A stretch of DNA of 64,000 nt, from positions 1-64,000 of the forward strand of contig CALHAX010000002.1 of the NCBI GenBank assembly GCA_937931785.1, given 5' to 3'. Source of the DNA: an uncultured Hyphomicrobiaceae bacterium (GTDB lineage: Bacteria > Pseudomonadota > Alphaproteobacteria > Rhizobiales > CALHAX01). Below the pieces are notes generated by a model that ran no database searches, was not told where the DNA came from, and saw only the letters and a program-made list of their open reading frames with translations. Shown here piece after piece: positions 1 through 64,000 of this stretch (positions are counted from its first letter, which is position 1; every line of letters starts with the position of its first letter). The position numbers were made by a program, and so were the translations under genes.

Positions 1-234
1 TGGGGCAAGTCCAATCACTATCGCGTGGAGGATATTCTGGGGCGGCATATTGTGGAAACCGGTGTGGCAAGCGGTTTGTCGCGAGAGGCGGTCCAGGCGA
101 CCATCGAAAACCTGCAGACATCAAGCGATGACGTGTTGCAACGTCTGTCCAAAACCCTGCCATCAGGATTTCCAGAAGGTCTCATGGAGTCCGTGGCAAC
201 CGCCCTGCGCAAGCGATTGAAGCGGCTGGAATGA
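1..234 (+). CDS. HipA-family toxin kinase, C-terminal fragment (cut by window start)
   Basis: The reading frame is open from base 1, so this is the 3' end of a longer gene; about 77 residues are visible. The motif SNHYRVEDILGRHIVETG followed by a GLS segment and the late PSGFPE block resembles the C-terminal helical domain of HipA-type serine/threonine kinases of HipBA toxin-antitoxin systems. A GTG at base 25 could mimic a start, but the frame continues upstream and a 69-residue protein lacking the kinase core makes no sense. The catalytic residues and any hipB partner lie outside the window, so activity cannot be judged. The repeat-rich patch just downstream fits an accessory location. Confidence 0.6.
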   Translation, partial: WGKSNHYRVEDILGRHIVETGVASGLSREAVQATIENLQTSSDDVLQRLSKTLPSGFPEGLMESVATALRKRLKRLE

Positions 235-275
235 GGACGCGGCGCACTGAGTTCCATCTCCCCTCACCACAATGC

Positions 276-438
276 GTATTTGGGTAACAACAAGAAATGC
301 GTTGAAACATCCCCCGAAACACTCTGGCCGAACCCGATGATACTGTTGTGGATCGCGGTCTGCGCCGCGATGACGGAAGTAGAGAGGGTCGCGTTCTAAC
401 GCCCCACCACCGTCATGCCGCCGAAGAGCGGTATCCAC
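276..438 (+). repeat. Palindromic repeat copy A (91-bp core 348-438 plus about 70 bp upstream extension)
   Basis: The core starts GTGGATCGCGG and ends GGTATCCAC, so its ends form an inverted repeat. It contains two hairpins: ATCGCGG/CCGCGAT, and CCGCC/GGCGG separated by GAAG. Copies B (523-613) and C (1074-1164) have the same 91-bp length. Copy A also shares with copy C an upstream stretch beginning near TGGGTAA and containing GCGTTGAAACAT and GAAACACTCT. This looks like a REP/MITE-like intergenic element. The reverse strand of such elements often gives false short reading frames, as it does here. Confidence 0.85.
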
Positions 439-522
439 AGCACCCTACAACACGCGCAATATCAGGTATGATCAACGCCCGCACCGCGCACCACACCAAC
501 CTCAAGCTTGGCGAAACCTGTC

Positions 523-613
523 GTGGATCGCGGCCTGCGCCGCGATGACGAAAGAGGAGGCGCAAACGCCCTCGTCCCCCACCACCGTCATGCCGCCGAA
601 GGGCGGTATCCAC
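523..613 (+). repeat. Palindromic repeat copy B (core only)
   Basis: This 91-bp copy is almost identical to copy C over the core. It lacks the upstream GCGTTGAAACAT/GAAACACTCT extension found at copies A and C, so it is a shorter version. It ends 22 bp before the stop codon of the GIY-YIG gene. Confidence 0.85.
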
Positions 614-635
614 GGCTGTTAAAACTCAATGCCAG

Positions 636-968
636 CTATCGTTCTGCGAGTTCTATCGCATGCGGCAACTCTTCAATTTCCGAAGTATCGAAGTTGTAAA
701 GATTGCGCCATTCCCGGTTCGTTTCGTGAACCAGCCTCACCTTCCACGCGCGCTGCCAGTTCTTGAGCTGTTTTTCTCGTACGATAGCCTCATCCATGGT
801 TGCGTGCCATTCGTAATACACGAGCTGTGTTACGTTGTATTTCGCCGTGAACCCCTCGAACAGATGTTGGACATGTTGCGACATGCGCTGCCACAGATCA
901 CTTGTTACGCCGACATACAGGATGCCGTCACGTTTGCTCGCGAGGATATAGACGCAGGGTCGTTTCAT
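636..968 (-). CDS. GIY-YIG nuclease-domain protein
   Basis: The product is 110 residues. It starts MKRPCVYILASKRDG and continues LYVGVTSDLWQRMSQH, which is the GIY-YIG fold of the small stand-alone (UPF0213-like) family, often labelled 'excinuclease ABC C subunit-like'. The second half, with EKQLKNWQRAWK, is also typical. The ATG at 968 is chosen because the frame upstream runs back through the palindromic repeat and encodes no family sequence. Family members are single-domain, so length is normal. The gene sits between repeat copies B and C, an arrangement suggesting a mobile or repeat-associated cassette. Its physiological substrate is unknown. Confidence 0.85.
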   Translation of the reverse strand: MKRPCVYILASKRDGILYVGVTSDLWQRMSQHVQHLFEGFTAKYNVTQLVYYEWHATMDEAIVREKQLKNWQRAWKVRLVHETNREWRNLYNFDTSEIEELPHAIELAER

Positions 969-1000
969 GGCGGAAACATGATGCCTACGGGGATGCGGCA

Positions 1001-1164
1001 CATCTGGGTAATGACCGGGGGATGCGTTGAAACATTCCCAGAAACACTCTGAATGAATCCAATGACACCCGTCGTGGATCGCGGCCTGCGCCGCGATGAC
1101 GAAAGAGGAGGCGCAAACACCCTCGTCCCCCACCACCGTCATGCCGCCGAAGGGCGGTATCTAC
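1001..1164 (+). repeat. Palindromic repeat copy C (core 1074-1164 plus upstream extension)
   Basis: The core matches copy B nearly base for base, with ATCTAC in place of ATCCAC at the right end. The upstream extension matches copy A. Copies A and C are therefore long direct repeats, about 160 bp each, on either side of copy B and the GIY-YIG gene. Confidence 0.85.
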
Positions 1165-1310
1165 GGCAACTCCATTCAGACGTCAATTGATCGGTTCGGT
1201 TGTAAGTCTGTGAACGGATTTTACCATGCGTAAATACATCGAACCGATAAATGGTTAGGTCGTCGCGTGTGCGAGGATAACGTTGCGTATTGTTGGGTTC
1301 GAACTCGTCA

Positions 1311-1655
1311 TTTGTTGTAGGCATGGAGGATGATAGCTCTACCGATTATCATGAATTGTGCGGTAAAAAGCACGAGCATCAAGAGCGGCCACGTCGTGTG
1401 AAACGTCCCATGTGGGTAGGCGTTAAATGCCGGTTCACTCTTGAGAACGGCGCATAAATGCCAACCATCACACCCGAGTAGCGGACTTACCAGCAATCTG
1501 TGTCAGTATAAACCCGAAGGTTAGTCCTATGACATTATAGAGTATTGTCACGGCAAACGCGTCGTCACTCCCCTGCGTACACGTCGTGATAGGCAACAAA
1601 GCGAAGAAGCCGGGCCCAACCAGAGCAGCGAGAGGCCAATCGCAGCAGCCATCAT
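1311..1655 (-). pseudogene. Probable decayed small membrane-protein gene
   Basis: Read on the minus strand, three adjacent frames carry hydrophobic stretches that would join into one two- or three-helix protein. They are MMAAAIGLSLLWLGP near the start, then TILYNVIGLTFGFILTQIA, then WPLLMLVLFTAQFMIIGRAI ending HAYNK. Each segment is in a different frame, so at least two frameshifts would be needed to join them, and none makes a convincing gene alone. I do not recognise the family. An alternative is that these are chance hydrophobic frames downstream of pyrG. Confidence 0.3.
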
Positions 1656-1677
1656 TCGTAGCAACGTGCTCCCCACC

Positions 1678-3318
<1,641 letters not shown>

Positions 3319-3464
3319 TTACACGGGTCCGCCCGCGATTCGAAGCGGAATCTTCGTCCGTCCACTGTGGATGGCGTGTGAATTCGGTAACCATGTCGAT
3401 TAACGGGATTTGAGCGCATTTGTGATCTCATCACGAGCGTATCGAGCGACGAGTGGTTGATGTC

Positions 3465-4526
3465 ATGCGTATGTTACGGGTTGTATTGGCGATCGCATTG
3501 GCCCCATTAGCCACCGCGGTGTTATCGGTCAGTGCGACCGCTGAAGTATTCTTCAAGGAAACACAATCCCGATACGATCTGGAGACCGGTTTGCGGACCA
3601 AACGCGACCTGTGGAGATCGGTGGGGAAACGCGGACCACGGCACGGCGACGGACGTGCCATCGGCACCGCACTTGGCAAACCACGCCTCAACTACAGATT
3701 CACGCAAAAAGGAGATCGGTGTTCGATCTCCGAAATCCAGATGCGGATGCATGTCGAGCTTCGCCTGCCGCGTTTTCCAAGCATCCATTCCGCAGACCCT
3801 GTGTTGAAGGCCTACTATCGCTGCATCAAGAAAACCGTTGTGGTTCATGAACGCGAGCATTCACGGATCTGGTACGAGACGGCCCGAAAAGCCGATCGTG
3901 CACTGAAATCTGCCTTGCGCGATGTTCCATGCGGCACCTTCAAGCAGCACGCGAGCAAGGTGTTTCGCCGAACCATTGCCCAGGGACAGAAACGGCAAAC
4001 GGCCTTTGATACGGCTGACTATGCCCGCAAACGCTATCAGCGGTGCCACGCGATCACGGAAGAAAACCTGCGTGACTCAATCCGCTTCACGACGCAAATG
4101 CAGCCGTGGGTGCCGCCACTGGGACGAAACGCACCACAGTGGACACGTCCAGCCGTAGAGCGAACCCCAAGCGTTCAAACCCGTGCACACGAGCCGAAGC
4201 AAAGCCAGGTGCGCAAATCCAGAGCTCCGATTGTTGGATACCGTCCGCCTGGGGATGCCCCCTCGTCCGGCTTGTTTGACGCATCCACGCTGCTCGGAAT
4301 AGCCGCGCTTCTTGTCGGAATGATCGGAACTTTTGCCTGGTTGGCGCTCCGGCGCCCGCAAGGTACGATCGCAGCATATTCTGCTGACGATCATAAAGGG
4401 TCCTGGGCAGACAACATTGTACTGCCGGATAAATCCGGACACAGACCTCAGAACACCACCTCAGACGCTGTTCCTCCCACTTCCGACACACGCGCCAAAC
4501 CAACGTTTGGCAAGCGACGGAGCTAG
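3465..4526 (+). CDS. DUF922-type exported protein with HExxH motif, membrane anchored
   Basis: With the ATG at 3465 the product is 353 residues; an in-frame GTG at 3453 would add four. Residues 1-27 form a signal peptide ending SATAE. The core around residues 30-200 resembles the DUF922 family, proposed to be zinc peptidases. It has H128-E-R-E-H132 (in VVVHEREHSRIW) and paired cysteines (YRCIKK, VPCGTF). A hydrophobic helix lies at about residues 275-297, preceded by a Pro-rich linker and followed by a polar tail, which suggests a periplasmic domain tethered to the membrane. It is convergent with secG (stops about 10 bp apart). Protease activity is an inference from the motif only. Confidence 0.7.
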   Translation: MRMLRVVLAIALAPLATAVLSVSATAEVFFKETQSRYDLETGLRTKRDLWRSVGKRGPRHGDGRAIGTALGKPRLNYRFTQKGDRCSISEIQMRMHVELRLPRFPSIHSADPVLKAYYRCIKKTVVVHEREHSRIWYETARKADRALKSALRDVPCGTFKQHASKVFRRTIAQGQKRQTAFDTADYARKRYQRCHAITEENLRDSIRFTTQMQPWVPPLGRNAPQWTRPAVERTPSVQTRAHEPKQSQVRKSRAPIVGYRPPGDAPSSGLFDASTLLGIAALLVGMIGTFAWLALRRPQGTIAAYSADDHKGSWADNIVLPDKSGHRPQNTTSDAVPPTSDTRAKPTFGKRRS

Positions 4527-4536
4527 ATTGGTCAAC

Positions 4537-4914
4537 CTACTCCGAAGGAGGAGTCGGCGCCGTTGGTGCGCCAGGAGGAGTAATCTTGTCGAGAATTCCG
4601 CCACTTGTCGGACCAGACGGTAGCGTGGTTCCGCCAGACGCAGGGGCACCGCGGTCAATACGATCGAGAATGCTTCCGCCACCCCCACTCGGCTGGCCCG
4701 CGAGTATGGTCAATGCGATACTCGTCAGGAAGAAGACCCCCGCAAGAATCGACGTCAGGCGTGTCAGCATGCTCGCCGGTCCGCGTCCCGCCATCATGCC
4801 GCCGCCGCCGCCGCCGCCAATGCCAAGCGCACCGCCCTCGGAGCGCTGCAACAGAACGACGGCAATAAGCGCCAGGCACACCATCAGGTGAATAACGAGA
4901 ACGATGGTCGTCAT
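4537..4914 (-). CDS. secG: Preprotein translocase subunit SecG
   Basis: SecG is the small inner-membrane subunit of the SecYEG channel. The 125-residue product starts MTTIVLVIHLMVCLALIAVVLLQ, with the VVLLQ(R)SEGG signature at the end of helix 1. A Gly-rich loop with seven consecutive glycines follows, then helix 2 (about residues 55-75, LAGVFFLTSIALTILAG). A Pro/Gly/Thr-rich tail of about 45 residues follows, as is common in alphaproteobacteria. The ATG at 4914 is preferred over one five codons upstream because it matches the family start. tpiA lies upstream on the same strand, the standard tpiA-secG order, with one extra small gene between them here. Confidence 0.93.
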   Translation of the reverse strand: MTTIVLVIHLMVCLALIAVVLLQRSEGGALGIGGGGGGGMMAGRGPASMLTRLTSILAGVFFLTSIALTILAGQPSGGGGSILDRIDRGAPASGGTTLPSGPTSGGILDKITPPGAPTAPTPPSE

Positions 4915-5030
4915 GAAACCTCTTCGCACCCGGTGACCGGGTCTTTGCGTAAATCAATGCGGGATTGCCGCTCGCATACACCAATGTGGGGCCTTTGACC
5001 AGAACCGCAATGGTAATGCTGCAACGAACG

Positions 5031-5468
5031 CTACTGAAGGGTGCTACGCAGGTTGATGGGAACCGGCGGTTTACGCACCGGAAGGGGGAAGGTCAGACGT
5101 TCATAGAACGGTTTGGGATCGGGCATGTTGACGTTGAAATCCATCCCGTCCTCCACAAGTCGCGGGATCGAACCACAACGGAACAAAACCTGTTCGATTG
5201 TCACAACATAGCGTTTGATGCGTGCGATGCGATCCGCGGCGAGCGTATCGGCAGCCCACTTCGGACCACGCTGCATATCCGAGAGTACACCCAGGCTGAT
5301 CAGGGCATCGCGGGTATCTCGTAAGTCACGACACGTGGCTCGGTCCAGATCTCCAGCTTGTACGAAACTCGCCCAGACAAGGTTGCTGGCCGTACAAACG
5401 GCCATCAACGCCAGCACACCCCGTTTTCGAAATACAAGAGGCCTCGTGGATCGATCTGTAGGCCGCAT
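5031..5468 (-). CDS. Hypothetical exported protein between tpiA and secG
   Basis: The product is 145 residues. A basic N-terminus is followed by a hydrophobic stretch (GVLALMAVCTASNLVWASF) ending near VQAG, which looks like a signal peptide. The mature part has two cysteines (RATCRDL and LFRCGSI) and ends in a Pro-rich tail. I do not recognise the family. The gene lies on the same strand as tpiA (stop-to-start gap about 42 bp) and secG, so it is probably co-transcribed with them. The cysteine pair would suit a disulfide in the periplasm. Confidence 0.6.
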   Translation of the reverse strand: MRPTDRSTRPLVFRKRGVLALMAVCTASNLVWASFVQAGDLDRATCRDLRDTRDALISLGVLSDMQRGPKWAADTLAADRIARIKRYVVTIEQVLFRCGSIPRLVEDGMDFNVNMPDPKPFYERLTFPLPVRKPPVPINLRSTLQ

Positions 5469-5510
5469 GGCATGCCTTTGCTTCGGGTCCGATAGACCAG
5501 CAGGAGAGAT

Positions 5511-6269
5511 TCAGGTGTATGCGGCGATGATGCCGAGAAAATCGTCGGCTTTGAGGCTGGCCCCTCCAACAAGCGCTCCGTTGACGTTTGGCACGGCCAT
5601 CAGTTCAGACGCGTTTGAGGGTTTGACCGACCCCCCGTAAAGAATACGGACCTTGCGCCCCTCCCCGGCAGGCAGCATGGCTTCGAGCTGCGTGCGAATG
5701 GCAGCGTGAACCTCAGCCACATCGTCTGTCGTTGGCGTCAATCCGGTTCCAATCGCCCAGACTGGCTCGTACGCAAGCACAACATTTGCGGCTGTTGCGG
5801 CATCCGGTATGGAACCTGTGAGCTGGTTGGCAATCACCTCCAGAGTTTCCCCTGCCTTGCGCTGCGTGTCGGTTTCGCCAACGCAAATGATGGCCGTGAG
5901 GCCCGCGCGCCAGACAGCTTGCGCTTTCGCGTTCACCATATCGTTCGTCTCACCATGATCGGCACGACGCTCGGAATGGCCGACAATGACTGCGCTTGCC
6001 CCGGCGTCTGACAGCATCTCTGGCGCAATGTCACCGGTGTGCGCGCCCGACTCGTTCGCGTGGCAATCCTGCGCACCGATCTGAACGGAACTGCCATTAC
6101 ATTGATGCGCGGCGGATGAAATGAGCGTGAATGGTGGGCAGATCATCACGTCAGTGTTGGCCCCGGAAGCGCCGCCCAGCGCGTTCGTCAGCTTTTTCAG
6201 TTCACCAAGTGCCGGTTTCAGACCGTTCATTTTCCAGTTGCCCGCGACGAGCGGTTGAATTTCAGCCAT
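5511..6269 (-). CDS. tpiA: Triosephosphate isomerase
   Basis: TpiA interconverts dihydroxyacetone phosphate and glyceraldehyde-3-phosphate in glycolysis and gluconeogenesis. With the ATG at 6269 the product is 252 residues, the usual length. Catalytic elements are present: Asn and Lys in GNWKMNG, His in VIVGHSERR, Glu in [13 protein letters not shown], and the phosphate loop in [12 protein letters not shown]. An ATG at 6284 would add MNGAN; the longer open frame upstream has no family similarity. The gene is divergent from ppiD, with about 220 bp between the starts. Confidence 0.97.
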
Positions 6270-6487
6270 GTTTGCCCCATTCATCTCGCCAAGGATGCCG
6301 TTTTTGCACTGCAAATGGCTGTCCCGGTTGTGTGTCCGGGATGATTTGCAGACTCTTGCGGCTGGATCAACGCCCGTGCGTGTCACGACCCATTCTTTTC
6401 CGGAAGTGTGTCGGTTTTGATGTGACGGGTTGCTCTATCCTTTCCGGCACAATCGGTCAGGATAGAACCACAGGTGGAGAAATTGAA

Positions 6488-8407
6488 ATGCTGACAGCGC
6501 TCAGAGAAGGCACCAAGTCCTGGGTTGCCGCGATTTTCATTTTCGTAATTGCGGCAAGTTTTGCGGTCTGGGGCATTGGCGACTGGATTGGCGGGGCCTT
6601 GCAAGCCGACGTGGCAACAATCGGCAACAAGAAAGTAAGCCAGGCGGACTTCCGTCGCGTTTACGATCGCGAGATCCAGAACATGCAACGCCAGTATGGT
6701 CGGGTGATCCAGCGCGAACAGGCACGCCTGCTGGGTGTCGACCAACGTGTGCTGTCGACACTTCTTGGAACGGCTGCACTGGAATTGCATGGCGACGAGC
6801 TGAAGCTCGGGATCACCGAAGATGCCATTGCCGAACGGATCAAACGCGACCCTGCCTTCCAGGGTGTGGGCACCAATGAGTTCGATCCTGAACGCTTGCG
6901 CCAGACATTGCAGTTTTCCGGGATCACCGAGGGCGCCTTCGTCGACCAGCAACGCCAAGGCTTGCTGCGCGAGCAGTTGACCCAGACCATCGGGACCGAC
7001 ATCACCGTTCCGAAGACGTTGCTTACAGCACTCAACACCTACCAGAACGAAGTGCGTGCCGTGGATTACGTGATTGTAACGCCAGAGCAGGCGGGAAAAA
7101 TTGCAGAACCAACCAGCACGCAACTTGAAACATATTACAAGGACAACGAGCGTCAGTTCACGGCACCGGAATACCGCAAGATCGCGGCTATCGTATTGAA
7201 GCCGGAAAGCTTCCGTGAAGGCATCAGTGTCACGGATGACGACATCAAGGAGAGCTACTCAGCCCGCGATCGCGAGTTCAACACCCCTGAGAAACGGACT
7301 GTCGAGCAGATTACGTTCGCGGATGAAGCCGCCGCCAAGAAAGCGCATGACGAACTGAAAGCGGGCAAGACATTCGACAAGCTGGCCGACGAACAGGGTC
7401 GCGAAGACCGGTTCATCAGCTACGGTTCTGTGGCAGCTTCCGGCGGTATTTTTGATGCGGAGATTTCAAAAGCAGCCTTTGCCCTCAAGGAACCGGGGTT
7501 CACCGAGCCTGTCAAAGGCGCGCTCTCGACAGCAATCGTAAGGGTCACCAAGATCGAACCTGCGAACACCAAGACACTGGAGAGCGTAAAGGAACAAGTC
7601 CGTACAGATCTGATCAACGAACGCGCCATCACGAAAGTTGCAGACCTGTTCGACAAGATTGAAGATGATCGCGCCAAGGGCCTGTCACTTGAGGATATCA
7701 GCTCAAAGCGCGACGTGGATCTGATCCAGGTGCCCGCAATGGATGCTGAGGGCAAGGCACCAGACGGAACGGTGATCGCATCGCTTCCTGCGAATGCAAT
7801 TTTCCGCCGCAACGTTTTTGCAGCTGAGGTCGACCTTCAGGCCGATGCCGTTGAACTGGGACAGGAAAGCTTCGCATTCTTAGAGGTTCTCGAACTCACC
7901 GCAGAAAAAGTCCGTCCCTTCAAGGATGTGGCGGAAGACGTTAAAACCGCGTGGAACACTGCCGAAACGCGACGCGCCGTTGCAACCTACGCAACCAAAC
8001 TTGTCGAAAAAATCGATGCTGGAACGACCTTCGCAGATGTTGCGAAAGAAGCATCGCTCGAAGTCAAAACGGCCGACGACCTCAAACGCGCATCGCGAAC
8101 AGATGATTTGCCGTCGGCTGCCGTTGGTCGTATTTTCACCCTTGGACAAGGCAAAGCGGCATCCGCCGAACTTCTCGGTGGCACGCAACGGACGGTGTTC
8201 GCGCTGAAGAAGATTACGCAACCTGATGCACCGACGGACGAACAGGCCACCGCGATTACGAACGGTGTCAGTTCCCAGTTGGGAACCGAGATGGTGACAC
8301 AGTATCTGCTGGACCTGCAGTCCCGCTACGCGGTTGAAATCAATCAAGAAGCAATTGCGGCTGCCACGGATCCTGCTGGTCCCGCTGGCGGTCGCGGATC
8401 GTTCTGA
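6488..8407 (+). CDS. ppiD: PpiD-like membrane-anchored peptidyl-prolyl isomerase (SurA-N/parvulin)
   Basis: This periplasmic folding factor is held in the inner membrane by one N-terminal helix. The 639-residue product starts MLTALREGTKSWVAAIFIFV, followed by FAVWGIGDW, a hallmark of the PpiD/SurA_N-3 family. Helix 1 spans about residues 12-31. A long SurA-like helical region follows, then a parvulin-type domain at about residues 265-357, whose conserved elements are poorly kept. A second partly parvulin-like helical region and an Ala/Gly-rich tail close the protein. The ATG at 6488 has GGTGGAGAAATTGAA upstream. It is the first gene of the run leading into trpE, an order seen in many alphaproteobacteria. 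Confidence 0.92.
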   Translation: MLTALREGTKSWVAAIFIFVIAASFAVWGIGDWIGGALQADVATIGNKKVSQADFRRVYDREIQNMQRQYGRVIQREQARLLGVDQRVLSTLLGTAALELHGDELKLGITEDAIAERIKRDPAFQGVGTNEFDPERLRQTLQFSGITEGAFVDQQRQGLLREQLTQTIGTDITVPKTLLTALNTYQNEVRAVDYVIVTPEQAGKIAEPTSTQLETYYKDNERQFTAPEYRKIAAIVLKPESFREGISVTDDDIKESYSARDREFNTPEKRTVEQITFADEAAAKKAHDELKAGKTFDKLADEQGREDRFISYGSVAASGGIFDAEISKAAFALKEPGFTEPVKGALSTAIVRVTKIEPANTKTLESVKEQVRTDLINERAITKVADLFDKIEDDRAKGLSLEDISSKRDVDLIQVPAMDAEGKAPDGTVIASLPANAIFRRNVFAAEVDLQADAVELGQESFAFLEVLELTAEKVRPFKDVAEDVKTAWNTAETRRAVATYATKLVEKIDAGTTFADVAKEASLEVKTADDLKRASRTDDLPSAAVGRIFTLGQGKAASAELLGGTQRTVFALKKITQPDAPTDEQATAITNGVSSQLGTEMVTQYLLDLQSRYAVEINQEAIAAATDPAGPAGGRGSF

Positions 8408-8475
8408 TTTCTCACAACTTCTGACCATGCCGATACGTTCACGATCGGCCATAAACCTTGAAGGCAATCACGGAC

Positions 8476-9999
8476 GTGGCGTTTCCAATTGATCCGCGCA
8501 GGGACGCGTTCGCTGCAACTTACGAAGCTGACACGCCACAAGTTGTATGGACGCGTCTTGTTGCGGACCTTGAAACCCCCGTCTCTGCGATGCTCAAGCT
8601 GGCCCCGGGTCGGGCGAACAGCTTTTTGCTCGAGTCCGTGGAAGGCGGTGCAGTTCGAGGACGGTATTCAATCATCGGTTTCGATCCGGATATCATCTGG
8701 CGCGCATATGGTGACCAGCCAGAGATCAACCGTTCACCAGACAAATCACCCAATACGTTCCGTAAGCTGAAAACGGGCACGTTTGCTGGACTGCGCAAGC
8801 TACTGGCTGAATCACGGATCGACTTGCCAGAGCATCTGCCACCCATGGCCGCTGGCGTGTTCGGTTACATGGGTTACGATACAGTCCGGCTTATCGAGCG
8901 CTTGCCGACCGAGAAACCTGATCCGCTTGATGTTCCCGACAGCATTTTTATCCGCCCCACACTAATGGTGATTTTTGATGCGGTGAAGGACGAGATGACG
9001 GTTGTGACAACCGTCTATCCGAAGAAATCGGTCTCGGCGGACGCCGCATATGAAGCTGCAAGCGAACGTCTTACACGTGCAGTCGCCGCGCTTGAAGGGC
9101 CCCTCGAACAGGTGCCTGATACATCAAGCAAGAAGCCAAAAGCGCCACGGATCTCATCCAACACTGCAAAGCAGCAGTATCAGGGTATGGTGCAGCGGGC
9201 GAAAGAATATATACGGGCCGGAGACATCTTCCAGGTTGTCCTGAGCCAACGGTTTTCTACACCGTTCACGCTCCCCTCTTTTGCGCTCTACCGTGCATTA
9301 CGCCGCACAAACCCGTCGCCCTTCCTGTTCCATCTCGACTTTGGGACCTTCTCCATCGTCGGCTCAAGTCCGGAAATTCTGGTGCGCGTACGCGATGGCG
9401 AAGTGACCATCCGCCCGATCGCCGGAACCCGGCCACGAGGCGCAACACCACAGGAAGATGCGGCTTTGGCGGAGGAACTCCTCTCGGACGAGAAAGAACT
9501 GGCCGAACACCTCATGCTGCTCGATCTTGGCCGCAACGATGTCGGGCGTGTCTCTGAACTCGGAACCGTGAAACTCACGGATAGCTTCTTTCTCGAGTAT
9601 TACAGTCAGGTCATGCACATCGTCTCCAATGTCACAGGGCGACTTGCAAAGAAGCTGGACAGTATCGACGGCCTGATGGGCGGGTTTCCCGCTGGCACCG
9701 TTTCAGGCGCGCCCAAGGTGCGTGCAATGGAAATTATCGACGAACTTGAGCTCGAAAAGCGTGGTCCTTACGCTGGGTGTGTCGGGTATTTCGCCGCCGA
9801 CGGTCAAATGGATACGTGCATTGTGCTGCGTACTGCGGTGGTCAAGGATGGCGTGATGCATATACAGGCGGGTGCCGGTGTCGTCGCGGACTCCGTTCCC
9901 GTGAAGGAACACGAAGAGTGCGTGAACAAGGCCAAGGCATTGTTCAAGGCAGCTGAGGAAGCGGTGCGTTTTGCAACCCGTGGACGAACCGGTATCTGA
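8476..9999 (+). CDS. trpE: Anthranilate synthase component I
   Basis: TrpE converts chorismate to anthranilate with ammonia supplied by TrpG, the committed step of tryptophan synthesis. The product is about 507 residues. The tryptophan feedback element LLES is present in SFLLESVEGGA. The chorismate-binding domain contains GDIFQVVLSQRF, IRPIAGTRPRG, LGRNDVGRVSELG and GGFPAGTVSGAPKVRAMEII. There is no ATG start. The GTG at 8476 gives MAFPIDPRRDAFAATY, which fits the family better and has AAGG about 11 bases upstream; a TTG at 8458 would add six residues. Only 68 bp separate it from ppiD, with no leader peptide or attenuator, so it is likely transcribed from upstream. Confidence 0.96.
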   Translation: MAFPIDPRRDAFAATYEADTPQVVWTRLVADLETPVSAMLKLAPGRANSFLLESVEGGAVRGRYSIIGFDPDIIWRAYGDQPEINRSPDKSPNTFRKLKTGTFAGLRKLLAESRIDLPEHLPPMAAGVFGYMGYDTVRLIERLPTEKPDPLDVPDSIFIRPTLMVIFDAVKDEMTVVTTVYPKKSVSADAAYEAASERLTRAVAALEGPLEQVPDTSSKKPKAPRISSNTAKQQYQGMVQRAKEYIRAGDIFQVVLSQRFSTPFTLPSFALYRALRRTNPSPFLFHLDFGTFSIVGSSPEILVRVRDGEVTIRPIAGTRPRGATPQEDAALAEELLSDEKELAEHLMLLDLGRNDVGRVSELGTVKLTDSFFLEYYSQVMHIVSNVTGRLAKKLDSIDGLMGGFPAGTVSGAPKVRAMEIIDELELEKRGPYAGCVGYFAADGQMDTCIVLRTAVVKDGVMHIQAGAGVVADSVPVKEHEECVNKAKALFKAAEEAVRFATRGRTGI

Positions 10000-10019
10000 G
10001 TCTGGACACTTGCACATAA

Positions 10020-10047
10020 CTGTCATGTAAACGCGTTAGCGTATAAG
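10020..10047 (+). promoter_or_regulatory. Possible sigma-70-type promoter upstream of the SixA-like gene
   Basis: CTGTCA (10020-10025) and TATAAG (10042-10047) are separated by 16 bp in the 111-bp gap between trpE and the phosphatase gene. The -10 matches 5 of 6 consensus bases and the -35 matches 4 of 6. It could give separate expression to the downstream trpGDC part of the run. Confidence 0.35.
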
Positions 10048-10110
10048 TGGTGCCCCACGTTCCGAATTGCACCTCCCCGTGACCTTTCAGAAACGACAGC
10101 CAAGTCCTTC

Positions 10111-10623
10111 ATGCGAGAACTTCTCCTATTTCGGCACGCCAAATCCAGTTGGTCCAGTTCTGCAAAGACAGATCATGCACGACCGCTTGCACCGCGTGGG
10201 ATCAAGGCGGCACTGCGGATGGGACATTGGCTCTCAAGCGAAGACAAGACGCCGGATCGGATTTTATGTTCGACAGCAAAGCGGGCACGCCAGACATTGA
10301 AACTCGCGTCTGAGCTCTGGCCGAACCAACCCACAACGCGCTTCATCAAGGATCTCTATCTTTCTTCTGCGGACGAGTTGATTACACAGATTGCGACGCA
10401 GGGAAAAAACGCAAACCGGTTGATGGTCGTGGGCCACAACCCGGACCTGCAAGATCTGACACTTGAACTCGTCAATCGCAAAGCGCGTGAAACACGCGAA
10501 ATCATCGGAAAATATCCAACTGGAGCAATTGCAGTCCTCACATGCGATATCGAGAACTGGAGTGATCTTGCCAGGAATTGCGCTCGACTGAACACCTTCA
10601 TACGCCCGCGTGCGCTCGGTTGA
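10111..10623 (+). CDS. SixA-type histidine phosphatase
   Basis: This belongs to the histidine phosphatase (phosphoglycerate mutase-like) superfamily. The 170-residue product starts MRELLLFRHAKSSW, where RHAK replaces the usual RHG and His9 is the predicted phospho-acceptor; this form is typical of the SixA branch. Later elements are LCSTAKRARQT and VVGHNPDLQDL, with the second catalytic His. SixA of E. coli dephosphorylates phosphohistidine on a phosphotransfer protein, but the target here is not shown by sequence. It lies between trpE and trpG in the same direction. A direct role in tryptophan metabolism is not established. Confidence 0.88.
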   Translation: MRELLLFRHAKSSWSSSAKTDHARPLAPRGIKAALRMGHWLSSEDKTPDRILCSTAKRARQTLKLASELWPNQPTTRFIKDLYLSSADELITQIATQGKNANRLMVVGHNPDLQDLTLELVNRKARETREIIGKYPTGAIAVLTCDIENWSDLARNCARLNTFIRPRALG

Positions 10624-10694
10624 ACCCGCAATTCAATCACGGGGCCATGCCGTGATCGCTTGACCCGTTTCACGCCACTGCTACAACCGCAGGC

Positions 10695-11315
10695 ATGCTG
10701 ACACTCATCGATAATTACGACAGCTTCACCTACAATCTCGTCCATTTCCTTGGGGAACTGGGCGCCAAATGTCGTGTTTATCGTAACGACGAGATCAGCG
10801 TGACCAAGGTGCTCGCGGAAAAACCCAAGGCCCTCGTGATTTCTCCAGGTCCATGCACACCGGATGATGCAGGAATTTGCCTGGACCTCATCCGCAAGGC
10901 AAAGGGCAAGGTGCCGATCTTCGGGGTTTGTCTCGGCTATCAATCCATTGGACAAGCCTATGGCGGCAAGGTTGTTCCGGCCCCCACATTGATGCACGGA
11001 AAGCTGTCAAACATAACGCACACGAATAGCGGGGTTTTCTCAGGACTACCCGATGTACTGCGTGTCACACGCTATCACTCGTTGATGCTGGAGAACGCAA
11101 GCCTGCCTGATTGCCTCCGTCCAACCGCGCATACACAGGACGGTTTGCTGATGGCCGTCGCGCACAGTACGCACCCTGTTCACGGTGTACTTTTCCATCC
11201 GGAGAGCATTGCCTCGGATGGCGGTCACGCCCTGCTTGCCAATTTCCTCGATATTGCAGGAATTCGGCGCCACGCGACGGTGCCACAAATCGAACGTCCG
11301 GCCATGATCGCATGA
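10695..11315 (+). CDS. trpG: Anthranilate synthase component II (glutamine amidotransferase)
   Basis: TrpG hydrolyses glutamine and passes ammonia to TrpE; in many bacteria it also serves p-aminobenzoate synthesis. The 206-residue product starts MLTLIDNYDSFTYNLVHFLG. It has the class-I triad: Cys79 in FGVCLGYQSIGQAYGG and His/Glu in VLFHPESIASDGG. Length is normal. It lies downstream of the SixA-like gene and 82 bp before trpD. Confidence 0.96.
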   Translation: MLTLIDNYDSFTYNLVHFLGELGAKCRVYRNDEISVTKVLAEKPKALVISPGPCTPDDAGICLDLIRKAKGKVPIFGVCLGYQSIGQAYGGKVVPAPTLMHGKLSNITHTNSGVFSGLPDVLRVTRYHSLMLENASLPDCLRPTAHTQDGLLMAVAHSTHPVHGVLFHPESIASDGGHALLANFLDIAGIRRHATVPQIERPAMIA

Positions 11316-11397
11316 CGGGGTGCCGACGTAAGCTCAACGACACATCGCTTCGTGAGATCATTAATCTCGCACGACACATCTCAACCATGGACTTATC

Positions 11398-12444
11398 ATG
11401 ACCGATACGCAGGATCCCGATGCCTTGAAGCCGTTCATTGCGCGCGCCATCGAAGCTGCGCTGACGCAAAGTGAAGCCGAAGGCGCCTTCGACGTGATCA
11501 TGTCTGGCAAGGCCACGCCGTCCCAAATCGGTGGTTTCCTCATGATCCTGCGGTTGCGGGGCGAATCCATCGAGGAAATATCCGGTGCAGCAAAGATCAT
11601 GCGGGCCAAGGCCACAACCGTTTCTGCGCCTGCCGACGCGATGGACATTGTTGGGACCGGTGGCGACGGAATGAAGACGCTCAACATTTCGACAACGGCA
11701 GCACTGGTTGTAGCGGGCGCGGGCGTACCAATCGCCAAGCACGGCAACAAGGCACAGTCGTCCCAATCCGGTGCATCGGATGCGCTGGCGGCACTGGGGG
11801 TCAACCTTACAGCACCTGTGCCGGTGATCGAACGGGCAATGCGCGAAGCTGGCATCGGTTACATGAATGCCCCCAACCACCATGCGGCTATGCGGTTTGT
11901 CATGCCGGCGCGTGTGGAGCTCGCAACGCGAACAATTTTCAACATTCTTGGGCCGTTGACCAATCCCGCTGGTGTGAAGCGTCAACTCACCGGTACCTTC
12001 ACCAAGGCATTGATCCGTCCAATGGCGGAAACACTGAAATCATTAGGATCCGAAAAAGCCTGGCTCGTGCACGGAGCTGATGGAACCGACGAGGTTTCGA
12101 TCTGCGGTCCCACCTATGTGGCAGCACTGGAGAATGGTGAAGTTCGCGAAATGACCATCGTCCCGGCAGATGCCGGTTTGCCAGACCACCCGTTTGGGCG
12201 CATCCTCGGTGGAACGCCGGAAGAAAACGTCATCCGACTTCGCGCCGTCCTGGTTGGTGATACGTCGGAGAAAAATGCGGCGTATCGTGATGCGGTGTTG
12301 CTGAACAGTGCCGCCGCCTTGTTGATCGCCGATCGTGTCGCCAACCTCAAGGATGGCGTCGCAATGGCACGTTCAGCCATAGACAACGGCGGCGCCATTC
12401 AGTCCTTGAACAAGCTGATTGCCATTACCAAGGGAGCGGCCTGA
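11398..12444 (+). CDS. trpD: Anthranilate phosphoribosyltransferase
   Basis: TrpD transfers phosphoribose from PRPP to anthranilate, the second step of tryptophan synthesis. The 348-residue product carries the PRPP/anthranilate loop [14 protein letters not shown], followed by [21 protein letters not shown] and the region [11 protein letters not shown]. Here the second loop reads KHGNKAQSS where KHGNRxxSS is most common. The gene ends one base before the TTG start of trpC, so translation is probably coupled. Confidence 0.97.
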
Positions 12445-12445
12445 T

Positions 12446-13248
<803 letters not shown>

Positions 13249-13252
<4 letters not shown>

Positions 13253-13740
13253 GCGAAAAACGTCTCAGTCATCTGAATGAACGCGGCGAAGCTGAAATGG
13301 TGGACGTTGCTGACAAGGCTGTCACCACCCGGATTGCAGTTGCAGAAGGCCGCATTATCATGGCCTCTGAAACCCTGGACATTATCCAGAAGGGGACAGC
13401 GAAAAAGGGCGACGTCATTGCAACCGCACGGATCGCCGGAATCATGGCGGCCAAGCGAACACATGATCTGATCCCGCTGTGCCATCCCCTCGCCATCTCG
13501 AAAGTGGCTGTCTCCTTCGAGCCGCTAACCGACGCCATTGGCCTGCGCGTCGAAGGGCTTGTTCGGGTCGAAGGCAAGACTGGCGTCGAAATGGAGGCCC
13601 TGACTGCTGTGTCCGTGGCATGCCTTACAATCTACGATATGCTCAAAGCTGTCGACAAAGCTATGCACTTTGAAGGTATTCGCCTGCTCGAAAAACAAGG
13701 TGGCCGTTCCGGTCATTTTGTAGCAGATGCGGTCAACTGA
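13249..13740 (+). CDS. moaC: Cyclic pyranopterin monophosphate synthase
   Basis: MoaC works with MoaA to make cyclic pyranopterin monophosphate from GTP, the first stage of molybdenum cofactor synthesis. The 163-residue product has [35 protein letters not shown] and [19 protein letters not shown], the conserved family blocks with the substrate-binding His and Lys residues. Its ATG overlaps the trpC stop. Its stop shares one base with the moeA start, so translation is coupled across trpC-moaC-moeA. This trp/mo order is common in alphaproteobacteria. Confidence 0.97.
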
Positions 13741-14972
13741 TGCCGGGCAGAAGCACGTTACTGGGTGTCGATGAAGCGCTTGCGCTCATTCTTGCAGATG
13801 TAACACCCGTCGGCACGGAAACAGTAACGTTGGACGACGCGCATCATAGAACGCTTCGCGAAGATGTCATCGCAACGTTGAGCCAGCCCCCCTTTGCGGC
13901 CTCATCCATGGATGGGTATGCCGTTTGCGCAAAGGATGTGGTCGCAGCACCCGTTGAATTGAAGGTCACCGGCGAAGCGGCTGCGGGGCATCCATATGAC
14001 AAACCGCTCAGTGCTGGCGAGGCTGTTCGTATTTTCACAGGCGCCCCACTTCCGGAAAACGCAGATGCGATTGTCATTCAGGAAGATGTCGACCGCGACG
14101 GCAACGTTATAAAAATTTCCGATGCAGTTGGCGCAGGAACGTACGTGCGCCCGGCAGGCGGTGATTTCAAAGAAGGTCAGACTCTTCTGGCCGCAGGACG
14201 TCAACTCAGCAGCCGCGACCTGATGCTCTCGGCCGCAAACGGTGTGACGGATATTGCAGTTTCCCGCGCGCCGCGTGTCGGCATTCTCGCAACGGGGGAT
14301 GAGGTGGTCCACCCCGGCGCTGTACGAACCAAAGGGCAAATTTTCTCCTCAGTTCCCGCGGGTCTCACTCCACTCATTCGCGCATTCGGTGGCGCACCCG
14401 TCCTGCTTGGCATTGCGCCGGACAATCGCAAAGATCTTGATGCTGCACTCGAACGCGCGTCAGATTGCGATATCGTTGTCACGATTGGTGGAGCGTCTGT
14501 GGGTGACCATGATCTTGTTCATGATGCACTCAAGGCGTATGGGGTCGATCTCGCGTTCTGGAAGATCGCGATGCGCCCTGGCAAACCGCTCATGTCCGGC
14601 AAACGTCGCGTTGATGAACGGACCCAACATTTCATTGGGCTTCCCGGCAATCCGGTGTCCGGAATGATTTGCGGACGTATCTTCATCGTACCGCTGATCG
14701 CGGCAATGCTTGGTCGAACGCATGCACCTCTTACACCGGACACGATGGCCTTCCCCCTTGCCGAACCACTCTCGCAAAATGGTGTCCGCCGTCATTACAT
14801 GCGCGCGCAGTACGTTGACCGTGACGGAACCCGCATGGTGGCTGCAATGGCAAATCAGGATAGCTCACTCATGAGCTTGTTGGCCGAGGCTGATTGCCTG
14901 ATTGTGCGACGGCGTGGCGAAAAGGCGGCAGCAATTGGCGACATGGTAGACATTTTGCCACTCGATTTCTGA
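13740..14972 (+). CDS. moeA: Molybdopterin molybdenumtransferase
   Basis: MoeA inserts molybdate into adenylylated molybdopterin. The 410-residue product has PFAASSMDGYAVCAKD, the domain II elements FTGAPLPENADAIVIQED, the MogA-like segment ILATGDEVVHPG and TIGGASVGDHDLVHDAL, then KIAMRPGKPLMSGK and GLPGNPVSG. Length is usual for the family. It begins at the last base of the moaC stop codon and ends the co-directional run that starts at ppiD. lexA, often next in related genomes, is absent here. Confidence 0.96.
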   Translation: MPGRSTLLGVDEALALILADVTPVGTETVTLDDAHHRTLREDVIATLSQPPFAASSMDGYAVCAKDVVAAPVELKVTGEAAAGHPYDKPLSAGEAVRIFTGAPLPENADAIVIQEDVDRDGNVIKISDAVGAGTYVRPAGGDFKEGQTLLAAGRQLSSRDLMLSAANGVTDIAVSRAPRVGILATGDEVVHPGAVRTKGQIFSSVPAGLTPLIRAFGGAPVLLGIAPDNRKDLDAALERASDCDIVVTIGGASVGDHDLVHDALKAYGVDLAFWKIAMRPGKPLMSGKRRVDERTQHFIGLPGNPVSGMICGRIFIVPLIAAMLGRTHAPLTPDTMAFPLAEPLSQNGVRRHYMRAQYVDRDGTRMVAAMANQDSSLMSLLAEADCLIVRRRGEKAAAIGDMVDILPLDF

Positions 14973-15283
14973 TCCGCAGTGCCCATGCAGCGTCTAGCGT
15001 GCGATGCCCCGTCAACCGCTGCGATTGAAAACAGATGCGGACGGCCCGAACCCCCAATGTCCAGGGCCGTCCATGACCCGCGTCGCAGTCCCCCCGGACA
15101 GGCGCTCGCTTCGGAGACTCCCGAAGGAATGGAGCAAACGCGCACCGACGCTAAAGTCACGGATCTTGTGACATGTGTTTTTCCATCTTGATAGGTTCGG
15201 AAATCCGCAAATTGTTGATGCGACGCGTCAATAATATGGCGGATCATTGTTATTTTCAGCCTCGGCAACCGCTAGAGTGGTTG
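14973..15283. other. Intergenic region after moeA; contains a hairpin
   Basis: No convincing gene lies in this 311-bp gap between the convergent moeA and the MFS gene. A 9-bp perfect inverted repeat, GGACGGCCC (15039-15047) and GGGCCGTCC (15064-15072) with a 16-nt loop, lies about 70 bp after moeA. There is no T-run after it, so it is only a possible transcription end. Confidence 0.5.
15039..15072 (+). terminator. GC-rich hairpin downstream of moeA
   Basis: The 9-bp stem is GGACGGCCC/GGGCCGTCC. It lacks a T-tract, so it may be a weak or rho-assisted terminator or an mRNA 3'-end stabiliser. Confidence 0.35.
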
Positions 15284-16483
15284 CTATGGAACACCACGGC
15301 TTAACGCCCAGCACACCTGAACGCCTGCCAAAAAGGCAACCAGTCCTAATCCACCGAAACCAAGACCGAGATCTCCGGTAAGGTAGACGATGAGGGAATA
15401 GAAAACCGGCCCCGCAAGCCCACCGACAAACACCAAAGCCATAGAGGATGACGTGGCATCTGCGATTCGTTGCGCCCCTGCAACATCGGCCACTGCTGCA
15501 AGATAAACCCCATTCCAGGAATAGGCAGCTCCAGCGAAACAGACAGCCAGAAGCGTCAAGGCATGCCAACTCCACGCGGCCGTGACCGTGACGCTGACAC
15601 AGGCTGCAATAGCCATCGTAACGCCCAGAATGAGCAGCACGGCGGCATTTCCGATGCGATCAGCGAGAACCCCCCAGAACACGCGCATGAACATGCTGAC
15701 GAAGAGTGCGATACCAAGGATTGTACCGGCATCAACGATACCGAGTTTGGCCCGCCCGACAAGGAACACAACAAAGACGCTGGAAAATGTATACTGCAAC
15801 GCGGCAAAGCCGAAACACATCAAACCTATGGCCCGCAGCTGTGGATCAGACATCAAAGATGCCATCGCGGAGATCGGACTCTTGCTCCCGGTCCGACGCG
15901 CAGCTCCGTTTGCAACCACTTCGGCGATCGGTTTACGCCACGGCTCGATCGCCAAGATGATCGCGATCCCCGCCCCGGCCGTAAACAATAATGCACCTTG
16001 CCAACCCAACCAGGTTGCAAGCACCGGCAACGTTACGCCAGCAACGGCACCACCAAGCGGTACACTGATCTGTTTTAGAGAAAAAATCGATGAGCGACGC
16101 TCCGGAGGTGACAACGCAAGCAAAACGGGAGAACTGGCCGGGTTCGGTGGTGCGTAACTCAAACCACAGAACAAGGCAGCCACAGCCAACGCTGGCAGGG
16201 TTCCAAGCGCAATGCAAGCCACACCAAGAACGCCGCAGAGAGCCGAAAACTGAACCGCGCGAACGGGCCCCACGCGGTCCACAAACATGGCACCAAACAA
16301 CACTGCAATAGCTGCCACACCGAATGTCGCAGCGGAGAACAATCCTGCGTAGGCGCGATCAATCCCGATATCAGGCGCAGCCAGCGGTGCCAGCACAGGA
16401 AAGGCGATCCCCGTCATTACAATGAAAGCATGCGGAGCGATCATGGTCGCAAGAGCAGAACGTATTGTCGCGTGTGGTGTCAC
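15284..16483 (-). CDS. MFS transporter
   Basis: The 399-residue protein is hydrophobic throughout, with about twelve predicted membrane helices in two halves, as in major facilitator superfamily permeases. The loop after helix 2 contains FGAMFVDRVGPVRA, matching the MFS G-x-x-x-D-R motif. The segment SVPLGGAVAGVTLPVLA is typical of the helix-5 region, and the second half has WGVLADRIGNAA, the repeat of the loop motif. The start used is a GTG at 16483; an ATG at 16444 is an alternative, and neither has a clear ribosome site. The substrate cannot be assigned. It is divergent from a GST gene. Confidence 0.9.
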   Translation of the reverse strand: MTPHATIRSALATMIAPHAFIVMTGIAFPVLAPLAAPDIGIDRAYAGLFSAATFGVAAIAVLFGAMFVDRVGPVRAVQFSALCGVLGVACIALGTLPALAVAALFCGLSYAPPNPASSPVLLALSPPERRSSIFSLKQISVPLGGAVAGVTLPVLATWLGWQGALLFTAGAGIAIILAIEPWRKPIAEVVANGAARRTGSKSPISAMASLMSDPQLRAIGLMCFGFAALQYTFSSVFVVFLVGRAKLGIVDAGTILGIALFVSMFMRVFWGVLADRIGNAAVLLILGVTMAIAACVSVTVTAAWSWHALTLLAVCFAGAAYSWNGVYLAAVADVAGAQRIADATSSSMALVFVGGLAGPVFYSLIVYLTGDLGLGFGGLGLVAFLAGVQVCWALSRGVP

Positions 16484-16632
16484 GGAGGTTCCGGATAAAT
16501 GCGGTCATGATTGAGACACGCAGACTTGTGTGCCCTGAACTCATAACGGGCGGCGTGACACCCGTCATTGCCTTTTCTAACCCCCGGCCATAAAACCAGC
16601 GCAACATCATACATTGATCCAGGAACTGCCGC

Positions 16633-17256
16633 ATGTTGACCGTTTATGGCCGTGCCAATTCAAGCAACGTCCGCAAAGTCCTATGGACCCTCGATGAGCT
16701 CGGTCTGGACTACGAACGGCTCGACTATGGTCGTGGATTCGAACCAACAGATAGCCCTGATTACAGGGCGATCAACCCCGCTGGTCTGGTTCCTGCACTC
16801 AAGGACGGGGATACGGTCATTGGCGAGTCAAACGCCATCATCCGTTATCTGTGCCGCAAGACGGACGCCATCCACCTGCTCCCGACGAACCATAGAAAAC
16901 TTGCATGGATCGAGCAATGGATGGACTGGCAAGCTTCAGAAATGGTGCGCCCGTTCCGTATCTTGTTCATGGGCGGGCACCTCGATATGGCACCATTCAA
17001 CGCTGCCGCGCACCTGGATATTGCCAACAGCGAGGGAGGTAAGTTCATGGGCATTCTTGACGAACAACTGTCACGAACGAAGGCCTATATAGCAGGCAAT
17101 ACGTTTACCGCAGCGGATCTGGCGGCTGGTGTCTACGTGCACCGCTGGTTCGCACTCGACATGGAACGGCCAGACTTTCCGGCGCTTGCAGCCTACTACG
17201 ACCGCCTCGCAGAACGCTCCGCGTACATGGTGCATGTCAAGAATGGACTGCCCTGA
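16633..17256 (+). CDS. Glutathione S-transferase family protein
   Basis: The 207-residue product has a thioredoxin-like N-terminal domain starting MLTVYGRANSSNVRKVLWTL, where SSN supplies the likely active-site serine. The cis-Pro region follows (NPAGLVPALKDGD), then the glutathione gamma-Glu site GESNAIIRYLC. The all-helical C-terminal domain contains FTAADLAAGVYVHRW. Length is normal. It probably conjugates or transfers glutathione in the cytoplasm; the substrate is unknown. It is divergent from the MFS transporter, which might export a conjugate, though nothing proves a link. Confidence 0.9.
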   Translation: MLTVYGRANSSNVRKVLWTLDELGLDYERLDYGRGFEPTDSPDYRAINPAGLVPALKDGDTVIGESNAIIRYLCRKTDAIHLLPTNHRKLAWIEQWMDWQASEMVRPFRILFMGGHLDMAPFNAAAHLDIANSEGGKFMGILDEQLSRTKAYIAGNTFTAADLAAGVYVHRWFALDMERPDFPALAAYYDRLAERSAYMVHVKNGLP

Positions 17257-17298
17257 GCACTTTGATAAAATGCACTGAGAACTAGCGGAAGAACGCGG

Positions 17299-17892
17299 AT
17301 GCAGAATAACATTCCAAGAGCCATAAGCACGCATGTCGTGGTGTCGGCGTTGCTCGTCATGGGCTGGAGTTCGTCACTCTCCGCTCAGGGCGTGGAACAG
17401 GCTTGCGTCACCTGCACACTACCAGATCGTGTCTACGCATGTGAGGTGCTTCCACCTGAAAACGGAACGATGGCACAATCCGCGCAATTGTTCTGTGCCG
17501 GCGAAATGGCAAGAGCACACGGGCATCAAAGTTGCCTTGTCGTGCGCTCATCAGATGGCGCATGCGAGGGTGAGAAAGTCACGCTCGCCTATACCGGGCG
17601 AGTGTCAGAACCGAATACGTCAGTTGCACCTGTCGAGCAACCAGCAGTGAAAACGAATCCCGACACCCCACCCAAGACACTGGTTGAGGCCACAGACCGC
17701 GCCGTCAAGTCAACTGGCAAGCAGATCAAGAACGCAGGCGATGCCATAACATCAACGGGACAAAAAGTCGGTAACGTCACCGTAAAGACAGGCAAAGTGA
17801 TCAAGGAAACAGGAGAAAGTATTGGTGAAACTGTCACCAACGCCGCTAAGTCCACCTGGGACTGCGTCGTCTCTCTCTTTCAGTCCTGTTGA
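17299..17892 (+). CDS. Hypothetical exported protein with amphipathic Thr/Gly/Lys repeat tail
   Basis: The product is 197 residues. The N-terminus is a signal peptide (hydrophobic VVVSALLVMGWSSSLSA, cleavage near SAQG). The following 90 residues contain six cysteines (ACVTCTLP, YACEVLP, LFCAGEM, SCLVV, GACEGE), suggesting disulfides. A Pro-rich linker leads to residues about 135-185, where a TGKxIK/TGExIG-like pattern recurs (STGKQIKNAGDAI, STGQKVGNV, KTGKVIKETGESIGE). The protein ends with a cysteine (LFQSC). I do not recognise a family. The repeat could form an amphipathic surface-binding helix. Confidence 0.65.
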   Translation: MQNNIPRAISTHVVVSALLVMGWSSSLSAQGVEQACVTCTLPDRVYACEVLPPENGTMAQSAQLFCAGEMARAHGHQSCLVVRSSDGACEGEKVTLAYTGRVSEPNTSVAPVEQPAVKTNPDTPPKTLVEATDRAVKSTGKQIKNAGDAITSTGQKVGNVTVKTGKVIKETGESIGETVTNAAKSTWDCVVSLFQSC

Positions 17893-17911
17893 TCGAAATT
17901 CAACGCCCTGA

Positions 17912-18181
17912 TTAGTGACGCTTCAGCCATTCACGCGCCTTGCGCTGCGCTTCAATCACTTCGCGGCGGCTCATGTCCCGCGCCAACTCCATACGATAAA
18001 ACTTTGCGTCCTCACACCCGCGCAGCACGGCCAGGTTGAACCATTTGTGCGCCGTGATCATGTCCGGTTCAACGTCACGTCCAGCCGAGTACATCAGACC
18101 AAGTTCGAATAATGCATCCCCCGACGTTACGGTCGGTACGATGGTTGCCTCTGTGACGTCTTCGAGATTCAAGCGTGCCAT
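17912..18181 (-). CDS. Small Sel1-repeat protein
   Basis: The 89-residue product contains ALFELGLMYSAGRDVEPD followed by AHKWFNLAVLRG, a Sel1-like (SLR) repeat, a subclass of tetratricopeptide helices that mediate protein contacts. There is no signal peptide, so it is probably cytoplasmic. The tail is charged and helical (REVIEAQRKAREWLKRH). Comparable short single-Sel1 proteins occur widely in alphaproteobacteria. It is convergent with the preceding exported protein. Confidence 0.85.
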   Translation of the reverse strand: MARLNLEDVTEATIVPTVTSGDALFELGLMYSAGRDVEPDMITAHKWFNLAVLRGCEDAKFYRMELARDMSRREVIEAQRKAREWLKRH

Positions 18182-18643
18182 TGTCGCTTCCCCTTACTCT
18201 TCAAACCGATTGGAAGCATCTCAGCTCGCCAACCCGCTACTCCCATGACGATCCGGTCTCGCCGAACGTCTGTAGCCATCAAGACCGGAGCGGAGAAAAA
18301 AAGAGTAAACACAGAGAAATGTGTTTCGTAACGTCAGGTTCACACACATTGCAGGATCATGAACCGCGTGATCGTGCTGGCACGAAATCGATCATACGAC
18401 ATGCAAAGTGATTAAAACTGACGCAATTGCGGAAACGACTTGGTAACCATAAAAATCGATTGAGCATTCTTCGATATGACGAGACGTGCGTGCGCGTCTC
18501 ATTTTCACAAGCGGATCCTTTTGCTGTGGCCGACATCACACGCTGCCCTGCCGACGTCCTTAAAACATCAATGTCAAACTGGACGAAGGTTGAGCAAACG
18601 CTAGTCTGTACCTTCAGATTGTTGCCGTGTTTGGGGGTGTGGC
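18182..18643. other. Intergenic region, no gene seen
   Basis: This 462-bp stretch has no coding frame with family similarity or good start context. It is locally A-rich (a run of A near 18295). A small hairpin, GAGACG/CGTCTC at 18481-18500, is followed by ATTTTC. It probably holds promoters for the divergent Sel1 and lipoprotein genes. Confidence 0.5.
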
Positions 18644-18844
18644 ATGCGGTGTTGCGTAGTGTTGTGTGTTTGTCTGCTGCCCTTGGTCGGCTGCGCTGGC
18701 GGCGCGGGCGACCACCTTCTGAAATCGCAAGCCATCGAAACACGTTCGACACAAACAACCGAGCAGAGCGTCGCATCACGAACACTTGCAGAATTGGCCG
18801 TTCGGCGTGCCTTGAAACAACCACTCCTTCAGCCTGCCTTCTGA
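18644..18844 (+). CDS. Small lipoprotein
   Basis: The 66-residue product starts MRCCVVLCVCLLPLVGCAGG. LVGC is a lipobox, so Cys17 would be lipidated after signal peptidase II cleavage. The mature part of about 50 residues is polar and helical with no recognised domain. It is the only plausible gene in 18182-18962. A longer frame overlapping it in another phase has low-complexity composition and no features. Short lipoproteins of this kind often stay unannotated. Confidence 0.55.
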   Translation: MRCCVVLCVCLLPLVGCAGGAGDHLLKSQAIETRSTQTTEQSVASRTLAELAVRRALKQPLLQPAF

Positions 18845-18962
18845 CAAAATTTCAAACTGCTGTTTTCAGGTACACTTGTTGCGCGTCCGATCCTTTTGGC
18901 CTGAGACGTGGCGATACAGGAGCCTCTCCTTCCGAGAAACTGCCCCCAAGGTTGCACACACC

Positions 18963-19679
18963 CTAACCCGCGCGTTGTCCGAACAGGACGCTTTGTGCTG
19001 TCTTGTCTTTTGCAATATCGACTTTTGCACGTTCTTCCGCACCAACACCAACAGCAATCTCGGTTGCCGGACGCGCCGCAATCCGTTCGAACCAGATCTT
19101 CAGATTGGGAAATTGCGCAAGATCCTGCCCTTGGCGCTCGTAGGAGCGGACCCACGGAAACGCAGCCATATCGGCAATAGTGTAATCTTCCCCGCCCAGA
19201 TTGGCTGACACACCAAGACGACGATCCATAACGCCATAGAGACGATTGACCTCATCGGTATAACGTTTAATAGCATAGGGTACTTCTTCTGGAGCGTATT
19301 GACGAAAATGATGTGCCTGACCGGCCATCGGCCCAAGTCCACCCATTTGCCAGAAAAGCCATTCGTCAACCGCGATACGGGCACGTGGGTCATCAGGATA
19401 AAATTTGCCGGTCTTCCGCCCGAGATATTGAAGGATTGCGCCAGATTCAAACACAGAGATCGGGTTGCCGTCCGGACCGTCCGGGTCGACGATCGCCGGC
19501 ATTCGATTGTTTGGTGCAATCTCTAGAAAGGACGGTTCGAATTGCTCTCCTGCACCGATATTGACGAACTTCACGTTGTAAGGAAGCTCGCATTCCTCAA
19601 GCATCATCGTTATCTTGAAGCCATTCGGAGTAGGCCAGAAATACAGATCGATAGGGGCCATGAGTTTGGGGTCCTTCAT
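18963..19679 (-). CDS. GST-fold disulfide reductase, YfcG/YghU-like
   Basis: The 238-residue product begins (after a possible MKDPKL extension; alternative ATG at 19661) with MAPIDLYFWPTPNGFKITMM, close to the Nu-class GSTs YfcG and YghU. These lack classical transferase activity and act as glutathione-dependent disulfide-bond oxidoreductases. Further signatures are APNNRMPAIVDPDGPDG, SVFESGAILQYLGRKTGKF, the WQMGGLGPM segment and YTIADMAAFPWVRSYE. The Asn of PTPNGFK is the conserved active-site residue. It lies 15 bp downstream of the quinone oxidoreductase gene on the same strand, so the two are probably co-transcribed in oxidative defence. Confidence 0.9.
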   Translation of the reverse strand: MKDPKLMAPIDLYFWPTPNGFKITMMLEECELPYNVKFVNIGAGEQFEPSFLEIAPNNRMPAIVDPDGPDGNPISVFESGAILQYLGRKTGKFYPDDPRARIAVDEWLFWQMGGLGPMAGQAHHFRQYAPEEVPYAIKRYTDEVNRLYGVMDRRLGVSANLGGEDYTIADMAAFPWVRSYERQGQDLAQFPNLKIWFERIAARPATEIAVGVGAEERAKVDIAKDKTAQSVLFGQRAG

Positions 19680-19694
19680 GGGTGGCAGTTATGT

Positions 19695-20672
19695 TCATCC
19701 TGTGAGCAGGACGGTCGATCCAGTTGTTTTGCGCGCTTCCAGATCCCGGTGCGCCGTGACAGCATCCTTGAGATCGTAGGTCTGATTGATGTTCAACTTG
19801 ACAGCACCACTTTCAACCACATGGATAAGATCTCCTGCTGTCTCCAACAAATCAGATCTCTGTGCAATATACGTGAAAAGCGTCGGGCGGGTCATGTAGA
19901 GCGACCCTTTGCCCGCAAGAAGCTTCACGTCAAAATCGGTAATCGGGCCTGAGGCCGCACCAAATGTCACAAACAGACCAAACGGTTTCAGGCAATCCAG
20001 CGAACCCAGACACGTTGATTGACCGATTGAATCGTAAACGACATCACATCCCTTGCCATCAGTCAGCTCTTTGACGCGCGCAACAAAGTCTTCGGTATTG
20101 TAGTTGATCATATGGGTCGCGCCGTAGGCCTTCGCGAGTTCGCACTTTTCATCCGTGCCCGCTGTGCCGATCAATGTCGCACCAATATGTTTGGCCCACT
20201 GACAGGCAATCAATCCAACGCCCCCGGCTGCGGCGTGAAACAACATTGTCGTGTCGGGTTTCACATCGAATGTTTTACGGAACAGGTAGCGTACGGTCAT
20301 GCCTTGCAGCATCATCGCTGCTGCCGTCTGATCTGGGATGGTATCAGGAATTTTCACGATACGGTCTGCTGCAATCAATCGATCTTCAGCATAAGAACCA
20401 ACGGGGCCCGCATAGGCGACACGATCACCAGATTTGAGATCATCGACGCCTGCGCCTACGGCCAGAATTTCACCTGCACCTTCCATGCCCGGCGTGAACG
20501 GAAGCGCCGGTTGCGGGTACGCTCCCGTGCGAACGTAGACGTCAATATAGTTGAGCCCCACAGCCGTTTGTTTCAGAAGCACTTCACCCGGTCCCGGCGC
20601 TGCGACAACAACTTCTTCCCACTTCATGACCTCAGGGCCGCCATATTCGTGGATGCGTATCGCGTGGGTCAT
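19695..20672 (-). CDS. NADPH:quinone oxidoreductase (zinc-independent MDR family)
   Basis: The 325-residue product starts MTHAIRIHEYGGPEVMKWEE, the typical Qor/zeta-crystallin start. The Rossmann region reads LFHAAAGGVGLIACQWAKHIGA followed by AKAYGATHMINYNTEDF, and the early part has GLNYIDVYVRTGAYP and FTPGMEGAGEI. The zinc-binding residues of true alcohol dehydrogenases are absent. It likely reduces quinones with NADPH. The ATG at 20672 is chosen over a longer frame because it gives the family start. It is followed closely by the YfcG-like gene. Confidence 0.93.
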   Translation of the reverse strand: MTHAIRIHEYGGPEVMKWEEVVVAAPGPGEVLLKQTAVGLNYIDVYVRTGAYPQPALPFTPGMEGAGEILAVGAGVDDLKSGDRVAYAGPVGSYAEDRLIAADRIVKIPDTIPDQTAAAMMLQGMTVRYLFRKTFDVKPDTTMLFHAAAGGVGLIACQWAKHIGATLIGTAGTDEKCELAKAYGATHMINYNTEDFVARVKELTDGKGCDVVYDSIGQSTCLGSLDCLKPFGLFVTFGAASGPITDFDVKLLAGKGSLYMTRPTLFTYIAQRSDLLETAGDLIHVVESGAVKLNINQTYDLKDAVTAHRDLEARKTTGSTVLLTG

Positions 20673-20825
20673 GAAACCGTTCCTGTGGATGGTATGCAAT
20701 AAGACTGGCACCGTATGCCTCGAGCACCGTATCGAGTCGCGTGGCAAGGCTCAAGAAATCGACGCACTTTGCGACTATACGTTTTCACGATTGGACTTGG
20801 CTAACATGAAACAGCGGCGGGACAG

Positions 20826-21281
20826 ATGAGCAAGGGCCTGGGGTGGATGCGCGCATCTGGTGCGCTGAACGGCATGCTGGCCGTAGGGGTCGCCGCGATT
20901 GCCGTTTGCGGCTGTGCGACTGGCAACACGAGTTCCGTCGCAACCTGTCTCGATGACAGCTCGTCTTGTATCTCCAAACGAAAATCGACACTGAGCAGCA
21001 TGCTTGCTGACCCCAAAAGGCAGTGGGTTGCACAAAAACCATCCCCTAAAGTCTACGCAACGGGTGTCCGGTTGTTCGCATGGCGCAGGACACAGAAGGA
21101 TCTGACCTGTAGCGAGCTACGCGCGGGTATTTCCGAAACAGGAGCGGCGCGCGCGACTTTATCCGGTGGCGGTTTGGCTGGTGCGTCGAAAACACGTATC
21201 GGACAGATCATCGCCATGAGTGACGATCTAAATACGGAATTGAAGCGCACAGCGCGCGGCAAACGCTGCCCAAAAGCCTGA
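20826..21281 (+). CDS. Hypothetical lipoprotein
   Basis: The 151-residue product has a hydrophobic leader (GMLAVGVAAIAVCGCATG). VCGC resembles a lipobox, placing the lipidated cysteine near residue 30. The mature protein is polar with further cysteines (ATCLDD, SSCISK, LTCSEL, KRCPKA) and a segment RLFAWRRTQKDLTCSELRAG. Similar 'lipoproteins' of unknown function occur in alphaproteobacteria, but I cannot name a family. It stops 3 bp from the stop of the convergent EEP gene. Confidence 0.65.
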   Translation: MSKGLGWMRASGALNGMLAVGVAAIAVCGCATGNTSSVATCLDDSSSCISKRKSTLSSMLADPKRQWVAQKPSPKVYATGVRLFAWRRTQKDLTCSELRAGISETGAARATLSGGGLAGASKTRIGQIIAMSDDLNTELKRTARGKRCPKA

Positions 21282-21284
21282 CGG

Positions 21285-22325
21285 TTATCGTTTTCGATCA
21301 GGCAGCCGAATGTCTACAACGAGTGGTCGGTGATCTGACCCGACCGCCGGTCCAAGCCGAACGCGTTCAAACGTTATTCCCTGCGACGCAAATACATGAT
21401 CGATCGCCAACTGCGGAAGTCCGCTCGGGGCTGCAGGCCAGCTTGGTAGGAAGCGGTCCATATGCATGAGGCCTGAACGGTTTCGAAACGTGCGCCAGTT
21501 CGACGACCAGCCCGTCAGATTGAAATCTCCGGCAACGACGACCGGTCCCAGAATATTCGCCTCTCGTGCAAGCCCGGCGATCTGCTGCACTTCGCGATAA
21601 TTCCCGAGATAGCTGTCTATCGGGCGCATGAGATGTACACCAATGATCTGCAACCCGCCCAATTCAGGCCCAAGCGTCGCCAGAACGGTTGGCGGTCCAG
21701 TTCGCAAATGGCGCGACAGAAACGATGTGTTCTTCAGCGGATACCGCGAGAGCAACTGCATTCCACAATAGATGACCTGAGAACACCCTGTCTGGTATGG
21801 GTAGCTCGTGGCCAACCGCCGCAGAACACGTCTCTTTTCCGGACCAAATTCCGCGAGCACGACGACATCCGCCTTGACCTGCTCAAGAAATGTAACCGTG
21901 GCATCAAGATCCTGATTTGAATGCCATGTATTCAAACTGACGATCCGTAGTGTTCCTTGCGCCGGTCGGGTCGTCGCATCGTCCACACCCAATGTGGAAA
22001 AGATCGCGATCACTGATGGCAACGCGATCGTTGCAACAGCAATTGCGGGCAAAGCCAGAACAGCCCGTATCGGCCACCCGCACCAGACTAGAAAAATCGC
22101 AAGAATGCCGCCAAATACGGCACCCGCAGCATGTAAACCAAGATGGGCGGCAATATCGAACACAGGCCAGATCGGACCAAGCATCGCAAGTCCGAGAACG
22201 CCCAGACCGGCAAGTAATGAGAGCGCACCAAGACCAACTGTCCCCAGCCCCAAAGCCCCGGCTTGCTCGTACCACGGCGTGCCTGCTACCACCGTCGAAC
22301 CGGATGTGCCGGTTTTCAGTTTCAT
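21285..22325 (-). CDS. Membrane-anchored endonuclease/exonuclease/phosphatase (EEP) family protein
   Basis: The 346-residue product starts MKLKTGTSGSTVV. It has about three hydrophobic helices in residues 25-115, then an EEP (DNase I-like) domain from about residue 122. Catalytic-type motifs are IVSLNTWHSNQ, VVLAEFGPE (metal-binding Glu), VVAGDFNLTGWS, AIDHVFAS and the final GSDHRPLVVDI (catalytic His). The domain should face the periplasm, as in other small EEP proteins with N-terminal membrane segments. The substrate is unknown (nucleic acid, phospholipid or inositol phosphate). It is divergent from the TPR-methyltransferase gene. Confidence 0.88.
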   Translation of the reverse strand: MKLKTGTSGSTVVAGTPWYEQAGALGLGTVGLGALSLLAGLGVLGLAMLGPIWPVFDIAAHLGLHAAGAVFGGILAIFLVWCGWPIRAVLALPAIAVATIALPSVIAIFSTLGVDDATTRPAQGTLRIVSLNTWHSNQDLDATVTFLEQVKADVVVLAEFGPEKRRVLRRLATSYPYQTGCSQVIYCGMQLLSRYPLKNTSFLSRHLRTGPPTVLATLGPELGGLQIIGVHLMRPIDSYLGNYREVQQIAGLAREANILGPVVVAGDFNLTGWSSNWRTFRNRSGLMHMDRFLPSWPAAPSGLPQLAIDHVFASQGITFERVRLGPAVGSDHRPLVVDIRLPDRKR

Positions 22326-22444
22326 GCGTAACGTCGTCCTTGCGATGGGTTTCAGGCAGTAGCCTGAACCCTGTTGGTACGGCAAACTCAACGTCACATA
22401 GCACCGTGACGTTTTCTTATCATGAACCGGTTGAAGGCGCGCCA

Positions 22445-24337
22445 ATGGTCCAGCTTCCGCAAAATTCCATCCCAGGCTCTGTATCCGGTGCGGCCATGCC
22501 CGGCGCCCTGCCACGCGCCAAAACGGATTGGGCCCGCCTTGCCGTGGATGCGGCCAAGGGTGGCGATTACCAGACGGCCATCAACCTGTTCGTAACCGCC
22601 ATATCTCATGATCAGCGCAACGCCGGGCTGCGGTACAACCTTGCTATCGTGCTGGAGCGCAACGGCGAGACCGATGATGCCGCTGTGTCATTGACGGACG
22701 CCTTACGCCTGAAACCTGGTATGCCGGAAGCTGCAGAACGTCTTTCGCGCGTGCTTTCGAAATACGAGATTATGGAACCCGCGCGCCTGGACGCAGCAGG
22801 TCTCATGAGCGCACTCGCCGTTCCAGATGTTGACGCCGAGTCCATTGGAAGCATGGCCATTTCAATCCTCAAAATTGGTGGTCCACTCAATGAGGCTCTG
22901 CAGAATGGCCAGTGGAGTGGGTGGGACGACACAGCTGACGCACTACTGAAAAGCCGCACAGCCCCTTTGCTACGAGACACGCTTTTTCTCCGCGCCATAT
23001 CCTGCCACACGAACCAGGATGCAGATGTTGAACATTTGTTGACCGCACTACGACGCACTGTTCTCAATCTCGCGTCTGAACGATTTGCGGACAAGACAGT
23101 GTTGGCTTTCGCCATTGCGCTGGCGCGTCAGTGCCTGAACAACGAACACGTTTTCGACCTGACCGATGAAGAACAGGAATCGGCGCTTGGGTTTCGTGGC
23201 GCCCTGAAGCTCACCGCAAAGATGGCGCACGACGACATCAAGGCTGCACTGGTATCCTTGATGTATGCCTCGACAAACGAGATCATGGCACACGCCCATG
23301 TGGACGGAAAACTACACGGCATGAAACCGAAAGCGCTTCGGGAGTTTCTTCTCCCCCTCATGGCGCGTGAGAAATCCGAAACTGAAATCGCGGAACAGAT
23401 TCCGCAGGTCGGCGCGCTGAACGGTGCAACCACCAAGAAAGTGGCAGCACAGTATGAGGATCGACCATACCCACGTTGGACAACGTTCTTCGCACCACCG
23501 GAAGGCTCGCTGTCCAGGGTGCTCCACAGGTTCATTCCGGAACACAGGCTTGCGTTCATGGCGCAACCGTTCAACGCGCTGATCGCTGGCTGTGGCACTG
23601 GACGGCACGCACTTGAGGCTTCCATCGGTTACGGACCAAATGCACGCATAACGGCGATAGATCTCAGCCGTCGCAGTCTGGCTTATGCTGCACGAGAGGC
23701 TCACGCCCGGCACATCCGTAACATCACGTTCGCGCAAGCAGATTTGCTTGACGAGACGGCCTGCCCAGGAACGTTCGATATCATCGAGTGCGTTGGTGTG
23801 CTGCATCATCTGGAACAACCGCTTGACGGGTTGCGCGCTCTGGAACGCCGCCTCAAACCTGGCGGCATCATGCAAATCGCGCTCTACAGTGCCGTCTCGC
23901 GCGAAGAATTGAGCGAGTTGCGACTTGAGCCGCAATTTCCGGGAATCGACTGTAGCGACGATGAAGCGCGCCGCTATCGCGCAAGTTTGCGGGACCGTAG
24001 TGCCGAAACAACTGGCGGTGAACTGACAACATCGCTCGATTTCTGGTCAATGAGCGGGTTTCGTGATCTCGTTTTGCATGTCAGCGAGCAGCAATTCACC
24101 CTACCCGAAATATCAGCAGCACTCAGCGAACTGGGCTTGGTGTTCCGCGGATTTACACTTCACCCACAGCACATTTCGGAATTCGAGGCCGCACATCCCG
24201 GACAGTCGTGGCCTGGCTCGCTCGAAAAATGGTGGGCGTGGGAGCAAGAACATCCAAGATTGTTCGACGGAATGTACAATTTCTGGGTCGAGAAACCCGA
24301 TCCGAACCAACCAGCACCACTCGCGATCAAGCGATAA
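22445..24337 (+). CDS. TPR-containing SAM-dependent methyltransferase
   Basis: The 630-residue product has TPR-like helices at about residues 27-100 (DYQTAINLFVTAISHD, LRYNLAIVLERNGETDDA). A helical middle region follows, then a class-I methyltransferase domain with its SAM loop LIAGCGTGRHALEA near residue 380, ITAIDLSRRSLAYA, and FDIIECVGVLHHLEQP with the motif-4 region. A C-terminal extension follows (FWVEKPDPN end). The ATG at 22445 begins MVQLPQNSIPG; the longer open frame upstream is antisense to the EEP gene and is rejected. TPR-fused methyltransferases of this layout are usually orphan and their acceptor is unknown. Confidence 0.88.
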   Translation: MVQLPQNSIPGSVSGAAMPGALPRAKTDWARLAVDAAKGGDYQTAINLFVTAISHDQRNAGLRYNLAIVLERNGETDDAAVSLTDALRLKPGMPEAAERLSRVLSKYEIMEPARLDAAGLMSALAVPDVDAESIGSMAISILKIGGPLNEALQNGQWSGWDDTADALLKSRTAPLLRDTLFLRAISCHTNQDADVEHLLTALRRTVLNLASERFADKTVLAFAIALARQCLNNEHVFDLTDEEQESALGFRGALKLTAKMAHDDIKAALVSLMYASTNEIMAHAHVDGKLHGMKPKALREFLLPLMAREKSETEIAEQIPQVGALNGATTKKVAAQYEDRPYPRWTTFFAPPEGSLSRVLHRFIPEHRLAFMAQPFNALIAGCGTGRHALEASIGYGPNARITAIDLSRRSLAYAAREAHARHIRNITFAQADLLDETACPGTFDIIECVGVLHHLEQPLDGLRALERRLKPGGIMQIALYSAVSREELSELRLEPQFPGIDCSDDEARRYRASLRDRSAETTGGELTTSLDFWSMSGFRDLVLHVSEQQFTLPEISAALSELGLVFRGFTLHPQHISEFEAAHPGQSWPGSLEKWWAWEQEHPRLFDGMYNFWVEKPDPNQPAPLAIKR

Positions 24338-24717
24338 CAAATCCGTGAACAATAAAAATACGACGTAGACAGCGCATTAAATTCATGATCGGTTAGTCTA
24401 GCTTTGCTCACGCAATGTCAAACGCATCTGCTCTCCAGGATGACGGTTCCCCCGACATTGATGCGGCAGCAGAGATATGTCGGCCCCGTTCGCCCCCCGA
24501 ACGCGGGCCCACTTTTTCACTTAGGTGTGTCAGACTTAAAGCGACTTCTACGAAGTAGAGGCGCCGGGATCATCATGGCGTTCGTAAAACGTTGTGTCAG
24601 AACTGGTGACCGCGACACAACGTGAACGGGACACCGGGATGCCAGTGGAGCGACCAGGACCGTCACGTAATGATTTCACTTGAATCATACGCGCTATAAG
24701 GCACGCCGAAGAGTGCT
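24338..24717. other. Intergenic region between convergent genes; holds a perfect inverted repeat
   Basis: This 380-bp stretch has no supported gene. It contains the 10-bp inverted repeat listed at 24589-24623, just beyond gatB. Confidence 0.5.
24589..24623. terminator. 10-bp perfect inverted repeat downstream of gatB
   Basis: ACGTTGTGTC (24589-24598) and GACACAACGT (24614-24623) are exact complements around a 15-nt loop. It lies between two convergent genes, so a bidirectional transcription end is the simplest reading. There is no T-run on either side, and a protein-binding site is an alternative. Confidence 0.4.
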
Positions 24718-26226
24718 TCACCCCTCGCCAAGATCCAGTTTTTTCGCCAGGATTTCATTCACGACAGCCGGGTTCGCCTTGCCACCCGTCTTCTGCATGA
24801 CCTGACCAACGAACCAGCCAATCGCTTTCGGTTTGGCTTTGACCTGCGCGACTTGTTTTGGATTTCCAGCAATGATGTCATCAATGATGCTTTCGATCGC
24901 GCCGCTGTCTGAAACCTGCTTCAGCCCTTGTTCCTCGACGATCGCTGCCGGTGATCTGCCGTCTTTCAGCATCACTTCGAACACGTCTTTGGCGAGGCGG
25001 TTGGAAAGTGTCCCGTCGCTGACAAGATCAATCAGCTCACCAAGATGCTCTGCGCTAACCGGGCTGTCCGCAATCCCGATGTCCATGCGGTTGAACGCAG
25101 CGGACAACTCGCCCATGACCCAGTTCACCGCAAGCTTCGGGTCGCGCCCTTTCGCGACAACCTCGAAATAGTCGGCGGTTTCTTTATCAGCGACAAGAAC
25201 TTCGGCATCGTAGCGCGACAGTTTGCACTCGGAAATGAGCCGTGCTTTGCGGTCGTCTGGCAGTTCGGGAAGCGCTGCGGCAAGTTCATCGACAAAGGCC
25301 TGTGAGAACGTGATCGGCAAAAGGTCGGGACACGGAAAATAACGATAATCGTGCGCCTCTTCCTTGGAACGCATGGCGCGTGTCTCTCCCGTGTCCGGGT
25401 CAAACAATCGTGTTTGCTGTTGGATCGTTCCGCCATCTTCCAGCACGTCGATCTGGCGTTGCGCTTCCGCGCGAATTGCCTCGCCGATGAAGCGGATTGA
25501 ATTCACGTTCTTGATTTCGCAACGTGTGCCATAGGGGGCGCCGGGATGTCGAACCGAGACGTTTACATCCGCACGCATCGACCCTTCGTCCATGTTGCCG
25601 TCGCAGGTGCCGATAGCGCGGAGGATCGCGCGGAGCTTCGTGACGTACGCTCTCGCCTGTTCAGCGGAACGAATGTCTGGTTTCGACACGATTTCCATCA
25701 ACGCTACACCGGACCTGTTGAGATCCACGAACGAATAATCCGGATGCTGGTCATGCAAAGATTTTCCGGCATCCTGCTCAAGATGCAGCCGCTCAATACC
25801 AATCGTAGCTGTCCCGCCGTCAGCGAGATCTAGAATCACCTCACCTTCGCCAACGATCGGTTGATCAAATTGCGAGATCTGATAGCCCTGCGGCAAGTCT
25901 GGATAAAAATAGTTCTTCCGAGCAAAGACGCTGGTCCGGTTAATTTGCGCTTTGAGGCCAAGCCCTGTGCGTACGGCTTGTGCGATACATTCATGATTCA
26001 CGACCGGCAGCATACCCGGCATTGCAGCATCCACGAGAGAGACCTGCGAATTCGGCGCGGCACCGAATTCCGTCGCAGCTCCCGAAAACAGTTTCGAGCA
26101 ACTCGCCACCTGGGCATGCACCTCAAGACCAACCACAACCTCCCAATCGCCAGTGGCGCCGGATATCAGGTTTTCAGGTCTGGCTGCAATCGTATCTTGC
26201 ATTTGCGGTGCACCTTCGGGCGACAT
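24718..26226 (-). CDS. gatB: Asp-tRNA(Asn)/Glu-tRNA(Gln) amidotransferase subunit B
   Basis: GatB is the kinase and tRNA-binding subunit of GatCAB, which converts misacylated Asp-tRNA(Asn) or Glu-tRNA(Gln) to the amide forms. The 502-residue product has [13 protein letters not shown] near the N-terminus and [36 protein letters not shown] and [19 protein letters not shown]-terminal GatB/YqeY tail follows, with [32 protein letters not shown]. The ATG at 26226 shares its last base (coding order TAATG) with the upstream chorismate mutase stop, so translation is coupled; an internal ATG at 26202 is an alternative. It is last in the gat operon. Confidence 0.97.
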
Positions 26227-26534
26227 TAACGGCCCTTGCCTTGCATTTTTTCTTCTTCGTGCTGAATGAACCAGCCAACCATCTGTCGCCACAACGCTTC
26301 AGCGAGCTCCGGGGGTAGCCCCTTCTCTTCAGCACGCGCACGGACCTTGTCGAAAACCTGCTGGTTGCGCCAGGGCACGTTTGCGGGCGCATTTTCTGTC
26401 AGTTTGATTTCCCACGCCCGCTCAACATAACCAAACCGCTCGGCGATCAGGTCCACAATGGCATTGTCAAGGCGATCAATCTCGGTCCGCACATCTGACA
26501 TCTCCGCACAGTCTTTGGGCAACTTGTTCGACAT
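26226..26534 (-). CDS. Chorismate mutase, AroQ type
   Basis: The 102-residue product reads [25 protein letters not shown], then [31 protein letters not shown], the all-helical AroQ (type II) fold related to chorismate mutase and isochorismate-pyruvate lyase. The conserved Arg and Glu positions of the active site appear (R near the N-terminus, RxxxV(F)DK motif). It converts chorismate to prephenate for phenylalanine and tyrosine. Its ATG shares the T of TGATG with gatA's stop, and its own stop overlaps gatB, so it is embedded in the gat operon. Whether it is the cell's main mutase cannot be told here. Confidence 0.9.
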
Positions 26535-28009
26535 CACCACCACCTTTCCGGACGCGGCGCGATGCCGGCCGCATTTTCGATCACTTCGGCTGCACGAAAC
26601 AGAGTTGGCTCATCAAACGGTTTTGCAATCAATTGCAAGCCGAGCGGTGTCCCCTCGGACGACATCCCGGCCGGAACCGAAATACCTGGCAGACCAGCCA
26701 TGTTCACTGTCACCGTGAAGATATCGTTCAGATACATCGCAATCGGGTCGCCAGATTTTTCTCCAATACCGAAGGCAGGCCCCGGCGTTGTCGGCGTTAA
26801 AAGCACATCGACTTTCTCGAAAGCCTTGTCAAAATCCTGTTTGATGAGTGTACGAACCCGCTGCGCCTTCAGATAATAGGCATCGTAGTAGCCGGCGGAC
26901 AGAACGTACGTGCCAATCAGGACGCGACGCTTCACTTCCCCACCAAACCCTTGCGCACGCGTGTTCTCATACATCGACACGATATCATCACCTGGGACAC
27001 GCAGCCCGTAACGAACCCCATCGTAACGCGCGAGGTTCGAGGAGGCTTCGGCCGGAGCAACGATGTAATAGGCCGGAAGGGCGTATTTCGTGTGAGGCAG
27101 ACTGACTTCATGAATTTCCGCCCCGGCATCTTCATACCACTTAATACCTTGCTGCCAGCGTTCCTCGATCTCTGCCGGCATGCCCTCCATGCGGTATTCC
27201 TTCGGGATACCGATCTTTAGCCCTTTGACATCCTGGCCGAGTGTCGCTTCGTAATCCGGCACCGGGACATTGACGCTGGTACCATCCTTCGGATCATGCC
27301 CTGCCATGGCACCGAGCATGATAGCGCTGTCTCGTACCGTTCGTGTGATTGGTCCGGCCTGATCCAGCGAAGAGGCAAACGCAACAATGCCCCAACGAGA
27401 GCAGCGACCGTACGTCGGTTTGATTCCGACGGTTCCAGTAAACGCTGCAGGTTGGCGGATCGAACCGCCAGTATCCGTGGCTGTCGCACCCAGACAAAGG
27501 TGCGCGGCAACGGAAGAGGCAGATCCCCCGGATGAACCACCGGGGACAAGGGGGGTTTCATCCCCTGTCCGCCGCCAGGGATTGACGCAATCGCCATAAA
27601 AACTCGTCTCGTTCGACGAGCCCATGGCGAACTCGTCGCAATTGAGCTTGCCGAGCATAATCGCACCCGCAGACCACAACTGCGTCGTCACAGTTGAGTC
27701 ATAACCAGGCTCGAAGCCGTCAAGAATATGACTACACGCTGTGGTGCGGACACCTTCTGTACAAAACAGATCCTTGATCCCGAGCGGAATACCTTCCAGC
27801 GCCGCGGTGCTCCCGTTAGCAAGGCGAACATCACTGGCGTCAGCCATGGCACGGGCCTTGTCCGGCGTCGGAAGGTTGAACGCATTCAGAGCCGCATTCG
27901 CCGCATCGATCGCGTCAATGTGTGCATCGGTCAACTCACGTGCGGAAAATTTCTTTTCCCGCAATCCGTCGCGCGCCGCTGCAATAGTGAGGTCGGTCAG
28001 TTCGGTCAT
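26534..28009 (-). CDS. gatA: Asp-tRNA(Asn)/Glu-tRNA(Gln) amidotransferase subunit A
   Basis: GatA is the glutaminase (amidase-signature) subunit that frees ammonia for GatB. The 491-residue product has the Lys-cisSer-Ser catalytic triad: Lys in [14 protein letters not shown], Ser in [17 protein letters not shown] and Ser in [16 protein letters not shown]. Length is normal. The ATG at 28009 ([15 protein letters not shown]) is preferred over one ten codons upstream. It follows a small membrane-protein gene by 11 bp and runs into the chorismate mutase with a 1-bp overlap. The nitrile hydratase cluster at 32477-34160 has no amidase of its own, but nothing links GatA to it. Confidence 0.97.
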
Positions 28010-28020
28010 GTGTTCACGGC

Positions 28021-28470
28021 CTAGTTCTTGATCTTGCAACGGCGGTACGTGACCGGCTCTTTGTCGCCGGATCGCTTGGCCATCAGGGTCTTGTCCTTGT
28101 TCATGACCATGGACATGTGATCGATAGAGCTCTCACCCGTATCGAGACAATAGAGCGTTGCAACGTAAGTCTTGCGGCGCGCGACCCGATCTATGCGGGC
28201 ATATTCACACGACCATTCAAGGCCAAAAATCCCATGCCGATCAATTGTGATGGGCTGGTCCTCACCAACCAATGGCAAACCTTTTGCCTTTTCATTTTTC
28301 TCCAGTACATCACACCCGTCATCAGTCGAGTATGTACCCTTGAGGAAATACGCTTCGGCTTCTGCAACCGGGGTTGGCCCCCCTGCAAGCTGGGTCAATG
28401 CAAACCCCAACCCAACGGCTGCACCGAGCAGAACCCATGGCGATTTGATCCATGCGAGAACCGTGTCCAT
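28021..28470 (-). CDS. Hypothetical membrane-anchored protein in the gat operon
   Basis: The product is 149 residues. One hydrophobic segment lies near the N-terminus ([21 protein letters not shown]), then an extracytoplasmic-type domain with four cysteines: [21 protein letters not shown] and YRRCKIKN. The domain resembles small beta-rich periplasmic proteins, but I recognise no family. It sits three bases after gatC and 11 before gatA, on the same strand, so it is almost certainly co-transcribed with gatCAB. Its role there is unknown. Confidence 0.65.
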
Positions 28471-28473
28471 GTC

Positions 28474-28761
28474 CTACTCCACAACCTTGGGGACAGCGAA
28501 ATAATGATCTTCCCGCACTGGCGCATTGGCGACAATCGTGTCAGCCATACCACCGTCGTTGACCTCGTCCACACGCTCAGGCGTATCCATCGCAACAACA
28601 CTGGTCATCGGCTCCACACCATCGGTGTTGACTTCGTCGAGTTGTTCGACCCATTGCAGGATGTTTGTTAACTCGCCTTGCAGCGCGCTGGCTTCATCAT
28701 CCGTCACCCGAACACGCGCAAGCCGTGCAATCTTGCGGACGGTATCGTTGTCGACGTGCAT
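28474..28761 (-). CDS. gatC: Asp-tRNA(Asn)/Glu-tRNA(Gln) amidotransferase subunit C
   Basis: GatC is the small stabilising subunit of GatCAB. The 95-residue product starts [19 protein letters not shown] and contains [25 protein letters not shown] and [14 protein letters not shown] at the C-terminus, all characteristic of GatC. The ATG at 28761 is chosen over an upstream start because it gives the standard GatC N-terminus. It is the first gene of the operon and is preceded by a good promoter (28784-28812). Confidence 0.95.
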
Positions 28762-28783
28762 GCCGGAGTCCTTGTACAATTGA

Positions 28784-28812
28784 ATAATAACGGGTGTGCA
28801 GCATTCACCCAA
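28784..28812 (-). promoter_or_regulatory. Sigma-70-type promoter for the gatC operon
   Basis: On the minus strand, TTGGGT (28807-28812) and TATTAT (28784-28789) are exactly 17 bp apart. The -10 is 23 bp upstream of the gatC ATG. The -10 matches 5 of 6 consensus bases and the spacing is optimal. Confidence 0.55.
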
Positions 28813-28878
28813 ATCTCAGACTGAGTGACTATTGGGCTTGTTACCCTGCCCGCCAGAGCCTCGCAACAAGGACTTCCC

Positions 28879-29355
28879 ATGACTTCGAAAGCACCTGCGA
28901 CCGAACGCTTCTCCGCCGCCGCAGCAACATTAGGGTTATCCGTGACAATTGTTGAGCACGAGACGTCCAGTCGTACGGCGCAAGACGCAGCCGCCAGCTG
29001 CAATTGTGACGTTGCGCAGATCGTGAAATCCCTTGTTTTTCGCGGCGCCGAGAGCGGCCGACCAATCCTTCTGCTGGTCTCTGGTGCAAACAAAGTCAAC
29101 GAGCGTGCGACAGCCCAGCGGATCGGTGAAGCGCTGGAGCGCCCTGATGCGGCATATGTGCGCGACGTCACAGGCTATGCCATCGGTGGCATCCCGCCAC
29201 TCGGACACAAGCAACCAATGGCCACATACATGGACGAGGCATTGCTGGATTTCGTCACCGTTTGGGCAGCGGCCGGAACACCGAATGCGGTGTTCTCCGC
29301 AGTGCCCGATCAAATCGTCGAGGTCACTGGCGCGCATATCATCCGGGTGACATAA
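28879..29355 (+). CDS. YbaK/EbsC-type aminoacyl-tRNA editing domain protein
   Basis: The 158-residue product belongs to the YbaK/ProX superfamily, which removes wrongly attached amino acids (such as Cys or Ala on tRNA-Pro) in trans. Evidence includes DVAQIVKSLVFRG with the key Lys, SGANKVNERA, GYAIGGIPPLGHKQPM and VFSAVPDQIVEVTGA. Length is right for a single-domain member. The ATG at 28879 follows AAGGA closely. It is divergent from gatC and runs straight into the deacetylase gene (1 bp between stop and start). Pairing of two tRNA-quality genes back to back is notable but may be chance. Confidence 0.9.
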   Translation: MTSKAPATERFSAAAATLGLSVTIVEHETSSRTAQDAAASCNCDVAQIVKSLVFRGAESGRPILLLVSGANKVNERATAQRIGEALERPDAAYVRDVTGYAIGGIPPLGHKQPMATYMDEALLDFVTVWAAAGTPNAVFSAVPDQIVEVTGAHIIRVT

Positions 29356-29356
29356 G

Positions 29357-30538
29357 ATGCTGCTTTCAACGCGAATGACCAAAGACAACCACCGCGCGCC
29401 ACGAAGGAGTGTGGTGATAATCGTTCTGGTGTGTGTTGTGGCTGCAATGGCGTCGAAAAAGTCCCTCGCTGGTGAGGCGACGTGCTGGTCGTATGCGGAA
29501 CTTCTCGAAGCATCGAACGAGCCGAACGTGCGTGTTGGTCGATTTGCGTATCGCGAACCACCTGGCGATATTCAACTTACAGAAAAGATGAAACTCTCGA
29601 CATATTACAACAAGGCCATTCGCAGCTTCCACATCAAGGATGGGAGAAAGCTTGTCGCACTAACATTCGACATCGGCGAGCAACCGCATGAAATATCCGG
29701 TTATCAGGGCAAGATCTTCGATCACCTTCGAAAACACAAAGTACGCGCGACCGTGTTTCTAGGCGGGAAATGGATGGTCACTCATCCCGAGCGCACTCAG
29801 CAAATGATTGCAGATCCCTTGTTCGAGGTTGCAAACCACGGTTGGGAGCATCGCAATCTCCGTCTTTTGGATTCTGTCGAACAGCAACGTGCCATCATGC
29901 GCGCACAGTCGGCATACGAAACCCAGTGGCGCGCCCTCAAGAAGCGGAACTGCAAATTCTCCAGCACTGGACCCGCAGCGCACAATAATGCTCCGCCCCA
30001 AATGAACCTGTGGCGGTTCCCCTTCGGGGCGTGCCGTGCAGATTCGCTCCAACTGGTCGGAGACGCCGGTCTTTACTCGATCCAGTGGAACCTGTCCTCA
30101 TCCGATCCATGGAAAGGACAAACAAAGGCACGCATGGTGGCAGCGGTTGTCCCGCGCGTGAAGCCGGGCTCAATTGTACTGTTTCACGCAAACGGGCGCG
30201 GATGGCACACCAGTGCTGCCATCCCACAGATTATTTCAGGTTTGAAGAAACGGGGATATGAATTCGTCACCATCGGCGACCTGCTGGATTTGACCCGACA
30301 GGGCAAGGCCGAACCAGTCCTGACAGACACCTGTTACGACAGTAGGCCAGGTGATACGAATCGTTACGACAAACTCTCAGGGCAGCTTCATGCAAAGTAT
30401 GAACGGTTTCTGAGGCGCATGCGTGGGAATACTGGGGGGCTGAAGCCGCCTGCCACAAAATCCAAACGAGTGACGAAGCGCAAACGCACCAAAGCCTCGA
30501 AGACGCCAGAGCCAGATGCGTTCAACCGTGCGGATTAG
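29357..30538 (+). CDS. Polysaccharide deacetylase (NodB-fold) with variant motif 1
   Basis: The 393-residue exported protein has a basic N-terminus and hydrophobic helix (VVIIVLVCVVAAMA). The NodB domain covers roughly residues 95-310. Motif 1 is LVALTFDIGEQP, where the usual TFDDG is changed and the second (metal-binding) Asp is replaced by Ile. Motif 2 is intact, ANHGWEHRNLR with the HxxxH pair. A GGKWM block matches a subgroup with a TFD-x-x-E motif 1 in rhizobial relatives. WRFPFGACR and VKPGSIVLFHANGRG supply later motifs. The tail is Lys/Arg-rich (KRVTKRKRTKASK). The likely target is a cell-wall or envelope polysaccharide. It is co-transcribed with the YbaK gene. Confidence 0.85.
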   Translation: MLLSTRMTKDNHRAPRRSVVIIVLVCVVAAMASKKSLAGEATCWSYAELLEASNEPNVRVGRFAYREPPGDIQLTEKMKLSTYYNKAIRSFHIKDGRKLVALTFDIGEQPHEISGYQGKIFDHLRKHKVRATVFLGGKWMVTHPERTQQMIADPLFEVANHGWEHRNLRLLDSVEQQRAIMRAQSAYETQWRALKKRNCKFSSTGPAAHNNAPPQMNLWRFPFGACRADSLQLVGDAGLYSIQWNLSSSDPWKGQTKARMVAAVVPRVKPGSIVLFHANGRGWHTSAAIPQIISGLKKRGYEFVTIGDLLDLTRQGKAEPVLTDTCYDSRPGDTNRYDKLSGQLHAKYERFLRRMRGNTGGLKPPATKSKRVTKRKRTKASKTPEPDAFNRAD

Positions 30539-30598
30539 GGTGTGTTCGATTTAAAGGGTAACATCAGTAATGCCGCGGGAGCGACTTGGATTGTCGCG

Positions 30599-31117
30599 TC
30601 ATGTTCCCAATTGAACCAGGCTCGCCTTAGACATATCTATCGACTTGCGCATGAGAATCTCATCTTCATGAGGCACGACCAGTCCCGTCAATTCACCGAC
30701 GGGAACATATCCGTTCTTCGCATAGAACGATTGGGCCGGTGCGTTAAATGCTGAAACGCATAACCATATGTTTGCGAACCCTTTCGAGCGGGCAAGTTTT
30801 TCCAGCTCCTCAAGGGCACAGCGCCCTGCACCAGAACCCCGGTTTGCCGATCGTATCGCAAACAACTGTACATAAATGCCAAAGAGCCAGGGCGCTTTCA
30901 ACTTGAGCACACCGACCGGATGATCATCCAAGGAAATAAAATACGCTTCATCATCCGTCCCGGCTTGCAAGAGACCATGTTCAAGCCTTGAGCTGGAGAT
31001 ATCGAGGCGTTTCCATGGATCTTCGTGAGCGAGATCTGCGCAAATCTGTTCAATGTATGCGCGATGCTCTGCTTTTTGCGCGTCGATGAAGGTCAGGCTG
31101 ACGGAGCGTTCGGTCAT
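30599..31117 (-). CDS. GNAT-family N-acetyltransferase
   Basis: The 172-residue product shows the GNAT acetyl-CoA fold: WLFGIYVQLFAIRSANRGSGAGRCALEELEKLARSKG contains the RGxGxG/A loop, followed by IWLCVSAFNAPAQSFYAKNGYVPVGE, with the NAPAQSFYxKNGF motif. The start used is the ATG at 31117 (MTERSVSLTF), six codons inside a longer frame. The acceptor is unknown. It lies about 40 bp after the UPF0173 gene on the same strand. Confidence 0.88.
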   Translation of the reverse strand: MTERSVSLTFIDAQKAEHRAYIEQICADLAHEDPWKRLDISSSRLEHGLLQAGTDDEAYFISLDDHPVGVLKLKAPWLFGIYVQLFAIRSANRGSGAGRCALEELEKLARSKGFANIWLCVSAFNAPAQSFYAKNGYVPVGELTGLVVPHEDEILMRKSIDMSKASLVQLGT

Positions 31118-31159
31118 GGCTGCAGTCCGCACCAATTCCCCAGGCTCACCCGGTGCGCC

Positions 31160-31861
31160 TCAAACCTCAAATGCCACCCCCGGTTCGGTAACTTTCACAT
31201 TATGCCCCGCCATTTCCGAGACAAAGGCGTCTGCCGTCTGGTCGAGAATGGGGAATGTGCCGTAATGGCAGGGTACGATGGTTTCAAATCGGAAGAAGCG
31301 TCGGCAGGCAAATGCCGCAGATTTTGCTCCCATGGTGAACCGATCACCAATCGGCACGAGTCCGACCGTAGGCTGGTAAAGATCATTGATGATTGCAAAA
31401 TCGCTGATCACGTCCGTGTCGCCCATATGATAAAGCGTCGGTCCCTCCGCAGGTTTGATAACCACACCACACTCCGGGCCAAGGTAAAGCGGTTTTCCAT
31501 CCACGAATGTGGAAGATGAGTGCGAAGCAGTTACGAATGTCACATCAAAGCCGTTGTGGTGCACAGTCCCACCACGATTTGTCGGGTCAACCGTTTCGAC
31601 ACCCAGCCCATTCAGATACACGGCCAACTCGTACACAGCGATCAACGTCGCACCTGTTGCCGTGCAGATATCCAGCGTATCACCAACGTGATCATCGTGG
31701 CCATGCGTGAGAATGACGTGCGTCGTCTGTGCAGTAACATCCCTCACCGACTGCCCAAGCGCTTCGAAGGTTCCGTTTCCAGTGAAGAACGGATCAATCA
31801 GGATATCGGCTCCGCCAGTTTCGACACGAAAGCAGGAATGTCCAAACCAGGTGAGTTTCAT
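31160..31861 (-). CDS. UPF0173 metal-dependent hydrolase
   Basis: The 233-residue product is a beta-lactamase-fold hydrolase of the UPF0173 (YtkL-like) family. It starts MKLTWFGHSCFRVETGGADILIDPFFTGN. The metal site motif is ILTHGHDDHVGD, with later ligands in TASHSSST, HMGDTDVISDF and VPCHYGTFPIL. Its substrate is unknown. It is divergent from ruvX-like yqgF with 126 bp between starts. Confidence 0.92.
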   Translation of the reverse strand: MKLTWFGHSCFRVETGGADILIDPFFTGNGTFEALGQSVRDVTAQTTHVILTHGHDDHVGDTLDICTATGATLIAVYELAVYLNGLGVETVDPTNRGGTVHHNGFDVTFVTASHSSSTFVDGKPLYLGPECGVVIKPAEGPTLYHMGDTDVISDFAIINDLYQPTVGLVPIGDRFTMGAKSAAFACRRFFRFETIVPCHYGTFPILDQTADAFVSEMAGHNVKVTEPGVAFEV

Positions 31862-31987
31862 GTCGTGTCCTCGGATGCGGCTTCACAGTGCCTGCATTCG
31901 CTATCACGACTGGCAATTCGGGCCAAGCACGAGAAGAGAAGCTTTCCGGCGTTGCGAGTGCACTGCAATAGGTCTATCGCAACTGTC

Positions 31988-32470
31988 ATGGCCCATCCTT
32001 CCCCTTATGAACCAACCGAAATCGGTACCTTCGCAGCTCGACTGACGGGGCAAGGCCCCCTTCTCGGTCTTGACCCGGGAACAAAGACGATCGGCGTCGC
32101 CGTGTCGGATCGCACGCGTATGGTCGCGAGTGGTGTCGAGACCATAAGGCGTAAAAAATTCAAGGTCGATGCGGCGCGGCTTCTCGAATTAATCGACGAA
32201 CTCGGAGCAATCGGGATTGTGATCGGCATGCCGTACAACATGGATGGTTCGGAAGGACCACGCGCTCAATCCGTACGAGCGTTCACACGGAACCTTGCAT
32301 CCGTTACGGAATTGCCGCTCCAGTTCTGGGACGAACGGCTTACCACGTCCCAGGCTGAACGCACACTTCTTGAAGCCGATGCCAGTCGCAAACGCCGCGC
32401 CGAGGTCATCGATCAACTGGCCGCAGGCATCATCCTCCAGGCTGTGCTGGATCGCTTGCGAACATTGTAA
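31988..32470 (+). CDS. yqgF: Holliday junction resolvase-like protein YqgF/RuvX
   Basis: The 160-residue product has an RNase H-like fold: LLGLDPGTKTIGVAVSD (metal-binding Asp), IVIGMPYNMDGSEGPRAQSV, WDERLTTSQAERTLLE and RRAEVIDQLAAGIILQAVLD. In E. coli this protein (YqgF) acts in pre-16S rRNA 5' processing; a Holliday-junction role was also proposed. The ATG at 31988 (MAHPSPYEP) is chosen; the frame is open further upstream without similarity. It is convergent with the nitrile hydratase operon (about 7 bp between stops). Confidence 0.94.
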   Translation: MAHPSPYEPTEIGTFAARLTGQGPLLGLDPGTKTIGVAVSDRTRMVASGVETIRRKKFKVDAARLLELIDELGAIGIVIGMPYNMDGSEGPRAQSVRAFTRNLASVTELPLQFWDERLTTSQAERTLLEADASRKRRAEVIDQLAAGIILQAVLDRLRTL

Positions 32471-32476
32471 TGGAAT

Positions 32477-32809
32477 TTAGGCATCCAACCGAACTGGTGC
32501 CCCATGCGGCGTTTCCAGATACGCTGACACCCAGGCATCCCGCATGACGGTCATATCGTCAGGCGAGACGAATTTCTTTTTGACCAACAACTCTTCGAGC
32601 GCATCAAGCCAAACATCGTAGTAGTTCGAGCCATCCCCAGGCCCTCCGCTCTCCGCTGCAGCCTGCAAATGCGAGCCCAGCGTTGCTGTCCACTCCACCC
32701 AACTGAAATGTCCGTTATCGGATAATTCCATGGTCAGCGCGAACACATCCGCATGCCAAGGCTCCTCAAATTTTGGTGGCGATGTTTTCGAAGCCGTCAT
32801 TCTAGCCAT
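32477..32809 (-). CDS. Nitrile hydratase accessory protein
   Basis: The 110-residue product resembles the small activator/accessory proteins of nitrile hydratase clusters, which share sequence with the beta subunit N-terminus: PPKFEEPWHADVFALTMELSDNGHFSWVEWTATLG, then YYDVWLDALEELLVKKKFVSPDD. Such proteins help deliver metal or mature the alpha subunit. The ATG at 32809 is preferred because GGAGG lies 6 bases upstream; ATG 32800 is an alternative. It overlaps the beta gene stop by 8 bp, so translation is coupled. Confidence 0.85.
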   Translation of the reverse strand: MARMTASKTSPPKFEEPWHADVFALTMELSDNGHFSWVEWTATLGSHLQAAAESGGPGDGSNYYDVWLDALEELLVKKKFVSPDDMTVMRDAWVSAYLETPHGAPVRLDA

Positions 32810-33458
32810 TGGACGCCTCCAGATAGCTTTCCCACAGGTCGAGCGTGACAGAATCGCGTGGCGATGCCGACGCGCCCCAAAGTTCCCGTGCAGAAAAACG
32901 CACCGAATACAAATGTGTCGGCGCCTCGCCATCACCAACTGCGTTGCTGTCTGGCAGCACATGCGCACCATGATGCGCAATCACCTCCCCCACCTTGCCT
33001 CGCGCATAACGCGGCAAGCGCGTATGTCCCGATGGATTCAGATTCAACGCCGTCACCGTATCGCCAACGACAAACTCAGCTGCCGCATCAATCACTCGGT
33101 TCACAGGACCACCACGAGCAAGCATGTCAGCAACATCGCCCCCCTTCAGAGGCGGTTCCATAATTTTGGATGGCTCGCCACTCTCAAGCTCGTCCACACT
33201 GACAAGATCGGTTTCAACCATCAGGTTCACAAGTCCACCAATCCAACGCTCGTAGTAAGTGAACTGCATGTAGTCGAACGTAGACAACTGCTCACGTGCA
33301 AACCGGGAGCGATCAAGATTCCATTTCCGCCATGCAGCCATTGCAATGGTCAGGGCCATCGCCTTGGCCTCCCACTCCGTATGAAAGACCGGTTCGTCGT
33401 GCTCGATCGGAATGGGACCGAAACCGTGCATTCCGCCCATGTCGTGAATGCCGTTCAT
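32802..33458 (-). CDS. Nitrile hydratase subunit beta
   Basis: The 218-residue product starts MNGIHDMGGMHGFGPIPIEHDEPVFHTEWEAK, the very conserved nitrile hydratase beta start, with FTYYERWIGGLVNLMVE and PRYARGKVGEVIAHHGAHVLPD later, and the C-terminal block YSVRFSARELWGASASPRDSVTLDLWESYLE. It forms the alpha-beta heterotetramer that hydrates nitriles to amides in the cytoplasm. It lies 6 bp after the alpha gene stop on the minus strand. Confidence 0.96.
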   Translation of the reverse strand: MNGIHDMGGMHGFGPIPIEHDEPVFHTEWEAKAMALTIAMAAWRKWNLDRSRFAREQLSTFDYMQFTYYERWIGGLVNLMVETDLVSVDELESGEPSKIMEPPLKGGDVADMLARGGPVNRVIDAAAEFVVGDTVTALNLNPSGHTRLPRYARGKVGEVIAHHGAHVLPDSNAVGDGEAPTHLYSVRFSARELWGASASPRDSVTLDLWESYLEASNG

Positions 33459-33464
33459 GATCCA

Positions 33465-34160
33465 TCACCCATGACGGTTACCCATGACAATATCATCGTT
33501 GTGTCCTGATCCAAGCGTCAGGGAGGTATCCCCACCCAGATCACGCTCCGCCCCGATCATCGAATTCCGGGTTACCAGCGCGGCAAGCGCAATTTCAGAC
33601 ACACCCTCCGTTCCGGCAGGCCGTTCTGGGATCACGAGATAGCGAATTTCCGCCGTCGAATCCCAGACGCGAACTTCGATATCTTCGGATAAGGTTACAC
33701 CAAATTCCGCCAACACTCCGCGCGGATCAATCACCGCACGCGAGCGAAACGCTTCGGACTTGTACCAGACCGGCGGAATGCCAAGCACGGTCCAGGGATA
33801 ACAACTGCACAACGTACAAACGACCAGGTTGTGCAGTCTCGGCGTATTCTCCACCGCGATCATGTGTTCACCCTGTCGACCGGTGAACCCCATACTCGCA
33901 ATGGCAGCTGTCGCATCGTCAAGCAACGCATCACGAAACGTGGCATCAACCCAGGAACGTGCCACAACCCGTGCCCCGTTCTGTGGCCCGATCTTGTGCG
34001 CATAGGTTTCGATCAGGGCATCAATTGCATCAGGATCCACCAATCCTTTTTTGACAAGGAGCGTTTCGAGCGCTTTCACCCGCAATGCCGGTTCGGATGG
34101 GAGATGCGTGTGCGGGTCCGAGTCGCCATGCTGATGCACGTGCTTTCCAGTCTCCGACAT
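33465..34160 (-). CDS. Nitrile hydratase subunit alpha, cobalt type
   Basis: The 231-residue product has the metal-binding motif [10 protein letters not shown], with Cys115, Cys118 and Cys120. Thr between the first cysteines (CTLCSC) marks the Co(III) type, rather than the CSLCSC of iron enzymes. Other blocks are [54 protein letters not shown] and [13 protein letters not shown] His-rich N-terminus ([14 protein letters not shown]) precedes it and may aid metal handling. The ATG at 34160 (MSETGKHVH) is chosen. It is first in the operon alpha-beta-accessory. No amidase or cobalt transporter lies alongside. Confidence 0.96.
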
Positions 34161-34230
34161 GGACTTCACCTTCTCGTTCGTCCCGTTTCTGCGTCTTCCA
34201 TAACAACGCAACGACCATCACACTAAGCAA

Positions 34231-37200
34231 TTACTCTTCACTGGCAATCACACTCAGTTGACGCGCCAGGGAGCGCACCCCCTTGAGGCGTTTTTCAGGC
34301 AAATCCCAATCTGCACGATAGACAAGTTTGTGATCCGGTTGGATTTTGGTGTTGACGGCGTGCTTCTGCACAAATCCAGCGAGCCCCGCCGGATTTGTAA
34401 AGGCATTATTGCGGAAGGTGATAACACCGCCTTTCGGCCCGGCATCGATGGATGCGATCCCCGCCTTGCGGCAGAATCCTTTGATTTCCACCACTTCAAG
34501 AAGATGATTGACTTCCTCCGGTAGTGGTCCAAACCGATCCATCAGTTCAGCGGCAAAGGCCTCGATATCCTCACGGGTATCGACAGCTGACAGGCGACGG
34601 TAAAGCCCAAGCCTGAGTTGTAGATCCTCGACATAAGTCTCAGGAATAAGGATCGACGCCCCAAGCGAGATTTGCGGAGACCATGTCTCGGCAAGTGCGT
34701 CCACGCCTCCGTCCTTGAGGGCTGCAATCGTCTCCTCAAGCATATTCTGATAAAGCTCGAAACCAACTTCCTTGATATGACCGGACTGTTCTTCACCGAG
34801 AAGATTCCCGGCCCCACGGATATCGAGGTCATGGCTCGCAAGGGAGAAACCGGCGCCCAGCGTGTCAAGCGACTGCAGAACCTTGAGACGCTTCTCCGCA
34901 CCATCGGTCATTTTTCTCTTATGAGGTACGGTAAAATATGCATACGCTCGCGTCTTCGAACGCCCAACGCGTCCGCGCAACTGATAGAGTTGTGAAAGCC
35001 CGAAGCGGTCCGCACGATGCACGATCATCGTATTCGCCTTCGGAATGTCGAGCCCGGACTCAACAATGGTCGTCGACAGCAATACGTCGTACTCCCCGTC
35101 ATAAAATGCATTCATGATGTCATCGAGCTCCCCGGGCGGCATCTGCCCATGCGCGATCGTGAATTTAACCTCTGGAACCGTCTCGCGCAGAAACGTCGCG
35201 ATTTCATCCAGGTCCGAAATGCGCGGCACGACATAGAACGTCTGCCCACCCCGATAGCGCTCCCGCAACAAGGCATCCCGCAGCACAACCGGATCGAACG
35301 GCGACACGTAGGTTCGCACAGCGAGCCGGTCGACCGGTGGGGTCGTGATCAAAGAAAGTTCCCGCACACCAGACAGTGCGAGTTGTAACGTCCGCGGTAT
35401 CGGTGTGGCCGTCAGCGTCAGCACGTGCACGTCGTCGCGCAACTGCTTCAGGCGTTCCTTATGCTGCACTCCGAAGTGTTGCTCCTCATCAATGATCAAC
35501 AATCCAAGGTTGGCAAAATCTACCGACTTGCCAAGCAGGGCATGTGTTCCGACGATGATATCAACCTGACCTTCCTTGAGGCCGGCTTTCGCCTCCGCAA
35601 GCGCCTTGCTGCCAACCAGGCGCGATGCCTGCGCAATCTTGACCGGGTAGCCTTCGAACCGCTCGATAAAGGTCTTGTAGTGCTGGCGCGCGAGCAACGT
35701 GGTCGGCACCACGACAGCTACTTGCTTACCGGCCATCACGGCAACGAATGCCGCGCGCAACGCAACCTCTGTCTTGCCAAACCCAACATCGCCACAAACA
35801 AGCCGGTCCAGCGGGCGGCCACTTCCCAGGTCTTCCAGTACGGCATCAGCCGACGCTTCCTGGTCTTCCGTCGCCTCATAGGGAAAGCGCGCCACGAACG
35901 CATCATAAATATCATCCGTGACAGTCAGCGCAGGCGCAGTCTTCAGGGCACGCAAAGCCGCAACCTTGATCAACTGATCTGCAATATCCAGCAGGCGTTT
36001 CTTGAGTTTCGCTTTGCGCGATTGCCACGCCCCACCACCCAGGCGATCCAGCTGCGCTCCCGCTGCATCAGAACCATAACGTGACAGAAGTTCGATATTC
36101 TCAACCGGAAGGAAAAGGCGATCACCACCGTGGTATTCAAGTTCGAGGCAATCGTGCGGTGCCCCCAATGCATCAATCGTTTTCAGACCAATGAACCGGC
36201 CAATTCCGTGATCTGCGTGAACAACCAGGTCTCCGACATCGAGAGCGGACGCTTCGGAAAGAACATCCGTTGCCTTGCGTTGCGGCTTGCGCGGACGGAT
36301 CAAACGATCGCCGAGGATATCCTGCTCGGCAATGATCGCCATGTCGGGCGTAACAAAACCCTGTTCCAACCCCAGCACGCCAAAGCCAATCGTGTCACCC
36401 GGCAACTCGCCAACGTCATCCCACGTCTCAACCGTGGCATGCTTCTCCATGCCGTTATCCGTAAACAGTTTCGCCAACCGTTCCCGTGCACCGGGCGACC
36501 AGGCAAGAACCGCAACCTTCCGCCCCCCCTTCATCAGAGTGTTGGCGTGCTCCACAGCAGAAGCAAAAACGTTCCCACCCTCTGTACTGCGTTCCGCTGC
36601 AAAGGAACGGGACGCTTTCCCGCCCAGTTCCACAATCTGCTTCGTCGTTGCGACTTCTGGCTGATCGAATGGGGAGAGAGAGAGAATATCGCGTGTTGCG
36701 ATGGCCTTCTTCCAGGGTTGCTCCTCAAGATACAGCAGCCCAACGGGCAACGGTTTGTACGGCGCGGCACCAAACGTGGCTTGTTCCAGTGCATCAACCC
36801 GCGCGGAAAAGTGCTCGCCAACCTGCTCGATCCGACCTTCGACAGCATCTTCCGCCAGATAGTCGAAACTGATCGATGCATCCGGAACGTAGTCGAGCAA
36901 CGTCGACATCTCGTCATGAAAGAACGGCAACCAGTGCTCAACACCGGAGAAACGCTGCCCCGCCGATACCGATTCATAAAGCAGGTCTTCACTTGTCGCC
37001 GGACCAAACGTTTCAACATACCGCTGCCGGAACTGCGCCCGCGTCTTTGCGGTCAGAACGAACTCACTGGTAGGCAACAACACAAGCCGGGACACCTTGC
37101 CACTGGTGCGCTGCGTTTCAGGATCGAACTGCCGCATGCTCTCCAGGGTGTCGCCAAAGAAGTCGAGCCGCACCGGCTTCGCACGTCCTGGTGGAAAGAG

Positions 37201-37746
37201 ATCGAGGATCCCGCCACGCACGGCAAATTCACCGGCTTCCATCACTGTCCCGGTCTGGATGTAACCACTGGCAACCAGCCGTTCCGAAAGGCGTTTCATG
37301 TCGATCCGCTGACCGGGCGCCAACGTCTTGATTGAGCCCTTTATGAACTCCGGCGTCACAGTCCGCTGCAGAACGGCGTTCACCGTTGTCAACACCAGTG
37401 TCGGCGCCTTGCGTTTGCCCGCCGCCAGTCGCGTCAACGCACTAATGCGGCGCGCCACGATATCTGAATTGGGTGAAATCCGGTCGTAGGGGACACAATC
37501 CCACGCGGGGAACGAAATTACGGCTTGATCGGGATGGAAAAATCCCAGCGCCGCCATGAAGGCCTCGACCCGACGATCATCACGCGCAATATGTACGTGA
37601 ACCGGTGGAACGTCGTCCACACTGAGTTGTGCCGCCCGATCGTGCAAATATCGTCCAATCGCAAACGCATCCATCCCGTCCGGCACACCCGTGAGCAACG
37701 CACCGCCGCCTACCGACGTTCGCGCCGTTTCCATCACATCACTCAT
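34231..37746 (-). CDS. mfd: Transcription-repair coupling factor
   Basis: Mfd releases RNA polymerase stalled at DNA damage and recruits UvrA. The 1171-residue product has a UvrB-like N-terminal region, an RNA polymerase-interacting domain (LDVGDLVVHADHGIGRFIGL), and the RecG-like translocase motor with CGDVGFGKTEVALRAAFVA, VPTTLLARQH, IIDEEQHFGVQHKERLK, TLTATPIPRTL, TIVESGLDIPKANTMI and QLRGRVGRSKTRAYAYF. It ends with a TRCF C-terminal domain. Length is normal. The ATG at 37746 gives MSDVMETART. It overlaps the sdhE stop by 4 bp (ATGA). Confidence 0.98.
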   Translation of the reverse strand: MSDVMETARTSVGGGALLTGVPDGMDAFAIGRYLHDRAAQLSVDDVPPVHVHIARDDRRVEAFMAALGFFHPDQAVISFPAWDCVPYDRISPNSDIVARRISALTRLAAGKRKAPTLVLTTVNAVLQRTVTPEFIKGSIKTLAPGQRIDMKRLSERLVASGYIQTGTVMEAGEFAVRGGILDLFPPGRAKPVRLDFFGDTLESMRQFDPETQRTSGKVSRLVLLPTSEFVLTAKTRAQFRQRYVETFGPATSEDLLYESVSAGQRFSGVEHWLPFFHDEMSTLLDYVPDASISFDYLAEDAVEGRIEQVGEHFSARVDALEQATFGAAPYKPLPVGLLYLEEQPWKKAIATRDILSLSPFDQPEVATTKQIVELGGKASRSFAAERSTEGGNVFASAVEHANTLMKGGRKVAVLAWSPGARERLAKLFTDNGMEKHATVETWDDVGELPGDTIGFGVLGLEQGFVTPDMAIIAEQDILGDRLIRPRKPQRKATDVLSEASALDVGDLVVHADHGIGRFIGLKTIDALGAPHDCLELEYHGGDRLFLPVENIELLSRYGSDAAGAQLDRLGGGAWQSRKAKLKKRLLDIADQLIKVAALRALKTAPALTVTDDIYDAFVARFPYEATEDQEASADAVLEDLGSGRPLDRLVCGDVGFGKTEVALRAAFVAVMAGKQVAVVVPTTLLARQHYKTFIERFEGYPVKIAQASRLVGSKALAEAKAGLKEGQVDIIVGTHALLGKSVDFANLGLLIIDEEQHFGVQHKERLKQLRDDVHVLTLTATPIPRTLQLALSGVRELSLITTPPVDRLAVRTYVSPFDPVVLRDALLRERYRGGQTFYVVPRISDLDEIATFLRETVPEVKFTIAHGQMPPGELDDIMNAFYDGEYDVLLSTTIVESGLDIPKANTMIVHRADRFGLSQLYQLRGRVGRSKTRAYAYFTVPHKRKMTDGAEKRLKVLQSLDTLGAGFSLASHDLDIRGAGNLLGEEQSGHIKEVGFELYQNMLEETIAALKDGGVDALAETWSPQISLGASILIPETYVEDLQLRLGLYRRLSAVDTREDIEAFAAELMDRFGPLPEEVNHLLEVVEIKGFCRKAGIASIDAGPKGGVITFRNNAFTNPAGLAGFVQKHAVNTKIQPDHKLVYRADWDLPEKRLKGVRSLARQLSVIASEE

Positions 37747-38045
37747 GTTGCAGCCCCATCGGTGGAATCTGAAAGCGTCTCGTCCAATCCATGAAAAGTC
37801 CGGATGGCGGAAATCAGAGGTCCAAACGCTCGGTTCTCGATCAAGTCCGGCGTAATGATCCAGTTGTTCAGATCGGGGTCGGCAATACTCAAGAGCTGTT
37901 CGAACTCATCCAGCATTGCGCCGTCCATGCCCGACAAATGCGCTTCAGCGTATTTGCCAAGCATCCAGTCCATTTCCTTCGTGCCACGGTGGGTCGCGCG
38001 AAAAAGGGCGCGGCGGCGGCGCGTTTCAATGGCTTCGTGTTCCAT
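37743..38045 (-). CDS. sdhE: FAD assembly factor SdhE
   Basis: SdhE attaches FAD covalently to the succinate dehydrogenase flavoprotein. The 100-residue product has the conserved RGTKEMDWMLGKYAE motif (RGxxE is the key element) and FEQLLSIADPDLNNWI, matching the SdhE/YgfY/Sdh5 family. The ATG at 38045 gives MEHEAIETRRRRALF; the frame is open further upstream, into the divergent recG start region. Coupled to mfd and next to recG, the usual alphaproteobacterial arrangement. Confidence 0.93.
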   Translation of the reverse strand: MEHEAIETRRRRALFRATHRGTKEMDWMLGKYAEAHLSGMDGAMLDEFEQLLSIADPDLNNWIITPDLIENRAFGPLISAIRTFHGLDETLSDSTDGAAT

Positions 38046-38164
38046 AAGGCGGGTGTCCAATAGACAATCGGCGCCGTACCCGAGGATACGTCGCTTGTGG
38101 ATGACCGGTTGATGACTGCAAAACCGCCCTGCAGACGGCGCAATCCGCGTGGTATACAGCGAGC

Positions 38165-40414
38165 ATGAACCCCGTGTCAGCATCATCTTCCCAAGACGTA
38201 ACGCCGCGCACCTTGCCGCTGGGCGATGCAGCGCCTGCAAGCGCTCCCTCCACCGTGGCATGCAAAGATACAGATGGCGCTCCGGATCGCAAAGGCACGC
38301 GTCCAGCGCTTTTTGAGCCATTGTTTGCGTCTGTGCAGGCTCTGGAGGGCGTCGGGCCGAAGGTCGCCGAGCTTTTGAAGAAGGCTTGTCGCATTCCACA
38401 AGGCGTTACGGAACCAAGAATCAACGACCTGCTCTGGCATCTCCCGACTGGGCTCGTAGACAGAACCGCGCAACCGACCATACGCGACGCCGTAGCGGGC
38501 ACCATCGCCACAATCAAGGTTCGTGTTCTGAAACATGCCGGGCCACCAAACCGCAAGAGCCGCGCACCGTTCCGCGTGACTTGCGAAGATGACACCGGGC
38601 GCATCACACTGATCTATTTCCGGGCGGACAAGCGGTACATCGATCAACTTTTACCCGTCGGTGAAACACGGATCATTTCCGGTCGCGTCGAAACCTACGG
38701 CGAAGCACTGCAAATGCCCCACCCCGATTACGTGGTGAGCGAGGAGGAATTCACCTCCATGCCACTGATGGAACCGATCTACCCGATGACCGCCGGTCTT
38801 TCACCGAAAGTCCTCACAAAAGCCATGGGTCAGATGCTAGCGCGCGTGCCCGCAATACCCGAGTGGCAGGACCCGACATGGCTCGACAAGCAGGACTGGC
38901 CGGATTTCGACACGGCTGTACGCCGCATCCATCGCCCGGAAACGCAGTCGGATATCTCGGTCACAGGTGACATCTGGCAACGCCTCGCCTACGACGAACT
39001 GCTCGCAAACCAACTCGCCCTCGCCCTTGTGCGTGCTGGCACCAAGAAGGTTTCTGGACAAACAATCAACGGTAACGGCGCGATCCGCCGGAAAATTCTC
39101 GATGCACTGCCGTTCCGTCCAACCAACTCGCAACTGAATGCGCTCGATGAAATCGGCGCCGACATGGCAAGCTCCCATCGAATGCTGCGCCTGTTGCAAG
39201 GCGACGTCGGTAGCGGCAAGACACTTGTTGCGCTGATGGCAATGGCCAACGCGGTCGAGGCCGGGTTTCAGACAGCGCTCATGGCACCGACCGAAGTGCT
39301 TGCCCGCCAGCATGTTGAAACCATTGAACCGCTGGCCAAGGCCGCCGGATTGAAAATCGGCCTGCTCACCGGTCGCGAAAAAGGAAAGTTGCGCAAGCAG
39401 ACGCTGCAACTTCTCGCGGACGGTCACATCGACATCCTCATTGGCACGCATGCACTTTTCCAACCGGATGTCATTTTCAAAGCCCTTGCATTCGCCGTGA
39501 TCGATGAACAGCACCGCTTCGGTGTGCACCAACGCCTGGCCCTGCAGAGCAAGGGTGCGAATGGTCTCGGTGCCGATATTCTCGTCATGACCGCGACGCC
39601 AATTCCACGCACGCTCCTGATGACACACTACGGCGACTTGCAAGTCTCCAAGCTCACGGAGAAACCTGCAGGCCGCAAGCCGGTAAAAACCGTCGCCCTA
39701 TCGAGTGATCGCATTGAGGACATTATTCAGGCGTTTCAGCGCGCCATTGCCGACGGAGCGCAATGCTATTGGGTGTGCCCGCTGGTCGAGAGTTCCGACA
39801 AGATGGATCTCGCGGCCGCCGAAGAACGTTACGCCCATCTCAAGCAATATTTCGGTGACGCCGTCAGTCTCGTACACGGCCAGATGTCCGGCCCTGCAAA
39901 AGATGCAGCGATGGACGCCTTCGCGAAAAATGAAAAATCAATTCTCGTCTCGACCACCGTGATCGAAGTTGGTGTCAACGTACCAAACGCAACGGTAATG
40001 GTGATCGAGCACGCCGAACGGTTCGGTCTCGCCCAGTTGCATCAGCTCCGCGGCCGTGTCGGCCGTGGCGACCGGCAGTCCACCTGCATCCTCATGTACG
40101 CCACGCCCATCGGTGAAACCGCGAAATCCCGCATCGAAACCATGCGCGAAACCGAAGACGGCTTCGTGATTGCAGAGCAGGATCTGAAACTACGCGGCGG
40201 CGGCGAAGTCCTCGGCACGCGCCAAAGCGGCCTCCCCGAATTCCGCATCGCGACTGTTCCCAATTTCGAGGAATTGATCTCCGCCGCCAGGGATGATGCG
40301 GAGTTGATCCTGCTGCGCGATCCGGAATTGAAGACCCCACGCGGTGAAGCATTGCGCAAGCTGCTTTATCTGTTCGAATGTGACGAAGCGATCCGCCTCT
40401 TCCGAGCGGGTTAA
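38165..40414 (+). CDS. recG: ATP-dependent DNA helicase RecG
   Basis: RecG remodels branched DNA such as stalled forks. The 749-residue product carries VGPKVAELLKKACRI and DLLWHLPTGLVDR in the wedge region, then motor motifs RLLQGDVGSGKTLVALMAM, APTEVLARQHVE, VIDEQHRFGVHQRL, MTATPIPRTL, STTVIEVGVNVPNATVMVIE and QLHQLRGRVGRGDRQS. An N-terminal extension of about 50 residues (Ser/Pro/Ala-rich) precedes the family start. That may be a real tail or an upstream start choice. It is divergent from sdhE with 119 bp between starts. Confidence 0.97.
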   Translation: MNPVSASSSQDVTPRTLPLGDAAPASAPSTVACKDTDGAPDRKGTRPALFEPLFASVQALEGVGPKVAELLKKACRIPQGVTEPRINDLLWHLPTGLVDRTAQPTIRDAVAGTIATIKVRVLKHAGPPNRKSRAPFRVTCEDDTGRITLIYFRADKRYIDQLLPVGETRIISGRVETYGEALQMPHPDYVVSEEEFTSMPLMEPIYPMTAGLSPKVLTKAMGQMLARVPAIPEWQDPTWLDKQDWPDFDTAVRRIHRPETQSDISVTGDIWQRLAYDELLANQLALALVRAGTKKVSGQTINGNGAIRRKILDALPFRPTNSQLNALDEIGADMASSHRMLRLLQGDVGSGKTLVALMAMANAVEAGFQTALMAPTEVLARQHVETIEPLAKAAGLKIGLLTGREKGKLRKQTLQLLADGHIDILIGTHALFQPDVIFKALAFAVIDEQHRFGVHQRLALQSKGANGLGADILVMTATPIPRTLLMTHYGDLQVSKLTEKPAGRKPVKTVALSSDRIEDIIQAFQRAIADGAQCYWVCPLVESSDKMDLAAAEERYAHLKQYFGDAVSLVHGQMSGPAKDAAMDAFAKNEKSILVSTTVIEVGVNVPNATVMVIEHAERFGLAQLHQLRGRVGRGDRQSTCILMYATPIGETAKSRIETMRETEDGFVIAEQDLKLRGGGEVLGTRQSGLPEFRIATVPNFEELISAARDDAELILLRDPELKTPRGEALRKLLYLFECDEAIRLFRAG

Positions 40415-40640
40415 CAGGGCAAATGAAAATCTCTCCCCATTCTTCATACCGCCTTGCTGCGGTAGCGACGGCGCTGAAGCGAGGAATCGCTGGCGACGGG
40501 CATAGCTCTCACAAACTGTGACTATTTTGCCCGCTTGTTGGCCAACCACCCACACCTCACGACCTCGTGAGCGCAGATGCCTTCACAGATCGCCCGCGAA
40601 GCCGCACATATCGCATGTCGCCAAATGCAATTGGACCGTC

Positions 40641-40970
40641 ATGCGAATTGCGCTGAACATTCTGGCCATCGTTGCCGTGCTGCTCTCCGGGTTCACGCGC
40701 GAGAACTTGCTCGATGTCGCAGGGCAGTTCAGCGATACCACGGCGATTGAGCACCTGGCCTCCCTTGATACCAAGCCTGTGCACCAGGCCGACGACGACG
40801 CAGACAAGAGTGAAAGCACCTCAGACTGTCACACAACTTCGGTTTATCTGATGTCGTCGCAAGCTGCTGAATTCTTCCGCGCCGCAGCTCCGCTCTACCG
40901 GCATCGCTCTGATCGGGCAGACGGCGCGCAGCCTCTTCCTCTCACACACCCTCCACGATCTCGCGTCTGA
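40641..40970 (+). CDS. Hypothetical small exported protein
   Basis: The 109-residue product starts MRIALNILAIVAVLLSGFTR, a signal peptide or anchor. The rest is polar with an acidic patch (QADDDADKSES) and a CHTTSVYLMSSQAAEF segment; the end is Pro/Arg-rich. I recognise no family. A longer frame upstream would add about 41 residues with no support. It lies between recG and the L,D-transpeptidase and may be transcribed alone. Confidence 0.5.
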   Translation: MRIALNILAIVAVLLSGFTRENLLDVAGQFSDTTAIEHLASLDTKPVHQADDDADKSESTSDCHTTSVYLMSSQAAEFFRAAAPLYRHRSDRADGAQPLPLTHPPRSRV

Positions 40971-41104
40971 GTGCTGCAAACGAGGTCAATTTCGCCTCCG
41001 CAACACGAACATCAAACACGCAAACATAACGACGGCGCGAACCGCGTTCGGCACCACGAACACGTGGATCGAACGGTGTTGCGAGGGAACTGAGGGAAAA
41101 AATC

Positions 41105-41788
41105 GTGAGTGAATTCGAACAAGAAATGACGCCAACCCGGCGCGCTATCCTGACTGGTGCAGCAAGCGCGGCAGCGCTGCTAACCGCAGGTTGCCTGCCA
41201 TCACAGCGTGATGGTGCACCTACCGCAAATTTGCGCAAGAGTGACATCGAAAAGATGTACGGCCCACGCCCCAATGAGCGGTTTCCTTTACCCGCCGTGA
41301 AGTTGCGTCGGGTCGATCCGAAATTCTTCCGCAAGGAAGTTGCGTTCGACACCAATCAACGGGTTGGAACCGTCGTGGTGAACACCAGAACATTTTACCT
41401 CCATCTCGTGCAACCGAACGGGCGTGCGATGCGGTATGGTGTTGGCCTCGGTCGTCAGGGTTTCGAATGGTCCGGCAAAGGCAATATTGCCTGGAAGCGC
41501 AAATGGCCCACCTGGACGCCGCCGACCGAAATGATCGAGCGTGACCCGCGGCTCGCCCGGTTCAGCGCTGCGAACGGTGGAATGAAGCCCGGCTTGCGAA
41601 ACCCGCTAGGAGCACGCGCGCTGTATATCTACCAGAACGGCAAGGATACGTTGTACCGCCTTCACGGCACCCCAGACGCCCGCAGCATCGGCAAGGCTAT
41701 GTCCAGTGGCTGCGTGCGTCTGCTCAACCAGGATGTGATCGATCTCTACCGGCGCGTGAAACCCGGTGCGAAAATCCTGGTTGTATAA
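41105..41788 (+). CDS. L,D-transpeptidase (YkuD/ErfK family)
   Basis: This enzyme makes 3-3 peptidoglycan crosslinks or attaches proteins to peptidoglycan outside the inner membrane. The 227-residue product has a twin-arginine-like leader (TPTRRAILTGAASAAALLTAGC) ending in a lipobox-like TAGC. The catalytic domain has His187 in YRLHGTPDARSIGKAM and Cys203 in SSGCVRLLNQDVIDLY, the YkuD signature. The GTG at 41105 is used because GAGGG lies 8 bases upstream; an ATG at 41126 would shorten it by seven residues. It is convergent with the multicopper oxidase, with a strong hairpin between. Confidence 0.92.
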   Translation: MSEFEQEMTPTRRAILTGAASAAALLTAGCLPSQRDGAPTANLRKSDIEKMYGPRPNERFPLPAVKLRRVDPKFFRKEVAFDTNQRVGTVVVNTRTFYLHLVQPNGRAMRYGVGLGRQGFEWSGKGNIAWKRKWPTWTPPTEMIERDPRLARFSAANGGMKPGLRNPLGARALYIYQNGKDTLYRLHGTPDARSIGKAMSSGCVRLLNQDVIDLYRRVKPGAKILVV

Positions 41789-41793
41789 TTGAA

Positions 41794-41828
41794 CTGCGGC
41801 GTTCTCTTTCGAGAGAGGAACGCCGCAG
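41794..41828. terminator. Hairpin between convergent transpeptidase and multicopper oxidase genes
   Basis: CTGCGGCGTTC (41794-41804) and GAACGCCGCAG (41818-41828) form a perfect 11-bp stem with a 13-nt loop that can pair further. Its place between two stop codons suits a bidirectional terminator. On the minus strand it is followed by TTCAATTATA, a weak T-rich tail. Confidence 0.7.
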
Positions 41829-41843
41829 CATCACCCGGAAAAC

Positions 41844-43250
41844 TCACCCCACTTCATACCACGTGCCCATGCCCCCGGCCTGATGCGCAAGCATGTGGCA
41901 GTGCAGCATCCACTTGCCCGGATTGTGCGCATGAAAAGCCACCGTGATGGTCTCATCCGGGGCCATGTAAACCGTGTCACGCCAGTGCGGAAGCGGCGCG
42001 CGCTTTGAGTGCTGTATTTCCCGCACATGGTGCCCGTGAAAATGCATCGCATGGGGCCACGCTGTGCCATTGCGCATGCGAACATGAACCGTCTTGCCAA
42101 GAGCAATCTGCGTCAGCGGTTTGTCGGGCATTCCCGCAATGCCGTTGAACGCCCAGACCTTACGGTGTTCACGCGCAAGCGTTCGAACATCGTAAGTCTT
42201 GCCACGATACATCGCCGATTCGAACCAGGATCGCGCGCCCCCTGTCATATCGAGCTCGACAACGATTGGGTTGCTGTCGTCCAGCGCCGTCGGCATCGGA
42301 TTCGCAGGCAGGCGCGTTACGCTCTGAAGCGACGTTTTACGCTGTCGCTCTGTTGGATGATAAACAATCTTCCCCGCTTCAAGTTTTTCTCTCCCGGTAT
42401 CCACGAGGATCGGAGATTGCGAGCCGACATCCTGAACGCAATCCAGCATGACGTCCGCACGTTGCGCCGGCGCAAGTTGTATTTCACCCCCGGACGGCTT
42501 GAACGGATCAACCGGTTGGCCATCTAACGCTACAACAATCGGACTGTGTCCACCAAAACCAACAGAGATTACCCGCGCGTTTGCCGCATTGATCAGGCGC
42601 AATCGCACACGCTGTCCTGCCTTCACAGGCACATCATGCGTAAACGCTCCGTTCACTGTCAGAATGTTACCGAGTCGCCCACTGTGGGACAGGTCGTGGA
42701 AATTTCCAAAGCTTGCTTCATCAATGGCGCCATCATCGCCAATACGCCAGTCGTCGAACATCAGCACAAGATCCTGATCCACCGTCGGAGGTTTCTCCTC
42801 TTCGACAATGAACGGACCATAGAGACCACGCGCAAGCTGTTCCCACGTCCGGTTGTGCGGATGATACCAATAGGTTCCGGCGTCGGGCGGCGTGAAACGG
42901 TAAGCAAAGGTTTTGTTGGCTGCAACGGGCGCTTGGGTCAGGTTCGCAACGCCGTCCATCGCATTGTCAATCCGGATGCCGTGCCAGTGGATGGTGGTCG
43001 GTTGCGGTAAAGCGTTGAGCAAGTCTGCCGCGAACGGTTTACCTTGAGGTGTACGGATTTCCTGCCCCGGAACACGTCCATTGTATCCCCAGATGGGTGT
43101 TTCAGGTTGCCCGGTTTCTAACAGATGGGCTTTGCCTGTACGCGCCTCCAGTTGAAGTGCCGTTCCAGTCTGCGCCATGCCGCGGGTTGCAAATGGAAGC
43201 GTCGCAGCTGATGCGGCCAGCCCCGTGATCACAGATCGGCGAGTCGTCAT
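41844..43250 (-). CDS. Multicopper oxidase (CueO-like)
   Basis: The 468-residue product has a Tat signal (MTTRRSVITGLAASAATLPFATRGMAQ) and the four copper-ligand motifs: HWHGIR, YWYHPHNRTW, HAMHFHGHHVRE and MLHCHMLAHQAGGMGTWYEV. The order is that of three-domain oxidases related to CueO and bilirubin oxidase-like proteins. A CueO-type methionine-rich insert is not obvious. It should act in the periplasm, probably in copper tolerance or metal oxidation. No copper pump or chaperone gene lies beside it. Confidence 0.92.
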   Translation of the reverse strand: MTTRRSVITGLAASAATLPFATRGMAQTGTALQLEARTGKAHLLETGQPETPIWGYNGRVPGQEIRTPQGKPFAADLLNALPQPTTIHWHGIRIDNAMDGVANLTQAPVAANKTFAYRFTPPDAGTYWYHPHNRTWEQLARGLYGPFIVEEEKPPTVDQDLVLMFDDWRIGDDGAIDEASFGNFHDLSHSGRLGNILTVNGAFTHDVPVKAGQRVRLRLINAANARVISVGFGGHSPIVVALDGQPVDPFKPSGGEIQLAPAQRADVMLDCVQDVGSQSPILVDTGREKLEAGKIVYHPTERQRKTSLQSVTRLPANPMPTALDDSNPIVVELDMTGGARSWFESAMYRGKTYDVRTLAREHRKVWAFNGIAGMPDKPLTQIALGKTVHVRMRNGTAWPHAMHFHGHHVREIQHSKRAPLPHWRDTVYMAPDETITVAFHAHNPGKWMLHCHMLAHQAGGMGTWYEVG

Positions 43251-43313
43251 GGCGGGATTCCTCCTGGTTGTCAGGCATGCGACATTACTCCTGAAGCGGA
43301 TCTTACAACACGC

Positions 43314-43733
43314 TCATTCTCCCACCAAATGGATCACCACATGCCTGCGGTGCGGGCGTGTCCGATGTTCGAAGAGATACACACCCTGCCACGTCCCAAG
43401 CAACGGTGCGCCATCGGCAACAGGGATCGCAAGCGAGACATCTGTCAGGGCCGCCTTGATGTGCGCAGGCATGTCGTCGGGCCCTTCTGACGTGTGGCGT
43501 AACCACTCCATCCCTTCCGGCACAAGACGCGAGAAGAACGCGGCAAGATCAGTTTGCACGTCTGGATCTGCATTCTCCTGGATTGTGAGAGATGCCGAAG
43601 TGTGACGACAGTAGACAGTGATCTGCCCCGTGACGATGGCGCTTTGACGTACAAAATCCGCGACCTCGCGCGTGATCTCATAAAGTCCCTGACCGGTCGT
43701 TGCGACGTCGATCTGCGTCTGCGCCTGTTTCAT
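43314..43733 (-). CDS. yjbQ: YjbQ family protein (UPF0047)
   Basis: The 139-residue product matches the UPF0047/YjbQ family: QITVYCRHTSASLTIQENADPDV, SEGPDDMPAHIKAAL and GAPLLGTWQGVYLFEHR. Family members bind metal and some show weak thiamin-phosphate synthase activity; the physiological role is unclear. It lies 9 bp after the DUF1989 gene on the same strand, so it is probably co-transcribed. Confidence 0.93.
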   Translation of the reverse strand: MKQAQTQIDVATTGQGLYEITREVADFVRQSAIVTGQITVYCRHTSASLTIQENADPDVQTDLAAFFSRLVPEGMEWLRHTSEGPDDMPAHIKAALTDVSLAIPVADGAPLLGTWQGVYLFEHRTRPHRRHVVIHLVGE

Positions 43734-43742
43734 GGCGACTAC

Positions 43743-44603
43743 TCAGGCGCCATGGCTTCGGGAATAACTCGAGCGCTTCGGAGCTGTCCAGTTTGCCAAG
43801 GTGCCATCCGCCGGGCGATAAATCTCGACCAGGAGTGGTGCACATGCGGCCTCCTCGCTCGAATGCGTGGTCGAACAGTCGCCTCCCGGACAGGCAGACA
43901 AACCACCCAAAAGATCGATCTCCGCAAATATCTCAAGATAGTCTCCCGAGCGCACAGGACTTGCCTTCATGAAGTACTGCTTCGTGTCCAGCGTGAACCC
44001 TGTGCACATGAATACATTCAACACGTCATGGACATGCGGCTCCGCTTCATCGAGGCTCAGATCTGTGGCCTTGGCCAACGCACGCGTCAGGTTCGAATGA
44101 CAGCAATAGTGATATTCATCTCCCGCCAGCAGGACATTGGTATAAGGATCACACCGCGTCCCGAGCACATCGTGCACGCTGCCACCGAATGCGTCCCACC
44201 CGTACCAATCGAGCGTGTCGTGCGTCACCGTCGCCAACGGACGGAAGTGCGGCAGGTTGCTCCAGAGCTTGTCACCGGTGCTCACATGCGTGCCGTGCAA
44301 CGCACGCGTCTTGCCACTAAAAAAACGTTCTGAAATATCGTGAGCGTTCCACAGATTGAGGTCACCAACTTGCGGCCCGTCCGGACATACGATCCGGAAG
44401 AAGTGCCCTTGCGGCACGCGAAATGTTTCCGCATCACGCGGTTGCACGGTAACGGCGTCAATCTGTTCCATGCTGTCACGCGCTGCAGCGAACACCGACG
44501 GATCGTAGGCAGGCAGCGTATCGACCGGATAACAGACGACAGGCTCAACCGCTTTGCGCGCGGCGGCATCTGACGGAGCAGCAGTCTCTGGCTTGTATTT
44601 CAT
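43743..44603 (-). CDS. DUF1989 urea carboxylase-associated family protein
   Basis: The 286-residue product matches the DUF1989 family (often called urea carboxylase/amidolyase-associated): GHFFRIVCPDGPQVGDLNLWNAHDISERF, GTHVSTGDKLWSNLP, CHSNLTRAL and NVFMCTGFTLDTKQYFMKASP, plus the Cys pair SACPGGDCS near the C-terminus. Cupin-like metal sites are expected (Cys/His-rich). A urea carboxylase gene is absent here. It lies between YjbQ and an amidotransferase-like gene, all minus strand. Confidence 0.9.
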   Translation of the reverse strand: MKYKPETAAPSDAAARKAVEPVVCYPVDTLPAYDPSVFAAARDSMEQIDAVTVQPRDAETFRVPQGHFFRIVCPDGPQVGDLNLWNAHDISERFFSGKTRALHGTHVSTGDKLWSNLPHFRPLATVTHDTLDWYGWDAFGGSVHDVLGTRCDPYTNVLLAGDEYHYCCHSNLTRALAKATDLSLDEAEPHVHDVLNVFMCTGFTLDTKQYFMKASPVRSGDYLEIFAEIDLLGGLSACPGGDCSTTHSSEEAACAPLLVEIYRPADGTLANWTAPKRSSYSRSHGA

Positions 44604-44628
44604 GCGCTTTCAAAACCTGTGATGCGGT

Positions 44629-45345
44629 TCACGTCCGAGCTTCCGTCATGAAATTGTTATAGAGCCGTTCAGATGCTGAAAGAAACTCCGGCATCACCGC
44701 ATCCGCCTCAGCTTTGATCCGGGCATGTGCGCCTTCGCCAAGTGTTGTCTCAAGCGCATCCTTGTATTCCGGCACGCAACCCCACGTGTCGATAGTCTCG
44801 TCCTCCACCTCGACGTGGTACTGCATGGACCAGGCGAGATCACCAACGCGCATCGCCTGCACGCGGCAAGCATCTGAACTCGCCAACACAACCGCATCCT
44901 CCGGCTCCTGCGCCACCCGTACACCATGCCACTGCAAGCATTTCTGAGAGGCCGGCAATCCAGCCATGATAGGATCGGATTTGCCCGCATCTGTCAGATG
45001 TACATCAAGAATGCCAATCTCTGCTGGCCGTTGAGGACCACATGTTCCACCCAACGCATCGGCCAACAACTGGTGCCCGAGACAAAACCCGAGATACGGT
45101 TTCTTCAACTCCCGGACCCAGCGGCGAATGGCTGCTTTTTCGTCAACCAGCCAGGGATTATCTTCAATATCCCAAACATCCATCGCACCCCCCATAACCC
45201 AGAGCGCGTCGTAGTTCTCCAGCGGTGGAATTTTCTCCCCTTCATCCAGCTCGACAGCATCCCACTCTATACCATCCGCTGCGAGAAACTTTCGCAATGA
45301 ACCGGGATGCTCGCAGGCGATGTGTTGAAAGACGAGAAGGCGCAT
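44629..45345 (-). CDS. Class-I glutamine amidotransferase-like protein
   Basis: The 238-residue product resembles GMP-synthase-type stand-alone amidotransferases: WVMGGAMDVWD, FCLGHQLLADALGGT (nucleophilic Cys), and MQYHVEVEDETIDTW (His, Glu). It starts MRLLVFQHIACEHPG. Single-domain members of this group often act on unknown amide donors or as gamma-glutamyl hydrolases. It is followed by the DUF1989 and YjbQ genes on the same strand (gap about 25 bp), which suggests one transcription unit. Confidence 0.9.
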   Translation of the reverse strand: MRLLVFQHIACEHPGSLRKFLAADGIEWDAVELDEGEKIPPLENYDALWVMGGAMDVWDIEDNPWLVDEKAAIRRWVRELKKPYLGFCLGHQLLADALGGTCGPQRPAEIGILDVHLTDAGKSDPIMAGLPASQKCLQWHGVRVAQEPEDAVVLASSDACRVQAMRVGDLAWSMQYHVEVEDETIDTWGCVPEYKDALETTLGEGAHARIKAEADAVMPEFLSASERLYNNFMTEART

Positions 45346-45351
45346 GGTGTT

Positions 45352-45816
45352 TCACTCCGTCGAACGATGGTGCGATGACGAACCCAGAACACCGCGAACC
45401 TGCATGCGATGGGCATACCAGACAATGAGACCGGACAGAACAAGAATGACAAGCGAAAACACAAACTCAAACGGACCGGCAATATCAGTGAACGACGTCT
45501 CGGACAAAATGAACATATGCAAAGCTCCAACCCCGGTTCCGATGAGCGCAAGCCAGAAAACAGGAACTGCAAGGCGATGACGCAGGAGCAGCAGGACCGA
45601 CCCGATCACGCCGCCCCACACACCGATGGCCCAACCGGCAACCATCCAGACTGGAAAGCCATAGAAATACTTGAGTTGGTCCGGCGTGAACTGGCTCATG
45701 TAGGCCTCATTGCGCATTTGCGTCATCGTGTAATCCAGAGCACCCATTGCGCTCCAAAGCAGATAGAGGCCGCCAGTAACCCAAAGGTGCCATGGCGTTT
45801 TTATGTGGTCCGACAT
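45352..45816 (-). CDS. Hypothetical four-helix membrane protein
   Basis: The 154-residue product has four predicted membrane helices: LWVTGGLYLLWSAMGALDY, FPVWMVAGWAIGVWGGVIG, LAVPVFWLALIGTGVGALHMF and FVFSLVILVLSGLIVWYAH. Between the first two lies the loop MRNEAYMSQFTPDQLKYFYG, a pattern seen in a family of uncharacterised small membrane proteins in alphaproteobacteria. The C-terminus is His/Ser-rich. It precedes the amidotransferase gene by about 6 bp on the same strand. Confidence 0.8.
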   Translation of the reverse strand: MSDHIKTPWHLWVTGGLYLLWSAMGALDYTMTQMRNEAYMSQFTPDQLKYFYGFPVWMVAGWAIGVWGGVIGSVLLLLRHRLAVPVFWLALIGTGVGALHMFILSETSFTDIAGPFEFVFSLVILVLSGLIVWYAHRMQVRGVLGSSSHHRSTE

Positions 45817-46016
45817 GATCTAAACTCCCGATCCGGCAAGATCGAATGTACCACAGATTGAGCGGAGATGCTGCACAACGCTCAACACCTGCACCCAGGC
45901 ATTCGTCGATCAAACATCCATTTGACCCAAAAACTTACTGCGTCAGAAAAATCCGTTTTTCAAGTCATCCGAATTTTGCCATGCTCTGTGCGCGAACTCC
46001 GACGACAGAGGCCATC

Positions 46017-47060
46017 ATGGAATTTTCCATTCAACTTTCCGCCTACTATCCTGACAAGTCGTATGGCGGAGACCGCGTCTATAACGATATGCTGGAGCAA
46101 GCCGTGCTTTGCGATCGGCTTGGCTACGATGCGGTATCCATCACGGAGCATCACCTCATCAACATTCTGATGATGCCGGCTCCGTTGCAGTTCGCCGTGA
46201 AGATCGCCAGCATGACAGAACGCATCAAGATCATGACTGCGATCGCCGTGCTTCCTTTGCACGACATGCGGATCTACGCAGGTGAACTGGTATGCGCGGA
46301 TATCTTCACGGATGGACGTTTGATGCTTGGCGTCGGCCGCGGGGCCTATGCTTTTGAAATGGAACGTCTTGGCGTGCCGATGGACGAAACCCGAGACAAG
46401 TTCAATGAGTCCCTCGATGTCCTGCAGGCTCTTCTCAGCGAGGAAGAAGTCTCATGGAATGGAAAATATTACACCTTCGCCCCGCTCACGATCATGCCTC
46501 GCCCCGTACGTCCCGGCGGGCCACCCCTCATGATGGCGGTCATGGTTCCCGAAGGAATTTATCACTGCACGAAACGCGGGTTTCATATCCAGACCACCCC
46601 CCTGTCCGGTGACCATAAACACATGCTGGAACAGGTCGACGCCTTCAATCGTGGCAAGACTGACCGCGACGACGGCGGCAAGGATCTGACACTAACGTTA
46701 TCCCGCGTCGGTTTTCTCGCCCGCGATGCAGCCGATGCCAAACGCAAGGTTGCGCAGGCACACGATTACTACAGCCGCTTCGACAACGTTTTCACCGGGC
46801 CCGGTATCGTGACGAACGGGATGATCGAGCCCCTCCCCCGTAAGCAAACCGCAGAAGAGCTCGGCGAAAGCCTCCTCATCGGAACACCGCAACAGCTCAT
46901 CGACAAACTCGCCCCGTATGCAGAAGCCGGTGTTGATCGTGTGATCGTCAACATCAACTTCGGTATGGAACAATCAGAGCAGCTCGATTGCATCCAGCAG
47001 TTTGCCGAAGAGGTGATGCCGCATTTTGCAGGGCAGACAAACGCCGTCGCTGCCGAATAG
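46017..47060 (+). CDS. LLM-class flavin-dependent oxidoreductase
   Basis: The 347-residue product is a luciferase-like monooxygenase: VLCDRLGYDAVSITEHHL, IKIMTAIAVLPLHDMRIYAGEL, GRLMLGVGRGAYAFEMERLG, FNESLDVLQALL and a C-terminal GTPQQLIDKLAPYAEAGVDRVIV. It uses FMNH2 (or F420) and oxygen or other acceptor; the substrate is unknown. The ATG at 46017 (MEFSIQLSAYYPD) is chosen; another ATG lies 36 bp upstream. It leads a three-gene operon with a tautomerase and a hydrolase, 11 bp before the tautomerase. Confidence 0.92.
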   Translation: MEFSIQLSAYYPDKSYGGDRVYNDMLEQAVLCDRLGYDAVSITEHHLINILMMPAPLQFAVKIASMTERIKIMTAIAVLPLHDMRIYAGELVCADIFTDGRLMLGVGRGAYAFEMERLGVPMDETRDKFNESLDVLQALLSEEEVSWNGKYYTFAPLTIMPRPVRPGGPPLMMAVMVPEGIYHCTKRGFHIQTTPLSGDHKHMLEQVDAFNRGKTDRDDGGKDLTLTLSRVGFLARDAADAKRKVAQAHDYYSRFDNVFTGPGIVTNGMIEPLPRKQTAEELGESLLIGTPQQLIDKLAPYAEAGVDRVIVNINFGMEQSEQLDCIQQFAEEVMPHFAGQTNAVAAE

Positions 47061-47071
47061 GAGAGCACAAC

Positions 47072-47263
47072 ATGCCGGTAATCAAGGTCGAACTCCTGTC
47101 AGGACGCACCGTCGAGCAAAAGCGCGAACTGGTGAAGGAATTCACGGAAAGCTATCTCCGCATCTGTGGCGGCAAGCGCGAGGGACTCAACATCATCCTG
47201 CAGGATGTGCACAGCGAGAATTGGGCCGTTGGAGGCACGCTCTGTTCGGATCAACAGCCATGA
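47072..47263 (+). CDS. 4-oxalocrotonate tautomerase-like protein
   Basis: The 63-residue product starts MPVIKVELLSGRTVEQKRELVKEFTE; removal of Met exposes Pro-1, the catalytic base of the 4-OT/XylH family. Length is normal for the hexameric 4-OT type. It has VHSENWAVGG in the C-terminal half, but the exact substrate is unclear. Its TGA overlaps the hydrolase ATG by four bases (ATGA). Lying between an LLM oxygenase and an alpha/beta hydrolase, it probably acts in a degradation pathway. Confidence 0.92.
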   Translation: MPVIKVELLSGRTVEQKRELVKEFTESYLRICGGKREGLNIILQDVHSENWAVGGTLCSDQQP

Positions 47264-48039
47264 CGCACACGATCGACTGCGACTACACCATCGAAGGCGA
47301 TGGTCCGCCGCTATTTCTGATCCACGGCATCGGAGCGGCCCGCGACACCTGGCGTTTCGTCGCGCCACAACTCAAACCGCACTTCACCGTGATCACCTAT
47401 GATCTGCGCGGCCACGGCACGTCTCCGAAGCCCGAAGGTGTGTTCGATCTCGACGAACTCGTGAACGATCTCGAACGTCTGCGGGAACGCACCGGCATCG
47501 AAAAGGCCCACTTTGCCGGTCACTCGCTTGGCGGCATGATCGGCCCCGCCTACGCCCGCCGCTATCCAGAACGCGTTCTCTCTCTCGGCCTCTTGTCAAC
47601 GGCCGCTGGACGCACTGAGGACGACAGTCAAAAGGTCTGGGCCGTGGTCCACGCCATGGAAGAAAAAGGTGTCGCCAACGTGCTGAGCACGCTTGTCGAC
47701 CGCTGGTACACCGACGCGTTCATTGCCGCCCACAACGACATCGTGCAACGCCGTTTGAAACAGGTCATCGACACCGATTCCGAAATTTTTCTGAACGTCT
47801 TTCGCATCTATGCTGGCACGGAGATGATGCCTTGGTTGAACGAGATCACCGCACCGTCCCTCATCCTCACGGGCGAAAATGACGGCGGGTGCAATCTCCG
47901 CCTGAACAAAGGCATTCACACCGCCATGCCAAACAGCGAACTCGTGATCCTGCCTGATTACAAGCATTCGTTGCTGCTGGAAGCACCAGACGAGGTGGCA
48001 CGTGAAATGTTGCGATTTCTCTCACGCGCGAATGCATGA
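47260..48039 (+). CDS. Alpha/beta hydrolase
   Basis: The 259-residue product has the lipase/haloperoxidase-type fold: LFLIHGIGAARDTW (oxyanion region), VITYDLRGHGTSPKP, nucleophile Ser89 in AGHSLGGMIG, Asp in ILTGENDGG and His in DYKHSLLLE. It resembles 3-oxoadipate enol-lactonase or ring-fission hydrolases such as MhpC/BphD, though the exact substrate cannot be told. It overlaps the tautomerase by 4 bp, so the three genes form one unit. Confidence 0.92.
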   Translation: MTHTIDCDYTIEGDGPPLFLIHGIGAARDTWRFVAPQLKPHFTVITYDLRGHGTSPKPEGVFDLDELVNDLERLRERTGIEKAHFAGHSLGGMIGPAYARRYPERVLSLGLLSTAAGRTEDDSQKVWAVVHAMEEKGVANVLSTLVDRWYTDAFIAAHNDIVQRRLKQVIDTDSEIFLNVFRIYAGTEMMPWLNEITAPSLILTGENDGGCNLRLNKGIHTAMPNSELVILPDYKHSLLLEAPDEVAREMLRFLSRANA

Positions 48040-48059
48040 ACGTACAGTGTGCTCTGCCC

Positions 48060-48458
48060 TCACGCCTTCTTGAGTACCTTCGGTTTGCGCTTCCCGTCCA
48101 CCGACACGAACGTGAACGTGCCCTCCGTGACCTTCACATCTTCACCGATACGATTACGCAACGCCCACGCTTCCATCTGCACCGTGATCGAGGTTCGCCC
48201 CGTACGCGTGATATCGCAATAAACAGACAGCACATCGCCCACAAACACGGGCGCCAGAAAGCTCATCGCGTCGATCGCAACCGTGACAACCCGTCCGCCC
48301 GCCCGCTCTGCAGCACACACCGCACCGGCCTTGTCCATCTCCGTCAGAACCCAGCCACCAAAAATGTCACCTGCCGGATTGGTATCCGCTGGCATCGTCA
48401 ACGTACGCGTTGTCAATTGTCCGCATGGCGCCATCTTGCGTTTTGGTTTCTCAGCCAT
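48060..48458 (-). CDS. Acyl-CoA thioesterase, YciA-like hotdog protein
   Basis: The 132-residue product has the hotdog-fold signature TMPADTNPAGDIFGGWVLTEMDKAGAV, then VAIDAMSFLAPVFVGDVLSVYCDI, as in YciA-type broad-specificity acyl-CoA thioesterases. Asp/Thr/Asn positions of the active site are kept. The ATG at 48458 is used; an ATG at 48473 is possible. It is convergent with the LLM-tautomerase-hydrolase operon and may release acids from CoA esters. Confidence 0.93.
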   Translation of the reverse strand: MAEKPKRKMAPCGQLTTRTLTMPADTNPAGDIFGGWVLTEMDKAGAVCAAERAGGRVVTVAIDAMSFLAPVFVGDVLSVYCDITRTGRTSITVQMEAWALRNRIGEDVKVTEGTFTFVSVDGKRKPKVLKKA

Positions 48459-48542
48459 TGTCCCCTCCCTCATAACTCCAGAATTTGTGCTATACACCGG
48501 TTGAAGCATTGCCAATGTCATGTATGCCGGAACGCACACCCT

Positions 48543-48788
48543 ATGAATCTCGTCGAACATGCTGAAATTCGCGATCTTTTAGACGAACTGAAGCCTATCG
48601 CGGAAGAACTGACACCCAACGAGCGTGAAATGTACACGCACCTTGCAGGCAAATACGAAACGCCAACACAAGGCGCGTTCGATGACAAAATCTGTCTGGA
48701 GGTCATGTTGCGCAATGTTGGCATACGTCGCGGCATGGGCATCAAACCGGCAGACGCATCACGCGAGATCGATCTTCCCCGAAAGTAA
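48543..48788 (+). CDS. Hypothetical small cytoplasmic protein
   Basis: The 81-residue product reads MNLVEHAEIRDLLDELKPI, PNEREMYTHLAGKYETPTQGAFDDKICLEVMLRNVGIRRGMGI. It is helical and charged without a signal or recognised domain. The frame stays open upstream, antisense to the thioesterase, but the ATG at 48543 is a natural start. It is divergent from the thioesterase. I cannot assign a function. Confidence 0.5.
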   Translation: MNLVEHAEIRDLLDELKPIAEELTPNEREMYTHLAGKYETPTQGAFDDKICLEVMLRNVGIRRGMGIKPADASREIDLPRK

Positions 48789-49012
48789 CCTCGGGCCAGA
48801 CAATGCAGACGCCGTGTTTTTTCACCAGGCATTGGCTGGGGCCGGAAGCCGTTGTATCCGCCTGTCATATAAAGAGCAGAAACCTTGCACCGTGTCTTGA
48901 AAATCGCGTGCACGTTTCAGTCACGCCGAAATCGCGACACAGTCGATTCGTAAAGCACAATTCACGGCACAACCGCATTTTCCCTCGGGTTGCATCGGCG
49001 CACATGTGCATT

Positions 49013-49049
49013 GCGGGGAAAGACCTCTTGCATCGGAATCATTCCCCGC
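49013..49049 (+). promoter_or_regulatory. Inverted repeat in the dnaB leader
   Basis: GCGGGGAA (49013-49020) and TTCCCCGC (49042-49049) are exact complements around a 21-nt loop, 33 bp before the dnaB start codon. It may form a leader hairpin or a binding site; no known motif was recognised. Confidence 0.35.
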
Positions 49050-49082
49050 GCCCCTGATCCAGAATCACCTAAGCGTCTCGCC

Positions 49083-50633
49083 ATGGCACTTGAAAACACA
49101 TCCGCCGACGGGCTGTCCGCAGCGACATCCACTGACGCATCGACAGGGCAAGGCTCATTGGTCGACGCCCCGGCATTCCGCAACGTTCCACACAACATCG
49201 AGGCGGAACAGGCATTGCTGGGCGCAATCCTCGTCAACAATGAAGCGCAGGATCGGGTCAGCAGTTTTCTGCAGGCCGAACATTTCTTCGAGCCCATCCA
49301 CGGCCGAATCTACGAGATCGCAGGCAAACTGATCCAGTCAGGCAAGCAGGCGACTCCGATCACGTTGCGGACATTCTTCGAGAGTGAAGAAGACATTGGC
49401 GATATCACGGTGCCGCAGTACATCGCGCGCCTCGCAGCAAACGCAACTTCGATCATCAATGCCGCCGACTATGGACAGACCGTGCACGATCTCGCAGTCC
49501 GGCGTCAGTTGATCACGGTGGGCGAGGATCTCGTGAATGTCGCCTACGACAGTCCGGTAGATTTTCCGCCCGCACGCCAGATTGAGGAAGCGGAACAACG
49601 TCTCTATGGGCTCGCCGAGGTCGGGAAGTACGGACAAGGTTTCGACTCATTCGGCAACGCACTCATTGAAGCCGTCGCTATGGCCGGCGCGGCTTACGAG
49701 CGGGACGGCGGCCTCTCCGGCATCGCCTCTGGCTTGCGCGACCTGGACAAGCAGATGGGTGGCCTCCAGCAGTCCGACTTGATCGTGCTCGCCGGTCGCC
49801 CGTCCATGGGAAAGACCTCGCTCGCCACCAACATCGCATTCAACGTTGCAAACGCCCGTGCCAAGGCCCTTGCCGAGAATCCGGATGCGGACCCGGACGA
49901 TCCCAAACTTGATGGTGCCAACGTCGGTTTCTTCTCCCTGGAAATGTCGTCGGAACAATTGGCCACACGTATTCTGGCTGAACAGGCCCAGGTCTCATCA
50001 GAGAAAATCCGCCGCGGGATGATCACGGAAGACGAATTCCGCCGCCTGCGTGTCACGTCGGAACAACTCAGCCGCCTGCCCCTCTTCATTGACCAGACCG
50101 GCGGCATCAACATCGCACAACTTGCAGCCCGTGCCCGACGCCTGAAACGTCAACACGGACTTGGCTTCATCGTCGTCGATTATCTTCAGTTGCTGGCCGG
50201 CTCAAGCCGCACATCAGGCCAGGGCCGCGTGCAGGAAATCACAGAGATCACAACCGGTCTCAAGGCTCTCGCAAAGGAACTTGCCGTTCCGGTGATGGCG
50301 CTCTCGCAGCTCTCGCGTCAGGTCGAGAACCGGGAAGATAAACGCCCACAACTCTCTGACCTTCGCGAATCCGGATCGATCGAGCAGGACGCCGACGTGG
50401 TGATGTTCGTTTACCGCGAAGAATATTATCTCGAACGTGCGCAACCGCGTGAAGGATCGCCGGAACATCTCGAATGGCAAACCCGCATGAACGAAGTGTA
50501 CCAGGTGGCTGAAGCCATTGTTGGCAAGCAGCGACACGGTCCGGTCGGCACCGTACGACTGCACTTCGAAGGGCAATACACACGGTTCTCCGATCTGGCG
50601 CAAAACGACCACATTCCTGAGCAGCATTACTAA
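49083..50633 (+). CDS. dnaB: Replicative DNA helicase
   Basis: DnaB unwinds DNA at the replication fork. The 516-residue product has the N-terminal domain VPHNIEAEQALLGAILVNN and the RecA-like motor with AGRPSMGKTSLATNIAFNVA (Walker A, near residue 240), VGFFSLEMSSEQLATRIL, IVVDYLQLLAG and VPVMALSQLSRQVE, then RPQLSDLRESGSIEQDADVVMFVYR. No intein is seen. The ATG at 49083 gives MALENTSADG with an N-terminal Ser/Thr-rich extension. It starts the dnaB-alr-radA-cvpA-purF block, with alr 5 bp on. Confidence 0.97.
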   Translation: MALENTSADGLSAATSTDASTGQGSLVDAPAFRNVPHNIEAEQALLGAILVNNEAQDRVSSFLQAEHFFEPIHGRIYEIAGKLIQSGKQATPITLRTFFESEEDIGDITVPQYIARLAANATSIINAADYGQTVHDLAVRRQLITVGEDLVNVAYDSPVDFPPARQIEEAEQRLYGLAEVGKYGQGFDSFGNALIEAVAMAGAAYERDGGLSGIASGLRDLDKQMGGLQQSDLIVLAGRPSMGKTSLATNIAFNVANARAKALAENPDADPDDPKLDGANVGFFSLEMSSEQLATRILAEQAQVSSEKIRRGMITEDEFRRLRVTSEQLSRLPLFIDQTGGINIAQLAARARRLKRQHGLGFIVVDYLQLLAGSSRTSGQGRVQEITEITTGLKALAKELAVPVMALSQLSRQVENREDKRPQLSDLRESGSIEQDADVVMFVYREEYYLERAQPREGSPEHLEWQTRMNEVYQVAEAIVGKQRHGPVGTVRLHFEGQYTRFSDLAQNDHIPEQHY

Positions 50634-50638
50634 CCCGC

Positions 50639-51754
50639 ATGTTCAGCGAAACGGATACCGCCACCGGGCGCATCAAGATTGATCTTGGTGCGCTCGTGCG
50701 CAACTACCGATTGCTGCAGGACAGTGCTGCACCAGCGGAATGCGCTGCAACCATCAAGGCAAACGCATACGGCCATGGCGTCGAACACATCGTTCCGGCC
50801 CTCGTCGCGGCAGGCTGCAAAACATTCTTCGTCGCCACACCGCAGGAAGGGTGTCAGGTGCGTGCGCTTGCGTCTCGGGCTGCGATTTATATCCTCGATG
50901 GATTGCTGCCAGGCCAAACCGCATACTATTTGTCCGAAAGACTGAGACCTGTCCTCGGTTCGCGCGAGGAACTCGAAGAGTGGTTATCCGAAACGGATGC
51001 GCCTGCAGCCCTCCATATCGACACGGGTATGAACCGGCTTGGCCTTTCACCAAAAGAAGTGGACGGCGTTCTCGCAAACAACGCACTCAGGCAATCCTTG
51101 TTCATCACACATGTCATGACACACCTCGCTTGTGCCGACATACCGGATCACCCGTTGAATGTACGGCAGATTGAAAGCTTCAACGCCCTGCGGCCCGCCT
51201 TCCCGAATGCACAATTCAGCCTCGGCAATTCAGCAGCGACGTTTCTAGGTTGGGGCACCGCCTTCGATCTCGTTCGCCCGGGCATTGCGCTCTACGGCGC
51301 ACAGGCCGTCAATCGCCAAACAAGACCAACAGAACCCGTTGCCACGGTTCAGGCCCGCATTCTCAAGGTTCGCGACAACTGGACCGAAACCACGGTCGGT
51401 TATGGCGCCACACGCTCACTCGAAACCGTAAGACGGATTGCAACCGTGGCCATCGGTTATGCGGACGGATTGCCCCGGCATCTCAGCTCTGGTGACGGAG
51501 AGAGAGAAGCCCATGTCTGGTGCGCCGGAGCCCGCGTCCCCATCATTGGGCGGGTGTCCATGGATTTGATCACCATCGATATTTCATCCTTGCCGAATGA
51601 GGCCGTCAAACGCGGCGATTTCGTCGAAATTTTCGGAAACCACATCACCGTGGACGAAATTGCCAATCATGCTGATACGATCAGCTATGAGTTGCTGACA
51701 CAGCTCTCGCAACGGTTTCCAAGACACGTCATTCCGACTCCCGATGCCACCTGA
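50639..51754 (+). CDS. alr: Alanine racemase
   Basis: Alr makes D-alanine for peptidoglycan. The 371-residue product has the PLP lysine in CAATIKANAYGHG, HIDTGMNRLG, the second catalytic Tyr in RIATVAIGYADG, VPIIGRVSMDLITIDIS and GDFVEIFG. Length is normal. It begins 5 bp after the dnaB stop and 16 bp before radA, so it is transcribed with both. Confidence 0.97.
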   Translation: MFSETDTATGRIKIDLGALVRNYRLLQDSAAPAECAATIKANAYGHGVEHIVPALVAAGCKTFFVATPQEGCQVRALASRAAIYILDGLLPGQTAYYLSERLRPVLGSREELEEWLSETDAPAALHIDTGMNRLGLSPKEVDGVLANNALRQSLFITHVMTHLACADIPDHPLNVRQIESFNALRPAFPNAQFSLGNSAATFLGWGTAFDLVRPGIALYGAQAVNRQTRPTEPVATVQARILKVRDNWTETTVGYGATRSLETVRRIATVAIGYADGLPRHLSSGDGEREAHVWCAGARVPIIGRVSMDLITIDISSLPNEAVKRGDFVEIFGNHITVDEIANHADTISYELLTQLSQRFPRHVIPTPDAT

Positions 51755-51769
51755 CACGGAACCAGCACG

Positions 51770-53158
51770 ATGGCCAAACAGAAGACAACATTCGCCTGCC
51801 AGTCTTGCGGCGCTGTCACCACTCAATGGTCCGGGCGTTGTGGATCGTGCTCAGAATGGAACACGATCGTCGAGGAATTGCCGGAAGTGCACGCCGTGCC
51901 CGGCAGCCCGTCACCGGCACGCAAGGGCAACGCCATTGCACTGGAGGGACTGGAAGGAGAATTCGCCGAAGAACCCCGCTTGGTCACCGGTATCGCAGAA
52001 CTTGATCGCGTGCTGGGTGGCGGGCTCGTGGCAGGGTCTGCAATCCTGATCGGCGGGGAACCTGGTATCGGGAAATCCACGATCTTGTTGCAAGTCTCTG
52101 CGGCTCTTGCAAACCAGAAACGCACCGCACTCTACTTCACGGGTGAGGAAGCCGCAGCACAGGTCCGCATGCGCGCGAAACGACTCGAACTGGAAAAATC
52201 TCCCGTCAAACTCGCTGCGGAAACAAACCTCGCCCACATCTTGCAAACGTTAAAGGCTGAAAAACACACAGACCTGGTCATCATCGATTCCATCCAGACG
52301 CTCTGGAGCGATGGCCTCGATAGCGCGCCCGGCACTGTTACGCAGGTGCGGGCCGCAACGCAGATGCTGGTTCGCCATGCAAAACGCACTGGCACAGCTC
52401 TCCTGCTGGTTGGCCACGTTACCAAGGAAGGACAGATTGCCGGACCGAAAGTGGTTGAGCACATGGTTGATACGGTTCTCTATTTCGAAGGAGATCGGGG
52501 CCGCCCGTTCCGCATCCTGCGTACTGTCAAGAATCGCTTCGGAGCCACCGACGAAATCGGTGTCTTTGAAATGGGTGAAAAGGGCTTGCAGGAAGTTGCC
52601 AACCCGTCTGAGCTATTCCTCGGCGAACGCGAAGCCGGAACCCCGGGTGCCGCCGTATATGCCGGCATGGAAGGCACGCGTCCAATCCTCGTCGAAATTC
52701 AGGCTCTCGTCACACCATCCTCACTCGGCACGCCACGCCGCGCCGTTGTTGGCTGGGACACCAGTCGCCTCTCTATGCTGCTGGCCGTTCTTGAAGCGCG
52801 TTGTGGTGTCAATCTCGCTGGGCATGATGTTTACCTGAATGTCGCAGGCGGTCTGAAGATTACGGAAACTGCGGCAGATCTCGCCGCCGCAGCCGCTCTG
52901 ATGTCATCACTCGCCAATAATCCACTTCCAGCGAACACCGTGTACTTTGGCGAAATCAGTCTCTCCGGCGGGGTGCGTCAGACTGGACACACGCTCCACC
53001 GCCTTAAGGAGGCCCAGAAACTGGGTTTCGAGCAGGCCGCAATGCCCGCATCCGGAGACCTTGAAACAAAGACATTGGACATCCATCTGAAGCGTGTTGC
53101 ACGCCTGTCTGACTTGGCGCAGATGCTTGGTTTGGACACACTGGGGAATTCCACATAG
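51770..53158 (+). CDS. radA: DNA repair protein RadA
   Basis: RadA is a RecA-like branch-migration protein acting in recombinational repair. The 462-residue product has the N-terminal zinc finger with Cys10-x2-Cys13 and Cys24-x2-Cys27, the Walker A motif IGGEPGIGKSTILLQ, the RadA-specific KNRFGATDEIGVFEM, and a Lon-protease-like C-terminal domain (CGVNLAGHDVYLNVAGGLKI). It lies within the dnaB-alr-radA-cvpA-purF block. Confidence 0.97.
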   Translation: MAKQKTTFACQSCGAVTTQWSGRCGSCSEWNTIVEELPEVHAVPGSPSPARKGNAIALEGLEGEFAEEPRLVTGIAELDRVLGGGLVAGSAILIGGEPGIGKSTILLQVSAALANQKRTALYFTGEEAAAQVRMRAKRLELEKSPVKLAAETNLAHILQTLKAEKHTDLVIIDSIQTLWSDGLDSAPGTVTQVRAATQMLVRHAKRTGTALLLVGHVTKEGQIAGPKVVEHMVDTVLYFEGDRGRPFRILRTVKNRFGATDEIGVFEMGEKGLQEVANPSELFLGEREAGTPGAAVYAGMEGTRPILVEIQALVTPSSLGTPRRAVVGWDTSRLSMLLAVLEARCGVNLAGHDVYLNVAGGLKITETAADLAAAAALMSSLANNPLPANTVYFGEISLSGGVRQTGHTLHRLKEAQKLGFEQAAMPASGDLETKTLDIHLKRVARLSDLAQMLGLDTLGNST

Positions 53159-53320
53159 CCCATGAACGTGAAAACCGTTGCCGATTACTGCCCAGTGCGC
53201 CAGAACGTGGCAAACGCCGCACACCGACAGGGCACTTTGCCACTGAATATCCAGACCAGCGCACAATTGCTGCCACGGAATCGTGTTAGGCGATATGGAT
53301 GAGTTAAGGGGACAACTCCC

Positions 53321-53854
53321 ATGGCAATTACTATTCTCGACATGGTATTCTTGGCGCTTGCCGCTATTTCAGGCCTGCTGGCGATGTACCGTGGTTTTTC
53401 ACGCGAACTTCTGTCGATCCTGTCGTGGATTGCAGCAGGCGCTGCGACCTACGTGTTCATCACCGGGTATCCCGAAGTTGGTGAGAGCCTGGCCGGGCAA
53501 CTTGGTCAGCGTCCGGAACTGATACAGATTGCCCTGGGTGCGGTCCTGTTCGTGGTTGTACTGATTGTCGTACATTTGATCACATCCCGCCTCTCTGAAA
53601 GTATACTGGACAGTCGCGTTGGCATGATTGACCGAATTCTTGGACTCGGTTTCGGTGTTGTACGTGGTGGGCTGTTGCTCATCATTCTGTTCATTCTCGT
53701 CAAGCAAGTCTTCCCACCAGAAAGTTTCCCACCCTGGGTTAAGGATGCTGCGACATACGACTTTATCGACACTTCGTCTGACTCCATTGCTGACGCCGTG
53801 CTCAAACGCTTGCCCGAGGATTTCACGATCCCGGGCACAGGTGATAATTCCTGA
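53321..53854 (+). CDS. cvpA: CvpA family membrane protein
   Basis: The 177-residue product has four predicted helices (LDMVFLALAAISGLLAM, LLSILSWIAAGAATYVF, QIALGAVLFVVVLIVVHL, FGVVRGGLLLIILFILV), typical of CvpA, and the conserved block SRLSESILDSRVGMIDRILGLGFGVVRG. CvpA is needed for colicin V production in E. coli and is often next to purF; its exact function is unclear. A 162-bp gap separates it from radA, and purF follows 48 bp later. Confidence 0.94.
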   Translation: MAITILDMVFLALAAISGLLAMYRGFSRELLSILSWIAAGAATYVFITGYPEVGESLAGQLGQRPELIQIALGAVLFVVVLIVVHLITSRLSESILDSRVGMIDRILGLGFGVVRGGLLLIILFILVKQVFPPESFPPWVKDAATYDFIDTSSDSIADAVLKRLPEDFTIPGTGDNS

Positions 53855-53902
53855 TTGGCGAGCGGGCAACGTGAACGGCAAGGTGAAAGAAAAGAGGACA
53901 AA

Positions 53903-55408
53903 ATGATTTCACCCGGACACAAGCCCTCCGCCACAACAAAAATGGCGTGTACCACTGATGATGATCAGTGGCATGACGGCGACCGACTGAACGAAGAATG
54001 CGGTGTCTTCGGCATCATTCCCCATCAGGACGCCGGTGCATTCACGGCCCTCGGTTTGCATGCCCTCCAGCATCGCGGACAGGAAGCAGCGGGCATCGTC
54101 ACCTACGATGGCGAGCAGTATCATTCAGAACGCCGCCTTGGGCTCGTCGGCGACAACTTCTCAAAGCAAGCGGTCGTTGATCGCCTGGTCGGCGATCGTG
54201 CGATTGGCCACGTTCGCTATTCGACGACCGGCGAAACGGCACTGCGAAATGTCCAACCACTCTATGCCGATCTCGACACGCTTGGTTTCGCAATTTGCCA
54301 CAACGGCAATCTGACCAACGCACTGACAATCCGCAAGCAACTGGTCAGCGACGGCGCAATCTGCCAGTCCACCACGGACACCGAGGTCATCGTCCATCTG
54401 GTATCGCGCAGCAAGCGCCACGGCATCGTGCATCGCTTCATCGACGCTCTGCTTCAAATCGAAGGTGCCTACGCGCTTGTGGCCCTTGCAGAAGACATTA
54501 TGCTAGGGGCCCGCGATCCCGATGGCATTCGTCCTCTGATCATCGGCAAACTGGACGGCGCATACATTCTCGCGTCCGAGACTTGCGCACTGGACATCAT
54601 CGGCGCGGAATTCGTCCGCGAAGTCGAGAACGGCGAAGTCGTCGCCATCACGAAAGACGGCATCGAATCCCACCGGCCTTTCCCAAAACGTCCGGCCCGC
54701 CCTTGCATCTTCGAATACATCTATTTTGCGCGACCGGACTCGATCGTCGGTGGGCACAGCGTTTACAACATCCGCAAGCGCATGGGCGAACAACTCGCCC
54801 AGGAATCTGCTGTCGATGCAGACGTTATTGTTCCAATCCCGGACTCGGGCGTTCCGGCCGCAATCGGATACGCTGATGCAGCTGGCATCCCCTTCGAGCT
54901 CGGGATTATCCGCAATCACTACGTGGGCCGCACGTTCATCGAACCGCAGCAACAGGTTCGCGCGCTTGGCGTAAAGCTCAAACATTCCGCCAACCGCGGC
55001 CAGATCGCTGGCAAACGCGTCATCCTGATCGACGATAGCGTTGTGCGCGGCACGACATCTCTCAAGATCGTCAGCATGATGCGCGATGCTGGCGCAACGG
55101 AAGTTCACATGCGCATCGCATGTCCCCCCATCACACATCCTGATTATTACGGCATCGACACGCCGGACCGCGAAAGCCTCCTCGCCGCGCGTTTCACGCT
55201 GGAAGAAATGCGCGAGTACATGACGGCCGACACGCTCGCATTCCTCTCAATCGACGGCGTCTACAAGGCCGCCGGATATACCGGGCGCGACAACGCAGCA
55301 CCACAGTTCACGGATCACTGCTTTACGGGCGATTATCCCACCCGCCTGCGCGACCGTGAAGAAGATAGCGACAACCGCCAACTCTCCCTGCTTGCAGAAG
55401 TCGGTTAA
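53903..55408 (+). CDS. purF: Amidophosphoribosyltransferase
   Basis: PurF converts PRPP and glutamine to phosphoribosylamine, the first committed step of purine synthesis. With the ATG at 53903 the product is 501 residues; AAGAGGACAAA lies just upstream. A 32-residue propeptide precedes Cys33 in LNEECGVFGIIPH, which must be exposed for glutaminase activity. Other blocks are HRGQEAAGIVTYDG, GHVRYSTTGE, PIPDSGVPAAIGYA and the PRPP loop VILIDDSVVRGTTSLKIV. It is convergent with nothing and ends the dnaB-purF block. Confidence 0.97.
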   Translation: MISPGHKPSATTKMACTTDDDQWHDGDRLNEECGVFGIIPHQDAGAFTALGLHALQHRGQEAAGIVTYDGEQYHSERRLGLVGDNFSKQAVVDRLVGDRAIGHVRYSTTGETALRNVQPLYADLDTLGFAICHNGNLTNALTIRKQLVSDGAICQSTTDTEVIVHLVSRSKRHGIVHRFIDALLQIEGAYALVALAEDIMLGARDPDGIRPLIIGKLDGAYILASETCALDIIGAEFVREVENGEVVAITKDGIESHRPFPKRPARPCIFEYIYFARPDSIVGGHSVYNIRKRMGEQLAQESAVDADVIVPIPDSGVPAAIGYADAAGIPFELGIIRNHYVGRTFIEPQQQVRALGVKLKHSANRGQIAGKRVILIDDSVVRGTTSLKIVSMMRDAGATEVHMRIACPPITHPDYYGIDTPDRESLLAARFTLEEMREYMTADTLAFLSIDGVYKAAGYTGRDNAAPQFTDHCFTGDYPTRLRDREEDSDNRQLSLLAEVG

Positions 55409-55516
55409 CGCCACGGTGCAAAAACCACCATCGCCCCTTATATCTGCTTGGGTGGCTTGGTAGATTCGTTACACATTAGCCACACTCGTCGGCTATCTCG
55501 TCCTCAAACGGATAAA

Positions 55517-55558
55517 CGGTCAGATACCGGGCGCTTCTGATTGCGCGCCATCTGACCG
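55517..55558 (+). promoter_or_regulatory. Strong stem-loop in front of the TAXI-like gene
   Basis: CGGTCAGAT (55517-55525) and ATCTGACCG (55550-55558) form a 9-bp stem; inside it GGCGC pairs with GCGCC, leaving a short bulge. It starts about 110 bp after purF and ends just before the GGAG of the next gene. It may end purF transcripts or hide the ribosome site; no T-run follows. Confidence 0.5.
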
Positions 55559-55579
55559 CACTCACAATGGAGATCAATT

Positions 55580-56698
55580 GTGACACGGTTGCATATCACT
55601 CTCACGGCTGCGCTCGCAGCACTCCTGGCAACGTCGGCACACGCAAAGCAGATCAACACAGGCGGTGAAACCGGCGCGTACTATTCCCGCTTCTGCCCCC
55701 TGTTACGCGACGCTCTTTCGAACAGCCGGTTCAAGTACGAGTGCGCCACGTCGGAAGGCTCGCGCGAGAACATGCAGCGCACCATCAGCACCCCGACCGA
55801 CATCGGCTTCGCACAGTTAGACATTTACGCTCTCGAGCGTACAATGCTGGGCGACGAACTTTTCACAACGCTCCGCACAGACGGGGCCCGCGAATGCCTG
55901 TTCATGGTGTCGCGCAACAATGACCTTACAAACCTTGGCCAGATCGGCGGAACAGCATCCCAACTCCGTTTCGTATTACCACCGGAAAAAAGCGGCAGTG
56001 CCGCAAGTTTCGAATTCCTCCGCCAGATCGATCCGGACGGATTGGGCCTGGCACGTGAGGTCACCTACGCAAGCAGCACGGACGAGGCCATTGCAGCCGC
56101 TCTTAGTGCCGACGATACAGTAACGCTCTTCGTGCAGTATCCCGATCCCGCTAACAAACGCTTCAAGGATATCGAGAAGCAGGGTGGGCGTCTGATTCCG
56201 GTTCTTGATCGCAATATTCTCCGCCAGCAGGTAAACGGTGAAAAAATCTATTTCGCAGAAGCCACAGAGGTGAAGAACCCGAGCTGGAACAAGGCCTCTG
56301 AAAAGTTCGTGACGGCCTGCACACCGTTGGTCGTGTTCACCGGCAATCCTGAACGTCTGGACGACAAGAAGGCCCAGGAAGATCACGCAGATCTCGTGCG
56401 CACCGTAAAGGATTTCAAAGCCGACGTGCTGCGTCCGCAAACCGGCGGGAGTTTCTGGAGCCGCCTGTGGCGCCGCACAAAAGAGTTGTCCGGTCAGAGC
56501 ATGGAAAAATTGCTCGAACTCTCCGACGAAGCACGCGAGAAGGCAGGCCCTATGATGGAACGCGCCAAGGACGCCAGCAAGCGCGCGATGGAACGTGCCG
56601 GTGAATTGGCGGAAGATGGGCTCGACCGCTCGAAGGACCTGCTCGACAAGGCCCGCGAAAAAGCGAACGACCTGAATGACACGTACAACCAGAACTGA
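55580..56698 (+). CDS. TAXI-type (TRAP-associated) solute-binding protein with helical tail
   Basis: The 372-residue product has a signal peptide (LTAALAALLATSAHA) and a binding-protein fold related to the TAXI/NMT1 group: INTGGETGAYYSRFCPLL, CATSEGSRENMQRTIS, IGFAQLDIYALE and PDPANKRFKDIEKQG. TAXI proteins normally serve TRAP permeases, but no permease gene is near. From about residue 290 the protein has a long amphipathic, charged helix-forming tail (LLELSDEAREKAGPMMERAK, then KRAMERAGELAEDGLDRSKD), unlike standard members. The GTG at 55580 has GGAG about 6 bases upstream. It ends in a clear terminator. Confidence 0.75.
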   Translation: MTRLHITLTAALAALLATSAHAKQINTGGETGAYYSRFCPLLRDALSNSRFKYECATSEGSRENMQRTISTPTDIGFAQLDIYALERTMLGDELFTTLRTDGARECLFMVSRNNDLTNLGQIGGTASQLRFVLPPEKSGSAASFEFLRQIDPDGLGLAREVTYASSTDEAIAAALSADDTVTLFVQYPDPANKRFKDIEKQGGRLIPVLDRNILRQQVNGEKIYFAEATEVKNPSWNKASEKFVTACTPLVVFTGNPERLDDKKAQEDHADLVRTVKDFKADVLRPQTGGSFWSRLWRRTKELSGQSMEKLLELSDEAREKAGPMMERAKDASKRAMERAGELAEDGLDRSKDLLDKAREKANDLNDTYNQN

Positions 56699-56721
56699 TC
56701 TGGCAAACATGGAATTTTTGC

Positions 56722-56757
56722 ATGGCGGCTCACAATCGGGGGCCGCCATTCTTGTTT
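56722..56757 (+). terminator. Rho-independent terminator after the TAXI-like gene
   Basis: ATGGCGGC (56722-56729) and GCCGCCAT (56742-56749) form an 8-bp stem with a 12-nt loop, followed by TCTTGTTT. It starts 24 bp after the stop codon. Confidence 0.75.
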
Positions 56758-56809
56758 CGCACGCGCATTTCCGCTAGCCGCGTGCGTCCACCTCCCCTAT
56801 GGAAGCCTC

Positions 56810-57517
56810 ATGAAAAAACTGGATGGAAAGATCGCGCTGATCACCGGCGCATCACGGGGCATCGGCGCAGCAATCGCGCGGGCCTATGCACGTGAAGGCG
56901 CACACTGCGTGTTGTTGGCCCGCACCAAAGGCGCACTGGAAGAATTGGACGACGAGATCCGCGCATTGGGCGGAACCGCGACCCTGCTCCCCATGAATCT
57001 GAAGCACGACAAGAAAGTCGATGCTCTCGGGCCAACGCTGTTCGAACGGTTCGGCAAACTCGATATCTTTGTTGGAAACGCAGGGTTGCTCGGTCCCCTG
57101 TCGCCCCTCCATAACGTGTCCGACACGGATTGGGCGAACGTCATGACCATCAATGTGAATGCCAACTGGCGTTTGATACGCACACTATCGCCATTGCTTG
57201 AAAAGGCGGACGCTGGTCGTGCGATGCTGCTGACCTCCGGTGCCGTTGCCAAGAACCGCGCCTATTGGGGACCTTATACCGTGTCCAAGGCCGCCCTCGA
57301 AGCACTCGCCAAAACCTGGGCCGCCGAAGTCGCCACCACGAACGTGCGCGTGAATCTCGTGAACCCCGGCCCTGTCGCGACCCAGATGCGCGCCAAAGCC
57401 ATGCCCGGTGAAGACCCTACAACAATCCCGCAACCCGATGATCTGGAAGATTTGTTCGTGAAACTGGCGCTACCAGACGTGACGGCCAATGGTGAGGTGT
57501 TTTCGTACGGGGGATAA
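56810..57517 (+). CDS. Short-chain dehydrogenase/reductase (SDR)
   Basis: The 235-residue product has the NAD(P) motif ITGASRGIGAAIARAYAREGA, VGNAGLLG, the catalytic Ser in LLTSGAV and the YxxxK motif in WGPYTVSKAALEALAK, followed by VNLVNPGPVATQMRAKAMPG. Length is usual for the classical SDR type. The start ATG at 56810 (MKKLDGKIALITG) is canonical. Such an SDR often follows purF in alphaproteobacteria; here the TAXI gene intervenes. Substrate unknown. Confidence 0.93.
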   Translation: MKKLDGKIALITGASRGIGAAIARAYAREGAHCVLLARTKGALEELDDEIRALGGTATLLPMNLKHDKKVDALGPTLFERFGKLDIFVGNAGLLGPLSPLHNVSDTDWANVMTINVNANWRLIRTLSPLLEKADAGRAMLLTSGAVAKNRAYWGPYTVSKAALEALAKTWAAEVATTNVRVNLVNPGPVATQMRAKAMPGEDPTTIPQPDDLEDLFVKLALPDVTANGEVFSYGG

Positions 57518-58064
57518 GATTGGTTGGGCGTCGACACTCGCATCCAAACCGGCCCGCTGTTTTGAATTCGGGTTTGACTGCGCTGGGCCAACGGACATTT
57601 TCACCAATGCTGATGATCAAATTGTCGCAACACTTTGTATCAGAGTGCCTCACCAGTCGAAAACTCGACAGTTGCTGTTTTCAGGTACGTATCGACGCCC
57701 TGGAGTAACTCTTTCCATCGGGCAATTTGCAAACTCGGGAAAATGACACGTACGTTCTTTGATCGAAACGAATGTATCGCCCGACATTCCATGTACCGAC
57801 CATCGCACCTGATGATGCAGGCTGCGGAAATCACCAAACTTCCGCTCCACGACAAGCAAACCGAACTTTAACGCAGCAAAAGAGAGAGTATTTCCGAGCG
57901 ACGTCAAGATCTTTTTTCAGACGCGCAATTGCGGAACATAAACACGTACAAACACCGGGCATTAAGGTGATGCTGGTAGCATGGGCTCTGACTTGTTCTG
58001 AAATGAAACCACCACGAACACGCCGTTCAGTTTTCCGGTGTCGGTGTTCAGCAAAGGGCCTGCC
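57518..58064. other. Intergenic region, no supported gene
   Basis: This 547-bp stretch has only weak small frames. The best, starting with an ATG near 57743, would give a 42-residue product (MTRTFFDRNECIARH...) without a clear ribosome site or recognised features. No tRNA, terminator or repeat was found. It may hold the promoter of the following membrane-protein gene. Confidence 0.4.
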
Positions 58065-59747
58065 ATGTTCAGACAATTGACCAGAACCTTGTTTTTCTGG
58101 CCACTGATGGTCACGGTTGTTCTGATCCTGGCGCAAGTGTTTCCGCTGACCGGCATATTCCTCATGATGCTCGGCGGTCCGCTATGGACCGGCCTGGCCA
58201 TTTTGTGCACGCTTGGCGCGTTTACGATCGACGCCTTGCGCGGTGCGATACCACGGTTGTGTCTGATCATCCCACTTGGCTTCTTTGGCGGATATTATGC
58301 GGCCTACTTTTCACAAGGGGCAGACATCACGGCACGCGAGGCGGAACTACAGCGGTCCAATCCAACGAAAGTTTTCGCGTACGATCCTGACCGCCACAGC
58401 CTGGTGACCAAACACGCTGGCGGCATCGTGTCCTCCTTCAAGGTTCCCGTCGCTTACGCGAAGAACAAAAACTACGACGAAGGGTATCTGGCGACCCGGT
58501 TGGCAAAACGCGCCACCTGCAAATCCGTACCGCGCGACAGCCTGGCTCGCATCAACACGTCCTGGTTTCACCGCAAAAACCTGAAGGGCAAACGCCGTCT
58601 GGTGCGTGAGATCTGTAAGTTGCGGTATCCAGAAAAACCGGATCGCACCCTTGTCGAGGTGAATGTGGACGACGGGAAATGGTGGCGCAGTGGCACGACG
58701 ATCGCAGAACGCACGCATACGCTTGTGGTCGATGGTGAGACACTCGGCGTCTATCGCAGAGCCACCGTGGAACGTTACGCGGCATTCCCGTTTCCGTTCT
58801 ATGGCTGTTTCCTGAATTCCGGTGCGGCACGCTGGGACTGCTCCGGCGGTTTCTGGACAACACGTTATCAGTTGAAATCACGCCCTGCATCCCTGCCCGA
58901 AGATGCACGAACCAATCCTGTCGCGATCATGCTGGGGCTCGAACCGTACACGTCGGCGGACTACGCCAACTTTGTCGAATACCCGTCAAACGCCGCAAGC
59001 ATCGCACGTGTCATGGGTGAGGCGGATCGCGTGACAGCGAATGCGTACGATCAGTTACAGCAACTGATTGACGATCCCAAAATGAAACTCCCCTGGCGGA
59101 TGGGCTACTCGCTGGCAAGTGACACAAAACGTCTTGCGGCGCATGCTGACAGCCTCGTTTTCGCATTCGCCAAATTCGCAAGTGAGGCTCGAGGGAAGAA
59201 TTATCGTGCCCTCAACCGCGCGCGCGCCATTGCAACAGCCGTTGCAGCGCTTCCAGAGGATAAGTTTACAGAGCACGGGACAACAATCTTCGATGCTGTC
59301 CGGGCTGACACATGGTGGAAGCATCGCCCTGCGCTGTATATCCGGACAGCAGATGCGGGGCCTGAGACTTTCGCAATGTACAAGGCGCACTTCACTAACG
59401 CGGTGTCACGTGGCTGGCTGAAATTTGCGCCGGTGTTGGCATTATGCCGGCTCGATACGATCGACCAGGAAACGCTTGACCTCATGAAGTTGCAGTTTGC
59501 AAACGTTGATACCAGCAAGGATAAAATTCTTCATCAGGCCTTGTTCCTGGCACTTCTGCGTCATGGGGCGCGAACGGACGTTGAACGTCACCTCTCGGAC
59601 GCAAAACCTCGACACCGCAAGTGGTATCAAGCGGTTCTCGACTCCCACGGGACTGCCTCGTTGCAAATGCCGAACAACTGCGCTGTCCGTAGTTGGGGCG
59701 GCAAAAGTTATTTTGCGACCAGCATGAAGGGGACGGTGCCGCGATAA
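58065..59747 (+). CDS. Large hypothetical membrane protein
   Basis: The 560-residue product starts MFRQLTRTLFFWPLMVTVVL and has three or four helices within the first about 85 residues. A long extracytoplasmic or cytoplasmic polar region follows. Notable blocks are DDGKWWRSGTTIAERTHTL, YAAFPFPFYGCFLNSGAARW and WDCSGGFWTTRY, and a helical second half with TPR/HEAT-like features (LGLEPYTSADYANFVEYP, ALFLALLRHGARTDVERHL). No family is recognised. The ATG at 58065 is favoured because AAGGG lies upstream. It is followed by a convergent GNAT gene. Confidence 0.7.
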   Translation: MFRQLTRTLFFWPLMVTVVLILAQVFPLTGIFLMMLGGPLWTGLAILCTLGAFTIDALRGAIPRLCLIIPLGFFGGYYAAYFSQGADITAREAELQRSNPTKVFAYDPDRHSLVTKHAGGIVSSFKVPVAYAKNKNYDEGYLATRLAKRATCKSVPRDSLARINTSWFHRKNLKGKRRLVREICKLRYPEKPDRTLVEVNVDDGKWWRSGTTIAERTHTLVVDGETLGVYRRATVERYAAFPFPFYGCFLNSGAARWDCSGGFWTTRYQLKSRPASLPEDARTNPVAIMLGLEPYTSADYANFVEYPSNAASIARVMGEADRVTANAYDQLQQLIDDPKMKLPWRMGYSLASDTKRLAAHADSLVFAFAKFASEARGKNYRALNRARAIATAVAALPEDKFTEHGTTIFDAVRADTWWKHRPALYIRTADAGPETFAMYKAHFTNAVSRGWLKFAPVLALCRLDTIDQETLDLMKLQFANVDTSKDKILHQALFLALLRHGARTDVERHLSDAKPRHRKWYQAVLDSHGTASLQMPNNCAVRSWGGKSYFATSMKGTVPR

Positions 59748-60296
59748 TCAGGCGCTACGCAATGCGCCCGATGGAATCGGATTGCCCGACAATGGACGAA
59801 TCAGCAAACGCATGAAATCGACGGGACCAGGGAGCGTAATGCTGCCATGGGGAACACGTTCGAAGCCGGTCTTTTCATAGTAAGACAAATCGCCAACAAG
59901 GATGACGTAGGCGGCTCCGTTTCCAACCGCGGCCTTGACGGCTGCTGCAATTAATGCCTGGCCGTGACCAATGCTCATGTGGTTCTGGCAGACGGCCAGG
60001 GGCCCGAGCAACATGCCTCGTGACGATGAGGTGCCGACAGTGACCCAGGTCATCTGAACGGCACCTTTGAGTACGCCGTCGATTTCCAGCTTACAGCAGG
60101 CTGGCGAAATGGCTGGCGCACTTTCTCGAACGCGATAGGCCGTGCGGGCGAACCGTCCAGGGCCAAACACCGTCTCGTGGAGCCGGGTCACAGCGGGCAG
60201 ATCCGCGATTTCAAGGGGAGCAATGACAGTTGCAGATACCGTTAGGCTTGCCGCTGGAGGCGAGCCGACGGATGGGCTGAGGCAGGTGACAGACAT
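59748..60296 (-). CDS. GNAT-family N-acetyltransferase (YhbS-like)
   Basis: The 182-residue product resembles the YhbS-type GNAT group: MLLGPLAVCQNHMSIGHGQALIAAAVKAA, AAYVILVGDLSYYEKTGFERVPHGSI. The acetyl-CoA loop (around SIGHGQALI) differs from the usual QGxGxG/A but the position is right. The substrate is unknown. The stop shares its end with the convergent membrane-protein gene (59747/59748). Confidence 0.88.
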   Translation of the reverse strand: MSVTCLSPSVGSPPAASLTVSATVIAPLEIADLPAVTRLHETVFGPGRFARTAYRVRESAPAISPACCKLEIDGVLKGAVQMTWVTVGTSSSRGMLLGPLAVCQNHMSIGHGQALIAAAVKAAVGNGAAYVILVGDLSYYEKTGFERVPHGSITLPGPVDFMRLLIRPLSGNPIPSGALRSA

Positions 60297-60508
60297 GAGT
60301 ATATTCTAACGTTCTTGCGAAAACAAAGCGTGAAGGGAACAGGTCCGCCACCGCAATCTTCGCGTGCGCACCTGTCAGCCGCGTCGAGGGCGGCCCGAAA
60401 TTCGTCGTCGGAGCGACACTGGTGCTGTTGTGAACGTTGTCATGATTGCCGTCTATCAACGAACAATGTCCGCGTAAAGGCATTCTGCACGATATGATGA
60501 AAGTCTCG

Positions 60509-60535
60509 GGTAACGCTCCTTTCAGGAGCGTTACC
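60509..60535 (-). terminator. Hairpin downstream of rpoH
   Basis: GGTAACGCTCC (60509-60519) and GGAGCGTTACC (60525-60535) form a perfect 11-bp stem with a 5-nt loop. It lies 9 bp after the rpoH stop codon on the minus strand. A T-run is weak (CGAGACTTTC), so it may be a transcript end or a stability element. Confidence 0.7.
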
Positions 60536-60543
60536 GTCGCGTA

Positions 60544-61443
60544 CTACGCCGAAGCGCCTACATCGGCACTCGAGATGGCTGCTGCCTGAACGGCGAGTTG
60601 AACCTTCTCGAAGGCGCGCACTTCGATTTGTCGAATACGTTCCCGACTGACGTCGAACTCCTGGCTGAGTTCTTCCAGAGTCTTCGGATCTTCCGAGAGA
60701 CGACGAGCCACGAAAATATGTTTCTCTCGCTCATTCAACTCGCCCATTGCGGACTCAAGGAACGCGCGGCGTTGGGTGAGTTCTTCGCTTTCAGCAAGGT
60801 TGGTTTCCTGGTCTGTGGCATTTTCATCTTCGACCCAGTCCATCCACTCGCTGCCGCCGTCACCGTCGGCGCGCATGGGGGAATTAAGCGACGAGTCGCC
60901 TCCGAGGCGGCGGTTCATGGACACGACGTCCTTCTCCGGCACGTTCAGGCGTGTCGAGATTTCCTTGACGTGCTCTGGTTTCAGGTCGCCATCCTCGAAC
61001 GCCTGGAGCTGGCCCTTGATTTTGCGCAGGTTGAAAAACAGCTTTTTCTGCGACGCGGTGGTGCCCATTTTCACGAGGCTCCATGAGCGCAGGATGTATT
61101 CCTGGATCGAGGCGCGAATCCACCACATCGCATAGGTTGCGAGACGAAACCCCTTTTCGGGATCGAAGCGTTTCACAGCCTGCATCAGGCCGATGTTGCC
61201 TTCCTGGACAACTTCGCCGATGGGCAAGCCATAGCCGCGATAGCCCATGGCAATCTTGGCCACGAGACGCAGGTGAGACGTCACCATGCGATGCGCCGCA
61301 TCGCTGTCGCCATGTTCGACCCAGCGCTTTGCAAGCATGTATTCCTCGTCCGGCCGCAGCATCGGGAATTTCCGAATCTGCTCCAGGTATTTCGAAAGCC
61401 CGGACTGGCCTTCGGACAAGACGGGAAGATTTGAATTAGCCAT
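60544..61443 (-). CDS. rpoH: RNA polymerase sigma-32 factor
   Basis: RpoH directs transcription of heat-shock genes. The 299-residue product has sigma region 2 (GYGLPIGEVVQEGNIGLMQA, FRLATYAMWWIRASIQEYIL), the RpoH box SQKKLFFNLR at residues 131-140, which is specific to sigma-32, and region 4 DVSRERIRQIEVRAFEKVQ. The ATG at 61443 (MANSNLPVLSEGQSG) is chosen over an upstream frame. A sigma-32-type promoter sits just upstream (61466-61495), suggesting autoregulation, as in Caulobacter. GGAGG lies before the start. Confidence 0.97.
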   Translation of the reverse strand: MANSNLPVLSEGQSGLSKYLEQIRKFPMLRPDEEYMLAKRWVEHGDSDAAHRMVTSHLRLVAKIAMGYRGYGLPIGEVVQEGNIGLMQAVKRFDPEKGFRLATYAMWWIRASIQEYILRSWSLVKMGTTASQKKLFFNLRKIKGQLQAFEDGDLKPEHVKEISTRLNVPEKDVVSMNRRLGGDSSLNSPMRADGDGGSEWMDWVEDENATDQETNLAESEELTQRRAFLESAMGELNEREKHIFVARRLSEDPKTLEELSQEFDVSRERIRQIEVRAFEKVQLAVQAAAISSADVGASA

Positions 61444-61465
61444 ACGTGTGTGTTCCTCCAGCCCG

Positions 61466-61495
61466 ATATATGGGGCCAAAGAAGCGAAATTCAAG
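61466..61495 (-). promoter_or_regulatory. Sigma-32-type promoter of rpoH
   Basis: On the minus strand, CTTGAAT (61489-61495) and CCCCATATAT (61466-61475) are 13 bp apart. This is close to the heat-shock consensus CTTGAAA-N(13-15)-CCCATnT. It ends about 22 bp before the rpoH ATG, so the leader would be very short. Confidence 0.75.
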
Positions 61496-61582
61496 CAGGT
61501 CAACACCCGAAAAGAAAAATTGTTTTATTTCATGGACTTAGGAATTGACCAAAGCAATTTCAAGCACGCGCTAATGCCGCAG

Positions 61583-62830
61583 TCAGGCCACCTGTTGGCT
61601 GATTTCCGCGCCACCAATGGCCGCGCGTTCCGCGTCCCAGGTTCGGATGAGCTCAATGATATCGAGCACCGGGAGAGGCTTCGAGAACAGATACCCCTGT
61701 CCGAAGTTGCTGCCTTTTTCCATAAGGAATGCGAAATCGTGCGGCGTCTCAATGCCTTCGGAGACGACGCTCATGCCGAGTTGTTGTGCGAGCATCAGTA
61801 TGGTCTCGACAATCTTGCGGTTCTGCTCTGCCTTGAACATCGCTGAAACGAAACTGCGGTCGATCTTGAGTGTGGTCACCGGCAAGTTCGCGAGATGCGA
61901 CATGCTCGAGTAACCTGTCCCGAAGTCATCGATGGCAACGCCGGTGCCTAGAGCGCGAATCTCGTTCAGAACGCGCGCAGCCATAGCCGTGTCCTGCATG
62001 ACGGAGCTTTCCGTGATCTCGAATGTCAGCACGTCTGGCGTCAATCCGTTTTCCGCGACACTCTCTTCCAGCAGCTCAACAATGTTGCCGCTTTCGAGAT
62101 CACGGGCCGTGACGTTGATGCTGACCACAATCGGGGTCACGTTCCCTATGTTCTTCAAGCAAGTCGTGCGCAACCGGGGGAGGTCGACACACGCCTGTTT
62201 CAGGCAGAACGTCGTGATCTGGCGGATGAGTGCGCTTTCGTTTGCGGTTGGGATGAACTGATCCGGTGATATCAAACCGCGCTCGGGATGTTGCCAGCGT
62301 ACCAGAGCCTCAAGCCCGCACAGCATACCTGTTTCGAGGTGGACAATCGGCTGGTAGTGGACCCGCATCTCATTTCGGCGCAGAGCTGTCGCGATGTCAC
62401 TTTCCAGCTTCAGGCTTTCGAGTGCAGCGGGTGCAAAATTCGACGGCAAATCGTAAACGTTTGTTGGTACGCCTGTGGACGTCTCAAGTATACGCAATGT
62501 CTTGCGCAACCGGTTCAGGACCGTTTCTATTGTCATGCGCATGACGGGATCCATTTCCAGGATCCTGCGCGTGAATTGTTCCGCGTTGATTTTCTGGAGA
62601 ACGCAGTCCTCCAGCGCCAGAGCGGTTGCCGAGCGGCGCTCATTCATCAGTATCGCCATCTCGCCGAGGATTTCTCCCTGACCGACGGTCGCTATCACAA
62701 CTTTTTCGCCGTTGCGCTTTACGGAAATTTCGAGGGATCCGGAATCAATCACATACGCGCAATCGGCGGCATCATTTTCGTGAAACAACACCTCACCGGT
62801 CGGTATCGTGATGAACTTGTAGCCGCTCAT
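61583..62830 (-). CDS. Cyclic-nucleotide-binding domain protein with EAL phosphodiesterase domain
   Basis: The 415-residue product has an N-terminal CAP-like cNMP-binding domain (about residues 5-115: ADCAYVIDSGSLEISV, VGQGEILGEMAILMNERRSATA) and a C-terminal EAL domain for cyclic di-GMP hydrolysis. The EAL motif is E174-A-L in CGLEALVRWQ; ITESSVMQD, IDDFGTGYSSMSHLANLP and SVVSEGIET are intact, so the domain looks active. No GGDEF domain or helix-turn-helix is present. The ATG at 62830 (MSGYKFITIPTG) is used; an ATG five codons upstream is possible. It lies between rpoH and rluD on the same strand and may be co-transcribed with rluD or have its own promoter. Confidence 0.93.
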   Translation of the reverse strand: MSGYKFITIPTGEVLFHENDAADCAYVIDSGSLEISVKRNGEKVVIATVGQGEILGEMAILMNERRSATALALEDCVLQKINAEQFTRRILEMDPVMRMTIETVLNRLRKTLRILETSTGVPTNVYDLPSNFAPAALESLKLESDIATALRRNEMRVHYQPIVHLETGMLCGLEALVRWQHPERGLISPDQFIPTANESALIRQITTFCLKQACVDLPRLRTTCLKNIGNVTPIVVSINVTARDLESGNIVELLEESVAENGLTPDVLTFEITESSVMQDTAMAARVLNEIRALGTGVAIDDFGTGYSSMSHLANLPVTTLKIDRSFVSAMFKAEQNRKIVETILMLAQQLGMSVVSEGIETPHDFAFLMEKGSNFGQGYLFSKPLPVLDIIELIRTWDAERAAIGGAEISQQVA

Positions 62831-62980
62831 GTTCACTCTCCCCAAAGAGGTGCAGGTTCAGACATACGTCGCACCTCCCGCCCGCAAATCAATGCGAACG
62901 CCACCCAATGGTTCTTGAGACTAAGCAGATGTGGCTAATGAGGCGTTAATATCGACGACACAGCAACGGTATGGTGGAGA

Positions 62981-64000
62981 TCAATCCACTTGCTCTGCCC
63001 CTTTGCGAAGCGCTTCGAGCAGGATTGCAATGTCGTCAGGAAGATCACATTTGAACCGCAGGAGTTCGCCACTCAAGGGATGCTCAAAACCAAGCTCCGC
63101 GGCATGCAGTGCCTGTCTTTTCAAGGCCTTGAGGCTTTGCTGCGCGTCCGACGACAGCAACCGTGCACTGGCTGCATGGCTGGCACCATAGGTAGGATCG
63201 CCGAGAAGCGGATGATGGATGTGCGCCATGTGCACGCGAATTTGGTGTGTCCGCCCGGTTTCGAGAACACATCGCAGGCGGGACGCAGCCTTGGCGCGAT
63301 CTTCGGTCGCAAACGTTTCCTGCACTTCGTAGTGCGTCACGGCAGATTTCACATCTGTTCGTCCCTGCTGCCGGTCGCCAGGAATAACCGCCATCTTCGT
63401 GCGGTTCCCGCTGGCACGGCCGAGCGCCGCATCAATCTTACCACGTGACCGCTCCGGCACGCCCCAAACAATCGCCTGATAGGCACGCTGCATACGCCCA
63501 TCCCGGCCATGGGCCGCAAACTGTGCCGTCAATGACGCGTGGGCGATGTCAGTCTTCGCGATGACCATGAGCCCCGTGGTATCCTTGTCGAGCCGATGCA
63601 CGATGCCGGGACGACGGACGCCGCCGATCCCGGACAAGCTGTCGCCACAGTGAGCAATGAGCGCATTGACGAGCGTTCCCGTCCAGTTTCCGGCAGCCGG
63701 ATGGACGACAATGCCTGCAGGCTTGTCGATAACGATAACGGCATCGTCTTCGAACACGACGCTCAACGGGATTTTTTCGCCGCGCGGGATGGCCGGGATG
63801 GCTTCCGGCACGGTAATCTCGTAGATATCGCCAGCCTGCACGGCTGTGTTGGGTGTGTCGATCACCGCGCCCGCGCCAGGTTCTGTCTCTGTGCCCCCTT
63901 GGCGGACCTGCCCTTCCTTGATAAGCGCTTTGACGCGTGAGCGGCTGACGGCACCGATATGGTCTGCAAGGACACGGTCCAGACGCGCACCCACGTCCGA
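62981..64000 (-). CDS. rluD: Ribosomal large subunit pseudouridine synthase RluD, cut by window end
   Basis: RluD modifies uridines in helix 69 of 23S rRNA. About 340 residues are visible, beginning SDVGARLDRVLADHIG; the frame is open at the window edge and the first residues lie outside. An S4-like domain (SRSRVKALIKEGQVRQGG) precedes the catalytic domain with IVHRLDKDTTGLMVIAKTD (catalytic Asp) and CVLETGRTHQIRVHMAHI. The usual RluD family length suggests only a few residues are missing. The GTG at 63994 is not a convincing start. rluD near rpoH is a common alphaproteobacterial order. Confidence 0.93.
   Translation of the reverse strand, partial: SDVGARLDRVLADHIGAVSRSRVKALIKEGQVRQGGTETEPGAGAVIDTPNTAVQAGDIYEITVPEAIPAIPRGEKIPLSVVFEDDAVIVIDKPAGIVVHPAAGNWTGTLVNALIAHCGDSLSGIGGVRRPGIVHRLDKDTTGLMVIAKTDIAHASLTAQFAAHGRDGRMQRAYQAIVWGVPERSRGKIDAALGRASGNRTKMAVIPGDRQQGRTDVKSAVTHYEVQETFATEDRAKAASRLRCVLETGRTHQIRVHMAHIHHPLLGDPTYGASHAASARLLSSDAQQSLKALKRQALHAAELGFEHPLSGELLRFKCDLPDDIAILLEALRKGAEQVD

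Follow-up and report, generated by a model that had tools for sequence, protein, structure and literature searches.

An LLM-class oxygenase, a 4-OT-type tautomerase and a PcaD-like hydrolase as a candidate ring-opening unit in an uncultured Hyphomicrobiaceae bacterium

Three closely packed genes of an uncultured Hyphomicrobiaceae bacterium raise the question of whether an LLM-class oxygenase, a 63-residue tautomerase and an alpha/beta hydrolase work on one compound and, if so, on what kind. The genes lie in a window of 64,000 nucleotides, the whole stretch of DNA that was analysed (contig CALHAX010000002.1, positions 1 to 64,000).

The trio and its protein families

The LLM and tautomerase (4-OT) genes were separated by 11 bases, and the 4-OT and hydrolase genes overlapped by 4 bases (ATGA). 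These distances, the coordinates and gene order (Table 1), Pro-1 of the 4-OT and Ser89 of the hydrolase had been reported in an initial annotation, and all were confirmed from the sequence. Its family assignments (LLM, tautomerase, alpha/beta hydrolase) were borne out by PF00296, PF01361 and PF00561. An NCBIfam cut-off was reached by none of the three proteins. Among the open reading frames of the window, searched with Pfam and NCBIfam, a reductase, transporter, regulator or dehydrogenase was not found adjacent to the trio. A promoter scan found none (mean in shuffled sequences, 0.9).

The YciA-type thioesterase had been put forward as a relevant neighbour. Its gene and that of the membrane protein upstream of the trio had tblastn matches (E 1e-3) in none of the 23 other loci searched, and both were therefore placed outside the unit. 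Further upstream, the DUF1989 protein showed weak likeness to urea amidolyase-associated proteins.

Table 1. Genes of the trio and their neighbours in the window
Feature	Position	Strand	Family match
LLM-class (bacterial luciferase family) flavin-dependent oxygenase, 347 aa	46017-47060	+	PF00296, E 6.6e-47
4-OT-type tautomerase, 63 aa	47072-47263	+	PF01361, E 5.8e-15
PcaD-like alpha/beta hydrolase, 259 aa, nucleophile Ser89 in GHSLGG	47260-48039	+	PF00561, E 8e-33
YciA-type hotdog protein	48060-48560	opposite to trio	NF007970, 130 bits (cut-off 162)
Membrane protein	45352-45816	opposite to trio	no Pfam match
Gene row upstream of the trio: multicopper oxidase, YjbQ, DUF1989 protein, class-I glutamine amidotransferase	41844-45345	-	

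The LLM protein matched PF00296 with 160.8 bits (cut-off 27.9) over model positions 8-314 of 314 and thus belongs to this family. Its best NCBIfam match, a subfamily model, scored 101 bits (cut-off 462; among the best 25 of 29 families). Mean column identity in the alignment of the LLM subfamily was 70% (19 rows). Invariant positions of the LLM include Glu44-His45-His46, Asn49 and Arg85. The structural model had a pLDDT of 81.8, with weak stretches at residues 46-51 and 341-347, and its fold matched the LLM oxygenases 2i7g, 8cbb (a luciferase) and 7bip (RslO1). The nearest solved relatives were flavin monooxygenases or luciferases. As to the cofactor, the flavin reductase present in two larger operons of relatives may point indirectly to FMNH2, as against F420.

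The 4-OT starts with Met-Pro, so that Pro-1 would be exposed after removal of Met; its best NCBIfam match scored 73.7 bits (cut-off 80). With numbering from Pro-1, both Pro-1 and Arg-11 were kept in all eight aligned rows. Position 39 was Arg in none of the eight (Asn in the window protein) and position 50 was Trp in all eight. The PDB relative 3abf (E 4.8e-12) has Arg at the position aligned to 39. Pro-1, Arg-11, Arg-39 and Phe-50 have known roles in 4-OT, and the residues found at 39 and 50 speak against 4-oxalocrotonate itself as substrate. A simple 4-oxalocrotonate tautomerase was rejected, Arg-39 and Phe-50 being missing.

The hydrolase scored 144.8 bits against PcaD (TIGR02427, cut-off 255.85; among the best 25 of 33 NCBIfam families) and 70.4 bits against RutD (TIGR03611, cut-off 238.5); with both defining scores out of reach, simple membership of either family was rejected. 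Ser89, Asp208 and His236 were invariant in 18 aligned rows, with a presumed role for Asp208. In the profile search PcaD was closest, and the vitamin B6-pathway hydrolase 3kxp also matched (E 2.2e-17). The top PDB fold match of the structural model (pLDDT 93.0) was the PcaD enol-lactonase 2xua (TM 0.89). Further down the list were butenolide hydrolases, receptors of the D14/KAI2 kind and the RutD structure 3v48. Alpha/beta hydrolase folds are generic, and this search returned 1790 PDB matches at E 0.001.

Conservation of the LLM-hydrolase pair

At E 1e-70 the LLM was found in at least 18 of 397 genomes of the order; identity was about 50% or higher in 16 of them and no more than about 37-42% in two. 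At E 1e-120 it was found in at least six of 385 genomes of the class and at least three of 398 genomes of the phylum. These counts include the genome of the window and are lower bounds, with up to five candidates scored per genome. A scan of genome contigs gave two relatives. Among plasmids, a single record was hit, that of Roseovarius pelagicus, at five places. One of the loci (L004) was from Granulosicoccus, a Gammaproteobacterium.

Among 28 LLM genes sharing about 50% identity or above, that of the window among them, 26 had the orthologous hydrolase next on the same strand, which is more than chance. Of the two exceptions, one (L041) was cut by a contig end and the other was real: a second Roseovarius copy (LLM gene L026:15001-16053, 65% identical to that of the window) had no hydrolase next to it, and the genes that followed were those of a choline dehydrogenase and of an ABC transporter (L026:15001-22860). 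Pairwise identities of LLM and hydrolase co-varied across 17 loci (r 0.74, a value that no permutation of 5000 reached), as would be expected of genes inherited together.

Of the 26 paired loci, 13 had a 4-OT gene between the LLM and the hydrolase (window, L026, L029, L030, L033, L037-L040, L049, L058-L060). No 4-OT match was found between the genes in the other 13 (L004, L005, L027, L028, L031, L032, L034-L036, L042, L055-L057), where the spacing was too small to fit one. In a phylogeny of 33 LLM proteins, presence or absence of 4-OT was marked for 25 (13 with, 12 without; the incomplete L042 was left out), and this label changed six times, at least five of these by well-supported branches. 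Two loci of the same genus differed, with 4-OT in one (L029) and not in the other (L031). Since 4-OT was found in half of the paired loci and changed about six times on the tree, the LLM-hydrolase pair was taken as the core and the trio as one form of it. The initial annotation had held that genomes with the LLM gene and without the other two would speak against its trio; on this point the hydrolase stood and the tautomerase did only in part. When 23 of these genomes were searched with a 4-OT profile, 16 had a match that reached E 1e-6. None was found at this threshold in seven (G037, G035, G077, G143, G113, G046, G696; three of the seven were 61-76% complete), and there the step would therefore not be covered by a close relative encoded elsewhere.

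A LysR gene lay divergently upstream of the LLM in 14 of the 28 loci (the gene of L027 itself or one 45-79% identical to it; family checked in two). In the genome of the window a LysR orthologue was not found at E 1e-40. The remaining neighbours varied. An ABC transporter at L030 came with a binding protein of amino-acid type, and further ABC transporter parts lay at L037; EamA transporters were seen at L035 and L039, GST genes at L028 and L037, and a DHDPS-family protein at L035.

Larger operons and known ring-opening systems

On the Roseovarius pelagicus plasmid the trio was part of a larger operon on one strand: binding protein, flavin reductase, LLM, 4-OT, hydrolase, two permeases, ATPase and succinate-semialdehyde dehydrogenase (SSADH). 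The gene order was identical, again on one strand, in L060, a locus whose genome belongs to the same phylum but to another class. A TetR gene lay beyond the binding protein in Roseovarius, and a TetR-like gene, read by eye, beyond the dehydrogenase in L060. The binding proteins, of oligopeptide type (SBP_bac_5), were 59% identical between the two operons and the reductases 42%. The dehydrogenases were only 33% identical, so the last step may differ between the two. The Roseovarius dehydrogenase scored 458 bits against the SSADH model (cut-off 646), and for these two reasons the name succinate semialdehyde rests on annotation.

These operons invite comparison with the pathway that breaks down the plant alkaloid trigonelline (tgn), in which a two-component LLM oxygenase (TgnA/TgnB), an alpha/beta hydrolase, TgnC and a succinate-semialdehyde dehydrogenase take part; the annotated tgn cluster used for comparison is in a record of Acinetobacter sp. 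PK01. The trio shares the enzyme kinds and the order of their logic, and the larger operons add a TgnA-like reductase and an aldehyde dehydrogenase. The reductases of these operons share 34-36% identity with annotated TgnA along most of their length, which points to an electron supply of the same kind. In contrast, the trio LLM was 27% identical to TgnB (E 7e-35) and the hydrolase 26% to the tgn hydrolase, and the trio has a 4-OT and no TgnC. The initial annotation knew of no named pathway with this trio. A curated family naming the unit was indeed not found, but the trio is less isolated than was thought, because larger operons exist and the scheme resembles tgn.

Neither a TgnA reductase nor a TgnC dehydrogenase was found near the window trio; both kinds occurred on contig C125 of the same genome (L071:7568-12068). 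There an amino-acid-synthesis family protein, hydrolase, flavin reductase, LLM and aldehyde dehydrogenase followed each other in the gene order of the PK01 record, which was retrieved when the C125 LLM was used as query against plasmids and in which the match is annotated tgnB. Identities to the annotated tgn proteins were 67% for the LLM (TgnB), 61% for the dehydrogenase (TgnC; cut by the contig end), 37% for the hydrolase and 38% for the reductase. By annotation transfer, the C125 stretch is a tgn-type cluster, and with an LLM 67% identical to annotated TgnB the source organism may use trigonelline. Identity of the trio with tgn was rejected given its 27% to TgnB and this separate cluster in the same genome.

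At E 1e-20 the sole such reductase in the genome of the window was that of the tgn-type cluster; contig C4 encodes a second flavin reductase family protein. Across the fetched flanks of 28 listed reductase places, the trio LLM was found at one (G887), a TgnB relative at two, a relative of the LLM encoded on contig C21 of the window's genome at two, and none of these at 23. The idea that each unit has its own flavin reductase close by was accordingly rejected.

Three other systems were compared. In the Rut pyrimidine pathway the LLM RutA opens the ring, the alpha/beta hydrolase RutD follows and RutF is the reductase. The trio is alike in ring opening by an LLM followed by such a hydrolase, and both the RutD profile and 3v48 matched its hydrolase. 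However, the RutD score was 70 of 238.5 bits and the RutA model was absent among the best 25 of 29 families matched by the LLM; a simple Rut member was rejected on the RutD cut-off. The 4-OT and the PcaD enol-lactonase of the protocatechuate/catechol branches are closest in profile and fold to the tautomerase and the hydrolase of the trio. The hydrolase nevertheless stayed below the PcaD cut-off, and position 39 of the 4-OT was other than Arg in eight of eight rows. Type II Baeyer-Villiger LLM oxygenases (diketocamphane monooxygenases) oxygenate a ring, and lactone hydrolysis follows. The LLM fold and this sequence of oxygenation and hydrolysis are shared, but diketocamphane monooxygenase (5aec, 4uwm) ranked 33 and below in the LLM fold search, at 18% identity.

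Proposed route and alternatives

The likely task of the unit is to open a small ring-shaped nutrient and send the pieces into central metabolism. We give an even chance to the reading of the trio as a small catabolic unit of ring oxygenation, tautomer shift, hydrolysis and semialdehyde oxidation. It builds on the observed gene content, gene order, conservation, families and larger operons, from which we infer the cofactor, the order of steps, the product and a small polar ring as substrate. The initial annotation had linked oxygenation, tautomer shift and hydrolysis in a catabolic-looking unit, and these activities do fit together, with substrate and reaction order conjectural. In the first step the LLM, with O2 and with FMNH2 from a flavin reductase encoded elsewhere in the genome of the window, would oxygenate a small cyclic substrate. 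The unstable product, ring-opened or resembling a lactone, would contain an enol or enamide. The 4-OT-like protein would then speed a keto-enol or double-bond shift in this product, a step that would be spontaneous or otherwise covered in the half of the loci without 4-OT. Cleavage of the enol-lactone, ester or enamide by the PcaD-like hydrolase would yield a short semialdehyde acid. Lastly, an aldehyde dehydrogenase, encoded in the operon in two relatives and elsewhere in the genome of the window, would oxidise the semialdehyde, possibly succinate semialdehyde to succinate. Against this reading stand the window unit itself, bare of an adjacent reductase, transporter, regulator or dehydrogenase and, at E 1e-40, of a LysR orthologue in its genome, the low identity between the dehydrogenases of the larger operons and the sub-threshold SSADH score of the Roseovarius one, the one close LLM without an adjacent hydrolase, and the units that lack 4-OT.

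In one alternative, a tgn-like route would serve another N-heterocycle, e.g., a pyridinium betaine such as the candidate homarine, the LLM opening the N-ring to a formamido-enal and the hydrolase cleaving the enamide. Vitamin B6 breakdown, like that of trigonelline, has an opening of an N-ring and a hydrolase acting on the enamide. The enzyme kinds of the annotated tgn cluster, the TgnA-like reductases of the larger operons and the match of the hydrolase profile to 3kxp all favour this route, but the low identities of LLM and hydrolase to the tgn proteins, and a hydrolase nearer PcaD than 3kxp, argue against it. An operon for homarine may already be published; none was found in the open-licence literature. 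In favour of the route, homarine had no characterised degradation pathway as of 2021 and TgnA/TgnB were unlikely to act on it; against it, growth of R. pomeroyi was weaker on homarine than on trigonelline (PMC8269262). On balance this alternative appears unlikely.

Alternatively, the LLM would hydroxylate a five-membered ring (furan, pyrrole or butenolide), the 4-OT would shift the double bond from one butenolide isomer to another and the enol-lactonase would open the enol-lactone directly to succinate semialdehyde or a homologue. Each enzyme would thus carry out one ordinary step. The fold of the hydrolase, nearest an enol-lactonase with butenolide hydrolases and D14/KAI2 receptors further down, and the aldehyde dehydrogenase of the larger operons are in keeping with this. 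The generic nature of that fold weakens the argument, however, and the oligopeptide-type binding protein suits a charged substrate better. To our knowledge no LLM has such chemistry, which also counts against the route, and we consider it quite unlikely. Between an N-heterocycle and a furan, pyrrole or butenolide as the substrate class, the evidence does not choose.

Detoxification or broad oxidation of stray carbonyl or ring compounds, outside any growth pathway, would make of the pair a type II Baeyer-Villiger oxygenase and a lactone or ester hydrolase. Variable surroundings, a patchy distribution, the nearby GST genes at two loci and diketocamphane monooxygenase among the LLM fold matches would agree with this, but the ABC transporters and aldehyde dehydrogenase of the larger operons do not, and it seems improbable. 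That the three proteins are chance neighbours acting on unrelated compounds is highly improbable, since the hydrolase stayed beside the LLM in nearly all loci despite their differing surroundings, even if the 4-OT came and went.

Ring opening by an LLM oxygenase, a reductase and a hydrolase is already known, and the branch with an optional 4-OT looks new. The trio was not found described in the titles and abstract openings of open-licence literature, which is weak evidence of absence because it is limited to such papers. With somewhat less than even confidence, we propose an undescribed pathway of Alpha- and Gammaproteobacteria in which an LLM and an enol-lactonase-like hydrolase, with an optional 4-OT, convert a small polar ring to a semialdehyde, parallel to and distinct from tgn, with LysR/TetR control of its own and ABC import in the larger versions. 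LLM oxygenases are many and few have known substrates; the conserved pair and the two extended operons with transporter, reductase and dehydrogenase make this substrate findable. Should it prove to be an abundant ring compound of marine or plant origin, its turnover could be followed through these genes as markers. A tautomerase gained and lost within one pathway would test whether it is needed or merely speeds a spontaneous step.

Two further sets of LLM genes were seen. On contig C21 (L074:7303-10303) of the genome of the window, an alpha/beta hydrolase, a 4-OT, an LLM and a GST-like gene lay in a row (hydrolase and GST read by eye). This row was given little weight as a replicate of the trio pattern: its LLM was 21% identical to that of the window, its hydrolase had no significant similarity to the window hydrolase, and its nearest relative (G646) had an LLM and a GST-like gene (by eye) without 4-OT in the fetched flanks. 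Four distant LLM genes (37-42% identity, L043-L046), in none of which such a hydrolase was found adjacent, formed a sister group near polyamine-type ABC transporter genes, with a GntR/aminotransferase regulator also at L043 and an aldehyde dehydrogenase near the SSADH cut-off at L046.
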